Virus record (IMG/VR): IMGVR_UViG_3300032073_004529
Span: 1-42,529 of that record
DNA: 42,529 nucleotides
Reading direction: 5' to 3' (one strand)
DNA from: a virus
The notes below the pieces were generated by a model that did no database searches, had not been told where the DNA came from, and saw only the letters and a program-made list of their open reading frames with translations. Below are positions 1 through 42,529 of the stretch, piece by piece. Each line of letters starts with the position of its first letter. Positions within the stretch are counted from its first letter, which is position 1. A program made the position numbers and the translations under genes.

Positions 1-438
1 TGTATTATGTGTATTACCACCCAATTGTTTATACCAATCTTTAAAAGACCCTCCTCTTCTTGCCATTTGTTGCTGTCCCGCTGATTCTTGCATCATCTGC
101 TCTTGCATCATTTGTTCCTGCATCATTTGCTCTGCTTCAGCATTTTCTTGTTGTTGGACTTCCTGTCCTGGGGCTTGTTGCTGCCCCTGTTGCCCCTGTT
201 GCTGTTGTTGAGACAAAGATTCAAACAACTGCATTACATCTTCTTCTTTGTAACCCAATTGCATTAAAGCCATACCTACAGAGTTTGCATCCTCTCCAGC
301 TTGTAGCATCTCTAATACAGCATCTTCAATATCATACATTTGATTTTGAACTTTATCCTGTATTTCTTGTGCTATTTGTTTTGGGTCTCCAGGATTTGGT
401 GGACCTCCACCCTGTTGTAAACTTTTATAGTTTTTCAT
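1..438 (-). CDS. Gln-rich virion-associated protein, partial (C-terminus outside window)
   Basis: The reading frame opens at an ATG at 438 and stays open to base 1, giving 146 codons of an incomplete protein. The N-terminus begins MKNYKSLQQGGGPPNPGD and is followed by a helical stretch. A low-complexity Gln-rich tract then includes three copies of EQMMQ. The visible end contains two Gly-Gly turns, in RRGGSFKDW and KQLGGN. These Gly-Gly-plus-aromatic turns resemble those in the two large genes immediately upstream, so I infer the same virion or ejected-protein set. The start is preceded by an A-rich leader and no Shine-Dalgarno sequence, as elsewhere in the window. Function is not recognised. 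The gene follows the 960-aa wall-active protein after about 29 bases and is probably in the same operon. Confidence 0.75.
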   Translation of the reverse strand, partial: MKNYKSLQQGGGPPNPGDPKQIAQEIQDKVQNQMYDIEDAVLEMLQAGEDANSVGMALMQLGYKEEDVMQLFESLSQQQQQGQQGQQQAPGQEVQQQENAEAEQMMQEQMMQEQMMQESAGQQQMARRGGSFKDWYKQLGGNTHNT

Positions 439-467
439 TGTTTTAGTTTATATTAATATACAAATTT

Positions 468-3350
468 TTATTTTATTATAAAAGACATTATGTAATTAGA
501 TGGCGACATATTTTTTGACTTTGCTTCAGTATAGTGTATCCTATTAAGTTTGTCATATGCATTTATAGCACTTGCTGAATTGTTTTTACCGCTAATATAC
601 TCTTTATATAATGCTTTCATCTCTCCTCCTGATTGTTTATATTGCAATACATTAAAGTATTTGCTATTATTTTTAACCCCTTTCGTATAAGTAGATCTTC
701 CGCCTTCTGTTTCACCGGCCCAAAACGTTGGCATAGTTTCTATGAAATCTAATGATTTATCATATTTTCTATTTTTTAGAAGAAAAGCCAATCTTCCCAT
801 AGTAGCAACAGCTGCTTTTTCTGGTCTTAATAAATCAGAATTATCTGTTACTCCTAGTTTCATTATTTTTTTAAGCAGATCACCTTCTTTCATATTTTTC
901 CATCTTAATTGTGTTAATCCTACTGAATGATCATCTCTATTAGCTCCGTATGTTGAATATTTACTTTTGTAATCTGGACCGCTTGATGAATAACCAGCTA
1001 ATTTACCAAAGCCTTTTTTAACAGCTCTTGCTAAATCGCCAACACTAGAATGTTCATCTCCAAATGCTGTTTCATTACCTAGTATACCCATAGCTACAGG
1101 CACCAGGTCATTATACTGATCACTTGTTATATTAAATGCATCCATTATTTTTTTCTTGCTATCTTCTAATGCTTCTACATAGGGCAATACTATTTCATTA
1201 TACCTCCTTTCATCTTTTTCTTTTAAAAATAAATTTTTGTCTACGTCTATTTTAATAGGTTTGTAATTCTTATTCCCTGGAGTTCTGTTAATTCCTTGAC
1301 CTCTTTGTATATTCCCATTTTTATCTTCATATATATCATATTGCAGATCAACAGCTTTTTTATCAAGCTCATCATACACCCCACCAATATTCTTTAATAA
1401 AGAAAATTTCTTGTTGTTTTTATCACTAATATACCATTTGTCGTCTTTCTTTTTATAAATTCTTTTCCCGTCTTCATATTTATAAAACTTTTTTCTATCC
1501 TTATTTTTAAAATACAGCTTATCATCCTTTACATAAAATTTATTTTGATTTTCTTCAGGCAAGATGAATACTTCACTACCTCCTTTTAATGTAGAGTATA
1601 ATTTTTCCACAGCACCTTTTGTACATCTTATACAACCATTTGACACCCTTTTTTTATCATCTGAAACATATCCTGAATGTATTGATGTTGAAACACGTTC
1701 AATCTTACCAGTTTTATTAAACTCATTAAACTGTTGTTCATTCATCATGTTAAAGGAAGGAAGCCCATTATACCCTTCCTTTCTTAAATTTGATATGTAA
1801 AATTTACCAGCACCTGTTGTTTTGTTTCCAGCATTCCAATCTACTTTATACCTGTTTTTAACTTTATCTTCTTTTGTTATGATCCCATCTTTATTAACGT
1901 CTTTAGTCTTAGTAGTAGTTTGGCCATCTCCAAAATTTGCACCAATGTCAATTGGGTATGCAGCATAAGGCTTATCACTTTTAGGGTGGTACAAATGCAT
2001 TAACCCGGTAGATTTGTCAACAACAACATAATCTGACTTAGCTTTATTTTTTTGATAGTTAACAACTATTTTAGCATTATCCATTCTGTTAATATCTTTT
2101 TGCCTTTGTTTTACATCTTTCCATAATTCCAACTCTCCAAAATCATCCTTTTGCTCTTTAAGGTATTCTTCTTTAGTAAAAGCAGTAGGTAGCGCATCTT
2201 TTTTAAGTTTCTTTTCTAAACCTGTAGATGTAGATATGGACTCTGTATTAAAATTATCTTGAGAAGTATATGGGCTAACTATGATTTCATTCTGTTTTTG
2301 TATATTTTTCTTATTCTTTTTCTTATTCATTCCCCATTTAGTAAGCTCTTCTTCTGAAGGTTCAAATGGCTCTCCACTTCTATTGGTATTTTTTAAATGC
2401 CCCTTATGCCTAAATATTTTATTAGGCCCATACATTTCCCTGGCTTTTCCAAACGCTTCATTAAATGTAAGATTGTCAAAATTATATTCTGATTGCTGTT
2501 GCGTTTGTTGAGTTTGTTTTTTTACTGTTGGTTTAACAGTGGGCTGTACCGTAGGCTGTACTGTAGGTTGTACTGTAGGTTGTTGTGATTGCTGAAATAA
2601 CTTTTGCTGTAAAGCTAGATTACCTTTATATGTGCCATCAGTTAAGCCTTGTTTTTTTGCTTCTGCCCAAGGTTTACCCGTCACTCTTTGCCAGGTTTCA
2701 TAAGCTTTTTCTCCACCTTTTTGTTTTTTAAAAGCAGGAGATACACGCTTGTAATTTTCAGCAGCAAAGTATTCAGCGTCTTTTGGATTGTCAAAATACA
2801 AAGCATTTTTAAAGCCTTGGTTTTTATGATATTCAAATATTTCATCAAAGTCACCATTGTTAGATATTCTTTTTAAAGTATTACCTTCTTGAACAATGTT
2901 AGGTAATACATAATTTCCAAAACTAGCTAACTCATGAGATCCATGCATATCATACCCTTCTGAATCTTGACCTAAAAACAAAGAAGGAGAATCTTCTTTA
3001 GAAAGTGTAAGCCTTTTTACAAAAGGAATATGAGAATTTCTTGCTATGGCATTTTTCATCATTGTATCTTTTAACTCTGCACCTTCTTGTGCTACAGGTA
3101 TTTCCATAACCATATTACCAGGAAACTGATATTCATAACCAGGAAACATCATTTGTTGATTACCCATGTTATCTATACCAAGCAAAGGACCTTTCTGTAA
3201 AGCACCGCCATTTTGTTCTGTCATAGTTATATTGCCACTTGGTATAATTTTATAGGGGTCATTATAATTTGGCGCACCTTTTCTATACCCTTCTCCTCCT
3301 TTTTGCAACTTAGGCAAAGACTTAATTTTATATTTTTTATTAAAATTCAT
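468..3350 (-). CDS. Large virion protein with L,D-transpeptidase-like and lysozyme-like domains
   Basis: This 960-aa protein probably acts on host peptidoglycan during entry. Residues 1-100 hold short Gly-rich motifs (LPKLQKGGE, IPVAQEGAE). A tandem PTVQ linker follows near 255-275. A YkuD-type L,D-transpeptidase-like region lies at about 430-605: VVVDKSTGLMHLYHP leads to an IHSGYVSDD segment and the signature SNGCIRC near residue 570. The catalytic Cys is present, but the usual SHGC His is replaced by Asn. Inside this region a DVNKDGIITKED loop resembles an EF-hand calcium loop. A lysozyme or lytic-transglycosylase-like domain follows at about 745-880, with GILGNETAFG supplying the candidate catalytic Glu and SVGLTQLRW matching the downstream signature. 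The start overlaps the end of the 1393-aa gene by 11 bases, which suggests translational coupling. Domain calls rest on motifs; the activities are inferred. Confidence 0.8.
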   Translation of the reverse strand: MNFNKKYKIKSLPKLQKGGEGYRKGAPNYNDPYKIIPSGNITMTEQNGGALQKGPLLGIDNMGNQQMMFPGYEYQFPGNMVMEIPVAQEGAELKDTMMKNAIARNSHIPFVKRLTLSKEDSPSLFLGQDSEGYDMHGSHELASFGNYVLPNIVQEGNTLKRISNNGDFDEIFEYHKNQGFKNALYFDNPKDAEYFAAENYKRVSPAFKKQKGGEKAYETWQRVTGKPWAEAKKQGLTDGTYKGNLALQQKLFQQSQQPTVQPTVQPTVQPTVKPTVKKQTQQTQQQSEYNFDNLTFNEAFGKAREMYGPNKIFRHKGHLKNTNRSGEPFEPSEEELTKWGMNKKKNKKNIQKQNEIIVSPYTSQDNFNTESISTSTGLEKKLKKDALPTAFTKEEYLKEQKDDFGELELWKDVKQRQKDINRMDNAKIVVNYQKNKAKSDYVVVDKSTGLMHLYHPKSDKPYAAYPIDIGANFGDGQTTTKTKDVNKDGIITKEDKVKNRYKVDWNAGNKTTGAGKFYISNLRKEGYNGLPSFNMMNEQQFNEFNKTGKIERVSTSIHSGYVSDDKKRVSNGCIRCTKGAVEKLYSTLKGGSEVFILPEENQNKFYVKDDKLYFKNKDRKKFYKYEDGKRIYKKKDDKWYISDKNNKKFSLLKNIGGVYDELDKKAVDLQYDIYEDKNGNIQRGQGINRTPGNKNYKPIKIDVDKNLFLKEKDERRYNEIVLPYVEALEDSKKKIMDAFNITSDQYNDLVPVAMGILGNETAFGDEHSSVGDLARAVKKGFGKLAGYSSSGPDYKSKYSTYGANRDDHSVGLTQLRWKNMKEGDLLKKIMKLGVTDNSDLLRPEKAAVATMGRLAFLLKNRKYDKSLDFIETMPTFWAGETEGGRSTYTKGVKNNSKYFNVLQYKQSGGEMKALYKEYISGKNNSASAINAYDKLNRIHYTEAKSKNMSPSNYIMSFIIK
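2524..2583 (-). repeat. Five tandem 12-bp units encoding a PTV(Q/K) linker
   Basis: Five adjacent 12-bp units can be read directly; the last two are identical on the plus strand (ACTGTAGGTTGT). On the coding strand they give QPTVQPTVQPTV and then KPTV. They form a Pro/Thr/Val linker flanked by Gln-rich sequence, between the N-terminal region and the L,D-transpeptidase-like domain of the 960-aa protein. Copy number is likely to vary by slippage. Confidence 0.9.
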
Positions 3351-6300
3351 ATCCTAACTTTTTAAGCTTTAGCATTGTTTCGTAATCTACCTCATCACCT
3401 ACATTAAACTGTCCTCCTTTTTTTTCTTTTTCTAATGCAGATAATCCAATTGCAGCAGGAAAAAATACAGGAAGTTTATTCATTATTTTAGATAAGTTTT
3501 TATAATTGCTTTCTGTATTTTGCATAAAATCTAACATTCTAGTTTCCTCTGTTTTATCACCAGGGTTAATCTTTTTACTTTTCTGCATTAATTTTAACTT
3601 CTCGGGTGTTACTTCATCATATCTACTTTTTAATATTCCCCTATCAATCATAACTTGTCTTAATTCATGAGCAAATGCAGAAGATTCTTTGCCACCACTA
3701 CCTCTAGCAAAATAATCATAATCTTTGAATTGTTTATTTCTAAATAAACGGTTAAAATTTGCTTGTAAGTATTTTATAGGATATTTCTTAAGGTTTCTTA
3801 AAGCAGGATAATAATCAGCCTTAGTCATATTTAATCCTGCTTTGGGTTTTATTAACTTTCTTAATTCATCATCTACAGGTAATGTTCTACCATATTGAAA
3901 GGCATGTCCATATTCATGTGCTTTAACAGGATTATAATCAAAATAATATGGACTATATGCTGTAGAAGATGGTGAAAAATAATTAATATTTTTCATTAAA
4001 TCTTCTTCAGGTATAGCATAACTGTATTTATCTTTTCTTATCTCAGCATTATGTGTGAAATGTGCATTTTCAAAATCAGGTTTAAAAGCTTCAAATAAAG
4101 CTCTATGTTTATCTCGCTTACCTGATTTTACTAATTCATTAAATGATTTCATATTATGCATATCATTGATTCTTGCAAAAGCTGCTTGTTCTGCAAAATC
4201 TCTTAATTGAATTTCATTTTTTTCAGGAAATTCTCTTTTAGCCCAGCTATATTCTTGTTCTTTTAATCTTTTAATTCCTTCATCACTTGTTAAATCTTTA
4301 ACTAATTGTTCTCTATAATTTTTAATGTTATCTGCATCTTCTGCAATTTTTCCCCAATAATCTTTTAATTGTGGTTTTTTACTTATTCTAGGCATAAAAC
4401 TAGAAGCTTTTGAAGCTTTCCCAAATGCAAAACCGGGCATTAGAAAACCAGCGGCTAATGCTTTGCCTGGATTTTCTCTTACCCAATCATCTGAAGTTAC
4501 TGATGTAACTACATCAGGTTGTCCTTTATGCTGTCTATCTGCAATATCACTAAACATACTAGGGAATACATCTGCTAACTCTGTGTTTTTCCCTCTATAT
4601 TTATCTATACCATAAGCAACTAAAGCTTCTGGAATTGCTAAACCTTCAAGTACATTTTTCCCTAAATTTGTTACCCCCTTACCTATAGTTTTAGTCAATT
4701 GCCTTCCTGTATTTATAGGATTTCCCCAAACTTCTGCAACGGGTAATGAATATGGTGTAGCTTTATAAGTATTATCACCTAAAGGGTAAACATAGTTTTT
4801 ATAATCATCTTTACCTTCTCCTCCTTTTTGATAAGTTTCTCTATAGAACTGCTGTTCTTGAGGATTGAGAGAAGCCCAACCTTGTGTTGTGTATTTGTTG
4901 ACTAGTTTTTGAAATTCACCACCTTGTTGTTTTGTATTCTGATATCCTTTAAGCCAGTGCGGTTGATAGTTGTATATATTTGCTTCAGATAACGGAAACT
5001 GTTTAAGATAATTGCCAGATTCATCTACTGGAAACATAGTAGAACCTTTACCATGTCTACCTAATGTAGATACTTTCATTGGACGGTCTGTTGATATAAT
5101 ATAGGGAGTATTGCCTTTTTTTAATATATCATTATAATATACTTCTAAATCATCTAGACCTTCCCCTTTTTTACCAAAGGAAGGAAATGCTGTAGCTCCT
5201 CTCCTGTCTAAGTTAATACCTGGGCCTTTTTTATAATCTTTAGGTTTTCCAGTTCTTATTAAATTTGTCTGCATTGCATCTTGTACAGCATCTTGTGCTA
5301 CAATTCTATTATATTCATTTAGTTTGTTAGAAAAAGGATTGTATTTATAAGTATTTTTTAAAGGCCCAGTAGTTAATGCTCTTCCTGCTGTTTTTGCACC
5401 TTTTCCTAACAAGCCTACCCCTGGAGTCACTTCTAAAAGATCCCCCATCTTATCTCCTACTACCATCTCTTCTGGTGTAGATACATGATATGGAAATGGA
5501 CTAATTGCTCTATTTACTACAGCTTTACCAAAACCTTTTACTGCATTAGGATAACTCCAAAAATCATTATATATTCTTTTTGCAGCAGGTATACCTGTCA
5601 TTTCATATACATCTTTTGCTAACTGAGTTCCCACTGTACCCAAATCATTTAAAACACTTTTTTTTGTAATGTCTTCCCCTTTACCTTTATAATGAGGTGC
5701 TGTTACATTAACTGTTGGTAATGTACCATATAATGTATTATTTTCATCTAAAGTAAATTTATTTAGTATAGTTGTATTATAATTATCTCTATAAAATTTC
5801 TTTTCTTCTTCTGTAAGTGATGACCAACCTTTAGTTGTGTATTTTTTAACTAATCTCTGAAAATCACCACCTTTTTGAGCTCTTGGCATTAGCTTTTTAT
5901 CCAGAGGATAATTAGGGAGCATTAACTCTATTAGCTTTTTATTTTGTTCTTCTGTACCTCCATAGTTATCTATACCATAAGCTTTAGCTGCTTCAGATCT
6001 TGATTTATATGATGGGTCCATGCCATGGTGTTTAAAAAAATCATGTACTCTATAACTTGGTTCTTTCTTTTGTACTACTGGTGTTTTAGAATTAATTGAA
6101 GGCCTTACAACTACTTTAGTATGTGGTTTTTGATAAACAAAACGTGGAGTTGTTGGAGTTGGCAAATAAGCACTTGTTGGATTAATTAAAGGGTTAAAAA
6201 CTTCTGGTATTGTATCATAATATTTAATTGTATCATCTGTAAAACCTAGGTTTTTATATTTTTTTATGAGCTCTTTATTTTTTAAATATTTACTAGTTTT

Positions 6301-7521
6301 ATTATTTAAACGATTGCGTCTATCATATTCTGCTTCTGTTTGAGAAAAAGATGAATTTTCTGGAAGATCCCCTTTAATATCTGTTTTGTCTACAGTCCCA
6401 ACACCGGGCACCCAAGGACCATTGCCAAATATTTTTTTTTGAGCTAAAGATGCATTGTATAATTGAAAGCTATCCTGATATAACTGATTCCTTTCATCAT
6501 CTTCTGAATCTACATACAGAATAGGCTGTTCAAAACCTTTTTGAGCTTTAGGTATATTACCTCCATAGCGAAAATCTATATCAAGTGATTGTTGTTTTAA
6601 AACACTTTCCAGTCTTTCTTTTTCCCATTGTTTTTCTTGCTCACTTAAATTATTTACATCATACCCTCTCATTTGTTCATTGTACTCACTTTGGTCATCC
6701 ATCATAAAAGAAGAAGCACCAAAAGGAACTGTAAGTTCTGCTGCTGTATTATACTGATTGTTATAACCAGCGTCATATTTATCCGCCCAATCAAGTACTA
6801 GTTTTTGCATTTGCTTAGATGTAGGACGTCCCCGTTTTATTTTATCTCCTATATTTTCTTGCGCATCTAATTTTGCATCCATTTTTCTTAAAAACAAAAT
6901 ATTTTCTTCTGTTGCATCTTTTTCATTTTCATAATCTCTTCCTTTTGCTCTTAATTTTTTATATTTTTTTAAATCATCAGGTGTGTATTTTAAAAAGTCA
7001 TCAATATGATATGTCAATTCTCTTTTTTTTGTTTCTGGATTTAACCTATCCCAGTTATCTCTGTAGTAACTTTTAGGGTGTTGGATATCCCATGTGCCAG
7101 CATTAAGATCATATGCTTTATTAGGTTTGTATTTGGGTCTATTTTTTTGTTCTTCTTTACTTTTTTTAATTCTATCTTCTATCCTTTCGTTTTTTAATTG
7201 TTGAATATTCTTTTGGAATGCAATACTTCTTGGGTCTTTATCAAGATTTTTGTATTCATCCTCAAGCATCATCTGTCTTCTTATGTTCCATTCTCTTCTT
7301 TTTTGTTCCTCTTTTCTAACTAACTCTTCATCAGAAGCAAAATAGTTAGGATTTGAGTCCATTAAATTAAAACTATTTTGTGTTAAAGATTCAAACCCAT
7401 CTTGAGCTTTAGGAACATGATACATATCCTGCATGAATACACCTGTTACATATGTGAATTGTTCATGTGGGCCACCTGGTAAACCTTTACTTTCTTTTTT
7501 GCTATATCTTTTATTTATCAT
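3340..7521 (-). CDS. Giant virion-associated protein with HExxH metallopeptidase-like motif
   Basis: This 1393-aa protein has no confident family name. Its first third is highly charged and helical. Short motifs of the type [VIM]P[KR]AQ[DK]G recur near residues 35, 325 and 547. A block of about 38 residues occurs twice, near 547-585 and 868-905, with the shared core KYTT-GW-SL. Moderately hydrophobic, Gly/Ala-rich stretches lie around 650-720 and 930-1030. Near residue 1200 the segment NPVKAHEYGHAFQYG contains HEYGH, the zinc-metallopeptidase signature; a later AFAHELRQV offers further His and Glu residues. The gene overlaps its upstream neighbour by 4 bases (ATGA) and its downstream neighbour by 11 bases. 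Size and context suggest an internal or ejected virion protein. The protease role is inferred from the motif only. Confidence 0.75.
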   Translation of the reverse strand: MINKRYSKKESKGLPGGPHEQFTYVTGVFMQDMYHVPKAQDGFESLTQNSFNLMDSNPNYFASDEELVRKEEQKRREWNIRRQMMLEDEYKNLDKDPRSIAFQKNIQQLKNERIEDRIKKSKEEQKNRPKYKPNKAYDLNAGTWDIQHPKSYYRDNWDRLNPETKKRELTYHIDDFLKYTPDDLKKYKKLRAKGRDYENEKDATEENILFLRKMDAKLDAQENIGDKIKRGRPTSKQMQKLVLDWADKYDAGYNNQYNTAAELTVPFGASSFMMDDQSEYNEQMRGYDVNNLSEQEKQWEKERLESVLKQQSLDIDFRYGGNIPKAQKGFEQPILYVDSEDDERNQLYQDSFQLYNASLAQKKIFGNGPWVPGVGTVDKTDIKGDLPENSSFSQTEAEYDRRNRLNNKTSKYLKNKELIKKYKNLGFTDDTIKYYDTIPEVFNPLINPTSAYLPTPTTPRFVYQKPHTKVVVRPSINSKTPVVQKKEPSYRVHDFFKHHGMDPSYKSRSEAAKAYGIDNYGGTEEQNKKLIELMLPNYPLDKKLMPRAQKGGDFQRLVKKYTTKGWSSLTEEEKKFYRDNYNTTILNKFTLDENNTLYGTLPTVNVTAPHYKGKGEDITKKSVLNDLGTVGTQLAKDVYEMTGIPAAKRIYNDFWSYPNAVKGFGKAVVNRAISPFPYHVSTPEEMVVGDKMGDLLEVTPGVGLLGKGAKTAGRALTTGPLKNTYKYNPFSNKLNEYNRIVAQDAVQDAMQTNLIRTGKPKDYKKGPGINLDRRGATAFPSFGKKGEGLDDLEVYYNDILKKGNTPYIISTDRPMKVSTLGRHGKGSTMFPVDESGNYLKQFPLSEANIYNYQPHWLKGYQNTKQQGGEFQKLVNKYTTQGWASLNPQEQQFYRETYQKGGEGKDDYKNYVYPLGDNTYKATPYSLPVAEVWGNPINTGRQLTKTIGKGVTNLGKNVLEGLAIPEALVAYGIDKYRGKNTELADVFPSMFSDIADRQHKGQPDVVTSVTSDDWVRENPGKALAAGFLMPGFAFGKASKASSFMPRISKKPQLKDYWGKIAEDADNIKNYREQLVKDLTSDEGIKRLKEQEYSWAKREFPEKNEIQLRDFAEQAAFARINDMHNMKSFNELVKSGKRDKHRALFEAFKPDFENAHFTHNAEIRKDKYSYAIPEEDLMKNINYFSPSSTAYSPYYFDYNPVKAHEYGHAFQYGRTLPVDDELRKLIKPKAGLNMTKADYYPALRNLKKYPIKYLQANFNRLFRNKQFKDYDYFARGSGGKESSAFAHELRQVMIDRGILKSRYDEVTPEKLKLMQKSKKINPGDKTEETRMLDFMQNTESNYKNLSKIMNKLPVFFPAAIGLSALEKEKKGGQFNVGDEVDYETMLKLKKLGYEF
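4819..4930 (-). repeat. Second copy of KYTT-GW-SL block
   Basis: This segment encodes GGEFQKLVNKYTTQGW followed by ASLNPQEQQFYRETY, at about residues 868-902 of the 1393-aa protein. It aligns without gaps to the block encoded near 5779-5892. The two copies are diverged in DNA but alike in protein, so this is an old internal duplication and not a recent tandem copy. Confidence 0.8.
5779..5892 (-). repeat. First copy of KYTT-GW-SL block
   Basis: This segment encodes AQKGGDFQRLVKKYTTKGW followed by SSLTEEEKKFYRDNY, at about residues 546-582 of the 1393-aa protein. It matches the block encoded near 4819-4930. Both copies follow a Gly-Gly motif, so the repeated unit is the Gly-Gly turn plus a short, probably helical, module. 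Confidence 0.8.
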
Positions 7522-10500
7522 CTTACTGATATATTTAGTTTTGTATTGTTTAATTTAAGTAGCATCTTCCTATTACCTGATAGTGTCCTTCTTAGAATAA
7601 CCTTATTAAAGTAGTGTCTAAACTTTTTACGTTGACTACTGGACTTTTGATACAATAAATTATTAAAGTTTAAATCTTTTATGTATCCATTTAGTTCTGT
7701 AATAAATATATTTTGACCAGGGCTATCAGAAGGTGTTATCCCCGGCTGGTATTGATACGTAGGAAAAGGAGGAGTAGTAAACTCTGCTCTATCTGCTGTG
7801 ATATCCCAAAACTGATTGAACCTATACTTCTGCTCTTCTTTAGAATACAGTATCTGTATATCCTGTGCTCCAATAATTGGATATATAATCATATTAAGCG
7901 GATCTTCCTTAGGGTGTGGCACTAAAGTAAGTAAACCAGATACCTGCTCAGAATTGTAAATAATAGCTTTATCAAAGTTAAAGTCTAAGTCATGCCATCT
8001 ATCATCACCACAACCATCATGTAAGTCTCCTTTATACACATAAGTTTCTAACTGATATTCAAAACTTCTTATTGTATTAACAGCTTGTCCTGTATTTTCT
8101 ATAAGTTCAACCTCCCATGGATAATCTACACCATAAAAGTTTGCATATAAATCACATCTATAATTATGCCTCCATATAGAACCACTTTCAAAACTTGGTG
8201 GTATTTGTAACAATGCTTCGTATTGACAAGTTATTAAACCAGGTGGTATTGCACCCACTCCTGTTGTTGTATATATACTTAACCCGCTGCAATCACCATC
8301 CTGATTTAGCGTAGCATTTGGTATTGGTGAAGGTGGGCATCCACATTCTATTTTTCTACAAATTGCAGGATAAGTTGTAAATGTAGGTTCTTGAGTAGGT
8401 CCTGAATTACAATCATATTGAGTATCACAAATTAAAACTTCTACAATTTGATAGTCGCTTAAAACTATGCTTTGTATAAAGCTTATGCTATTTTCTCTTA
8501 TGCAATCTAAATTTATAGTTTGTCCTTTTTGAACAGTTTGTGTATGATATGTACCTGATACACATTCCTGCCACAATATTTCATATTGATCTAATGGTGC
8601 AGAATTAAATATGGTTAAGGTGTAATCATAACAATCACAAGCATCAACTGTATTTGTAGGGTTGTTACAAATCTGTTTCATGAGATTTACAACATCAATA
8701 ACATTTTGGGTGTAATCTAACTGATTTAGATTTTGTATATCATCCATTTGAAACAAATGGCTATCGTTATTGCTATTATGTAATGGGCTTAACCAGCCTC
8801 CTGGTGTAACATTAGAAGTGCCTGCGTCATTCCATGGAATATAAGAAACCATGCTATATAAATAATCATCTGTTGACGAACTTGTAGGAACTTGATTTTG
8901 AGATATATTTTGATTAGCTATATTATTTACATCCCAGCAAGGACCAAATCCTAAAGGATTTCCAGGAGCCGCGCCAGCATTCCATGAATTAACAACACCT
9001 GTAACATGAAAAACAAAAGCTCTATAATTAGGGTCTGAACTTCTATCTAGTAACTGTGAATTAGAACCTCTTAAGTCTATAACATTTTCTATAGCATATC
9101 TTTGTCCATAATCCACACCCCAAGTTGAACCAACTCCAGGTATATCTCCTATCCAATTAGCATAAAGCCAACTTCTAAATCCACTAGCAATTGCTAATGC
9201 ATCTGTATTAGTCGCTGAATTAAAACTTGCCATGTATGTAGATCCGCCAAAATTAAATCTGTCAGTAAGACTAGGGGGAGAACTATAGTTAATATCAATA
9301 GCTGGACCTAAAAACCAAGCGGGTTGACAGCCAGAAATTCCACCTGCTCTTGCATGCATAGTTATACCAACTTGCATGTTTTGACTATTAATAGCATTTT
9401 GTATATCACCGTTTTGTAAAAACTGTTCTATAAAGTTTATCATTACATCTTTCTGACTTGGGTTTTGAAAGCCAAATTCACTTGTGCTATCATCTGCTTG
9501 CACAACAAATACCAAATCTATAGGACATTCTAATGACTGCTCTTCAATTACTGGAGTTCCATTACCTAGTCCTCCCGTACTTTGTAATATATTTGTTTCG
9601 CAATCTCCAGTTTGCTGATCATATACAACAGGGCTATTTGTAACATTTGGATACACTAATGTGTAACCAGGTAGGCAATCACACTTTAAAGAACAAAGAT
9701 CTGTTATTAAAGAACCGACTACTATATCTACATCATTATTAGAAACTTGTAACTGGAATAAAAAATTTGAATTCCAACATGTTAATGCAAAATGTTGAGC
9801 ATCAGCAGGTAAATTGCCTGATGCCGTAGTTACTATACTATAGATAAATTGGTTAGCAGGCCCTGTTGCAACTGGATTTGCAGTAGGGGGACACAAAGAA
9901 GCAGGATAAACATCTGCAGCACCTATAGTATTAGATTGGTCAAAACAATAATCTGGTCCTGCACAAGTTCCGGTAAAACCACCACCAAAATTTAAATCAT
10001 TTACCATAAGCAAAACTTGCTTAAATCCAGGAATTGTAACCCTGTTTCCTAAATCAGAATTAACTTTATCATTTAAAGTTAATAAAGATTGACTTTTGCC
10101 CCATGGGCCATCTGTTCCTGCATTCCACCAATTAGAAGTTAACCAAGTATCAACTAAATTAGCGTCTATGCTAGACAACATGGTATTTCCACCAATATTA
10201 TATGATAAAACAGGAAGAATATCTGACGACCATAAAGTTACACCTACTTGTATTGTTCCGTTATTTAAACCATTAACTATTATTGGATTTGTTAAAAATT
10301 TGTATACAAACAATCTTTCTTTTTCTTCTATTTTAGTACCATAAGAAAAAGGTGGAGGTTGATTTAATATTTGTTCTGCTGTCAAAAAATTAAGAGGGTC
10401 AAAATCTGTACTGCTACTAGAGTCAACTGCTAAAACTATATCTATAGGGCAACCATCTGTTCCACCTTGTATATTAGCATCCACTTCATCTATATATACA

Positions 10501-13500
10501 AATCCAGGAGCTGTTTCAATAATTAGCTTTTCACATAAACCTGTAGTATTGTTTAAATAATATGTAGGAGGACATTTTGGATTATCAGTTACAAATGTTT
10601 TTGTTGTTAAAAAGTGATTTATACTTGGAAGTACAAATTCTGGGTGCCAGTCATGAAATGATATCCAACCTTTTATTTTAGGATCATATGATATTGTCCA
10701 TGATGCATTATCAAAATATAATCCCTCTTCTAATTTTATAGGAAAGCTTGTTATGTCATTTGAAAATGTAAACTGACATGTAAAAGTATTAAAGCTTACG
10801 TTATTTATAAATTCATCTTTTACACTATAGTCTTTTTTAGTAAAATAAACTATATCATCATTAATATCATACACCGCTTGACAACCTATACCAACTACAG
10901 GATTGTCATCTAATTCTGTACCTTCAAGTTCAGGAAATTGCCTTAGTAGTATTGATGGTAAATATTTATTAAACCACCACTTCATACCTTGGTCAGATAT
11001 GGCTACAAGTTTACCAGTGTATTGAAATATTTTACCTTGAGCTTGAGACATGAAAAACACTCCCATTGGTGTATTTATTACACTTCTTGCACTTTCACAA
11101 GAAGCGTACTCATTTGCTAAGTCAGAATTAGTAATATTTTGTGGTTCTCTAGCAAACAAACCTCCGTCACCAAGAATAATTTTTGTGCCTAGATCTGATT
11201 GTAATTGGTCTACACCCATAAACATCTTAGGAGATGCATAAGGGAAAAACATTAAAGCACCTGTTTGATTAACAGGCTTTATAACACTAACTTTATTCTT
11301 AAAGTCTTTATAGTTATTTGGTAAAAACACTCTCCAGAAATCTTTCTTTGCTTCTTCCTGTGCTCTTAATGAGTAGATTAACCTTTTAGGATAAAATGTA
11401 TAACAAGTTTCTGCTATTTGAGGGTCATAATCTAATGCTTGTATATAAGAAAAGTTAGTAAGGTTAGTTATCTGCCTACTTATACTTAAAGAGTAGTCAT
11501 AAAGATAAAAATTACCTTTTCTAATATGAGCAGCATCAAATATTTCATTTAATCCAGTAAATGCAAATGGATCATAATGTCGTTTTGATATTTCATCTAA
11601 CCAATCTCTTTGGGCTATATTTATTTCTGACTCAACAAAAAAGTCTTGAACTCCATTTACATGAGTATACATGTATGCTTTAGTAACACCAAAGAATCCA
11701 TACTTAGCATTATTTAAAATGCTATTTAAAACCGTCTCTGTATCATTACCTATTCCTGCTACAGCAGCTACATCTAAAGCGTATAAATCTGAAGGAAGGT
11801 ATTGGTAGTAATCATTTTGATCATTAGTATTAGATAAAATTGAACCTACATTTTCAAATATTGTATATAGTTTTGAAAAGTCATATCTTTCAGTGTTCAT
11901 CCAATATCTAGGATATGGTATGTTTACATACTTAAGATAATCATATGTAAAACCATCTGGTTGCCCATATAAAAAATCTGTAAATATAGGCATTATGGTT
12001 TTTTCAGTATATCTATTTATGTATACATCTCCTGTAAAAAATGATTCTGAATTAAATGGAAAATATCTAGGCTTATCTTGGTCTATGTATTGCACACAGC
12101 CTCTCATAGGAGTTTGCTTTACCCCTCCTAGTTGACCATATTGATTGTCTATCTTAAACTTTAATGCACCGTATAAAGAGCATATTGGTTGTACAATTTT
12201 ATCAAGAATCCCAACGTGTATATTTTCATATTGCCCCGTTATAGTTTCAGCCTCTAACTGCCCTAAACTATATCTTGATTTATCTTCATTTGGTAAAGGG
12301 TCTATAAAATCTTGGCTTGTACCAACAACAATAGTATCAGGTCTATCTAAATTATTTATTTTGTAAAGCTGAGTAGTTGAATCTCCAAAATTTACAAAAG
12401 TACTACCTATGTAATTCTGGTGTAAATTACTTGTTCTAAATAAACTATCACTTAAACTTTCTAATTTATTATAAAAGCCATGAGAATTGTGTTTTAATGC
12501 ATAGTCTTGATGTGACATTAGATTGTAAAACAAATCTATTAATACATTGGCACCCTCTGCGGTATATATTAAAAACCCAGGTACTGAAAATATTCCTCTT
12601 AAAATATTAGGTAAAGATTTTAAGTCAGACCCTTCATATTCTATATCCATTCCACCTCCTTCAGTACCGCCAAGTGCTGCTATTTCGGCATAATTACTTC
12701 CAACTAACCCTTTTTGTTTTTCTTCAGAAACTATTCCTCCTGTTACAATATTTCCTAAATCAGTAAAAGTTTCTAATACACTATCAATAAAATTAGTAAG
12801 TGCACCTGCTGAAGAATATCCAAGTAAAGCTCCAGCACCTGGAGCTACTGGCTGGAGACCTTGTGGCTGTGTTAATGCTCGCCCTGGTGTTAATACACTG
12901 CTAGTACTTGATCCAGAACCACTGCCAAATGTAAAAGCTCCTGGTATAGTAGATAAAGTTTGTGTATCATTTACAAAATCAGGATTATGGTGTACAAATC
13001 TTAATGGTAGGTTCTTAGTGTTTTTCTTTCCTTTGAATTTTTCCATAGCATAACCTACGCCAAGTATAGCTGCAAATATAATAGGTATATTTCTTAAAAG
13101 CTTTTCACCGGGATGTTCTTCTGATTTTTTAAAATACCCAGTAGCCTCACCTTTGTATTTACCATATATTCTTGTTTCAAATGCATTTAGATAAGGTAAC
13201 CTAAAAGGGAGTTCTGGTGTATGAAACGTAAACACCCTTTGTGAATACCCATCTAATGGAGGAGCTTTTATTATAGATAAAGGATAGATTTGTAAATCTT
13301 CTGTTCTTTTACCGGTTAGCAAAGGCAACGAAGGAACAAATGAAGGAAGTGGTACGGGAAAATCTATTCCTTTATGAAAGAAAGAATCTGGCCTTAAATC
13401 ATTATATGGATAATTTGGGTAAAGTCCTTGTACATCTCCTGTTTCTTCAGGTATATCATACTTGCGCATATTCTTAAATATACCTTTAGCCAAAATAGAT

Positions 13501-15179
13501 TTAGCACCTTCTCTTGACCCTCTTAATATTTCATACCCAACTATATTAGTGATAATTGACCCATCATTAAATAAAGGTCTTTTTATATTATTAAACTTAA
13601 CCCCTAATATTCTAATTTTATCTCCTGCCTCTGTAGACAATTTAACCCTGGGGTGTATTTCTTCAGTGGGCATTTTATGATGCCTTATGTTTTTACCACA
13701 TAAATCATGTATAGTAGAACCATCCCATATAATGTTTGATGTTGCATTCCATATTTCAGGTTGTGTGGCTGGATATTTTTCTGTAGATTCCCAGTAAGCC
13801 ATATCTCCCTCAGCTATAATTACCCCTCCGTCATCTAATTGTTGATTTGGCTGAGAAGTTAAATTTGCCGTATTGTAAACCTGCCATATTGGTTCACCTG
13901 CTATGTCTATTACATTTGTACCTGATATAACACTTAATTCATTACCGTTTGTTATTTGAGAACCATTTTGATATATAGTAGTATTTACCCTAGGTGCTCT
14001 ACCAGGTATATGATATGAAGCAGATCTTTCCCCTGTATTATATATCCACCTTATAAAGAAAGCATATTGCTCATCCCTCATAAAGCTAGTTTTATTACCA
14101 CCTTTATGATAATAATCAGATGGGTATTCTACTGTTTGCCACTTAACTTCTATTTGATTTGCTAATGGCTGATAGTTAAAATCAAATTGCTCTGTAGGCC
14201 CCTGTCTTATCAAGTAGTCATTTACAACATACATTGATTCTGACTTCTCATATGCTGGGTTTCTTGCAAATAACTTTTCAAATGGAACTGATGTTGTTGC
14301 CGGGTCTATAAGGTCTATCCCTATGCTTCCTTGCTGAGTACTATATATACCAATTTTTTTAGCTACAGATTGTTCTTTTGTATTAGACAATAACACCAAT
14401 TCAAAAAACTCAAATCTTTTATCTAAATTAGTTAAGTTTATATTTAAAGAGCTTGTTAAATCAATATGATTAAATAAACTCTGAACATTAGATATTCCTA
14501 TGTAATCTGTTATTTTTTGACCATTAACTACATATGCAATAAATGCTTGATAGCTTCCATTTTCTAATAATCCTCCATCTATATTTTTTGTTAATAATAT
14601 ACAAGGAGTGCTTACTAAAGGTGCCAACCTAATTTTTTCACAATCTAAATCATCTGTATCTTGAAAAATAACACAAGGTTGACCATTTATATCAGGACCT
14701 TCTGTTTGTATTTGTATATACGGTATATTATCAACATTTAAAGTTCTTGAAGGGTTTAAATTATCATCCCAATATACTTGCCAGGAACAATCATAATTTT
14801 CTTTTGATGCACCAGTTATTAAATACTTTCTATTAAAGTTTAAACATGGGTCATTAACAATTGTTGTGTATTCACATTTGCTATCATCAAGCAATCCTAT
14901 TTCAGAAGTAACATCATCTGTGCAAAATATAAACCATTGATCTCCCTCTTTATGAATAGCACCTATGATAGGATAAGGTATATCACCGCATGATAAATTA
15001 GCTGGTTCATTTCCCAAAGTTCCAGCATCTCCATCTGCTGAATTATTATATGCATTAATAGCGTGAAACCAAGATTCTTTACGCACAAAAGATGCGCTAT
15101 AATCTTTATTCATACCTTTTAGAAAGGTATTAGTTTCTATAGAAGATGTTAAATTTCCTGTATTCTTTTTTTTAGCCAT
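7518..15179 (-). CDS. Stabilization-like giant tail protein with two VWA-like domains
   Basis: At 2553 aa this is the largest gene in the window. The N-terminus (NTFLKGMNKDYSASFVRKES and the following NEPAN region) matches the opening I associate with crAss-like tail stabilization proteins. A hydrophobic stretch near residue 700 (IPIIFAAILGVGYAM) could be membrane-active. Two regions look like von Willebrand factor A domains. The first, at about 1570-1790, starts CPIDIVLAVDSSSST, a good DxSxS metal-site motif, and ends with VLLMVNDLNF. The second, at about 1880-2170, starts ECPIDLVFVVQADDST, where the metal site is degraded. Cys-rich linkers flank both. The C-terminus (about 2330-2553) is soluble and returns to conventional structural sequence. 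The gene starts 2 bases after its upstream neighbour and overlaps the next gene by 4 bases. Tail location is inferred from the family resemblance and operon. Confidence 0.8.
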   Translation of the reverse strand: MAKKKNTGNLTSSIETNTFLKGMNKDYSASFVRKESWFHAINAYNNSADGDAGTLGNEPANLSCGDIPYPIIGAIHKEGDQWFIFCTDDVTSEIGLLDDSKCEYTTIVNDPCLNFNRKYLITGASKENYDCSWQVYWDDNLNPSRTLNVDNIPYIQIQTEGPDINGQPCVIFQDTDDLDCEKIRLAPLVSTPCILLTKNIDGGLLENGSYQAFIAYVVNGQKITDYIGISNVQSLFNHIDLTSSLNINLTNLDKRFEFFELVLLSNTKEQSVAKKIGIYSTQQGSIGIDLIDPATTSVPFEKLFARNPAYEKSESMYVVNDYLIRQGPTEQFDFNYQPLANQIEVKWQTVEYPSDYYHKGGNKTSFMRDEQYAFFIRWIYNTGERSASYHIPGRAPRVNTTIYQNGSQITNGNELSVISGTNVIDIAGEPIWQVYNTANLTSQPNQQLDDGGVIIAEGDMAYWESTEKYPATQPEIWNATSNIIWDGSTIHDLCGKNIRHHKMPTEEIHPRVKLSTEAGDKIRILGVKFNNIKRPLFNDGSIITNIVGYEILRGSREGAKSILAKGIFKNMRKYDIPEETGDVQGLYPNYPYNDLRPDSFFHKGIDFPVPLPSFVPSLPLLTGKRTEDLQIYPLSIIKAPPLDGYSQRVFTFHTPELPFRLPYLNAFETRIYGKYKGEATGYFKKSEEHPGEKLLRNIPIIFAAILGVGYAMEKFKGKKNTKNLPLRFVHHNPDFVNDTQTLSTIPGAFTFGSGSGSSTSSVLTPGRALTQPQGLQPVAPGAGALLGYSSAGALTNFIDSVLETFTDLGNIVTGGIVSEEKQKGLVGSNYAEIAALGGTEGGGMDIEYEGSDLKSLPNILRGIFSVPGFLIYTAEGANVLIDLFYNLMSHQDYALKHNSHGFYNKLESLSDSLFRTSNLHQNYIGSTFVNFGDSTTQLYKINNLDRPDTIVVGTSQDFIDPLPNEDKSRYSLGQLEAETITGQYENIHVGILDKIVQPICSLYGALKFKIDNQYGQLGGVKQTPMRGCVQYIDQDKPRYFPFNSESFFTGDVYINRYTEKTIMPIFTDFLYGQPDGFTYDYLKYVNIPYPRYWMNTERYDFSKLYTIFENVGSILSNTNDQNDYYQYLPSDLYALDVAAVAGIGNDTETVLNSILNNAKYGFFGVTKAYMYTHVNGVQDFFVESEINIAQRDWLDEISKRHYDPFAFTGLNEIFDAAHIRKGNFYLYDYSLSISRQITNLTNFSYIQALDYDPQIAETCYTFYPKRLIYSLRAQEEAKKDFWRVFLPNNYKDFKNKVSVIKPVNQTGALMFFPYASPKMFMGVDQLQSDLGTKIILGDGGLFAREPQNITNSDLANEYASCESARSVINTPMGVFFMSQAQGKIFQYTGKLVAISDQGMKWWFNKYLPSILLRQFPELEGTELDDNPVVGIGCQAVYDINDDIVYFTKKDYSVKDEFINNVSFNTFTCQFTFSNDITSFPIKLEEGLYFDNASWTISYDPKIKGWISFHDWHPEFVLPSINHFLTTKTFVTDNPKCPPTYYLNNTTGLCEKLIIETAPGFVYIDEVDANIQGGTDGCPIDIVLAVDSSSSTDFDPLNFLTAEQILNQPPPFSYGTKIEEKERLFVYKFLTNPIIVNGLNNGTIQVGVTLWSSDILPVLSYNIGGNTMLSSIDANLVDTWLTSNWWNAGTDGPWGKSQSLLTLNDKVNSDLGNRVTIPGFKQVLLMVNDLNFGGGFTGTCAGPDYCFDQSNTIGAADVYPASLCPPTANPVATGPANQFIYSIVTTASGNLPADAQHFALTCWNSNFLFQLQVSNNDVDIVVGSLITDLCSLKCDCLPGYTLVYPNVTNSPVVYDQQTGDCETNILQSTGGLGNGTPVIEEQSLECPIDLVFVVQADDSTSEFGFQNPSQKDVMINFIEQFLQNGDIQNAINSQNMQVGITMHARAGGISGCQPAWFLGPAIDINYSSPPSLTDRFNFGGSTYMASFNSATNTDALAIASGFRSWLYANWIGDIPGVGSTWGVDYGQRYAIENVIDLRGSNSQLLDRSSDPNYRAFVFHVTGVVNSWNAGAAPGNPLGFGPCWDVNNIANQNISQNQVPTSSSTDDYLYSMVSYIPWNDAGTSNVTPGGWLSPLHNSNNDSHLFQMDDIQNLNQLDYTQNVIDVVNLMKQICNNPTNTVDACDCYDYTLTIFNSAPLDQYEILWQECVSGTYHTQTVQKGQTINLDCIRENSISFIQSIVLSDYQIVEVLICDTQYDCNSGPTQEPTFTTYPAICRKIECGCPPSPIPNATLNQDGDCSGLSIYTTTGVGAIPPGLITCQYEALLQIPPSFESGSIWRHNYRCDLYANFYGVDYPWEVELIENTGQAVNTIRSFEYQLETYVYKGDLHDGCGDDRWHDLDFNFDKAIIYNSEQVSGLLTLVPHPKEDPLNMIIYPIIGAQDIQILYSKEEQKYRFNQFWDITADRAEFTTPPFPTYQYQPGITPSDSPGQNIFITELNGYIKDLNFNNLLYQKSSSQRKKFRHYFNKVILRRTLSGNRKMLLKLNNTKLNISVR

Positions 15180-15181
15180 GA

Positions 15182-16075
15182 TTATTTATTATACCCTTTA
15201 GATGGATAACTTTTAAACATGTTATAATAATTGTGATATTGAGATTTTCTGTTCACTCTCCAAACTTCATACATTTCTCTAAAGTCTGGAGTATTTACAA
15301 ATGATAACGCATTATTTCTAGCGCCTCTTAATCTACCTTCTATTAAACTTAACTTATTACCTACATTTTCTCCTGCGAATAACATGTTTTCTAATATGCG
15401 TTGTTTTAAAGCATATTCATAATATTCATTGCAATAGGGATGATCAAGAACTAACAAGTTTCCTTCTTTGTCTTCTAATGAACCTTGATAGTTTATATAA
15501 ACTTTACCCTGATCAAAAGAAGTTAATATAAATCCATCTTTTATTTCTGCTATATCAGAACATTGTTCATTTATATTAGGACAATCACAAACATATTTAT
15601 TTACATTTTTAATTCTTAAAGGCATAAAAACACTAAATGTTCTATAGTGTCCAGGTCTTATTCTTTGAACTAATTGATATTTGCTATTACCGTCACATGT
15701 TTCTATAACACAAACATCTCTGCATTCTGGGTCATCACAAGGCCCCGACTCTCCTGGTGCGGGGACATAAGGAACATCATTAAATGTTTCTATGTGTGTT
15801 CCAGAAGGAGGTCTATCTACTATAGTATAATCTCCGCATCTGAACGCATAATTTAAATATGCAAAATCATAAGGTAGCTTTGCTTTTCCATGCTCTATAT
15901 CTAATAACACTTCTTTTGTTCTGTGTATTCTTAGACCTAAATCATAATTTACTCTAGTAGCAACCTTGATTAATTGTGCTGGATCTACCATTCCCTCTAA
16001 TGTAAAAGACGCAAAGTCTATAGAAACATCTTCATACAATTGCTCAAAAGTTCTATATTTGTGTGATATGCTCAT
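15182..16075 (-). CDS. Conserved crAss-like tail/connector protein (hub or tube candidate)
   Basis: This 297-aa protein opens with MSISHKYRTFEQLYEDV, then DPAQLIKVATRVNYDLGLR. I recognise this pattern as a conserved structural protein in crAss-like genomes, encoded just before the stabilization protein. A middle segment carries five clustered Cys residues (DDPECRDVCVIETC and CDCPN), possibly metal-binding or disulfide-forming. The C-terminal third is helical and basic. It sits 2 bases from the giant tail gene and 3 bases from the 94-aa gene, in a tightly packed tail operon. Assignment to a tail hub or tube is inferred from gene order; the sequence alone does not prove it. Confidence 0.7.
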   Translation of the reverse strand: MSISHKYRTFEQLYEDVSIDFASFTLEGMVDPAQLIKVATRVNYDLGLRIHRTKEVLLDIEHGKAKLPYDFAYLNYAFRCGDYTIVDRPPSGTHIETFNDVPYVPAPGESGPCDDPECRDVCVIETCDGNSKYQLVQRIRPGHYRTFSVFMPLRIKNVNKYVCDCPNINEQCSDIAEIKDGFILTSFDQGKVYINYQGSLEDKEGNLLVLDHPYCNEYYEYALKQRILENMLFAGENVGNKLSLIEGRLRGARNNALSFVNTPDFREMYEVWRVNRKSQYHNYYNMFKSYPSKGYNK

Positions 16076-16078
16076 AAT

Positions 16079-16363
16079 TTACCATTTTACTTTATCTGCC
16101 CAATAAGCAGCTGACATTTTTCCTTTTTTTATATTACTTGCATGCCTTGCTTTAAAAGATTTTTTTCTAGCTTTTTCTTTAGATGATTTTGGTGATTTCC
16201 CTGCACCGCTAACACCTTGCTGTCCAAATCTTATTGTCTTTATTTTGTCTCCTTCTTTAGCAACTACAACATGTGATTTAGTTGGGTGGCTTGGAGTTCT
16301 TTTTGGTTTATTGTAACCAGAAACACCAGCTTTAGTTAACCTGCTATCTTTTTTCTTTGCCAT
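16079..16363 (-). CDS. Small basic conserved phage protein
   Basis: This 94-aa Lys/Arg-rich protein ends in a segment starting SFKARHASNIKKGKMSAAYW and closing DKVKW. I associate that ending with a small conserved protein found next to tail and connector genes in crAss-like phages. No membrane segment or signal peptide is visible. The high positive charge suggests nucleic-acid contact or packing against acidic virion proteins, but this is inference. Its start overlaps the stop of the 224-aa ring protein gene by one base (TAATG), and its end is 3 bases from the 297-aa gene, so it is co-translated with structural genes. Confidence 0.7.
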   Translation of the reverse strand: MAKKKDSRLTKAGVSGYNKPKRTPSHPTKSHVVVAKEGDKIKTIRFGQQGVSGAGKSPKSSKEKARKKSFKARHASNIKKGKMSAAYWADKVKW

Positions 16364-17037
16364 TATCTATGTGGGTTTAATTTGTTATCAGAATCTTCTT
16401 GTGGAATCTTAAGAGTGTTTAACATGACATTTAATATTTGACTTTCTATTTCTGCTAATAAAAAATCTGGTATTTTAAGATCTTGTTCATATCTAGGAAC
16501 ACAAGCATCTTCATCCTCATCACAAAGCCATGCTGATATATCATCATCAAATACTGCTTCCACTCTAACTGCATCCCATTCTAAATTAGGGAAATATAAA
16601 TAATTATTTAAAAACCAGTAGTATTTTTTTTTGTTATATCTAAAAGATGTTGTTTTTGTTATAGAAGTATATGTGCCAGGTTGTGTTTGTTGAAGTTCTA
16701 TTGATAAATCTATAGAGCTAACGGTTCTTATCAAAGGACCCCAATAACCTTCTATCATATCAGGTAACTTATCTTTTGTTCTTTTTATAGTGCAACCAGA
16801 TTGTATCCCTGTACATTTAGCTTCAACTTTATCTATTTCTATCAATTCAACATATGGCAAAAAATTCCAAATAGAGTTAAACTTCATAAGTTTATTAGCA
16901 AAGTCTTGCCTTCTCATTAAAAGCTTAGCAAATTTTATTACTAAACTATAAATGTATCTGTCAGTTACAAACGCATCTTGGACCTCTGCTTTCACCTGGC
17001 CCCTTATGCGTGATATCACTTCATTTATTGTTACCAT
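16363..17037 (-). CDS. Ring/head-tail connector protein candidate
   Basis: This 224-aa protein starts MVTINEVISRIRGQVKAEVQ followed by DAFVTDRYIYSLVIKFAKLL. That opening resembles the conserved connector/ring protein encoded next to the tail hub in crAss-like phages. The sequence is a helical N-terminal arm followed by a beta-rich middle (FRYNKKKYYWFLNNYLYFPN) and a helical tail. This arrangement suits a short head-tail joining protein. No enzyme motif is present. It lies between the 188-aa and 94-aa genes with 3-base and 1-base junctions. A second possible connector lies at 26219-26923. Function is by analogy and gene order. Confidence 0.7.
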   Translation of the reverse strand: MVTINEVISRIRGQVKAEVQDAFVTDRYIYSLVIKFAKLLMRRQDFANKLMKFNSIWNFLPYVELIEIDKVEAKCTGIQSGCTIKRTKDKLPDMIEGYWGPLIRTVSSIDLSIELQQTQPGTYTSITKTTSFRYNKKKYYWFLNNYLYFPNLEWDAVRVEAVFDDDISAWLCDEDEDACVPRYEQDLKIPDFLLAEIESQILNVMLNTLKIPQEDSDNKLNPHR

Positions 17038-17040
17038 AAT

Positions 17041-17607
17041 TTAAAATTCAAATTCATTATATTTTTTAAATACTTCTTTACACTTTTCATCTTGTCTATA
17101 ATACAACTGAGAAACTTTACTTTTATCAGTCATGTTTATATACATAGTCCAATTATCAGGGTATGTTTTAGCAACTGATCTTTTAAAATCTCTATATGCT
17201 TCAAACCTCCACATTTCCCTATTTCTAAACTTATATTTAGTAGAATAATTTGTGTAAAAAATCTTTGCTAAATTACCATCAGTTTCCCAATTTTGATTTT
17301 GTAAAACTTTTCCATATTTATTTGATAAAGAATAATTCATGTTTACATTTTTAGCTGGCTTACATGTTCCTATAAATAAATACCCTAAAGAATCAGGAAG
17401 TTCAACACCATCTCTATTTTCAATAACATTTTCCCATATTTTTGTATTAAATGCCTTGATGATTTTTCTTAATGTTTTATTATCAACTTTAGAAAACATA
17501 GGATACCTTTCTTTAAACTCATTGTACGTAGTTTTATTTAAAAGGGTTATTCTTTTAGCCCTGTATCTTGGAGCTTTTAAATTTGGCTTATTAAAATTAT
17601 TAATCAT
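17041..17607 (-). CDS. Conserved structural-operon protein
   Basis: This 188-aa protein contains NTKIWENVIENRDGVELPDS followed by LGYLFIGTC, a pattern I associate with a conserved crAss-like protein encoded near the tail genes. The sequence is rich in aromatic and basic residues, with no membrane segment. It is the first gene of the leftward tail operon, just after a strong terminator at 17622-17661. The ATG at 17607 is only about 13 bases from a TATATTTG element, so the leader would be very short if that element is its promoter. Function is unknown; a tail assembly or connector role is inferred from position. Confidence 0.7.
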   Translation of the reverse strand: MINNFNKPNLKAPRYRAKRITLLNKTTYNEFKERYPMFSKVDNKTLRKIIKAFNTKIWENVIENRDGVELPDSLGYLFIGTCKPAKNVNMNYSLSNKYGKVLQNQNWETDGNLAKIFYTNYSTKYKFRNREMWRFEAYRDFKRSVAKTYPDNWTMYINMTDKSKVSQLYYRQDEKCKEVFKKYNEFEF

Positions 17608-17619
17608 AATACACTTTTA

Positions 17620-17627
17620 CAAATATA
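17620..17627 (-). promoter_or_regulatory. Possible Bacteroidota -7 element (TATATTTG)
   Basis: The minus strand reads TATATTTG, an exact match to the Bacteroidota -7 consensus TAnnTTTG. The usual upstream TTTG is absent at 19-22 bases; TTTC and TTTT occur there instead. The element overlaps the T-tract of the preceding terminator and lies close to the ATG at 17607, so transcripts would be nearly leaderless. It may restart transcription of the tail operon, or it may be a chance match in T-rich sequence. Confidence 0.35.
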
Positions 17628-17661
17628 AAAAATAAAAAGGAGTCTTGAAAACAAGACTCCT
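17622..17661 (-). terminator. Intrinsic terminator after the 187-aa fibre gene
   Basis: The minus strand forms a perfect 10-bp stem, AGGAGTCTTG with CAAGACTCCT (17638-17647 and 17652-17661), with a TTTT loop. It is followed at once by a T-rich tract (TTTTTATTTTTT). This is a textbook Rho-independent terminator for the connector/fibre operon ending at 17701. A smaller GATAG/CTATC stem lies just upstream at 17670-17692. Confidence 0.9.
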
Positions 17662-17700
17662 AGAAAAGATGATAGGCAAACCAACGAACTATCATATATC

Positions 17701-18264
17701 TTAAGCCAATGTTTCAAACATTATAACTACACTTGTACAATTAGATGCCAAAGAATCTGTTGATGTTATTCTAACTTTATAAGTTGTTGATGCAATAAGG
17801 TTTATTAATTCATAACTTAAAGCCGTATTTACTAAACCGCTTGTTGCAGATAACCAAGGCAAACCTACTGATGTGTCATAATATTCTACAGCAAAAGTTT
17901 GGGTTTCTGTAGAAATATTATTCCATTGTATTGTAGCTGAATTATTAGTAATGTTTGTAGCAAACACATTGTATGGTGCATGATGCAAATCATTAGAAGT
18001 GCAAGGGCCTAGTCCTTGACTTAAAAGCAAAGCAAACTTTTGAATTATTGAATCTAGCCTTTCACCAGATTCAATCTGAATTAAATTCCCAGCATTCCCA
18101 ACCTCAAATGTAGTTCCACAATAACTTACGCATTCTGCACATTGTACATCTGCACATCTTTCTGAACCTACGCCACAATCAGAATAAGTACAAGGCGTAG
18201 CTAATGAAGAATCATTACATCCGCAGTTTTTACTAGTATTACATTTATTACAATTACAAGCCAT
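17701..18264 (-). CDS. Cys-rich fibre protein with fibronectin III-like domain
   Basis: This 187-aa protein has a strikingly Cys-rich first 55 residues, starting MACNCNKCNTSKNCGCND and continuing with CADVQCAECVSYC. A short helical segment (about 70-90) follows, then a fibronectin type III-like domain at about 100-187 (ATIQWNNISTETQTFAVEYY and STTYKVRITSTD). Such domains are common on phage fibres and decoration proteins and would mediate surface adhesion. The Cys cluster may bind metal or form disulfides. It follows the 1267-aa fibre-like gene by 11 bases, and its stop is followed by a strong terminator, so it closes this operon. The fibre role is inferred. Confidence 0.7.
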   Translation of the reverse strand: MACNCNKCNTSKNCGCNDSSLATPCTYSDCGVGSERCADVQCAECVSYCGTTFEVGNAGNLIQIESGERLDSIIQKFALLLSQGLGPCTSNDLHHAPYNVFATNITNNSATIQWNNISTETQTFAVEYYDTSVGLPWLSATSGLVNTALSYELINLIASTTYKVRITSTDSLASNCTSVVIMFETLA

Positions 18265-18275
18265 TTTTATTTATT

Positions 18276-21200
18276 TTAAGGTGTACAAGTTGTACAGTTT
18301 AAGTGAGTAGAAACAACTGTTATTGAAGTAATGTCTAATCCAACAACCAATTGACTTAATACAGTTATACATCTATCTTGTCCAGTTAACCAATCGTCAG
18401 ATCCACCAGGTAAAAAACTTGGTCCTGTATTAGTTAATTTGTAAACATTTCCTGGAATAACAGCTACTGTAGCACCAAATTCTACATCATATTCATAACC
18501 TGATGAACAGTCAGCCACTCTAAATTGTGTAGATAAAACTTCACATCCTGCTATAATTGCTGGGTTTGTAAAATCAAATATTGCAACTCCTAGTGAATAT
18601 CCTATTATATGAAAATGTTGATCAAGCCCCGTACTATTATCTGCAGCTAAAGTAACATATGTTGTATCTACTGCTGGATAAGGAGCAATTCCAGTATATT
18701 CTATTAATCCAGCAGTACCAGAATTACATCTTATTACTTCGTATAAAATTGTTCCGGTAGGTGTTGCAGGAAATGTACCACTAATATCTTGAGCTGCCAG
18801 TGTAAGCTGTGTTAAAAACGGAGCGTTATTACCAGCGGCTATATCTGTTAATGTATTTGTTTTTAACAAGTTATCTAAATACACCATAAACCCATATGTA
18901 TACAGTGGTATTAATGTATTACCACCTGTTGTTGTAGCTCCAGAATACGGGTTTGTTGCTGATGGCACAAGACCTTGTAATAAATACCCAGTAACATCTA
19001 CAGCTGTTTTAATACCATATTGATTTGGTGGAATCATACTACCAACATAAGAAGCTAAAGACTGTAGTATAGAAGCAGCATCTGCTGATCCAGAATACTG
19101 TGTAGTAAGTGGGTAATAAACAGCACTAAATCCATCAGGGTATTGACCTCTAGTTATACCAAGGGAGGTAGCCCAGGTTGATGTGTTAGTTCCATTTTTT
19201 GCATCATACAAAGCATCAAAATCATCTTTATAATCAGTTCTCGGCTGAACAGTTAATCCAGAGCCAAAGCCTGAAGCTAATGTTGCATCATGGTAAACAC
19301 CATCTGAGTCATTACTAAAAACTAAAACTAAAACACCATTTTTATATATAGGTGCTCCTCCAGTCCATGACGATGGCAATACTTCTAAAGCTGTATAAGC
19401 ACCACCTGCTAAAGTAACACTTGCCCCGTCATCTACTATAGCTTTTTGGTACCCTAGCCATCTTTTATCATTTACAGGAATAAAATAAGCCGTTCCAGTA
19501 TATCCCCATTCAACAAACCATTTAGTTGTTAATATTGATATTCCTGATTTTATATCTGCCGCCTCTCCAGAGCTATATACATTTGAATCAACAAAAACAA
19601 ATATTGGTTGATCTTGGTAATTTATTTTTACCTTACCTGGTTTTATTTGTATTTGAACTGTAGCTGTTAAACTTTCACAATCTCCAACAACTTGAGGGAT
19701 AATCTCAACTGCAAATGTATCAGCATAACTATTTGATGCAATTAAATGAGTATATGTAAATGAGTTACTACCTGTAGTTGATTGAACTAATGTACCATTA
19801 GTTGTTGGTGTAGAAACATTCATTAATGGTATACCATTACCTAATACATAAGGAAGCTCTATAGTTGTTGAATTGCCCTCTAAACAATAAACTGTAATTT
19901 GTTCTGTTAATATAAATGCAGGGCAAGCGCAACATTCAACTACTGTTGTAACTCCTGACAATTGATTCCAACCGGCATAAACATAAAATGTAATTCCATC
20001 TCTAGTATATTTTCTTATATAAAACCAATAAGAATCTATTCCACCAGAAAATACTGTATATGTAACAGTACCACATTCAAGATATTGTTGAGCTACCTGA
20101 ACACCAGCAGGGCATGAATTAGCAATAGAATCATACTGGCAATCACTGGGACTTTGAATAAACTGCCATTGGTTAGTAATAAAATCATACTTTATAATTA
20201 CATACTCACTTGTACTTGTAGTGCAATCTGTTTGCAGTCTTAAATAAAGTATTCCGGAAGTAACTCCTGTTGCATACACCAAGCCTGCACCTGGAGCTAT
20301 TGTTGAGGGTAAAAAATAATTAATCCCATCTACACTATAATCTATAATTATATTAGTACCTGGTGCTAGCCCATAAGCAGCATCATATGTAACATCTCCA
20401 GTTAACTCATTAATAGAATAATTGCTAAATATTGGAGCATAACAAGTTGGTATAGCGGGTGCTCCTGCAACTATAACTTTATCATCTGGATTATAATGAT
20501 AAGAGGTTTGAACTCCACCACTGTCTGTGTAACCTAAATAAATGTCATTAGAACCTGCAGCTCCTGCAGTTGTTGTGCTAAAATTATCACAATTAATTCC
20601 ATTTGTTGCAAATAAAATAGGTGTACAAATTTTAGGAACACCATTACTTGTAACTGTTACTACAACATTATAATTTGTGCCTGAAGATAATGAATTAAAT
20701 ATTTTAGTTATAGTATAACCAGGAGAATTAATTGTTGTTGTTGAAGCTATTGCAGAAGTTGATGCATCTACAATATCTATTTTATAAGAAACTCCTGGTC
20801 CTAAAACATTAGTAAAAGACACCGTTGCCTGATCTTCAGTTATAGCAGAAACAGAAATATCATTAGGGCAAACTGTTTCTAACGGTATTACAATAGATTG
20901 TTTTTCTTGACATTGATTTGTACCGTCTGTTGCACAAAAATCTACTTGAACAGTAATAGAGTTATTTACATTTACTGTAGTTAAATTAACTTGTGCGCCT
21001 AAGGGACTGTTTTGTAATTGAGATATATTTATTCCTTGGTTTATTTCATTACCTAATGAATCAATAATCTTTACATTGGATGAGCCCCCACAATCAGAAT
21101 AAGAAGCAGGCCAAGATGTAGAGGTAAAATTTAAATTTAATGTTACAGGGATTCCAGAACCATCTGTTATTACATTATATGTGAATCCATTATTTAACCC

Positions 21201-22079
21201 AGAACATCCCGTGTCAACAAAGTTTTCTTTTATATCTTTTACTGCACTATATAAATCATTAAGAACAATCCATTGGTCTTTGTTAGATTGAGATAAATTT
21301 TCTGGTGCATTTATCCAGTCGCTTAAAGAACCATATGTACCAACTGCTGAAAGCCTTTCTGTTGTACCAAGAACTCCTTGCAATGCAATAGCGTTATAAA
21401 TATCTTGTGGTGAACCAACACTAGTTTTAAATGAGCAGTAGTCTTTTTCTATTGCTAATAACAGTGTAGAAACACCAACTAAATCTCCAGGAAATAAACA
21501 AGTTGATACTACTTCTGTAATTACATTTTTCTGAGGGACACAAGGGAGAACACAATTTTCTAATATACCTATCCTAGTTTCAAAGTTTTCTATTGCTGCA
21601 TTTATTAATACCACACTACTTTGTATACCACAAATCTCATTTGCTAAATAAACTACAAATTCATTAATAGGAAGCTCAGTAACTGGATTGCCAAATTCAT
21701 CAGGATAATATAAACATTTAGGCAAAAGTAAATTGCCATCTGCTGCCACCCTTTTTGATGTTGTGTTTAATGTTGTTGATGTTCCAGTTGTTGATTCACA
21801 TGCCTGAATTATAATACCATTTAAAACATCAACTAAATTTGTAGGGTCAGGAACATTTGCAGGTGGAATACAATTTAAGTCTAACCCTGTTAAATCTGGG
21901 TTGCATTCACAAGTTGCATCTATTAATGCACAAAGCTCTGTAGCTAATTTCCCTACTACATCACTTATTGTATCACCATTACATAAATTAATACATTCTA
22001 TATCTGGACCTTGCCATATAACACAGTTAGATGAAACTGGTGTGCAAGGCATATTTTTTCCATTGTCTGTTGGTAACAT
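18276..22079 (-). CDS. Large fibre-like adhesin with Fn3 and VWA-like segments
   Basis: This 1267-aa protein is rich in Ser, Thr, Asn and Gly and probably mostly beta structure. The N-terminal 250 residues contain repeated Cys and helix units such as NGDTISDVVGKLATELCALI and a later LVDVLNGIIIQAC, typical of Bacteroidota phage fibre proteins. A fibronectin III-like domain lies at about 403-495. Near residue 826 the segment QPIFVFVDSNVYSSGEAADI, followed later by VLVLVFSNDSDG, resembles a von Willebrand A fold with a partial metal site. There are no signal or transmembrane segments. It precedes the Cys-rich 187-aa protein by 11 bases. I infer a host-binding tail or head fibre. Family identity is not certain, and the VWA call is weaker than those in the 2553-aa protein. 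Confidence 0.7.
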   Translation of the reverse strand: MLPTDNGKNMPCTPVSSNCVIWQGPDIECINLCNGDTISDVVGKLATELCALIDATCECNPDLTGLDLNCIPPANVPDPTNLVDVLNGIIIQACESTTGTSTTLNTTSKRVAADGNLLLPKCLYYPDEFGNPVTELPINEFVVYLANEICGIQSSVVLINAAIENFETRIGILENCVLPCVPQKNVITEVVSTCLFPGDLVGVSTLLLAIEKDYCSFKTSVGSPQDIYNAIALQGVLGTTERLSAVGTYGSLSDWINAPENLSQSNKDQWIVLNDLYSAVKDIKENFVDTGCSGLNNGFTYNVITDGSGIPVTLNLNFTSTSWPASYSDCGGSSNVKIIDSLGNEINQGINISQLQNSPLGAQVNLTTVNVNNSITVQVDFCATDGTNQCQEKQSIVIPLETVCPNDISVSAITEDQATVSFTNVLGPGVSYKIDIVDASTSAIASTTTINSPGYTITKIFNSLSSGTNYNVVVTVTSNGVPKICTPILFATNGINCDNFSTTTAGAAGSNDIYLGYTDSGGVQTSYHYNPDDKVIVAGAPAIPTCYAPIFSNYSINELTGDVTYDAAYGLAPGTNIIIDYSVDGINYFLPSTIAPGAGLVYATGVTSGILYLRLQTDCTTSTSEYVIIKYDFITNQWQFIQSPSDCQYDSIANSCPAGVQVAQQYLECGTVTYTVFSGGIDSYWFYIRKYTRDGITFYVYAGWNQLSGVTTVVECCACPAFILTEQITVYCLEGNSTTIELPYVLGNGIPLMNVSTPTTNGTLVQSTTGSNSFTYTHLIASNSYADTFAVEIIPQVVGDCESLTATVQIQIKPGKVKINYQDQPIFVFVDSNVYSSGEAADIKSGISILTTKWFVEWGYTGTAYFIPVNDKRWLGYQKAIVDDGASVTLAGGAYTALEVLPSSWTGGAPIYKNGVLVLVFSNDSDGVYHDATLASGFGSGLTVQPRTDYKDDFDALYDAKNGTNTSTWATSLGITRGQYPDGFSAVYYPLTTQYSGSADAASILQSLASYVGSMIPPNQYGIKTAVDVTGYLLQGLVPSATNPYSGATTTGGNTLIPLYTYGFMVYLDNLLKTNTLTDIAAGNNAPFLTQLTLAAQDISGTFPATPTGTILYEVIRCNSGTAGLIEYTGIAPYPAVDTTYVTLAADNSTGLDQHFHIIGYSLGVAIFDFTNPAIIAGCEVLSTQFRVADCSSGYEYDVEFGATVAVIPGNVYKLTNTGPSFLPGGSDDWLTGQDRCITVLSQLVVGLDITSITVVSTHLNCTTCTP

Positions 22080-22122
22080 GTTTTTTTATTTATGTGTTAT
22101 ATTTATAACAAAACTTTATTAA

Positions 22123-22368
22123 TTAAGGTGTAATACTTGTTGGTAAAGTCCACTCTTCAGGAGTTAAAAATATTTTAATTTCTTCATGAGTGTATTCAAG
22201 ATAAGTTGACAACTCAGGATAATTATTAGTGTCTCCAGAAGGCAATTTAATAAGACCTTGCTTTCCATCTTCTCTTAATCTTTTAAGAGATGTTTCAACA
22301 GCATAACTTAATATTGTAGCTAAGTTTGGATCTGTTGCACTTATTATGAAATATCTATTATTAGCCAT
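22123..22368 (-). CDS. Hypothetical protein in fibre operon
   Basis: This 81-aa protein starts MANNRYFIISATDPNLATIL and contains ETSLKRLREDGKQGLIKLP followed by an acidic C-terminus. I do not recognise it. It is soluble, with a predicted beta strand, a central amphipathic helix and no Cys. The gene starts 3 bases after the LamG-like gene and is followed 44 bases later by the large fibre gene. It may be a fibre chaperone or a small virion protein, on position alone. Confidence 0.6.
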   Translation of the reverse strand: MANNRYFIISATDPNLATILSYAVETSLKRLREDGKQGLIKLPSGDTNNYPELSTYLEYTHEEIKIFLTPEEWTLPTSITP

Positions 22369-22370
22369 AA

Positions 22371-23402
22371 TTATTCAGGACATATATTTAGTAAATCAAC
22401 TTGTTCCATATTATTGGTTTCAAATATAACACTTTTTACAGACTCTGGTATCTCATAGTTAGATGTTAATGAATTCCATGTTGAATTATACATTTGAATA
22501 TCCAATTCTAAACTTGCAGCTTGCACAGGTGTAGGCAACCTAACTCCTAAATTATATTCAGCAAGAACTTCTGCCGGGGTTAATATTGTACTCCACCCCC
22601 TTATAGAATGACCTATAAACTCTCCCCACCATTGTCTTTTATCTAAAGGATCTTCAATAGCAGCTATTTGATAAGGAGTTGACAATGTATGTATAGTAGA
22701 TGATAGAGAGTTTTGGTATACAAAAGATGCAATTAAAACACCATTTATATATGTTTTTGTAGTAAACGCATCTAAACCATCTGAAGTCCAAGTTATATTA
22801 TACCAGCCTCCAACTATAAAGTTGTACGGTGTAAAGGTAAATAAAGAGTTTGTAAATCCTCCTGTTCCTGTTAATCCATAGTATAAATAATTATTAGACG
22901 GAATAAATCCTGTTCTAAACCCTATTCCTGTAGGTCTGCTATACTTAGAAAAAAATGGCAATTCTTGTGGTACACCTGGTTGTGGAGGAGCTGGCTGTTT
23001 ATATTGAAACCAAAATGAAAAACTATGACCTTTATTATAATCAATAAAGTCATAAAATGTTGGGCTTGCAGATGTAAATTCTGCCCATTCATCTATTCCA
23101 TCAAAATCTAAGCTTCTGCATAATACAGGGTCTATAACCGGTATATTATCAGGAGGTGTTGGAATTGGCTGAACAGGTAAGTCGTCACAATCTAAAACAG
23201 TTATGTGTAAATTTTCTGTTGGTGTAAGATTGTCATCATGAGCTTTTTGCTCCTGGTAATCACAAAGGTATTTCTTTAGTTTAATTTCATCAATCTCTAC
23301 ATCACAACAAGGTGTAAGGCCAAATCTTTTTGTTTGAAAATCCTTATATACCAAATTTGCAAATCTTTGCTCTGTATTAATTTTGTTTTCTAAACTAAAC
23401 AT
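22371..23402 (-). CDS. LamG/concanavalin A-like domain virion protein
   Basis: This 343-aa protein has an N-terminal helical and Cys-containing region (1-75) and a Pro-rich linker near 76-92. A concanavalin A-like/LamG jelly-roll domain follows at about 93-300. Its start CRSLDFDGIDEWAEF, the strand pair KGHSFSFWFQ, the central GWYNITWTSDGLD and the closing IRGWSTILTPAEVLAEYNLG all match that fold. Such domains commonly bind carbohydrate on phage appendages. The gene sits between the 49-aa Cys-rich gene and the 81-aa gene in the decoration/fibre block. I infer a glycan-binding decoration or fibre subunit. Confidence 0.8.
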   Translation of the reverse strand: MFSLENKINTEQRFANLVYKDFQTKRFGLTPCCDVEIDEIKLKKYLCDYQEQKAHDDNLTPTENLHITVLDCDDLPVQPIPTPPDNIPVIDPVLCRSLDFDGIDEWAEFTSASPTFYDFIDYNKGHSFSFWFQYKQPAPPQPGVPQELPFFSKYSRPTGIGFRTGFIPSNNYLYYGLTGTGGFTNSLFTFTPYNFIVGGWYNITWTSDGLDAFTTKTYINGVLIASFVYQNSLSSTIHTLSTPYQIAAIEDPLDKRQWWGEFIGHSIRGWSTILTPAEVLAEYNLGVRLPTPVQAASLELDIQMYNSTWNSLTSNYEIPESVKSVIFETNNMEQVDLLNICPE

Positions 23403-23439
23403 TATATAATCCTTTTGTTTGCTTTTTGTATTGCTTGTG

Positions 23440-23589
23440 TTAAAGTGTCCAGTTTCCTAACTACTTTTTTTTTACATTAGATTTACTTAAACATGATTTA
23501 TGAACTGTTTCACCTTTTGAATTTCTTGTTTTCTGACACCCACATGTTATTGCCCTATTACAATAACTGCACTTAGTATGACTTGCCAT
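23440..23589 (-). CDS. Tiny Cys/His zinc-binding-like protein
   Basis: This 49-aa protein is encoded by an ATG at 23589 and a TAA at 23440. Its sequence starts MASHTKCSYCNRAITCGCQK and continues to a VHKSC motif. Cys at residues 7, 10, 16, 18 and 33, with His at 4 and 30, form a plausible zinc-binding knuckle. The gene is preceded by the AAAACCAACA leader element at 23595-23604, which supports it as a real gene. It lies between the 184-aa and LamG-like genes. I recall similar small Cys-rich proteins in Bacteroidota phage structural regions, but cannot name a family. The role is unknown. Confidence 0.75.
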
Positions 23590-23594
23590 AATTT

Positions 23595-23604
23595 TGTTGG
23601 TTTT
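23595..23604 (-). promoter_or_regulatory. AAAACCAACA leader element (49-aa gene)
   Basis: AAAACCAACA lies 5 bases upstream of the ATG at 23589. The same 10-mer precedes three other genes here (starts at 27950, 31104 and 37100). No Shine-Dalgarno sequence is present, so the element may support translation initiation. Confidence 0.55.
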
Positions 23605-24159
23605 TTATACGCAAACACCATATGTACAGGATATTTTATGTAGCCTTTTATAAGCATAGTTATATAAATCCATGCCTTTAGACGGGCTTCTACAATACTC
23701 TACATTTGATATTGCAGCATCAATAAGAAGTTTTATATACTCAAGTTCATTTATGAGGTCCTTTCTTTCGCTATGTGGCTCACAGTCATTTATGTTTATA
23801 TCACACAATACCTGATAATATAGGTTTGTTATGTTAGTAACTCTTAAATGGTTGTATTCTACATATACTTTATCGTTAGGAGCTACACTATACCTTAGTA
23901 TGTAAACTCCATCTGGTATTGCACCTAATGTATTTCCGCAGTCATCTAACTGAAGACTTAAATCACATGCAGTTATATTTATAGAAAATCCTTCTTGTAA
24001 TTTAAACAAGATAGGAGAATTATACCCAGGAGGAGTTATTAATAACTCTGGACAATCAACAGGCAAGTTAGTAGTATATACGCTTGTATCTGTTATAGTC
24101 ATTAGTCCACAATTGGTATTAAGTGGAACCTCTAAACTTAAAATGTGCTTTTCTGCCAT
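23605..24159 (-). CDS. Conserved virion-operon protein
   Basis: This 184-aa protein has a beta-rich first 115 residues (HILSLEVPLNTNCGLMTITD, then IPDGVYILRYSVAPND) and a helical C-terminus containing VEYCRSPSKGMDLYNYAYKR. I associate this C-terminal pattern with a conserved protein of Bacteroidota phage structural operons, but no function is known to me. Ten or so Cys residues are spread along the chain. It follows a terminator-like hairpin after the 505-aa gene and is itself followed 15 bases later by the tiny Cys-rich gene. A structural or assembly role is inferred. Confidence 0.65.
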   Translation of the reverse strand: MAEKHILSLEVPLNTNCGLMTITDTSVYTTNLPVDCPELLITPPGYNSPILFKLQEGFSINITACDLSLQLDDCGNTLGAIPDGVYILRYSVAPNDKVYVEYNHLRVTNITNLYYQVLCDININDCEPHSERKDLINELEYIKLLIDAAISNVEYCRSPSKGMDLYNYAYKRLHKISCTYGVCV

Positions 24160-24165
24160 AGCTAA

Positions 24166-24203
24166 AAGGAAAAAGAAAAGGCAAGAAAATTCTCACCTTT
24201 TCT
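24166..24203 (-). terminator. Probable intrinsic terminator after the 505-aa gene
   Basis: On the minus strand AGAAAAGG pairs with CCTTTTCT (24196-24203 and 24174-24181). The loop is 14 bases, and CTTTTTCCTTTT follows. The stem is AU-rich and the T-tract is interrupted, so it may be partial and allow read-through to the gene starting at 24159. Confidence 0.65.
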
Positions 24204-24211
24204 AATTATTA

Positions 24212-25729
24212 TTATAATTGATCTATACCCAATGGATCAAATGTTATTGGGTTACCATAAGGACTATTACATAAAGTTGCAATATCACCAAACAATGCAT
24301 CCATATCAGTAATGATAGGATTTGTAACACCAGCTACCAAACAAGGAACAAAAAACTGATACACATATTGATCATTGTCAAATGTTCCAGTAGGATTGCT
24401 TAGTCTTGGAATACTATGCTGCAAGTAGTACACTTTATACAAAGCGTTTCTTGTAACAGCAGCTTTAATAGCGTCAAACCCTTCAATTTCTCTGATCCTT
24501 ACAGAATCAACAGAACCTTGATGGTACGGACTTTGAAGATATCTTTCATGTAGTAAAATATCTCTAAGTACAGTCTCGCCATGAGTTTGTGCCATAACGC
24601 CTTGAGTTGTTGTAACTACTCCGCAGTCATTACAAGGATTGCCAGTTTCGTCAAGAACAGAACCTATTAATTGTACAGGCTCCATTTCATAATGGTCTCT
24701 GGTATCAAATGAACAATCTCCAAACTGAGTATCAGCATAAGAACCAACAAATGTAACAGAAGCAGTAACACCGTCAGTAACAGGGTCAGTTGAAGCTGTG
24801 TAGGTGCCATCAAGAATTTCTGCTATACTAAATGTTCCGCTTCCATCAGTTGTTAAAACAACTGTTACTGTAAAGCCAGCAGCAGTGGGATCTGCAACAG
24901 AAACATTAGTAGTTGCTTTTGCCCCAACTGTGTATCCAGAACCAGCTGCTAATACTGTGAATGTAGCAACAGCACCACCACCACCAATAGTATCAACTCT
25001 TACAACTGCTAAACTTGCTCCAGTATCAACTGTAACAATATCCCCAATTGTATAATCTGTTCCACCCGCTCCAAGTGTTGATGTTACATCTACACCATCC
25101 AGACCAGCCGTTGTAATTACAGTAATGCCAGCAAGTGCACCACCCCATTGTTGTTCTTGAACAAATGGTGTAATGATAGGATCTTCAAGAAGCATACCGG
25201 CAGCTTTAGCAAGAGCTACAGCAGGGTCAAGAAAATCTTGCCCTTCAATACAGCAAATACCTGGAACTGCATTTACAGCCGCTGAACCTGAACTATCACC
25301 AAGAGCGTAAGCATTATGGTTTAAAAAGCGGAGTGCAGGAGAACCTTTTACATCAAGTCTAATGAAAAGGTTTTCACCACATGGAGCACATGTTTCAGCT
25401 ACATCTATAGTTACAGTAGCAGCCTGTGCATCTTGGCATACAGAAGACCAAAGTCTTGTGATATATCTAGGGTTAATACCTTTGGTTTTTACAGACTCTT
25501 GATATCCACCGTGAGTACCAATTTTGTCATTAGGCATAAAACTACCCTGTGCAAAATATAACAAGTTTTTTGCTACTGCAGCTGCAGGAAATGCTGATGG
25601 GTCAACTGCTGTCCAGTCACCTTGTGCAATTCCCAACTCACCAGCCGCAAGGTCTTGTGTTGGAAGAGCAGATCCAGCAAGTGAATCCACTAGAAAGCTT
25701 TTACAAAAAGCATGATTAAAATAAGCCAT
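24212..25729 (-). CDS. Major virion structural protein, family not recognised
   Basis: This 505-aa protein starts MAYFNHAFCKSFLVDSLAGS and continues with LPTQDLAAGELGI. It has a composition rich in Gly, Ala, Thr and Asp and low in Lys, unlike its neighbours, as expected of an abundant structural protein. Residues about 195-325 form a Gly/Thr/Val-rich beta insertion with repeats of the type TDYTIGDIVTVD and GSGYTVGAKATT. Paired Cys occur in CAPCGE, GICCIE and CNDCG. It is preceded by 55 bases of AT-rich leader and followed by a terminator-like hairpin, so it may be expressed at a high level. It could be a tail tube, sheath or capsid auxiliary protein; I cannot choose from sequence alone. Confidence 0.65.
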   Translation of the reverse strand: MAYFNHAFCKSFLVDSLAGSALPTQDLAAGELGIAQGDWTAVDPSAFPAAAVAKNLLYFAQGSFMPNDKIGTHGGYQESVKTKGINPRYITRLWSSVCQDAQAATVTIDVAETCAPCGENLFIRLDVKGSPALRFLNHNAYALGDSSGSAAVNAVPGICCIEGQDFLDPAVALAKAAGMLLEDPIITPFVQEQQWGGALAGITVITTAGLDGVDVTSTLGAGGTDYTIGDIVTVDTGASLAVVRVDTIGGGGAVATFTVLAAGSGYTVGAKATTNVSVADPTAAGFTVTVVLTTDGSGTFSIAEILDGTYTASTDPVTDGVTASVTFVGSYADTQFGDCSFDTRDHYEMEPVQLIGSVLDETGNPCNDCGVVTTTQGVMAQTHGETVLRDILLHERYLQSPYHQGSVDSVRIREIEGFDAIKAAVTRNALYKVYYLQHSIPRLSNPTGTFDNDQYVYQFFVPCLVAGVTNPIITDMDALFGDIATLCNSPYGNPITFDPLGIDQL

Positions 25730-25784
25730 TTTAAATAAATTTTAGAAATAAATAAATAATATAAATAATATAATTCTTTTTTTA

Positions 25785-26216
25785 TTAACTCAGAAATAAA
25801 AGCTTATATTTTACTGAATTAATTAAGTCTTTCACTAAATCAAGTTGATTTGTTATTTCAGAATAAGGCATTATTAATTGCAACTCTGAAATTGCACTAT
25901 GCATTTCTCTCATGTATTCTAATGCATGTTTAACATCATTTAAATAAATATAAGGTTTTGGATTACAATGCAATATAGATTCACAAGCTCCTTGAAACCC
26001 TTCTGCAATGCCATCTGCCAACTTTGGTAATGATTCATACATTTGACCTAGTGCCATATGCTGCGCATATGAACCAGGGCCTGTAACTTTTAAATGCAAC
26101 TTATGAAAACTTGTTGCTGCATTCATTAATTCCTGAACTAGCATAGCCGTCATTTCATGAACCCTGTTAGGTCTTTGTAAAGTTTTGTCCTTTTGTTTTT
26201 TTAATGATCTCTCCAT
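25785..26216 (-). CDS. Dps/ferritin-like four-helix protein with intact ferroxidase spacing
   Basis: This 143-aa protein looks like a small member of the Dps/ferritin superfamily. Residues 37-46 read FHKLHLKVTG, matching the LHxxHWxVxG signature of Dps. His41, His53, Asp68 and Glu72 keep the exact Dps ferroxidase spacing (H-x11-H-x14-D-x3-E). The segment SYAQHMALGQMYESLPKLAD and then GIAEGFQG continue the match. Two further helices follow, giving a length slightly below typical Dps. Gly57 stands where Dps often has an acidic residue, so the site may be incomplete. The gene lies 2 bases after the connector gene and 55 bases before the 505-aa structural gene. Iron binding or a purely structural use of the fold are both possible. 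Confidence 0.7.
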   Translation of the reverse strand: MERSLKKQKDKTLQRPNRVHEMTAMLVQELMNAATSFHKLHLKVTGPGSYAQHMALGQMYESLPKLADGIAEGFQGACESILHCNPKPYIYLNDVKHALEYMREMHSAISELQLIMPYSEITNQLDLVKDLINSVKYKLLFLS

Positions 26217-26218
26217 TA

Positions 26219-26923
26219 TTAGTTATTTCTTTCAGCAGACTGTTGCTCTCTTTGCATTTGAATCATATTTTCAATATCTCCTGCAATTAAAGAAGCTGTC
26301 TCATCAATTATAAGTTCAACAATGTCATCTTTAAACTCACAAAGAACATCTGCCGTTGATGTTGTTGCAGTATAAGGATTTAATACACCAAGAAATTCAA
26401 TAAGTCTGGGTTTTCTATAGTATGTTAATACAGGCTCTACAATATTAAAGTCTCTTCTGTAAATTCTAATTGTATTACCAATCAAAGTACAGAATGTTTC
26501 ACCCCATTCAAAGTCTGGTCTTTTTAATTGATCTCTATATATGAGCTCAACATTTGCCTCTTCTGCTAAATAAACAGTCATTGACCTTGCCTCAGTGCAA
26601 CAATCATTATTTGCTTTAGTGCTAACTCTCTTATACTCTAAGTAAGTATTTATTGGAAAATTATCTGTTTGGAAATATCTTTCTTCTACATCTCCTGTTA
26701 AAGGTAGCTCTTCTAATAATATTTGTAAATCATCTACTCTTCTTTTAGATAGCTCATCACCTTCTTTATAGATGTTATTTCCATGCAGTTGTCTTCTAAC
26801 CCATTCTATTTGAGCTTTGTTAAAAGCTTCAAGAAATTGCCAATTTTCTATATTGTCAAAATCATTGCTAGAAAGTTTGTTAAGCCTCTGCTTTATTTTT
26901 ATTCTTAGAGTTTCATTTAGCAT
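26219..26923 (-). CDS. Head-tail connector/ring protein candidate
   Basis: This 234-aa protein opens with helices (MLNETLRIKIKQRLNKLSSN, then FLEAFNKAQIEWVRRQL). It then has a beta-rich middle (VYLAEEANVELIYRDQLKRP) and ends with VELIIDETASLIAGDIENM. That final acidic helical segment is typical of crAss-like ring and P22 gp4-like adaptor proteins encoded downstream of the capsid. It starts 10 bases after the 338-aa gene and ends 2 bases before the Dps-like gene. I infer that it docks below the portal. No catalytic motif is seen. Confidence 0.7.
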   Translation of the reverse strand: MLNETLRIKIKQRLNKLSSNDFDNIENWQFLEAFNKAQIEWVRRQLHGNNIYKEGDELSKRRVDDLQILLEELPLTGDVEERYFQTDNFPINTYLEYKRVSTKANNDCCTEARSMTVYLAEEANVELIYRDQLKRPDFEWGETFCTLIGNTIRIYRRDFNIVEPVLTYYRKPRLIEFLGVLNPYTATTSTADVLCEFKDDIVELIIDETASLIAGDIENMIQMQREQQSAERNN

Positions 26924-26933
26924 TGCCTATAAT

Positions 26934-27950
26934 TTATTGATTCCAATACTGTTCAATTTTTCCAAAAATGTGAGAATACGTATCTTCATTTTCTGGATTT
27001 TTAAGATAAGAAACAACTTCTGAAGGATTTTTACCTAATTTAACTGAAGTGTCTAAAGTTTCTATCCAGCCATTTTGTTTTCTTGTAATAAATCTATAAT
27101 ACAAAGCATCTTTAACTAAAGCAGAAATTTTTAAATCCTTCATTGACATTTTTGTAGTTTTCAAAAATTTCTCTGAAGCTTTTTTCTTATTAGTTTCTGT
27201 TCCTTCTCCGTTAATAAATAAATCCATATTCTCATATAGAATATCATTAGGTGTAGATTTAGAATATTGAGTGCTTTCTACGTCAACACATTTTGCAACA
27301 TACATAAGCTTAGTAATATTCTTGTTATACATAGCTTCTAATTGAACTAATGCTTTGTTTCTTATTTTAGCATACTCCGTTCTTGTACTAATTGTTTCCT
27401 CTAATTGATCTAAATAAAATTTAAATTTATTATTAGATTTTTTTGCATCTTTAAGAGACTTAGCAACAATTGAAAATCCACCAGCATTAATAGCATAAAT
27501 TTTAATCAAGTCATATGGGTCTTTTACAGGGTCAAGATACACTGGATCATTACCACATCTTAATTCTATTCTTGACCAAAATTTATCATTGTTAGGACTC
27601 AATAAAGATAACTTATTCCAAAAATCTTTATCTTCTGGATCAACGACATTAGCAGCTAAATCTTTTTCTAGCTGACTAACAACCTTTCTGATTTCTTTAA
27701 TTTTTATTTCTTTGTCTCCAGGAGGTAACATTTTTACATCTGGGGCAAATTCATTAAGGCCAGTAACAAATCTTTTAACTCCATTTAACTCTAAACACGC
27801 TAAAGTTTCTTGATGCCATACTCCATCATGCAATGCCATGCCATAATTTTGCAATCCCATATTTTCTTTTTCAGGATTAAAATATGGCCTAATAGCAATT
27901 GTTTGATTTTTGTTTTGCTGGTACTTTTCTACAATTGTGTAATCACTCAT
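26934..27950 (-). CDS. Conserved structural-operon protein, unknown
   Basis: This 338-aa, mostly helical and Lys-rich protein starts MSDYTIVEKYQQNKNQTIAI. The N-terminal third includes YGMALHDGVWHQETLACLEL; the C-terminal half is helical, ending FGKIEQYWNQ. No signal, membrane or catalytic motif is seen. It lies between the small capsid-linked protein and the ring candidate and is preceded by the AAAACCAACA leader element. A capsid auxiliary, connector or internal cargo role fits its position, but I do not recognise it. Confidence 0.65.
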   Translation of the reverse strand: MSDYTIVEKYQQNKNQTIAIRPYFNPEKENMGLQNYGMALHDGVWHQETLACLELNGVKRFVTGLNEFAPDVKMLPPGDKEIKIKEIRKVVSQLEKDLAANVVDPEDKDFWNKLSLLSPNNDKFWSRIELRCGNDPVYLDPVKDPYDLIKIYAINAGGFSIVAKSLKDAKKSNNKFKFYLDQLEETISTRTEYAKIRNKALVQLEAMYNKNITKLMYVAKCVDVESTQYSKSTPNDILYENMDLFINGEGTETNKKKASEKFLKTTKMSMKDLKISALVKDALYYRFITRKQNGWIETLDTSVKLGKNPSEVVSYLKNPENEDTYSHIFGKIEQYWNQ

Positions 27951-27955
27951 AATCT

Positions 27956-27965
27956 TGTTGGTTTT
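27956..27965 (-). promoter_or_regulatory. AAAACCAACA leader element (338-aa gene)
   Basis: AAAACCAACA lies 5 bases upstream of the ATG at 27950. It is one of four identical copies placed 2-5 bases before start codons in this window. Confidence 0.55.
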
Positions 27966-27974
27966 TATTTAATG

Positions 27975-28175
27975 TTATGTATAAACTACTTTAAGGAATC
28001 CTGCTGTATGATAAACATCTCCATCTACTAATCCTGCTGTTTTTGCAGCGGCATTATCTAAGTAATCCCTTGACAAAATATCTTTCCCCACTTTCTTTGA
28101 TGCAATTATTTTAGAGACATCACTATTGGTGAATTCTGTAGTTTTTTTAAACGGAGCTTTTTTATATATAGACAT
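27975..28175 (-). CDS. Small capsid-adjacent protein
   Basis: With the start at 28175 this gene encodes 66 aa, beginning MSIYKKAPFKKTTEFTNSDV. The end AAAKTAGLVDGDVYHTAGFL followed by KVVYT resembles short peptides often found at the C-terminus of phage virion proteins, of the form AGL-x-GD-x-Y-x-T-x-G-x-LK. An upstream ATG at 28196 would add 7 residues, but it lies inside the T-tract of the capsid terminator, so I chose the later one. It lies immediately after the major capsid gene and may be a capsid accessory protein. Confidence 0.65.
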   Translation of the reverse strand: MSIYKKAPFKKTTEFTNSDVSKIIASKKVGKDILSRDYLDNAAAKTAGLVDGDVYHTAGFLKVVYT

Positions 28176-28192
28176 ATCTTTTTGTTTTAAAA

Positions 28193-28223
28193 TCAAAAAA
28201 TGGGAGAAGCGTTAGCCCCTCCC
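28193..28223 (-). terminator. Intrinsic terminator directly after the major capsid gene
   Basis: On the minus strand GGGAGGGGC pairs along its full length with GCTTCTCCC, with two G-U pairs, across a TAAC loop (28202-28223). ATTTTTTG follows. The stem begins 6 bases past the capsid stop codon. It probably ends or attenuates the abundant capsid message before the connector genes. Confidence 0.85.
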
Positions 28224-28229
28224 TTTATA

Positions 28230-29846
28230 TTAGAATGATCCACCTGTGATTGGGTTTCTCATAACAATTTTCAAAACTTTGGTTGGATCTTTTACCCAGA
28301 TAGCCGGCATGGTTTGAGTCATAAATACTCTATAACCATTAAAGTTACCTGTAGATGCAAACCCTTGAGTTCTTCCCATATAATCCATAGTTCCATTTTG
28401 ATAGAACCATTTTAATTGGTTGTCCCAGTTAAGTTTTAGCAAAAAGATATTATCATTGCCTTCATCAGTAACATCAAAAATGACAAAGCTAAATGAACTT
28501 AGAGGTCTTCCATCAATAAGAGGATTCTCAATATCATTTGTATGAAGGTTATCAAATGCTGGATTAAGAACAAACTTAACATTAGCAAGGAATGGAATTG
28601 TAAAGCTTGTGTATGCAAATCCAAAGTCAAGGTCTAAACCTTTACCTGTAACTGCGCCTAACTCTACAGCATTTTGAACAAGACCTGAACCATATACTTC
28701 ATCAGCAATAGCTTTGTTGATCATTTGCATGCCACCAATACCAGTTTGAACAATAAGTTTTCTTTGTGGATCTGGCCCTTTGAACTCAACTTTACCTTGG
28801 TAAAAGTTATATAGTTCAGACTTGAACATGTCAAGAGTAAAGTTAGCTTTGTTATAAACTCTTTTGAAAGAGTTGTCAAGCTGTGACCAAAGACCTACAG
28901 AAAGTCTAATATCATCAGGACCATCTTGCTTAATTCTACCACCCTTACCCCACATAAGGTAAGTTTCAATGTCGTTAGCAATTTTAGAAAGATGAGCTGC
29001 TTCAAGATTTGTCAAGAAAGTTCTTGATAAAGAACCATCTTCAAAAGCTTTTTTTGCTCCTGCTTTACCCATGCTTTGAACTAGTCCCTCAATAGAAGAA
29101 ACAGAAGGATTAGCATCCTGGTCAAAGTTTCTCCAAATTTCTGTTACTGGAACTGTTCCATCAGCATTCAAGCCACCTTTAATCATAAGATCTGCACGGC
29201 TAGAAATAGAATAATGAACATGAGCTTCAGCACCACCTACAAAATTATAGAATTCGCGGAAGCCAGAGCCTGTTTGGATATCAGAAAATCTTTCACCATA
29301 TTCTCCCCTGGCAGAACCTTTACGGAAGAATTTAGTGCCTGAAGCTAAATAAGCATTATCTAATGTAGAGGCATTGTCATTATTCACAAGTTGAACTGTG
29401 TAAATAAATCCATCACCGGCAGGTAGGATATCATCAGCTGTAATGTAAAGCTCAAGACCATTGTATTTGTCATAAGTGATAATATCACCATGGCCAAACG
29501 CCCTTTTAGAAAGCTTAATTTGAAATGTTTGCCCATCAATACCTTTTGTACTGTTGCCTGAATCAATGTCACCAACAATGTAAGGTAGATCTTGAGCGAT
29601 AGGAGTTTGCCATTTGTACTCACCTCTAGCGTTATCCACCATGATAGTATTCTTTCCACCAAAAGAAGCCATTTGATACAAAGGCATTTCTACTTTTTGT
29701 GTCATAGCCCAAATGTCTACAGGTCCCATATCCATAGGTTCTGTACTTCCCAACATTTGTGTTAAGTGATAAGAATCAACATGTGAACTCGCTTTATAGT
29801 TAGTATCTCTAAGGAAAATCCCATTGTTTAATACTGGAGTTGCCAT
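28230..29846 (-). CDS. Major capsid protein
   Basis: This 538-aa protein is the best candidate for the major capsid protein. It starts MATPVLNNGIFLRDTNYKAS and has an even, moderately acidic composition with few Cys, as expected of an HK97-fold shell protein. Features include YHLTQMLGSTEPMDMGPVDI near the N-terminus, LEAAHLSKIANDIETYLMWG in the middle and IRLSVGLWSQLDNSFKRVYN. Its size and its place after portal and scaffold-like genes match crAss-like capsid proteins. It follows the scaffold-like gene after 28 AT-rich bases and has its own terminator. The codons look well adapted relative to neighbours. Identification is by gene order and family resemblance; no protease for maturation is evident nearby. 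Confidence 0.85.
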   Translation of the reverse strand: MATPVLNNGIFLRDTNYKASSHVDSYHLTQMLGSTEPMDMGPVDIWAMTQKVEMPLYQMASFGGKNTIMVDNARGEYKWQTPIAQDLPYIVGDIDSGNSTKGIDGQTFQIKLSKRAFGHGDIITYDKYNGLELYITADDILPAGDGFIYTVQLVNNDNASTLDNAYLASGTKFFRKGSARGEYGERFSDIQTGSGFREFYNFVGGAEAHVHYSISSRADLMIKGGLNADGTVPVTEIWRNFDQDANPSVSSIEGLVQSMGKAGAKKAFEDGSLSRTFLTNLEAAHLSKIANDIETYLMWGKGGRIKQDGPDDIRLSVGLWSQLDNSFKRVYNKANFTLDMFKSELYNFYQGKVEFKGPDPQRKLIVQTGIGGMQMINKAIADEVYGSGLVQNAVELGAVTGKGLDLDFGFAYTSFTIPFLANVKFVLNPAFDNLHTNDIENPLIDGRPLSSFSFVIFDVTDEGNDNIFLLKLNWDNQLKWFYQNGTMDYMGRTQGFASTGNFNGYRVFMTQTMPAIWVKDPTKVLKIVMRNPITGGSF

Positions 29847-29874
29847 AATTAATTTAAATTAAATGAATAAATGT

Positions 29875-31104
29875 TTAAAATCTTTTGAAAATGTTGTTTG
29901 CCCTTGGTATCTTTTTCTTTCTACTTACTTTTGCAGATTCCTCTTCAGCTTTTTGAATACCTAATGAAGATCCGCTATTGTTGGCTTGTTCTGTTTTTAA
30001 TTTCCTCACTGTTTTTGCTATATTTTTTTGTGCTCCTTTTTCCATAATTTTAGATTTATATCCATTAGGATCTGAAAGCAACCATAAAGCTTCTGCGATT
30101 ATAGTATAATTAGGTTCTACAAACTGATACTTTTCTAATAGATGTCCTAACAAATTAGTGTTTTTACCAGTAACAGAAGGAAAACTTGGAGAAACTAATC
30201 CATTATATAACATAGATTGTGTTTTTCTATTTAGTTTAATATCTCCTAAAGAACCACCCTTTAGTGTATTGTATACATTTCCCATGTATTGTTTAGATGC
30301 TTGCTCCTGCTGAGCCCTTCTCATTTCTTGCTCTTCTAATTTTCTAGCAACAACTTTGTCTTGCATTTTATCTAGCTTGGGCTTAAACTTAGATGCTTGT
30401 TGTTTTAACTTACCCAGATCTTTCCACAGTTCTATTTCTTCATCTATTTCAGCTTCATTTCCATATCCTGTTGCTGATAAATAATTCTTAATTATAACTT
30501 CTTGATCTCTTTCTTCTTCAATATTTAATTCTCTTGTTTGTTCTGCATAAGCTAAAGTTTGAAAAAGCCCTTTCATGTCAGTCCCTCCTTCTGCAACATA
30601 TCTTGCTGCTATTTGTAACTCTTGAGGTAAGCTGTCAAAAAACTGTCTTGGAGTTTCACGCCTTACTTGATTAGCTTTTTCTTCAAAGTTTGCCTCTAAA
30701 AGCTCTTCCCAATCTTTTACTGTATAATCATCAAGATTTTTATCATCATCAAAAGGAACAATTTTATCCTTTTCTATAAGCTTTTGAAAAATATAAGATA
30801 CATTTTTTTTATTAGGCTTTACTATAGTTTCTTCATTGTCAATATTATCAAGAAGTTGACTAGAATCTTTTTCAATTTCAAAGCTTTCTTTTTCTTCTTC
30901 ATTTTCAGAAGGAAGCTCTTCTTCAATTTCTTCAGGTTCAACAAATGTCATATCAACATCTGCTTCTTTTTTAAAAATGTTTGGCTTTTCTTCAGCTTCT
31001 GGAAGGGTAATACCTTCAGCAGAAGGTGCGCCATTAAACAATTCATCAATATCAATATTGACTGTTTCTGCTTTAGTTTCAATATTTTCTTTTACTTCAC
31101 TCAT
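29875..31104 (-). CDS. Scaffold-like acidic protein upstream of capsid
   Basis: This 409-aa protein has a very acidic first 110 residues (for example VEPEEIEEELPSENEEEKES), a helical middle with a coiled-coil-like segment at about 230-270 (KPKLDKMQDKVVARKLEEQE), and a basic C-terminus ending KKKIPRANNIFKRF. The acidic, coiled-coil and basic-tail layout and the position directly before the capsid gene are typical of phage scaffolds. In that class the basic tail docks on capsid. An AAAACCAACA element precedes its ATG. A 96-base AT-rich gap without a clear promoter separates it from the spanin-like pair. Confidence 0.65.
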   Translation of the reverse strand: MSEVKENIETKAETVNIDIDELFNGAPSAEGITLPEAEEKPNIFKKEADVDMTFVEPEEIEEELPSENEEEKESFEIEKDSSQLLDNIDNEETIVKPNKKNVSYIFQKLIEKDKIVPFDDDKNLDDYTVKDWEELLEANFEEKANQVRRETPRQFFDSLPQELQIAARYVAEGGTDMKGLFQTLAYAEQTRELNIEEERDQEVIIKNYLSATGYGNEAEIDEEIELWKDLGKLKQQASKFKPKLDKMQDKVVARKLEEQEMRRAQQEQASKQYMGNVYNTLKGGSLGDIKLNRKTQSMLYNGLVSPSFPSVTGKNTNLLGHLLEKYQFVEPNYTIIAEALWLLSDPNGYKSKIMEKGAQKNIAKTVRKLKTEQANNSGSSLGIQKAEEESAKVSRKKKIPRANNIFKRF

Positions 31105-31108
31105 TTTT

Positions 31109-31118
31109 TGTTGGTTTT
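31109..31118 (-). promoter_or_regulatory. AAAACCAACA leader element (scaffold gene)
   Basis: AAAACCAACA lies 4 bases upstream of the ATG at 31104. It is one of four identical copies next to start codons here. Confidence 0.55.
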
Positions 31119-31200
31119 ATTTAATAATGTAATATACGTAATATGGTATTATAAAACTTTAATAAGTTTATATTGTTTTTATAATTTTTGCAGTATATAG

Positions 31201-31629
31201 CTATAATAGTAACACTAGCAATGCAGTTGTTAATCCTACGCTTAAAATCCCTCCTCCAACAAGACTAACTGTATATTTTGTTCTTAGTTTTTTGCTTTTC
31301 TTTTTTTCTTGCTCTAATGAACTTTCCACTATTTTTATAATGGACTGAGAATCAGTATACTTTTCTTTCAATAGACTGATTTTGCCTGTTTGTGAATCAA
31401 TAAGAAATGTTTGATCTTTAATTATTTGAGCTTGTTCTTTAGTTAAAACATTACAAGTGTCTATGTAATTAATATAAAAAGATTCTTTAGATTTAATTAA
31501 ATTAAAACTATCTAATTGCAAAGCTATATTTACAGCTTTAATTTTATCTATGCATATTTTATCTTGACAATCTGCTGAGTAGTACTGAGTCACTAACAGT
31601 ATAATAATCAACGTTTTTATAATTTTCAT
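31201..31629 (-). CDS. Spanin-like or membrane-anchored coiled-coil protein, second of pair
   Basis: This 142-aa protein has an N-terminal hydrophobic segment (IIKTLIIILLVTQYYSADC) that looks like a signal peptide, a Lys/Glu-rich helical middle (LEQEKKKSKKLRTKY), and a C-terminal hydrophobic segment (VSLVGGGILSVGLTTALLVL). It starts inside the upstream 114-aa gene in another frame (71-base overlap). A signal, a periplasmic coil and a C-terminal membrane segment, together with the nested start, recall spanins that fuse the two membranes at lysis. The Cys at the signal end does not match a strict lipobox. A small membrane-associated virion protein is the alternative. Confidence 0.55.
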   Translation of the reverse strand: MKIIKTLIIILLVTQYYSADCQDKICIDKIKAVNIALQLDSFNLIKSKESFYINYIDTCNVLTKEQAQIIKDQTFLIDSQTGKISLLKEKYTDSQSIIKIVESSLEQEKKKSKKLRTKYTVSLVGGGILSVGLTTALLVLLL

Positions 31630-31903
31630 TTATGCTATCTATTTGACTGCTTATGTTATTTAAAATAATTTTGTGATTAGGTATGATGCTTTTTAACGAA
31701 TCTATTTTATAGACTATTAGATTATTTATGTTATCTATAGAATCTATTTTGTTATTTATTAAATTCATCTTTATTTCATAATCTTTTTTTATTCTGTCAT
31801 AATCTATTTGATTTTGCACAGGAGGTTTTTTAAAAACTATATACAAAAACAATACTAGAATTAAAGAAGATTGAATTATTGTAGCTATATCATTTCTTGT
31901 CAT
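31559..31903 (-). CDS. Inner-membrane-anchored coiled-coil protein, i-spanin-like
   Basis: This 114-aa protein has one N-terminal membrane segment at about residues 9-24 (IIQSSLILVLFLYIVF), then KKPPV and a long Asn/Ile/Asp-rich coiled coil to the end. That is the layout of an inner-membrane spanin subunit. It overlaps the portal gene by 14 bases and the next membrane protein by 71 bases in a different frame, as Rz/Rz1 pairs often do. The amidase endolysin is encoded elsewhere (39656-40585), so the lysis genes would be split. The spanin role is inferred from topology only. Confidence 0.55.
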   Translation of the reverse strand: MTRNDIATIIQSSLILVLFLYIVFKKPPVQNQIDYDRIKKDYEIKMNLINNKIDSIDNINNLIVYKIDSLKSIIPNHKIILNNISSQIDSINENYKNVDYYTVSDSVLLSRLSR

Positions 31904-34652
31904 TTTTATTTTTCTTTTTTGGTTCTACATCATACTTGTTTTTGTTTTCTTTAGCTATTTCAAGATTTTTTTCAGCAATGTCTCTTTGAGTCCTAAGTTT
32001 TTCTCTTTCAATTTGTAGTTTTTGTTTATTTAAATTATTGTTTGATGAGATCTGTTCTTTTTTTATATTCATCTGCTCTCTGTACTTAGTTTCTTCTCTT
32101 ATGTTTTCTAAGGCATCTATGTAATCTGACTGTAAGTTTTGATTAACATCTTGCCCGCCACCGTATCCTGCAGCTCTAATTTCTGCAACAGTAATATCTT
32201 TTTGTCTTTCTTTATCATTTTCCTGAGCTTCAAACTGCAACTTCATTTGCTCTTGCTGCATATTAGCTTGTATTTGCTCTTGTTGCATTTGTTGTTGTTG
32301 CTGCATTTCTTGTTGTCTTTGTGCTTGCATTTTAGCTTCAGCATCTTTCAATATATCTGTTACTTCGGCTATAGATTCTGCTTTGATGATATTACCAAGG
32401 TCATATATAGTCGCTCCAGATGTATTGTTTGTAATAGACAATTGTTTTAATTGCTCTAGTACTGACCTGTGATTTGTTCTGGTAGTGGCAAAAACATTAA
32501 AATCTCTAAGAAGGAGATCTGTACCATTAATAATAAAGTTAACATTTTCTGCTTCTGATGTTATATAGGATAATCTTACACTGGGGTTTGTGCTGTGATA
32601 AAATTGAGCCAAGTCTGTTCTCATTTGATGAACTCTTGGCATTAAATTATCTGAATGCTGTGTAAAATATATTTCTGTTTGTGCGTAAGATTGATTAAGA
32701 GCCTGGGTAACACCGGTGGCTGTTTGCTGACCTATTGGAGCACCTAATCTTTGAGGGTTAACGCCTATTGCATCAAATGCTTGCTGTTTAAAATAATTAG
32801 CAAGTTGTATTCTGGACATCAACCTTTGAGATTGTTCCATATTTAAAACTTGGTAATGATTAAAATTAGTGGCGTTTTCTGTATTTGTAATAGATGTATC
32901 TAAAGGAAGCATTTGAAAATCTTTCATTGCTACATATGCTTTAGCATAATTTCCTTTGCCCCAATCTTCACCCATTGAGTGTCTTGGCAATGCATTTTGA
33001 TCAAACATGATTACCGTTCCTAGCTCATCTACCAATATATCAGCTATCTGATTATTTACTAAATTATAGCCTACCTGGTATGCCTTCATTAAATCTACAA
33101 GAGAAACAGACTTTGTGTTTCTATCAGAAAACACTCTTCCCTCTACAGGAAGCTTACATCCATACATTGTTTTATTTCCTTTAAATTGGAATGGTACTCT
33201 ACCGGGCTTTTTTCTATTTATCCCTAAATATATAGGGTTAATATTATTCCCCATATTTGTTCTCCAGTTTGCTGGTAAATTTGGGCCTATTTTTATACCG
33301 CCCCAAACTTCATTTATCCATATCCAATCAATATGCTCACCCTGAAGCAAATTATCTTTAGTTTTGTTTTTAAATACAGATGTATCATATATAGGTTTTT
33401 CTGTGACTTTATATGACTCATCTATTATTTCTTGTATTATTTCACCATCTTCTTTTACCCTTGTTAGATGACCTAGCTTTCTTTGAGTTTTCCAATAGCA
33501 TGTAGCTACTCTCATAAGCTCCCCTTCTCCCCATAGTTTAATATCATCACTTTCATTAAGAATTGCTGAAATAATATCACCCCCTCTAGCAGGGTCGTTA
33601 GACCAATTACTTACAAACCTTCTATATGGAAGACCTGGCATTTCTGTATTCCAGCTATGTGACCTACTGGCATCATAATATGAGCCATCATTTTGATATC
33701 CATTAACTTGATATAGTGCTGAACGTGCAGGATATATTTTTTGCAAAGACTCTAATTGGTCATCATTCATTAAATAGCCAAACTTATCAATAACATCTGA
33801 TGCCGTCATAAGGTCTAGCTTTCCAACAAAGTTAGAGTCTGATATATATCTTATATCTGGAGATTTTTGATAGAATGTTAATACTGGATTCCACAGTTCA
33901 ACATCATAATCATCATCTAGCATTTTAAAATGCCAAAACTCTCTATCTGTAATAAGCATATCTCTAAATGCTCTTTCTTCAAGCTCTTGCATTTTAAATC
34001 TTTCTTCATCAACTGTCATTTGATGTGTAGCCCATTCTTCTACCAGTGATCTATAATCTTTAGAAAAGAAATCTTCAATTTCAGGAAGGCTTTTTATTGC
34101 TTCAGGGTTTAACTGCTGTTGAGCTTGCTCACTATTAGGATCTACTCCCATCTGTATCATTTTCATGATTATCTTCTTTTCAGCATCTGCTAAAAGATTT
34201 TCTTCAATCATAGACCTTTTTTGCTCTAGCATTTCATTATAAGAAAGATCATCAACAGCTCTAAATTGAACTTTGGTCATTCTTTTGGAAAACTCTCCAG
34301 AAAGAACATTTATAACGTTGGGTATAATAGGGTAAAATTTTAATTCAAGAGCAGATTCATCTTCTTTTGTAAGAACATCTACAATGTCTTTGTAGTCATT
34401 ATCTTCTTCAATTATATAATCTGTCTTATCTATAATTCCTTTGGCGAGCTTATAATTTTTTAATAACCTTCTTGAGTTTAATCTTAAAAATTCTAACCCT
34501 TGTAATTCTAGCCAGTCTATATTCCACGCTTTCCAATCATCATCTTTTTTTTTGGATGGCAAAAACTGTATTGGTTGTGTCAAGCTTGAAGATGTAGGGT
34601 ATCCTTCACCTTTTGCTCCTTTTTTTATCTGTAATGCATTAAATACTTTCAT
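31890..34652 (-). CDS. Portal protein
   Basis: This 920-aa protein is the probable portal, the dodecameric ring at the capsid vertex. The N-terminal region (WLELQGLEFLRLNSRRLLKN), the middle VNVLSGEFSKRMTKVQFRAV and the later SVSLVDLMKAYQVGYNLVNN match the crAss-like portal pattern as I know it. The C-terminal 150 residues are a Gln/Met-rich coiled coil (QMQQEQIQANMQQEQMKLQF) ending in a basic tail, consistent with a barrel/crown region extending into the capsid. It overlaps TerL by one base (TAATG) and the spanin-like gene by 14 bases. The size is within what I expect for this group. Confidence 0.9.
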   Translation of the reverse strand: MKVFNALQIKKGAKGEGYPTSSSLTQPIQFLPSKKKDDDWKAWNIDWLELQGLEFLRLNSRRLLKNYKLAKGIIDKTDYIIEEDNDYKDIVDVLTKEDESALELKFYPIIPNVINVLSGEFSKRMTKVQFRAVDDLSYNEMLEQKRSMIEENLLADAEKKIIMKMIQMGVDPNSEQAQQQLNPEAIKSLPEIEDFFSKDYRSLVEEWATHQMTVDEERFKMQELEERAFRDMLITDREFWHFKMLDDDYDVELWNPVLTFYQKSPDIRYISDSNFVGKLDLMTASDVIDKFGYLMNDDQLESLQKIYPARSALYQVNGYQNDGSYYDASRSHSWNTEMPGLPYRRFVSNWSNDPARGGDIISAILNESDDIKLWGEGELMRVATCYWKTQRKLGHLTRVKEDGEIIQEIIDESYKVTEKPIYDTSVFKNKTKDNLLQGEHIDWIWINEVWGGIKIGPNLPANWRTNMGNNINPIYLGINRKKPGRVPFQFKGNKTMYGCKLPVEGRVFSDRNTKSVSLVDLMKAYQVGYNLVNNQIADILVDELGTVIMFDQNALPRHSMGEDWGKGNYAKAYVAMKDFQMLPLDTSITNTENATNFNHYQVLNMEQSQRLMSRIQLANYFKQQAFDAIGVNPQRLGAPIGQQTATGVTQALNQSYAQTEIYFTQHSDNLMPRVHQMRTDLAQFYHSTNPSVRLSYITSEAENVNFIINGTDLLLRDFNVFATTRTNHRSVLEQLKQLSITNNTSGATIYDLGNIIKAESIAEVTDILKDAEAKMQAQRQQEMQQQQQMQQEQIQANMQQEQMKLQFEAQENDKERQKDITVAEIRAAGYGGGQDVNQNLQSDYIDALENIREETKYREQMNIKKEQISSNNNLNKQKLQIEREKLRTQRDIAEKNLEIAKENKNKYDVEPKKKNKNDKK

Positions 34653-36835
34653 TATTTAAAATTTTTAAATGCTGACTTGTTAAATTTTTTCCCGTTAACT
34701 TTTTTGTTTCTACCAATATTTTTAAACGGAGAATATTTTAATTTATATAAATTTTTTGAATTCTCAAACTTATTATCTAGTTCACTTTCTCTTCTTTTTG
34801 AAAATCCTCTATTAGACTGCTGTACTTTAGCAAATGCTATTAATGAAGAAAATGCCACAAGCCTATCTACGTTTACACCAGGCTGATATGCTAACATTTC
34901 TTTTAAAAGCATAGGGTCAGGTATTCTTTCTATACCTAATGTGCTACTAATTGTATTTCCGTTTTCATCAAAATCTTGATCTGTTTCTTCTCTTAAAAAC
35001 TCTATAGCATAAGATATCAAATGGCTTTTAAATAAAATTCCAGTATTTTTCCATCCATATTCAGAAAAAACAGACTTGTTAGATCCTAAGTCTTTAAGAA
35101 ATAATATTTGACTTTTTGGAACTAGATATCTTTGCTTTCTTTTAGAAATCATATGCTGTATAAACAAAGATATGTTATTCTCTACAACAGTCCATGCGTT
35201 ATACCACTCTATAATTAATTCTAATTGAGTATGAGTTTTATTAATATCATCATATCTTCCGCACCAGGCAGCAACAATTTTATCTTTTTCTATTATGTGC
35301 TCAATACCATCTATAGTCTCTCTGGTAATTTCTACTGGGTTCTTATATACAAAGATACTACATAAAGAATCAGAAGTTGTAGTCTTTCCTTCAGAAACAG
35401 GGTCAATACCTGCGTAATACATTCCAAACCCTGGATTAGGCACTGGTCTTTCCCAAACAACTAAGCACCCTGTCTTATCTTGTAATTTTCTACTAACAGG
35501 AAATTTGCTAATAGGTAACTTGTTACTTCTTTTTGCCTTAATGCCATCTTGAGTTCTATCAAGCTCTATGTGTTCATAACTATATTCTTTATCTTCAATC
35601 TTTTTTAGCTGCCTATGTATAATTCCTTGTGGAAAGATACTTTCTTTTCTATACGCAAAAGCTTCAGCAATGTTTGTTGGCTTTTGAGAAATTCTTAACT
35701 GGTATTGTTCTGGGTTTAAATTTACTTTCCATTCTTCTCTTTCTTTTTTAATTGCATTTAAAGCTTCAATAACTAATGAATTTCCAAATTCATCTATATA
35801 TGGAGGCATTGACCATTGCTCAGGAATAAACAATCCTGCTTTAGCAATTGTCCCATCTGAATCCATCAAATTTGTTTCAACCTCTCGTATACCATGAGCT
35901 TTGGGATTTAATATCATTTCCTTCAAGGGCTTACATTGTTCTAAGTCCCCAACAGAACCAGCGGCTATAAACATCCCTGTTGTTTCCATCCCTGATAACA
36001 TGGCTGGTCTAAGATATTCATATGTATCCATCATTTTAGGAGCTATACCTGCCTCTTCATGGAAAAAATAAGTTGTAGGTCCACCTACACCTGTAGTAGG
36101 GTTTTTTTCAAATGACGCCCCCTGTATTTTTGACTTTAACCCTTTCTTAAATTTTCTGTTGTCTATTTTAACCTCAATTTGCTGCTGCCAAAGCAAAACC
36201 TTTTCAGGATTGCTAGGCCTATACCATGCAGTATGCTCATTTAGAAAATCTCTATACTCTTCTAAGAACTTCCAGGATCCTTTATCATTAATATAATCTT
36301 TCAAAGAAGCACCTATCTTACAGACAGAACCTTCTTCAAACCAATATTGATTTAAAAGCTTTGCCATATGAAAATAGGAAGAAGCTATCTGACGTTTTTT
36401 TAAAATAGCTGCATGTTCATTATATAACTCTGCTAACAATTCATATAAAGCCATGTGATACTGGGCATCTCTTACTTTTGCAAAGCCATATTTCTTTTCT
36501 TCCTTATCATATATAGGAAGAAAATTTAGCCACATATAATAATCCCTTGTGATAAACCAGGATTTATCTTCATTTACATACAACACTCCTGTCCTGCACT
36601 TGTTCTTTTCTTCTTCCCAATACTTTATAAAGTCTTTAGACCTAAATGGGCTCTTGCAGTAATAACCCTGTTCATTAAAAGCCCTGGCTTGCCCATTAAA
36701 CAAAAAAGATGTTTCATCAAATTCGTAGTCTCCAGGCTCTTTAAATAAACCTAAAATAAAAATGGCAAACTCTGATTCATCGCTGAACTCAGTAGTTTGC
36801 CAATTGCCATTCTTATATGTTGGGATACTAATCAT
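34652..36835 (-). CDS. terL: Terminase large subunit
   Basis: This 727-aa protein is the ATP-driven DNA packaging motor and nuclease. A Walker A-like segment KKRQIASSYFH lies at 146-156. A Walker B segment TTYFFHEE is at 254-261, with the catalytic Glu after it. A coupling motif follows at AAGSVGD (291-297). The RNase H-like nuclease domain begins near 470 with YYAGIDP (Asp478); VVENN supplies Glu552 and NVDRLVA supplies Asp657. The extended N-terminus of about 120 residues (EQGYYCKSPFRSKDF) fits crAss-like terminases. It follows the GroES-like gene with an 8-base overlap and precedes portal by a one-base overlap. Confidence 0.95.
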   Translation of the reverse strand: MISIPTYKNGNWQTTEFSDESEFAIFILGLFKEPGDYEFDETSFLFNGQARAFNEQGYYCKSPFRSKDFIKYWEEEKNKCRTGVLYVNEDKSWFITRDYYMWLNFLPIYDKEEKKYGFAKVRDAQYHMALYELLAELYNEHAAILKKRQIASSYFHMAKLLNQYWFEEGSVCKIGASLKDYINDKGSWKFLEEYRDFLNEHTAWYRPSNPEKVLLWQQQIEVKIDNRKFKKGLKSKIQGASFEKNPTTGVGGPTTYFFHEEAGIAPKMMDTYEYLRPAMLSGMETTGMFIAAGSVGDLEQCKPLKEMILNPKAHGIREVETNLMDSDGTIAKAGLFIPEQWSMPPYIDEFGNSLVIEALNAIKKEREEWKVNLNPEQYQLRISQKPTNIAEAFAYRKESIFPQGIIHRQLKKIEDKEYSYEHIELDRTQDGIKAKRSNKLPISKFPVSRKLQDKTGCLVVWERPVPNPGFGMYYAGIDPVSEGKTTTSDSLCSIFVYKNPVEITRETIDGIEHIIEKDKIVAAWCGRYDDINKTHTQLELIIEWYNAWTVVENNISLFIQHMISKRKQRYLVPKSQILFLKDLGSNKSVFSEYGWKNTGILFKSHLISYAIEFLREETDQDFDENGNTISSTLGIERIPDPMLLKEMLAYQPGVNVDRLVAFSSLIAFAKVQQSNRGFSKRRESELDNKFENSKNLYKLKYSPFKNIGRNKKVNGKKFNKSAFKNFK

Positions 36836-37100
36836 CTTCTATAATTGCGTGTATATCTTTTTCATCAATAAGAAAGTGATCTTCTCCTTCATGCTCCATT
36901 TCTATAACTTGTATATGCTTTGCATATTTAATAAGATCTCCTTCTTTTACATTTTCTACATTTTTCCCCATTTTAACAACGTATGCCATGTATTCTTTAT
37001 TTTGTGTTGTCTGAGGTATTAATATACCTGTTCCTTTAAAATACTTTGGCGCTTCTTTTTCTTTCAGTAGCACCTTACTGCCTAACGGTCTAATTTTCAT
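36828..37100 (-). CDS. GroES-like co-chaperonin
   Basis: This 90-aa protein has the length and layout of GroES/Cpn10. It starts MKIRPLGSKVLLKEKEAPKY and has GTGILIPQT, then AYVVKMGKNVENVKEGDLIK and a final segment HFLIDEKDIHAIIEDD that matches the Cpn10 C-terminal strand. The mobile-loop region is at about 18-32. The GroES fold would cap the host GroEL chamber, or a variant of it, to fold a phage protein. Phage T4 Gp31 is the established precedent for capsid folding. The gene sits immediately before TerL and portal (8-base overlap with TerL) and is preceded by the AAAACCAACA leader element. Confidence 0.85.
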   Translation of the reverse strand: MKIRPLGSKVLLKEKEAPKYFKGTGILIPQTTQNKEYMAYVVKMGKNVENVKEGDLIKYAKHIQVIEMEHEGEDHFLIDEKDIHAIIEDD

Positions 37101-37102
37101 AA

Positions 37103-37112
37103 TGTTGGTTTT
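37103..37112 (-). promoter_or_regulatory. AAAACCAACA leader element (GroES-like gene)
   Basis: AAAACCAACA lies 2 bases upstream of the ATG at 37100 and overlaps the stop codon of the 172-aa gene. It is one of four identical copies in the window. Confidence 0.5.
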
Positions 37113-37630
37113 TATAATTGATCATATGCTAAACCCTGCCCTCCACGAACAGAGCTTTGTTGTTCTTTTTTCATATCATTAAATGCGCCTTTATAAGAGT
37201 TTCTGATATTTTCAAATTTAGAAGCTGCATTAATAAGTGCTGTTATGTTCCCATCTCTACCATGTTCTATTGGAGTAACCTCCATATACCTTGCTAATTT
37301 ATCCATCATTCCTTTTATACCTTTATATGCTCTATAGGTAGGAGTTTGATAAAGCTTTTCACATTTATGTAATGCTTGCTGGATAAGATCATCCTCTGTA
37401 GATTCCTCCATATTTATTTCCTCAAGAATCATATCTTCTTTTTCATGCTCTCTTAAATTAAAAAAAGGATTTAAATCTGGATTGGGGCATGTCATATAAA
37501 ATAAATACTGATAAACATTAATATATGTATCAGGATATGACTCCATAATATTTTTAAGAAACTTTAATGAATAGCAATGCTCTGTAGGAACAACTTTTTC
37601 ATTCTGAATGTCAAATATTCTTACTATCAT
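37112..37630 (-). CDS. Conserved packaging-operon protein
   Basis: This 172-aa protein starts MIVRIFDIQNEKVVPTEHCY and contains MESYPDTYINVYQYLFYMTC followed by PNPDLNPFFNLREHEKED. The C-terminal half is helical (ALINAASKFENIRNSYKGAF). I recognise the pattern as recurrent in Bacteroidota phages but know no function. It overlaps the PD-(D/E)XK nuclease gene by 20 bases and precedes the GroES-like and TerL genes. A small helical protein just upstream of TerL could be a small terminase, but it lacks a visible DNA-binding motif. Confidence 0.65.
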   Translation of the reverse strand: MIVRIFDIQNEKVVPTEHCYSLKFLKNIMESYPDTYINVYQYLFYMTCPNPDLNPFFNLREHEKEDMILEEINMEESTEDDLIQQALHKCEKLYQTPTYRAYKGIKGMMDKLARYMEVTPIEHGRDGNITALINAASKFENIRNSYKGAFNDMKKEQQSSVRGGQGLAYDQL

Positions 37631-38432
37631 TTTTTTTATCTTTAAACCACATGATTAAACTTCTAACCTCATCTTTCAAATAGGGAAGCTCATACATTTT
37701 TATCTTTTTTATTACAGGTTCTCCATTTTCATACTTTGCTATTGGATATCCATACTCATCTAACCCTTCATTTTCAAATTGTACATGCTGTATCTTTAAT
37801 GACCCCACTTTTAATTTTGGATTATGTTTATTTATCATATAAGCATATAAACTTAACTGTAAATTATAATGGTTTAGATTGCAATCATCTAAATGGCTTA
37901 CAGGTGCATACATCTTTGAAGATATACCTTCCCAGTTTACATAGCTCTTTTCTTTAATCTCTTTATTAGTCTTATAATCTGTAATGTTTATTTTACCATT
38001 AACAATTTCTATAAGATCTGCCTGTCCACACAATCCAGCAGATTTTAAATAAGCAAAATGCTCAGGGAATACACCCTCCTCTATTTTTTGTTCAGGTGCA
38101 TACTTCACACCATTTTCAATAATAGGTTTTATGATAGAAAGCTCAACACCCTCTCTTTCTATAGTAGAAAAAGAAAGCATGTCTGATTCTCTTTGGTCAT
38201 GATACCAGTTACCAAGATCTAAAGCTCTTTTAGACTCCCCTTCCCAAATATTCATTATAACCTGTGGGTCAAGCCCATACCATTTAGACTTTTTGTTTTT
38301 AGAACACTTTTCAGCAATCTTTTTTTTATTAAAAGGTGGCTTGAGCATGTTTATAAAAGACGTGACACTTGTCCAGATTATATTATCTAGGCTTTCATAC
38401 TTATGACCCTTTTCTATAAATTTTAAACTCAT
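37611..38432 (-). CDS. PD-(D/E)XK superfamily (RecB/Cas4-like) nuclease
   Basis: This 273-aa protein carries the motifs of RecB/Cas4-like nucleases. GNWYH gives His78, GQADLIE gives Asp139, INITDYKTN gives Asp152 and Lys154, and QLSLYAY gives the Gln192-x3-Tyr196 motif. Glu118/119 could complete the metal site. No four-Cys iron-sulfur cluster is present: only scattered Cys occur, so it is not a classical Cas4. It lies between the zinc-ribbon gene and the 172-aa gene in the packaging operon. Roles in recombination, processing of replication intermediates, or DNA-end trimming before packaging are all plausible. Confidence 0.85.
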   Translation of the reverse strand: MSLKFIEKGHKYESLDNIIWTSVTSFINMLKPPFNKKKIAEKCSKNKKSKWYGLDPQVIMNIWEGESKRALDLGNWYHDQRESDMLSFSTIEREGVELSIIKPIIENGVKYAPEQKIEEGVFPEHFAYLKSAGLCGQADLIEIVNGKINITDYKTNKEIKEKSYVNWEGISSKMYAPVSHLDDCNLNHYNLQLSLYAYMINKHNPKLKVGSLKIQHVQFENEGLDEYGYPIAKYENGEPVIKKIKMYELPYLKDEVRSLIMWFKDKKNDSKNI

Positions 38433-38433
38433 G

Positions 38434-38745
38434 CTACTTTATATTTTTCATTAACTTTTCTTCTGTCTCCTCATCCATTAAAGCTTTCCATTTGCCTAAA
38501 GGACAATCTGAAGATAAAGCTCTTGTCTTTAGAGATAGGCTGCACCCACACTCTCCACAACACGGCTGTGTTCCTGGAGCCATACACTTGGAACCTTTAG
38601 TATCTAGGCTAGGACACTGCCTACATATTGACCATCTTCTTGCTGCTTCAGCCTCTACATGCTCTTTCTGAAATATTCTATTTTTTATACCCTCAAGAAT
38701 TTGTCTTCTATTCCTAAAAGCTCCTAAGTACTTATTCCATGCCAT
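38434..38745 (-). CDS. Zinc-ribbon-like phage protein
   Basis: From the ATG at 38745 this gene encodes 103 aa. The segment ICRQCP, then a Cys at 54, CCGECGC and DCPLGKW give eight Cys (41, 44, 54, 62, 63, 66, 68, 81), enough for two zinc sites. The pattern ARRWSICRQCP to CPLGKW is widespread in phages. An upstream ATG would add ten residues including KKKK; I prefer 38745 because it lies in the usual overlap with the preceding gene (ATGGCATGGAATAA region, 14 bases). It is probably a DNA- or protein-binding adaptor in the packaging or recombination operon. Confidence 0.75.
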   Translation of the reverse strand: MAWNKYLGAFRNRRQILEGIKNRIFQKEHVEAEAARRWSICRQCPSLDTKGSKCMAPGTQPCCGECGCSLSLKTRALSSDCPLGKWKALMDEETEEKLMKNIK

Positions 38746-39097
38746 GTTTCTTTCTAAAGTTTTCTTTTTCTTCAAACATTTTATTTACATCTATTAAAGC
38801 TTTTTCATACAAATCTATCTTCTCTTGTATTCCTAAACTTTTTTCATACCCATTATAGGTCCTCTTTTTTAAATTACCCAGTATATCCTTTTGTTTTTTA
38901 ATGCACTTCTTTAGGTTCTTCCGTCTTATGTTAAAAGTCCCTAAATTATTTACATAAACTTTTGGATATACCAGGTTTGACAAGGTTTGCCTAAGCTTTT
39001 CATAATAAAACCCAACAAATGCATCAACAACATCTTCGTGCACTCCTAACTCTTGGGCTATTCCTTCTTTATAACTCTTTGCTTTTTTAGGATTCAT
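38732..39097 (-). CDS. IHF/HU-like DNA-binding protein
   Basis: From the ATG at 39097 this gene encodes 121 aa, starting MNPKKAKSYKEGIAQELGVH followed by EDVVDAFVGFYYEKL. The helix pair and then VYVNNLGTFNIRRKNLKK fit the HU/IHF fold, with LGTF as the strand turn before the DNA-bending arm. The C-terminal 45 residues form an added helical tail absent from HU. The start is supported by an ATGA overlap with the preceding gene, which implies coupling; a start at 39166 would add 23 residues inside that gene. crAss-like phages characteristically encode such proteins, which could bend DNA for replication or packaging. Confidence 0.8.
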   Translation of the reverse strand: MNPKKAKSYKEGIAQELGVHEDVVDAFVGFYYEKLRQTLSNLVYPKVYVNNLGTFNIRRKNLKKCIKKQKDILGNLKKRTYNGYEKSLGIQEKIDLYEKALIDVNKMFEEKENFRKKHGME

Positions 39098-39453
39098 ACA
39101 CCTAGTACTTTCATATCTAATAATATAGACCCATCTGTTTCTATATTCATTTCTTCTGAAATCCAAATCTTTTTCTTTCTTGCATCTCCATCTTTAAATA
39201 TCAATGTCTTTTTTTCAACCTTTGATATGGCATTCCTGGCAGACTGCTTAGTTCTGTAGATACACTTAACTGATAATTGCTCACACAGGTCATTTATCTC
39301 CATACCATTATTTACTGACAACTCTGTAAGTAATTCAAGCTCAGTATTTGTAACTTTAATGTTTTTAAAAAAACAATAAGTTAGTATTTGGTACTTAATA
39401 ACTTTAATACGGCTAGACCTAACCTTTTTATCCACCTTTCTTACTACAGCCAT
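39094..39453 (-). CDS. Winged-helix-like DNA-binding protein
   Basis: This 119-aa basic protein has a helical region (NTELELLTELSVNNGMEIND) then LCEQLSVK, and a segment TKQSARNAISKVEKKTLIF that reads as a recognition helix. Next, KDGDARKKKIWISEEMNI would be the wing. This suits a winged-helix protein. It is the first gene of the packaging operon and overlaps the IHF-like gene by 4 bases (ATGA). It could regulate late transcription or serve as a small terminase subunit, since no other TerS candidate with a DNA-binding domain is visible. Confidence in the fold is moderate, and in the role low. Confidence 0.65.
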   Translation of the reverse strand: MAVVRKVDKKVRSSRIKVIKYQILTYCFFKNIKVTNTELELLTELSVNNGMEINDLCEQLSVKCIYRTKQSARNAISKVEKKTLIFKDGDARKKKIWISEEMNIETDGSILLDMKVLGV

Positions 39454-39488
39454 AGCTTAATAAAGATTTTTTGTTAAAAATTAAATAA

Positions 39489-39573
39489 GGAAGGGGGTAA
39501 TTTAATTTAGCCATAAAATAAATTTCCTAACCCATAATTAATTAAATAAATTAAATAAAGAATCTCCCCTTCC
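39489..39573. repeat. GC-rich inverted repeat in the leader of the packaging operon
   Basis: GGAAGGGG (39489-39496) is complementary to CCCCTTCC (39566-39573) around a very AT-rich 69-base interior. On the minus strand the second arm is followed by an AU-rich run. It lies between the amidase terminator and the ATG at 39453. It may be a leader structure or a second, weaker terminator. No TAnnTTTG promoter is evident in this gap (39454-39655). Confidence 0.5.
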
Positions 39574-39582
39574 CTATACCTT

Positions 39583-39659
39583 AAAAAACAGGCTGACATT
39601 AAAGAATCATCAAACACTTGATATATTAAATAATTAAGTTAATGTCTAACCTGTTTTAT
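39583..39659 (-). terminator. Intrinsic terminator after the amidase gene
   Basis: On the minus strand AAAACAGGTTAGACATTAA folds with TTAATGTCAGCCTGTTTT across a 36-base AT-rich interior, with mismatches in the middle. A run of T follows the second arm (TTTTTTAAGG). The first arm overlaps the amidase stop codon. It ends the lysis-gene transcript and insulates the packaging operon. Confidence 0.75.
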
Positions 39660-40585
39660 TTTATACTCATAATTACATCCACCAATCTAGGATCTGGATA
39701 GCAATCACTCTTATCTTTTCTAACATTTGTATGCGTCAGCAATCCCTGGACCTTACCATAATATGCATCCTCCTGAAAACCAAAAGCCTTTGTAGGACCA
39801 AACTTCTTAATCCACTGCTTCAACCCAAGCCTCATATCTATCTGCTCCTTCTCCCCGACATACTTTATCCACTTCTCTATCTCCTCTATCTGCCGATCAC
39901 TGTACCTATGCCAATACAATTTGTTCTTAAATGGCTCCGCCAACTTTATAACCTGACTTGCCAAACACTTACTATTAACATACGTCATATAATTACTGTC
40001 CAAATAGCCCATAGAACATATCTCTATTCCTACACTAGCCTTGTTCATTGCCCCGCTGCCCGTCTTACCCAAATGATATGCATACCCATTGTCAGGAAAA
40101 GCCTTCACCATAACCCCATCATTGTCAGTGTTACCACTTGTGTGACTCTGTCCCCCCAACACATACTCAGTGCCAACACGCCCCCGGTCATCCCTACCCC
40201 AACTATCTACAACCTTATATGGATTCTCCCTCCCAGCAGTATGATGCAAAAAAGCATGACGCAACTGTGGCTTATTACCCCTGTCAACATACTCTCCCTT
40301 AGGTAAATAATACCTCTCTATAATCTGGCCATAATCTGTTTTTATAACATTATTATTATTGTCCAAATCTACCTCCTCTACCTTACCCTTGTGCACAATC
40401 AACATCTGCCAAGTGTCCGAACCAACTATACCATCTGGCATTATATTGTAATTCATCTGAAACCTCTTTACAGAACTCTCCGTCAAAGGACCAAAATCCC
40501 CATCCATAGTAACCCCAAGTAACTTCTGTAAATTCTTAACGTCCTGACCCTTGTCACCCCTCTTTAATAACTTCATCTGATCCAT
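39656..40585 (-). CDS. N-acetylmuramoyl-L-alanine amidase endolysin
   Basis: This 309-aa protein cleaves the bond between muramic acid and the peptide stem. An N-terminal peptidoglycan-binding domain at about 6-62 contains DGDFGPLTESSVKRFQ and DGIVGSDTWQML. An amidase type 2 domain follows from about 105. The zinc ligands are probably His114 or His115 in FLHHTAG, His285 in LLTHTNVR and Cys295 in SDCYPDP. VGIEI at 185-189 is the usual core strand. There is no signal peptide, so release needs another pathway. It overlaps the 79-aa gene by 32 bases. Lys is nearly always AAG here, unlike in the structural genes, which prefer AAA. Confidence 0.9.
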   Translation of the reverse strand: MDQMKLLKRGDKGQDVKNLQKLLGVTMDGDFGPLTESSVKRFQMNYNIMPDGIVGSDTWQMLIVHKGKVEEVDLDNNNNVIKTDYGQIIERYYLPKGEYVDRGNKPQLRHAFLHHTAGRENPYKVVDSWGRDDRGRVGTEYVLGGQSHTSGNTDNDGVMVKAFPDNGYAYHLGKTGSGAMNKASVGIEICSMGYLDSNYMTYVNSKCLASQVIKLAEPFKNKLYWHRYSDRQIEEIEKWIKYVGEKEQIDMRLGLKQWIKKFGPTKAFGFQEDAYYGKVQGLLTHTNVRKDKSDCYPDPRLVDVIMSIK

Positions 40586-40793
40586 CTTTTGGCCCTAAAA
40601 TCTGTGCTAAAAACTTCTGTGCCTGTGCACGCTTTGCTCTGTTCTCCTCAATCTCAGTCAACAACTGCTCATACTCCAACTGTACCTTCAAATGAGGAAT
40701 GTGATCACTGTAATAATCTGTGATCTTTTGCCTACGCTCCTTTAACTCCTCCTTGCTAATCTCAACCTCCTGACTCTCTAATACATTTTCCAT
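40554..40793 (-). CDS. Small coiled-coil protein preceding the endolysin
   Basis: This 79-aa protein starts MENVLESQEVEISKEELKER and is helical almost throughout, with a coiled-coil-like centre (EYEQLLTEIEENRAKRAQAQ). No signal peptide or membrane segment is visible, so it is not a typical holin. It overlaps the amidase gene by 32 bases and is the first gene after the promoter at 40822-40852, with a leader of about 20 bases. Function is unknown; it shares the G-ending codon preference of the amidase. Confidence 0.7.
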   Translation of the reverse strand: MENVLESQEVEISKEELKERRQKITDYYSDHIPHLKVQLEYEQLLTEIEENRAKRAQAQKFLAQILGPKDGSDEVIKEG

Positions 40794-40821
40794 ATTTCTA
40801 TTGTTTATAAATTAATAATAC

Positions 40822-40852
40822 CAAATATAATATATATTATGTAACTTTCAAA
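40822..40852 (-). promoter_or_regulatory. Bacteroidota-type promoter for the lysis genes
   Basis: The minus strand has TTTG (40849-40852), a 19-base AT-rich spacer, then TATATTTG (40822-40829). This matches the established Bacteroidota primary-sigma consensus TTTG with TAnnTTTG at normal spacing. Transcription would start near 40816 and reach the ATG at 40793 after about 20 bases. Confidence 0.8.
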
Positions 40853-40858
40853 AGTTTA

Positions 40859-41140
40859 CTAATCATTTCTTCCAAAATTCTTATCCATAAACTTCTTTAT
40901 AACAGCACACCGCTCATACCACTCCTCATCCTCATACCAAAATAACATGTCATACATATCCTCCTCCCCTGGACCATCATCAAAATAAAATGTCATGTAC
41001 AAATCCCGCCCACTATCTACACACTCCCGCTTTAAACGCTTCATGCTAACACCATTAAACAAATACCTATAACCATTATCAAATGCCTCAGATAATATAT
41101 CAGCCTCATCACTCATACCTATTACTTTTATATCTTTCAT
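40859..41140 (-). CDS. Hypothetical acidic protein
   Basis: This 93-aa acidic protein starts MKDIKVIGMSDEADILSEAF and contains DDGPGEEDMYDMLFWYEDEE. I do not recognise it. It is soluble, with a short N-terminal strand and helix. The TATATTGT at about 41160 on the minus strand could be a weak -7 element for it. It is the rightmost minus-strand gene, next to the divergent plus-strand region, and uses G-ending codons like the amidase. A small regulatory or host-interaction protein is possible but unproven. Confidence 0.6.
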   Translation of the reverse strand: MKDIKVIGMSDEADILSEAFDNGYRYLFNGVSMKRLKRECVDSGRDLYMTFYFDDGPGEEDMYDMLFWYEDEEWYERCAVIKKFMDKNFGRND

Positions 41141-41382
41141 AACTACCCTTTTTCACAATATAATAAATTTATCTATACACCACAACAATTTATCCACCCC
41201 CCAACACAATCCCTATAACATACCCCTATGTGTTTGGCACTTCAGAACCACCGTGATACGTTTTGCAGGTCTCTATGTGTTTGGCACTCTGATGGGGTTT
41301 ATATTATCTACTCCCCCACTAAATTTTGCCATGTGGGTACCCCCTGCATGTGCAACATTTCTTAACCTGTAAAATTATTGCT
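41141..41382. other. Divergent intergenic region
   Basis: This 242-base stretch separates the minus-strand 93-aa gene from the plus-strand structured element. It is C-rich on the plus strand on its left side, then holds two copies of a 16-bp element, a GGGTACCC palindrome near 41336-41343 and TGCATGTGCA just after it. No gene is seen. It is the point where transcription direction switches. Confidence 0.6.
41226..41288 (+). promoter_or_regulatory. Duplicated 16-bp element with promoter-like content
   Basis: CTATGTGTTTGGCACT occurs at 41226-41241 and again, identically, at 41273-41288, offset by 47 bases. Each copy contains TTTG and TTGGCA. After the first copy, TTTG is followed by 20 bases and TACGTTTT, one base off the Bacteroidota -7 consensus. 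After the second, TATTATCT lies 18 bases downstream. The copies could be tandem promoters or operator sites for the plus-strand transcript. Confidence 0.5.
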
Positions 41383-41982
41383 ATGCAAAATTTGACAGAG
41401 GCTCTTGTAGCTTGTGCCCAGTATATCACTGGTTACAAACTACAAAAGACCAAGGCAGGTACTATCGCTCTTGCAGAGCTCAGTACCTACTTGGTTGTTG
41501 AGGAAACTTGTGAAGACGCTGACTCCGTCGGCTTCTCCACAAGCGGTTCCTCACAAATCCCCTTGGTGGAAGGCCTCCCACCTATGCGGGGATTATTTGC
41601 AGTAAAGTGCAAGAGAACAAACAAGCCGGTTGGCTTGCGTTCTCCTATCTTTACTGAATTTTTAGCTGTGCACGGGCTTACAGCTAAAAATTTTGCAAAA
41701 AAGCCCAACAGACTGGGAATCTACAAAGTAGATACGCCAGTTGTTGCCCTTTACCACCGTCTCTCTGAGACGCCAGTTTTGAATTCCAAAACTGGGGCTG
41801 CTTACCCCAACCTTTATAAGACACGTCCGCGTCTTAAAAAGTTTGTGGCTGCACAGCCGTGGGACGCTTACAGTGACGCTGAGCTCCTTGAACTGTCAGA
41901 ATTTAACTCCGTTAAATTAGGACGTACAAGGGCTCGCGCCAAGGTAATCGTCAAGCTTGAGCTTGCCGGTGTTCACCCTTAG
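41383..41982 (+). CDS. Orphan protein encoded within a hairpin-dense RNA
   Basis: From ATG 41383 this plus-strand gene encodes 199 aa, starting MQNLTEALVACAQYITGYKL. A further in-frame ATG at 41326 would add 19 residues, including an unlikely His/Cys stretch. The sequence looks protein-like: a helical start, a middle with SPIFTEFLAVHG, then DAYSDAELLELSEFNSVKLG and a basic end (GRTRARAKVIVKLE). No domain is recognised. GC and codon use differ from the minus-strand genes. It is interrupted from end to end by inverted repeats, and its TAG lies in the loop of a CCGG/TCACCC hairpin. An open frame of this length by chance is improbable but not excluded. It is the only supported plus-strand gene. 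Confidence 0.55.
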   Translation: MQNLTEALVACAQYITGYKLQKTKAGTIALAELSTYLVVEETCEDADSVGFSTSGSSQIPLVEGLPPMRGLFAVKCKRTNKPVGLRSPIFTEFLAVHGLTAKNFAKKPNRLGIYKVDTPVVALYHRLSETPVLNSKTGAAYPNLYKTRPRLKKFVAAQPWDAYSDAELLELSEFNSVKLGRTRARAKVIVKLELAGVHP

Positions 41983-42498
41983 GGTGACCCGGTAAGGCTT
42001 AGGCCTTTTAAAGGGTTCACTATGTCCGCCCATAGCTACTTGCTTCCATAAGTACGTAAGCAATTGCTTTGGGTGGGCTTGCGGTCACCATAACCTCTTG
42101 AGAATGAGAGTAGTGGCAACTACATTACTGTAGTACGTGAACCCTTTAATTTTACTGTATCTGGCTTTCATATGTTTTGCCAAGGACTGAAAAAACATAT
42201 AGAAACAGAATAATGTTCTGTGAATACTTGTGCAAGTGCCAAGATTTACGGGGGTTATACCAAATGTATTGGTATAAGCACAAAATATTGTTCTGTTTGA
42301 ACAAAAAATATGCACGTTTGTGTCTCTAAGTGGGTGTAAAGCACACTAGGGGATTATCATACTTTAAAAACGTGTAATTTTCAACCAGCTATGACGTATG
42401 GATATAGCTAATAAATTGAAAGTAGGGCTTTCAGGGGAAATAATAGTAACTCTAACAACGGAGGAGAGAGCTAATGTATATAGAGATATATGTATTAG
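41404..42498 (+). ncRNA. Putative large structured RNA element
   Basis: More than fifteen local inverted repeats occur back to back on this strand. Examples are TTGTAG/CTACAA with inner TTGT/ACAA and CCAG/CTGG (41405-41445); AGGTACT/AGTACCT (41457-41488); GAGAAC/GTTCTC around CAAGCC/GGCTTG (41613-41644); a 13-bp stem AATTTTTAGCTGT (41657-41692); ATCTAC/GTAGAT inside ACTGG/CCAGT (41712-41741); CCAGTTTTG/CAAAACTGG (41773... to 41795); AATTTAAC/GTTAAATT (41900-41918); ATATGTTTT/AAAACATAT (42170-42200); TTATACC/GGTATAA (42255-42277); TTTCAA+AGCTAT (42379-42421). Small symmetric internal loops recur. The part after 41982 has no convincing gene. Family unknown; strand inferred from the ORF. Confidence 0.6.
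42008..42149 (+). repeat. 13-bp closing stem of a multibranched RNA domain
   Basis: TTAAAGGGTTCAC (42008-42020) is the perfect complement of GTGAACCCTTTAA (42137-42149). Between them lie TATG/CATA (42021-42034), TTGCTT/AAGCAA (42040-42063) and ACTACA/TGTAGT (42119-42134). This makes a likely multi-helix junction, just after the ORF stop. Confidence 0.75.
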
Positions 42499-42529
42499 TA
42501 TATATAGTTGTTTAGATAGATGGTCTATT

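Follow-up and report, generated by a model that had tools for sequence, protein, structure and literature searches.

Known structured RNAs and messages

Several known systems come close to the locus that we describe here. GOLLD and ROOL are large RNAs of phage-related genomes that are non-coding and have a conserved, covarying architecture. Obelisks are about 1 kb long, have an ORF of about 200 aa and are about 70% paired on both strands (PMC13096302). A survey of coding sequences estimated structural selection in 2–3% of cellular ORFs; among viruses it was highest in RNA viruses and lowest in DNA viruses (PMC6544989). In phage T4, gp32 binds the unstructured A+U-rich leader of the gene 32 mRNA (PMC3014915). 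In crAss001 the earliest genes make up an operon of their own, located at an end of the linear genome, and for a related phage there are indications of transcription by an injected virion RNA polymerase (PMC8375218).

We analyzed a stretch of 42,529 nucleotides, IMG/VR record IMGVR_UViG_3300032073_004529, which we call the window. Near its end, a 199-aa gene and the untranslated sequence after it fold into a dense chain of hairpins. Like GOLLD and ROOL this would be a large structured RNA in a phage-related genome, but it is coding and has no match in Rfam. With obelisks it shares the length, the size of the ORF and the paired fraction on both strands. It differs from them in that its hairpins are local and do not form a rod, it is embedded in a phage genome, it has a phage-specific block on its 5’ side, and it has no Oblin motif. 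Compared with the cases in the survey of coding sequences, the signal is confined to one gene and its 3’ untranslated region at one locus in a clade of dsDNA phages, and it is extremely strong. The likeness to T4 gene 32 consists of a phage gene, a product that on modeling probably binds single strands, and an A/U-rich, UUAA-containing unstructured leader at the ribosome site. Here, however, hairpins pack the coding region itself and the protein is not a sequence homolog; we draw the likeness without a T4-type pseudoknot, and autoregulation would be by analogy.

That coding sequences can be selected for structure is known; what is new is so extreme a case in the coding mRNA of a dsDNA phage. 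Selection for the folding of whole messages is mostly discussed for RNA viruses. In this dsDNA phage, one gene is written into hairpins to a degree far beyond any other gene on its contig, and in a widespread group of aquatic phages it is again this gene that is affected. In the literature that we searched we did not find a clade-wide, locus-specific and extreme case in dsDNA phages.

Genomic setting of the hairpin region

The contig is part of a crAss-like phage, which bears out the setting proposed in the preliminary description of this DNA. Genes for the muzzle, portal, large terminase, major head protein and endolysin are all on the minus strand. The muzzle matches crAss_MUZ (E 1e-24), and portal, TerL and major head protein lie in the same collinear block, the gene content by which Crassvirales are recognized. 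The structural gene block also encodes a 960-aa protein with an L,D-transpeptidase (YkuD) domain (468–3350). The endolysin gene (39656–40585) has a third-position GC of 45%, compared to mostly 13–25% in the other large genes, which suggests a recent acquisition or an unusual codon constraint.

The hairpin region starts just past the divergent intergenic region. Its ORF (41383–41982, plus strand, 199 aa) opens the divergently transcribed unit, some 4.5 kb upstream of the terminase; in related phages, the gene at this position likewise runs opposite to the terminase gene and lies about 4.5 kb from its start. Judged by codon usage, no other frame is a better candidate for coding; GC at third positions is 45% in it and mostly 13–25% in other genes. 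Synonymous shuffling, synteny, a shared upstream block and a short profile match also bear on the assignment of the ORF, and are described below. We looked in the window for an alternative frame or a frameshifted member of the family found in relatives, and found neither. A short A/U-rich leader without structure (41345–41382, plus strand) precedes the start codon.

Strength and extent of the fold

Folding of 41360–42350 gave -395.8 kcal/mol, compared to -276.3 +/- 8.4 for 20 dinucleotide shuffles (z = -14.2), and none of the shuffles was as good. In 160-nt windows over 41290–42409, z was between -3.7 and -7, with the exception of 42090–42249 (z -2.3), and in the rest of the window such windows had a mean z of -0.3 (sd 1.25). 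The preliminary description, made from the letters alone, had reported dense hairpins far above the rest of the window, and this was correct. It had also named the energy relative to dinucleotide-shuffled controls in advance as a test on which a selected fold would stand or fall; the result was strongly in favor of the fold, as it was with synonymous recodings.

In sliding windows the excess folding sets in between 41290 and 41370 and has ended by about 42400. Folding energies and span-limited folds together place the chain of hairpins, which covers the ORF and a 3’ untranslated region, at 41367–42382 on the plus strand, with its start about 16 nt 5’ of the ATG at 41383. Both of the earlier limits, 41404–42498, move: the last ~120 nt (42390–42498) have no structure (z -0.1 for 42330–42489), and the structure continues for about 400 nt past the stop codon, not the 500 first proposed. 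The 200 nt upstream of the transcription unit fold in an ordinary way.

The minimum free energy structure is a chain of local hairpins, which is practically unchanged with or without a limit on span, as had been described from the letters, and it is unlike a rod. With a maximum span of 120–160 nt, about 73% of bases are paired in the ORF (12 local hairpins) and about 63% in the 3’ part (9 hairpins). Hairpin loops are compact, at 3–4 nt. Perfect stems of up to 13 bp had been reported, and we found the 13-bp stem at 42008–42020 / 42137–42149. A scan for the density of perfect stems followed A+T content too closely to be informative. Over the coding part, the minus strand is structured as strongly as the plus strand, which the preliminary description had missed.

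To separate folding from the protein and its codons, we compared the ORF with 40 synonymous shuffles that keep the same protein and the same codon counts. The ORF folds at -236 kcal/mol and the shuffles at -153 +/- 8 (z = -10). Per 100 nt the excess is -12.6 kcal here, and has a mean of -0.9 (sd 1.75) in 131 other coding chunks of the window. Among long genes, the capsid gene has the strongest mild excess (-2.8 kcal per 100 nt), as it should have if abundant messages gain from folding.

Rfam covariance models (GOLLD, ROOL, group I/II introns and others) gave no match at the gathering score in the window and eight related loci, except for one tRNA. This agrees with the first impression that the fold was none of GOLLD, ROOL or a group I/II intron.

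Folding across related phages

A terminase search gave us 80 related contigs, all of which went through an unbiased local-folding scan. The window ranked second. Other top loci included L075, L051, L004, L008, L050 and L024/L023, and in these the over-folded stretches lie upstream of the terminase. The genes at this position belong to a family of ~110 aa (fam113) or a family of ~98 aa (fam98). Over 32 syntenic genes from the two protein families, folding was on average -6.6 kcal per 100 nt beyond shuffles, compared to -1.5 in 212 chunks of those contigs that served as controls (Mann-Whitney P = 1.3e-14; GC-adjusted P = 5e-14). Synonymous shuffles of ten relatives gave z between -3.6 and -8.7. 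Another 57 fam113 loci tend to over-folding, in the gene as well as in the 400 nt that follow. The window is the extreme of this range.

Because a heavily folded gene of the same kind stands at this genome position in related phages, we conclude that the folding is selected, beyond what the protein and the codon composition account for. The preliminary description spoke of a selected RNA fold. Selection is supported; the RNA level is likely, and for the coding half no more than likely.

Upstream block and 3’ end

A promoter-like block, TATGTGTTTGGCAC ... CTACTCCCCCACTAAATTTTG (41308–41328) ... GTGGGTACCCCC, occupies 41273–41344 on the plus strand and could be aligned across 66 genes at this locus. 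Its left half is duplicated, and the first copy of CTATGTGTTTGGCACT is at 41226–41241 (plus strand), an exact 16-nt direct repeat that resembles the consensus TATGTGTTTTGCAT. The arrangement TATGTGTTTTGCAT ... CTGCTCCCCAGCTAAAnTTTG ... GGGGTACCCCC upstream of the gene is common to the fam113 loci, the fam98 loci and the window. It matches once in the window and never in shuffles. In 1.04 Mb of related loci, the core of the block has 62 matches, every one on the strand of this gene, and in nine phage records (76–118 kb) the block is present in eight, with one or two copies each in a single small cluster. The leaders of the gene at this locus have a mean of 83% A+T, and 59 of the 66 contain TTAA.

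We read the block as a putative promoter because TAAATTTTG resembles the Bacteroidota -7 box, TAnnTTTG. Alternatively, the block may be part of a virion polymerase system. As an element that is specific to one locus, it could help to find how crAss-like phages start transcription.

The block also bears on what kind of object this is. A region of ~1 kb with a ~200-aa ORF, ~70% pairing and no database match could be thought to come from a chimeric contig or an integrated RNA replicon, such as an obelisk-like element or a piece of a ssRNA phage. We consider this scarcely credible: the block that joins the element to the phage is conserved at the same place in many independent phage contigs, the fold is local and not a rod, and the GYxDxG motif of Oblin-1 is absent from the translated window ORF (some obelisk clades have no such motif either). 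Since the block is shared, the window’s unrelated-looking ORF belongs to the same locus, and we set aside a chimera or inserted replicon. An obelisk is ruled out by the local hairpins, the phage contig and the adjoining block conserved in other phages. A free-standing RNA or a known RNA family is ruled out by the syntenic gene, the conserved upstream block and the lack of an Rfam match. What had first been described as a structured RNA in or beside a crAss-like phage is not a separate element; it is the unit from which a normal phage gene is transcribed, a gene that is syntenic in relatives and has a conserved block on its 5’ side.

At the other end of the unit, a terminator-like hairpin with a GTGTAAnAGC loop lies within 120 nt of the stop codon in 26 of 54 relatives (median 22 nt). 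The background of this loop motif is 0.0125 per kb. In the window, its sole plus-strand site is at 42334, the far end of the structured 3’ region, in a hairpin at 42331–42352 with the loop GTGTAAAGC. This is the apparent counterpart of the relatives’ terminator hairpin, and it has no clear T run. Because the motif stands so far 3’, the unit appears to have grown in the window, in both its protein and its untranslated part, by hairpin-forming sequence. At the 3’ edge of the structured region, CCAGCTATGACGTATGG (42385–42401, plus strand) is tentatively a degenerate second copy of the block, judged by eye against CCCCAGCTATAGCACGTTATG in relatives.

Encoded proteins

At the sensitivity that we used, the window ORF had no homologs in Pfam, PHROGs, phage and plasmid records (tblastn), IMG/VR or GTDB. 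It has in common with fam113 a 20-residue C-terminal motif, LSETPVLNSKTGAAYPNLY (hhalign P 0.002–0.003), and a multiple alignment with fam113 suggested wider similarity. The AlphaFold model of the window protein is confident only at residues 124–150, which is the C-terminal motif. A search with the fam113 profile did not place the window ORF above its shuffled copies, and hhalign showed no relation between it and fam98. The window protein is probably a diverged and enlarged member of fam113, on weak sequence support; we say no more than probably because the family profile does not detect the window ORF.

The fam113 protein itself is modeled well (pLDDT 93). Its top matches among solved structures are PriB, SSB and other OB folds, and these are weak (E 0.03–0.3, TM ~0.35); one viral neighbor is an uncharacterized protein of Virus NIOZ-UU157 (E 6e-9). 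Pfam SSB (PF00436) did not match in any of 40 relatives, and the window ORF has no Pfam family at all. An SSB-like role of the modeled fam113 product is plausible because none of nine phage records from relatives showed a canonical SSB domain.

Level of selection

Whether the fold acts as RNA or as DNA was addressed by comparing strands, base pairs and related genes. The coding part has no strand preference (mean standardized sense preference 0.11, n = 18), and at helix positions G-U is no commoner than A-C. In the 3’ untranslated part the mRNA strand is favored in four of five loci. The strand symmetry and the equal G-U and A-C are what DNA-level hairpins would give, that is, inverted repeats that extrude or fold when single-stranded, for instance where replication starts, where packaging takes place or where a virion RNA polymerase reads, with coding merely compatible. 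The compact loops, the two copies of the locus-specific block that flank the region and the several contigs that end close by would fit as well. On the other hand, the 3’ part favors the mRNA strand, the fold tracks the transcribed unit and spares the upstream block, the positions of the hairpins are not conserved as they are in known origins or packaging sites, and conserved repeats may have produced the contig ends during assembly. We consider DNA-level hairpins, the strongest competing reading, unlikely, and selection on the message is the reading that we carry forward.

The extra pairs in the ORF join third codon positions with first or second positions, more than third with third (~2 sd). 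At this level of significance, the register fits selection through synonymous sites better than blind formation of palindromes. Template switching that perfects near-palindromes could produce the hairpins as a mutational by-product without any selection, and would explain why Watson-Crick stems are near-perfect, the strands symmetric and the helices quick to turn over, and why both the protein and the 3’ region are enlarged in the window. We think this improbable given the unequal registers, the adjacent non-transcribed DNA that is spared and the recurrence in this one gene throughout a wide clade.

When related genes were compared, 5.0% of the helix pairs had changed on both sides and were still paired, compared to 2.7% in slid controls, and many others were broken. 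Individual helices turn over quickly. The preliminary description had named covariation in homologs as a further test; in the relatives (the window ORF itself does not enter this comparison) it came out weakly positive, in that pairs are restored above control, but helices mostly turn over and G-U is not preferred. Because compensation is modest and many helix pairs are broken, what is maintained is the amount of folding and not a particular architecture, which is expected of a GORS-like message. Two further marks of such messages are seen here: the folding exceeds that of sequences with the same protein and codon usage, by the synonymous shuffles given above, and the excess recurs with varying helices in homologs, in the 32 syntenic genes (the window ORF has no close homolog).

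The structure past the ORF, which we also found in L075 and L050, allows for another RNA-level reading, in which the message is translated and its folded body also works in trans, by binding or titrating a protein of the host or the phage (e.g. a nuclease, a defense sensor or a Ro/TROVE-type protein). The sense strand is favored there, and a TROVE protein is among the early genes of crAss001 (PMC8375218). However, there is no conserved architecture across the relatives and no Rfam family, the 3’ region of many relatives is no more than a short stretch with the terminator, and a TROVE domain was sought in nine related records and not found. We regard a dual-function RNA as quite unlikely.

Proposed explanation

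Our leading candidate, which we hold tentatively and somewhat short of an even chance, is a hairpin-packed early mRNA of the first divergent gene, shielded from nucleases and from the single-strand-binding protein that it would encode, with an open A/U-rich leader. The feature would be the complete mRNA of the first gene in a divergent, probably early, block of a crAss-like phage. Synonymous codons and the ~400-nt 3’ untranslated region would have been selected so that nearly all stretches pair with their neighbors, while the leader of ~45 nt that is rich in A/U would be kept open. The product, in the clade typically an OB/SSB-like protein of ~110 aa, would be needed early and in quantity, and the gene may belong to the earliest class of the crAss001 type. 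Nucleases, or a single-strand-coating protein, would find little to act on in a fully hairpinned message, so the mRNA would last and stay translatable while free protein accumulates. The leader would be the only good single-stranded site, and there the product could lower its own translation, by analogy with T4 gene 32.

In favor of the shielded message are the excess of folding over dinucleotide shuffles, synonymous recodings and the other genes of the window, with its recurrence in 32 syntenic genes; the pairing of third with first and second codon positions, as for selection through synonymous sites; a fold that ends with the transcription unit and favors the mRNA strand in its 3’ part; the well-modeled fam113 protein with PriB, SSB and OB folds as top matches in phages where nine records showed no canonical SSB; and the precedent of T4 gene 32 (PMC3014915). 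Against it, a fold of RNA only would not predict the strand symmetry of the coding part or G-U equal to A-C, compensatory change is modest, the SSB-like assignment comes from weak fold matches without sequence support, and no more than a short match (P 0.003) ties the window protein to the family.

A wider formulation, which we offer as possible and doubtful, is that the clade evolved a general nucleic-acid fold, and not a specific motif, at the first divergent gene. It would be either a hairpin-armored message, guarded against its own SSB product and nucleases, or hairpin-dense DNA read by a virion RNA polymerase, kept in two protein families, perhaps with a third in the window, where it was stretched to ~1 kb. 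Whichever applies, the gene is a natural and easily recoded test case for coding-region structure in bacteria, with regard to mRNA lifetime, protection from SSB or a role in DNA.

Further observations at the locus

In 46 related loci (e.g. L116 2824–3324), the intergenic region 3’ of the gene has a second copy of the CTGCTCCCCAGCTA block. After this copy there is conserved non-coding sequence, with TATGTGTGTGTCAC, a TGTGAGGT...ACCCACA hairpin, TATAAATATAGCTAAC and CCTCTATAGGATAATAG...CATAGTACCCGCAATAT, each about once per locus. This looks like another promoter and a structured leader or RNA with variable inserts.

Contigs often end near the gene. Fifteen of 78 fam113 contigs end within 500 nt downstream of it and six within 500 nt upstream; examples are L085–L164, L004, L023, L024, L048, L051 and the window at 42529. 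Such ends could reflect forks in the assembly where repeats are conserved, or true termini of the genome.

Some phages have two tandem copies of the ~110-aa gene that differ in sequence (L060 2719–3054 and 3512–3841; L037 1759–2094 and 2737–3066). Some relatives have tRNA genes near the locus (L131 4656–4746, L083 2826–2898, L050 362–472), and the one in L083 was called with an unusual four-base anticodon (atga).
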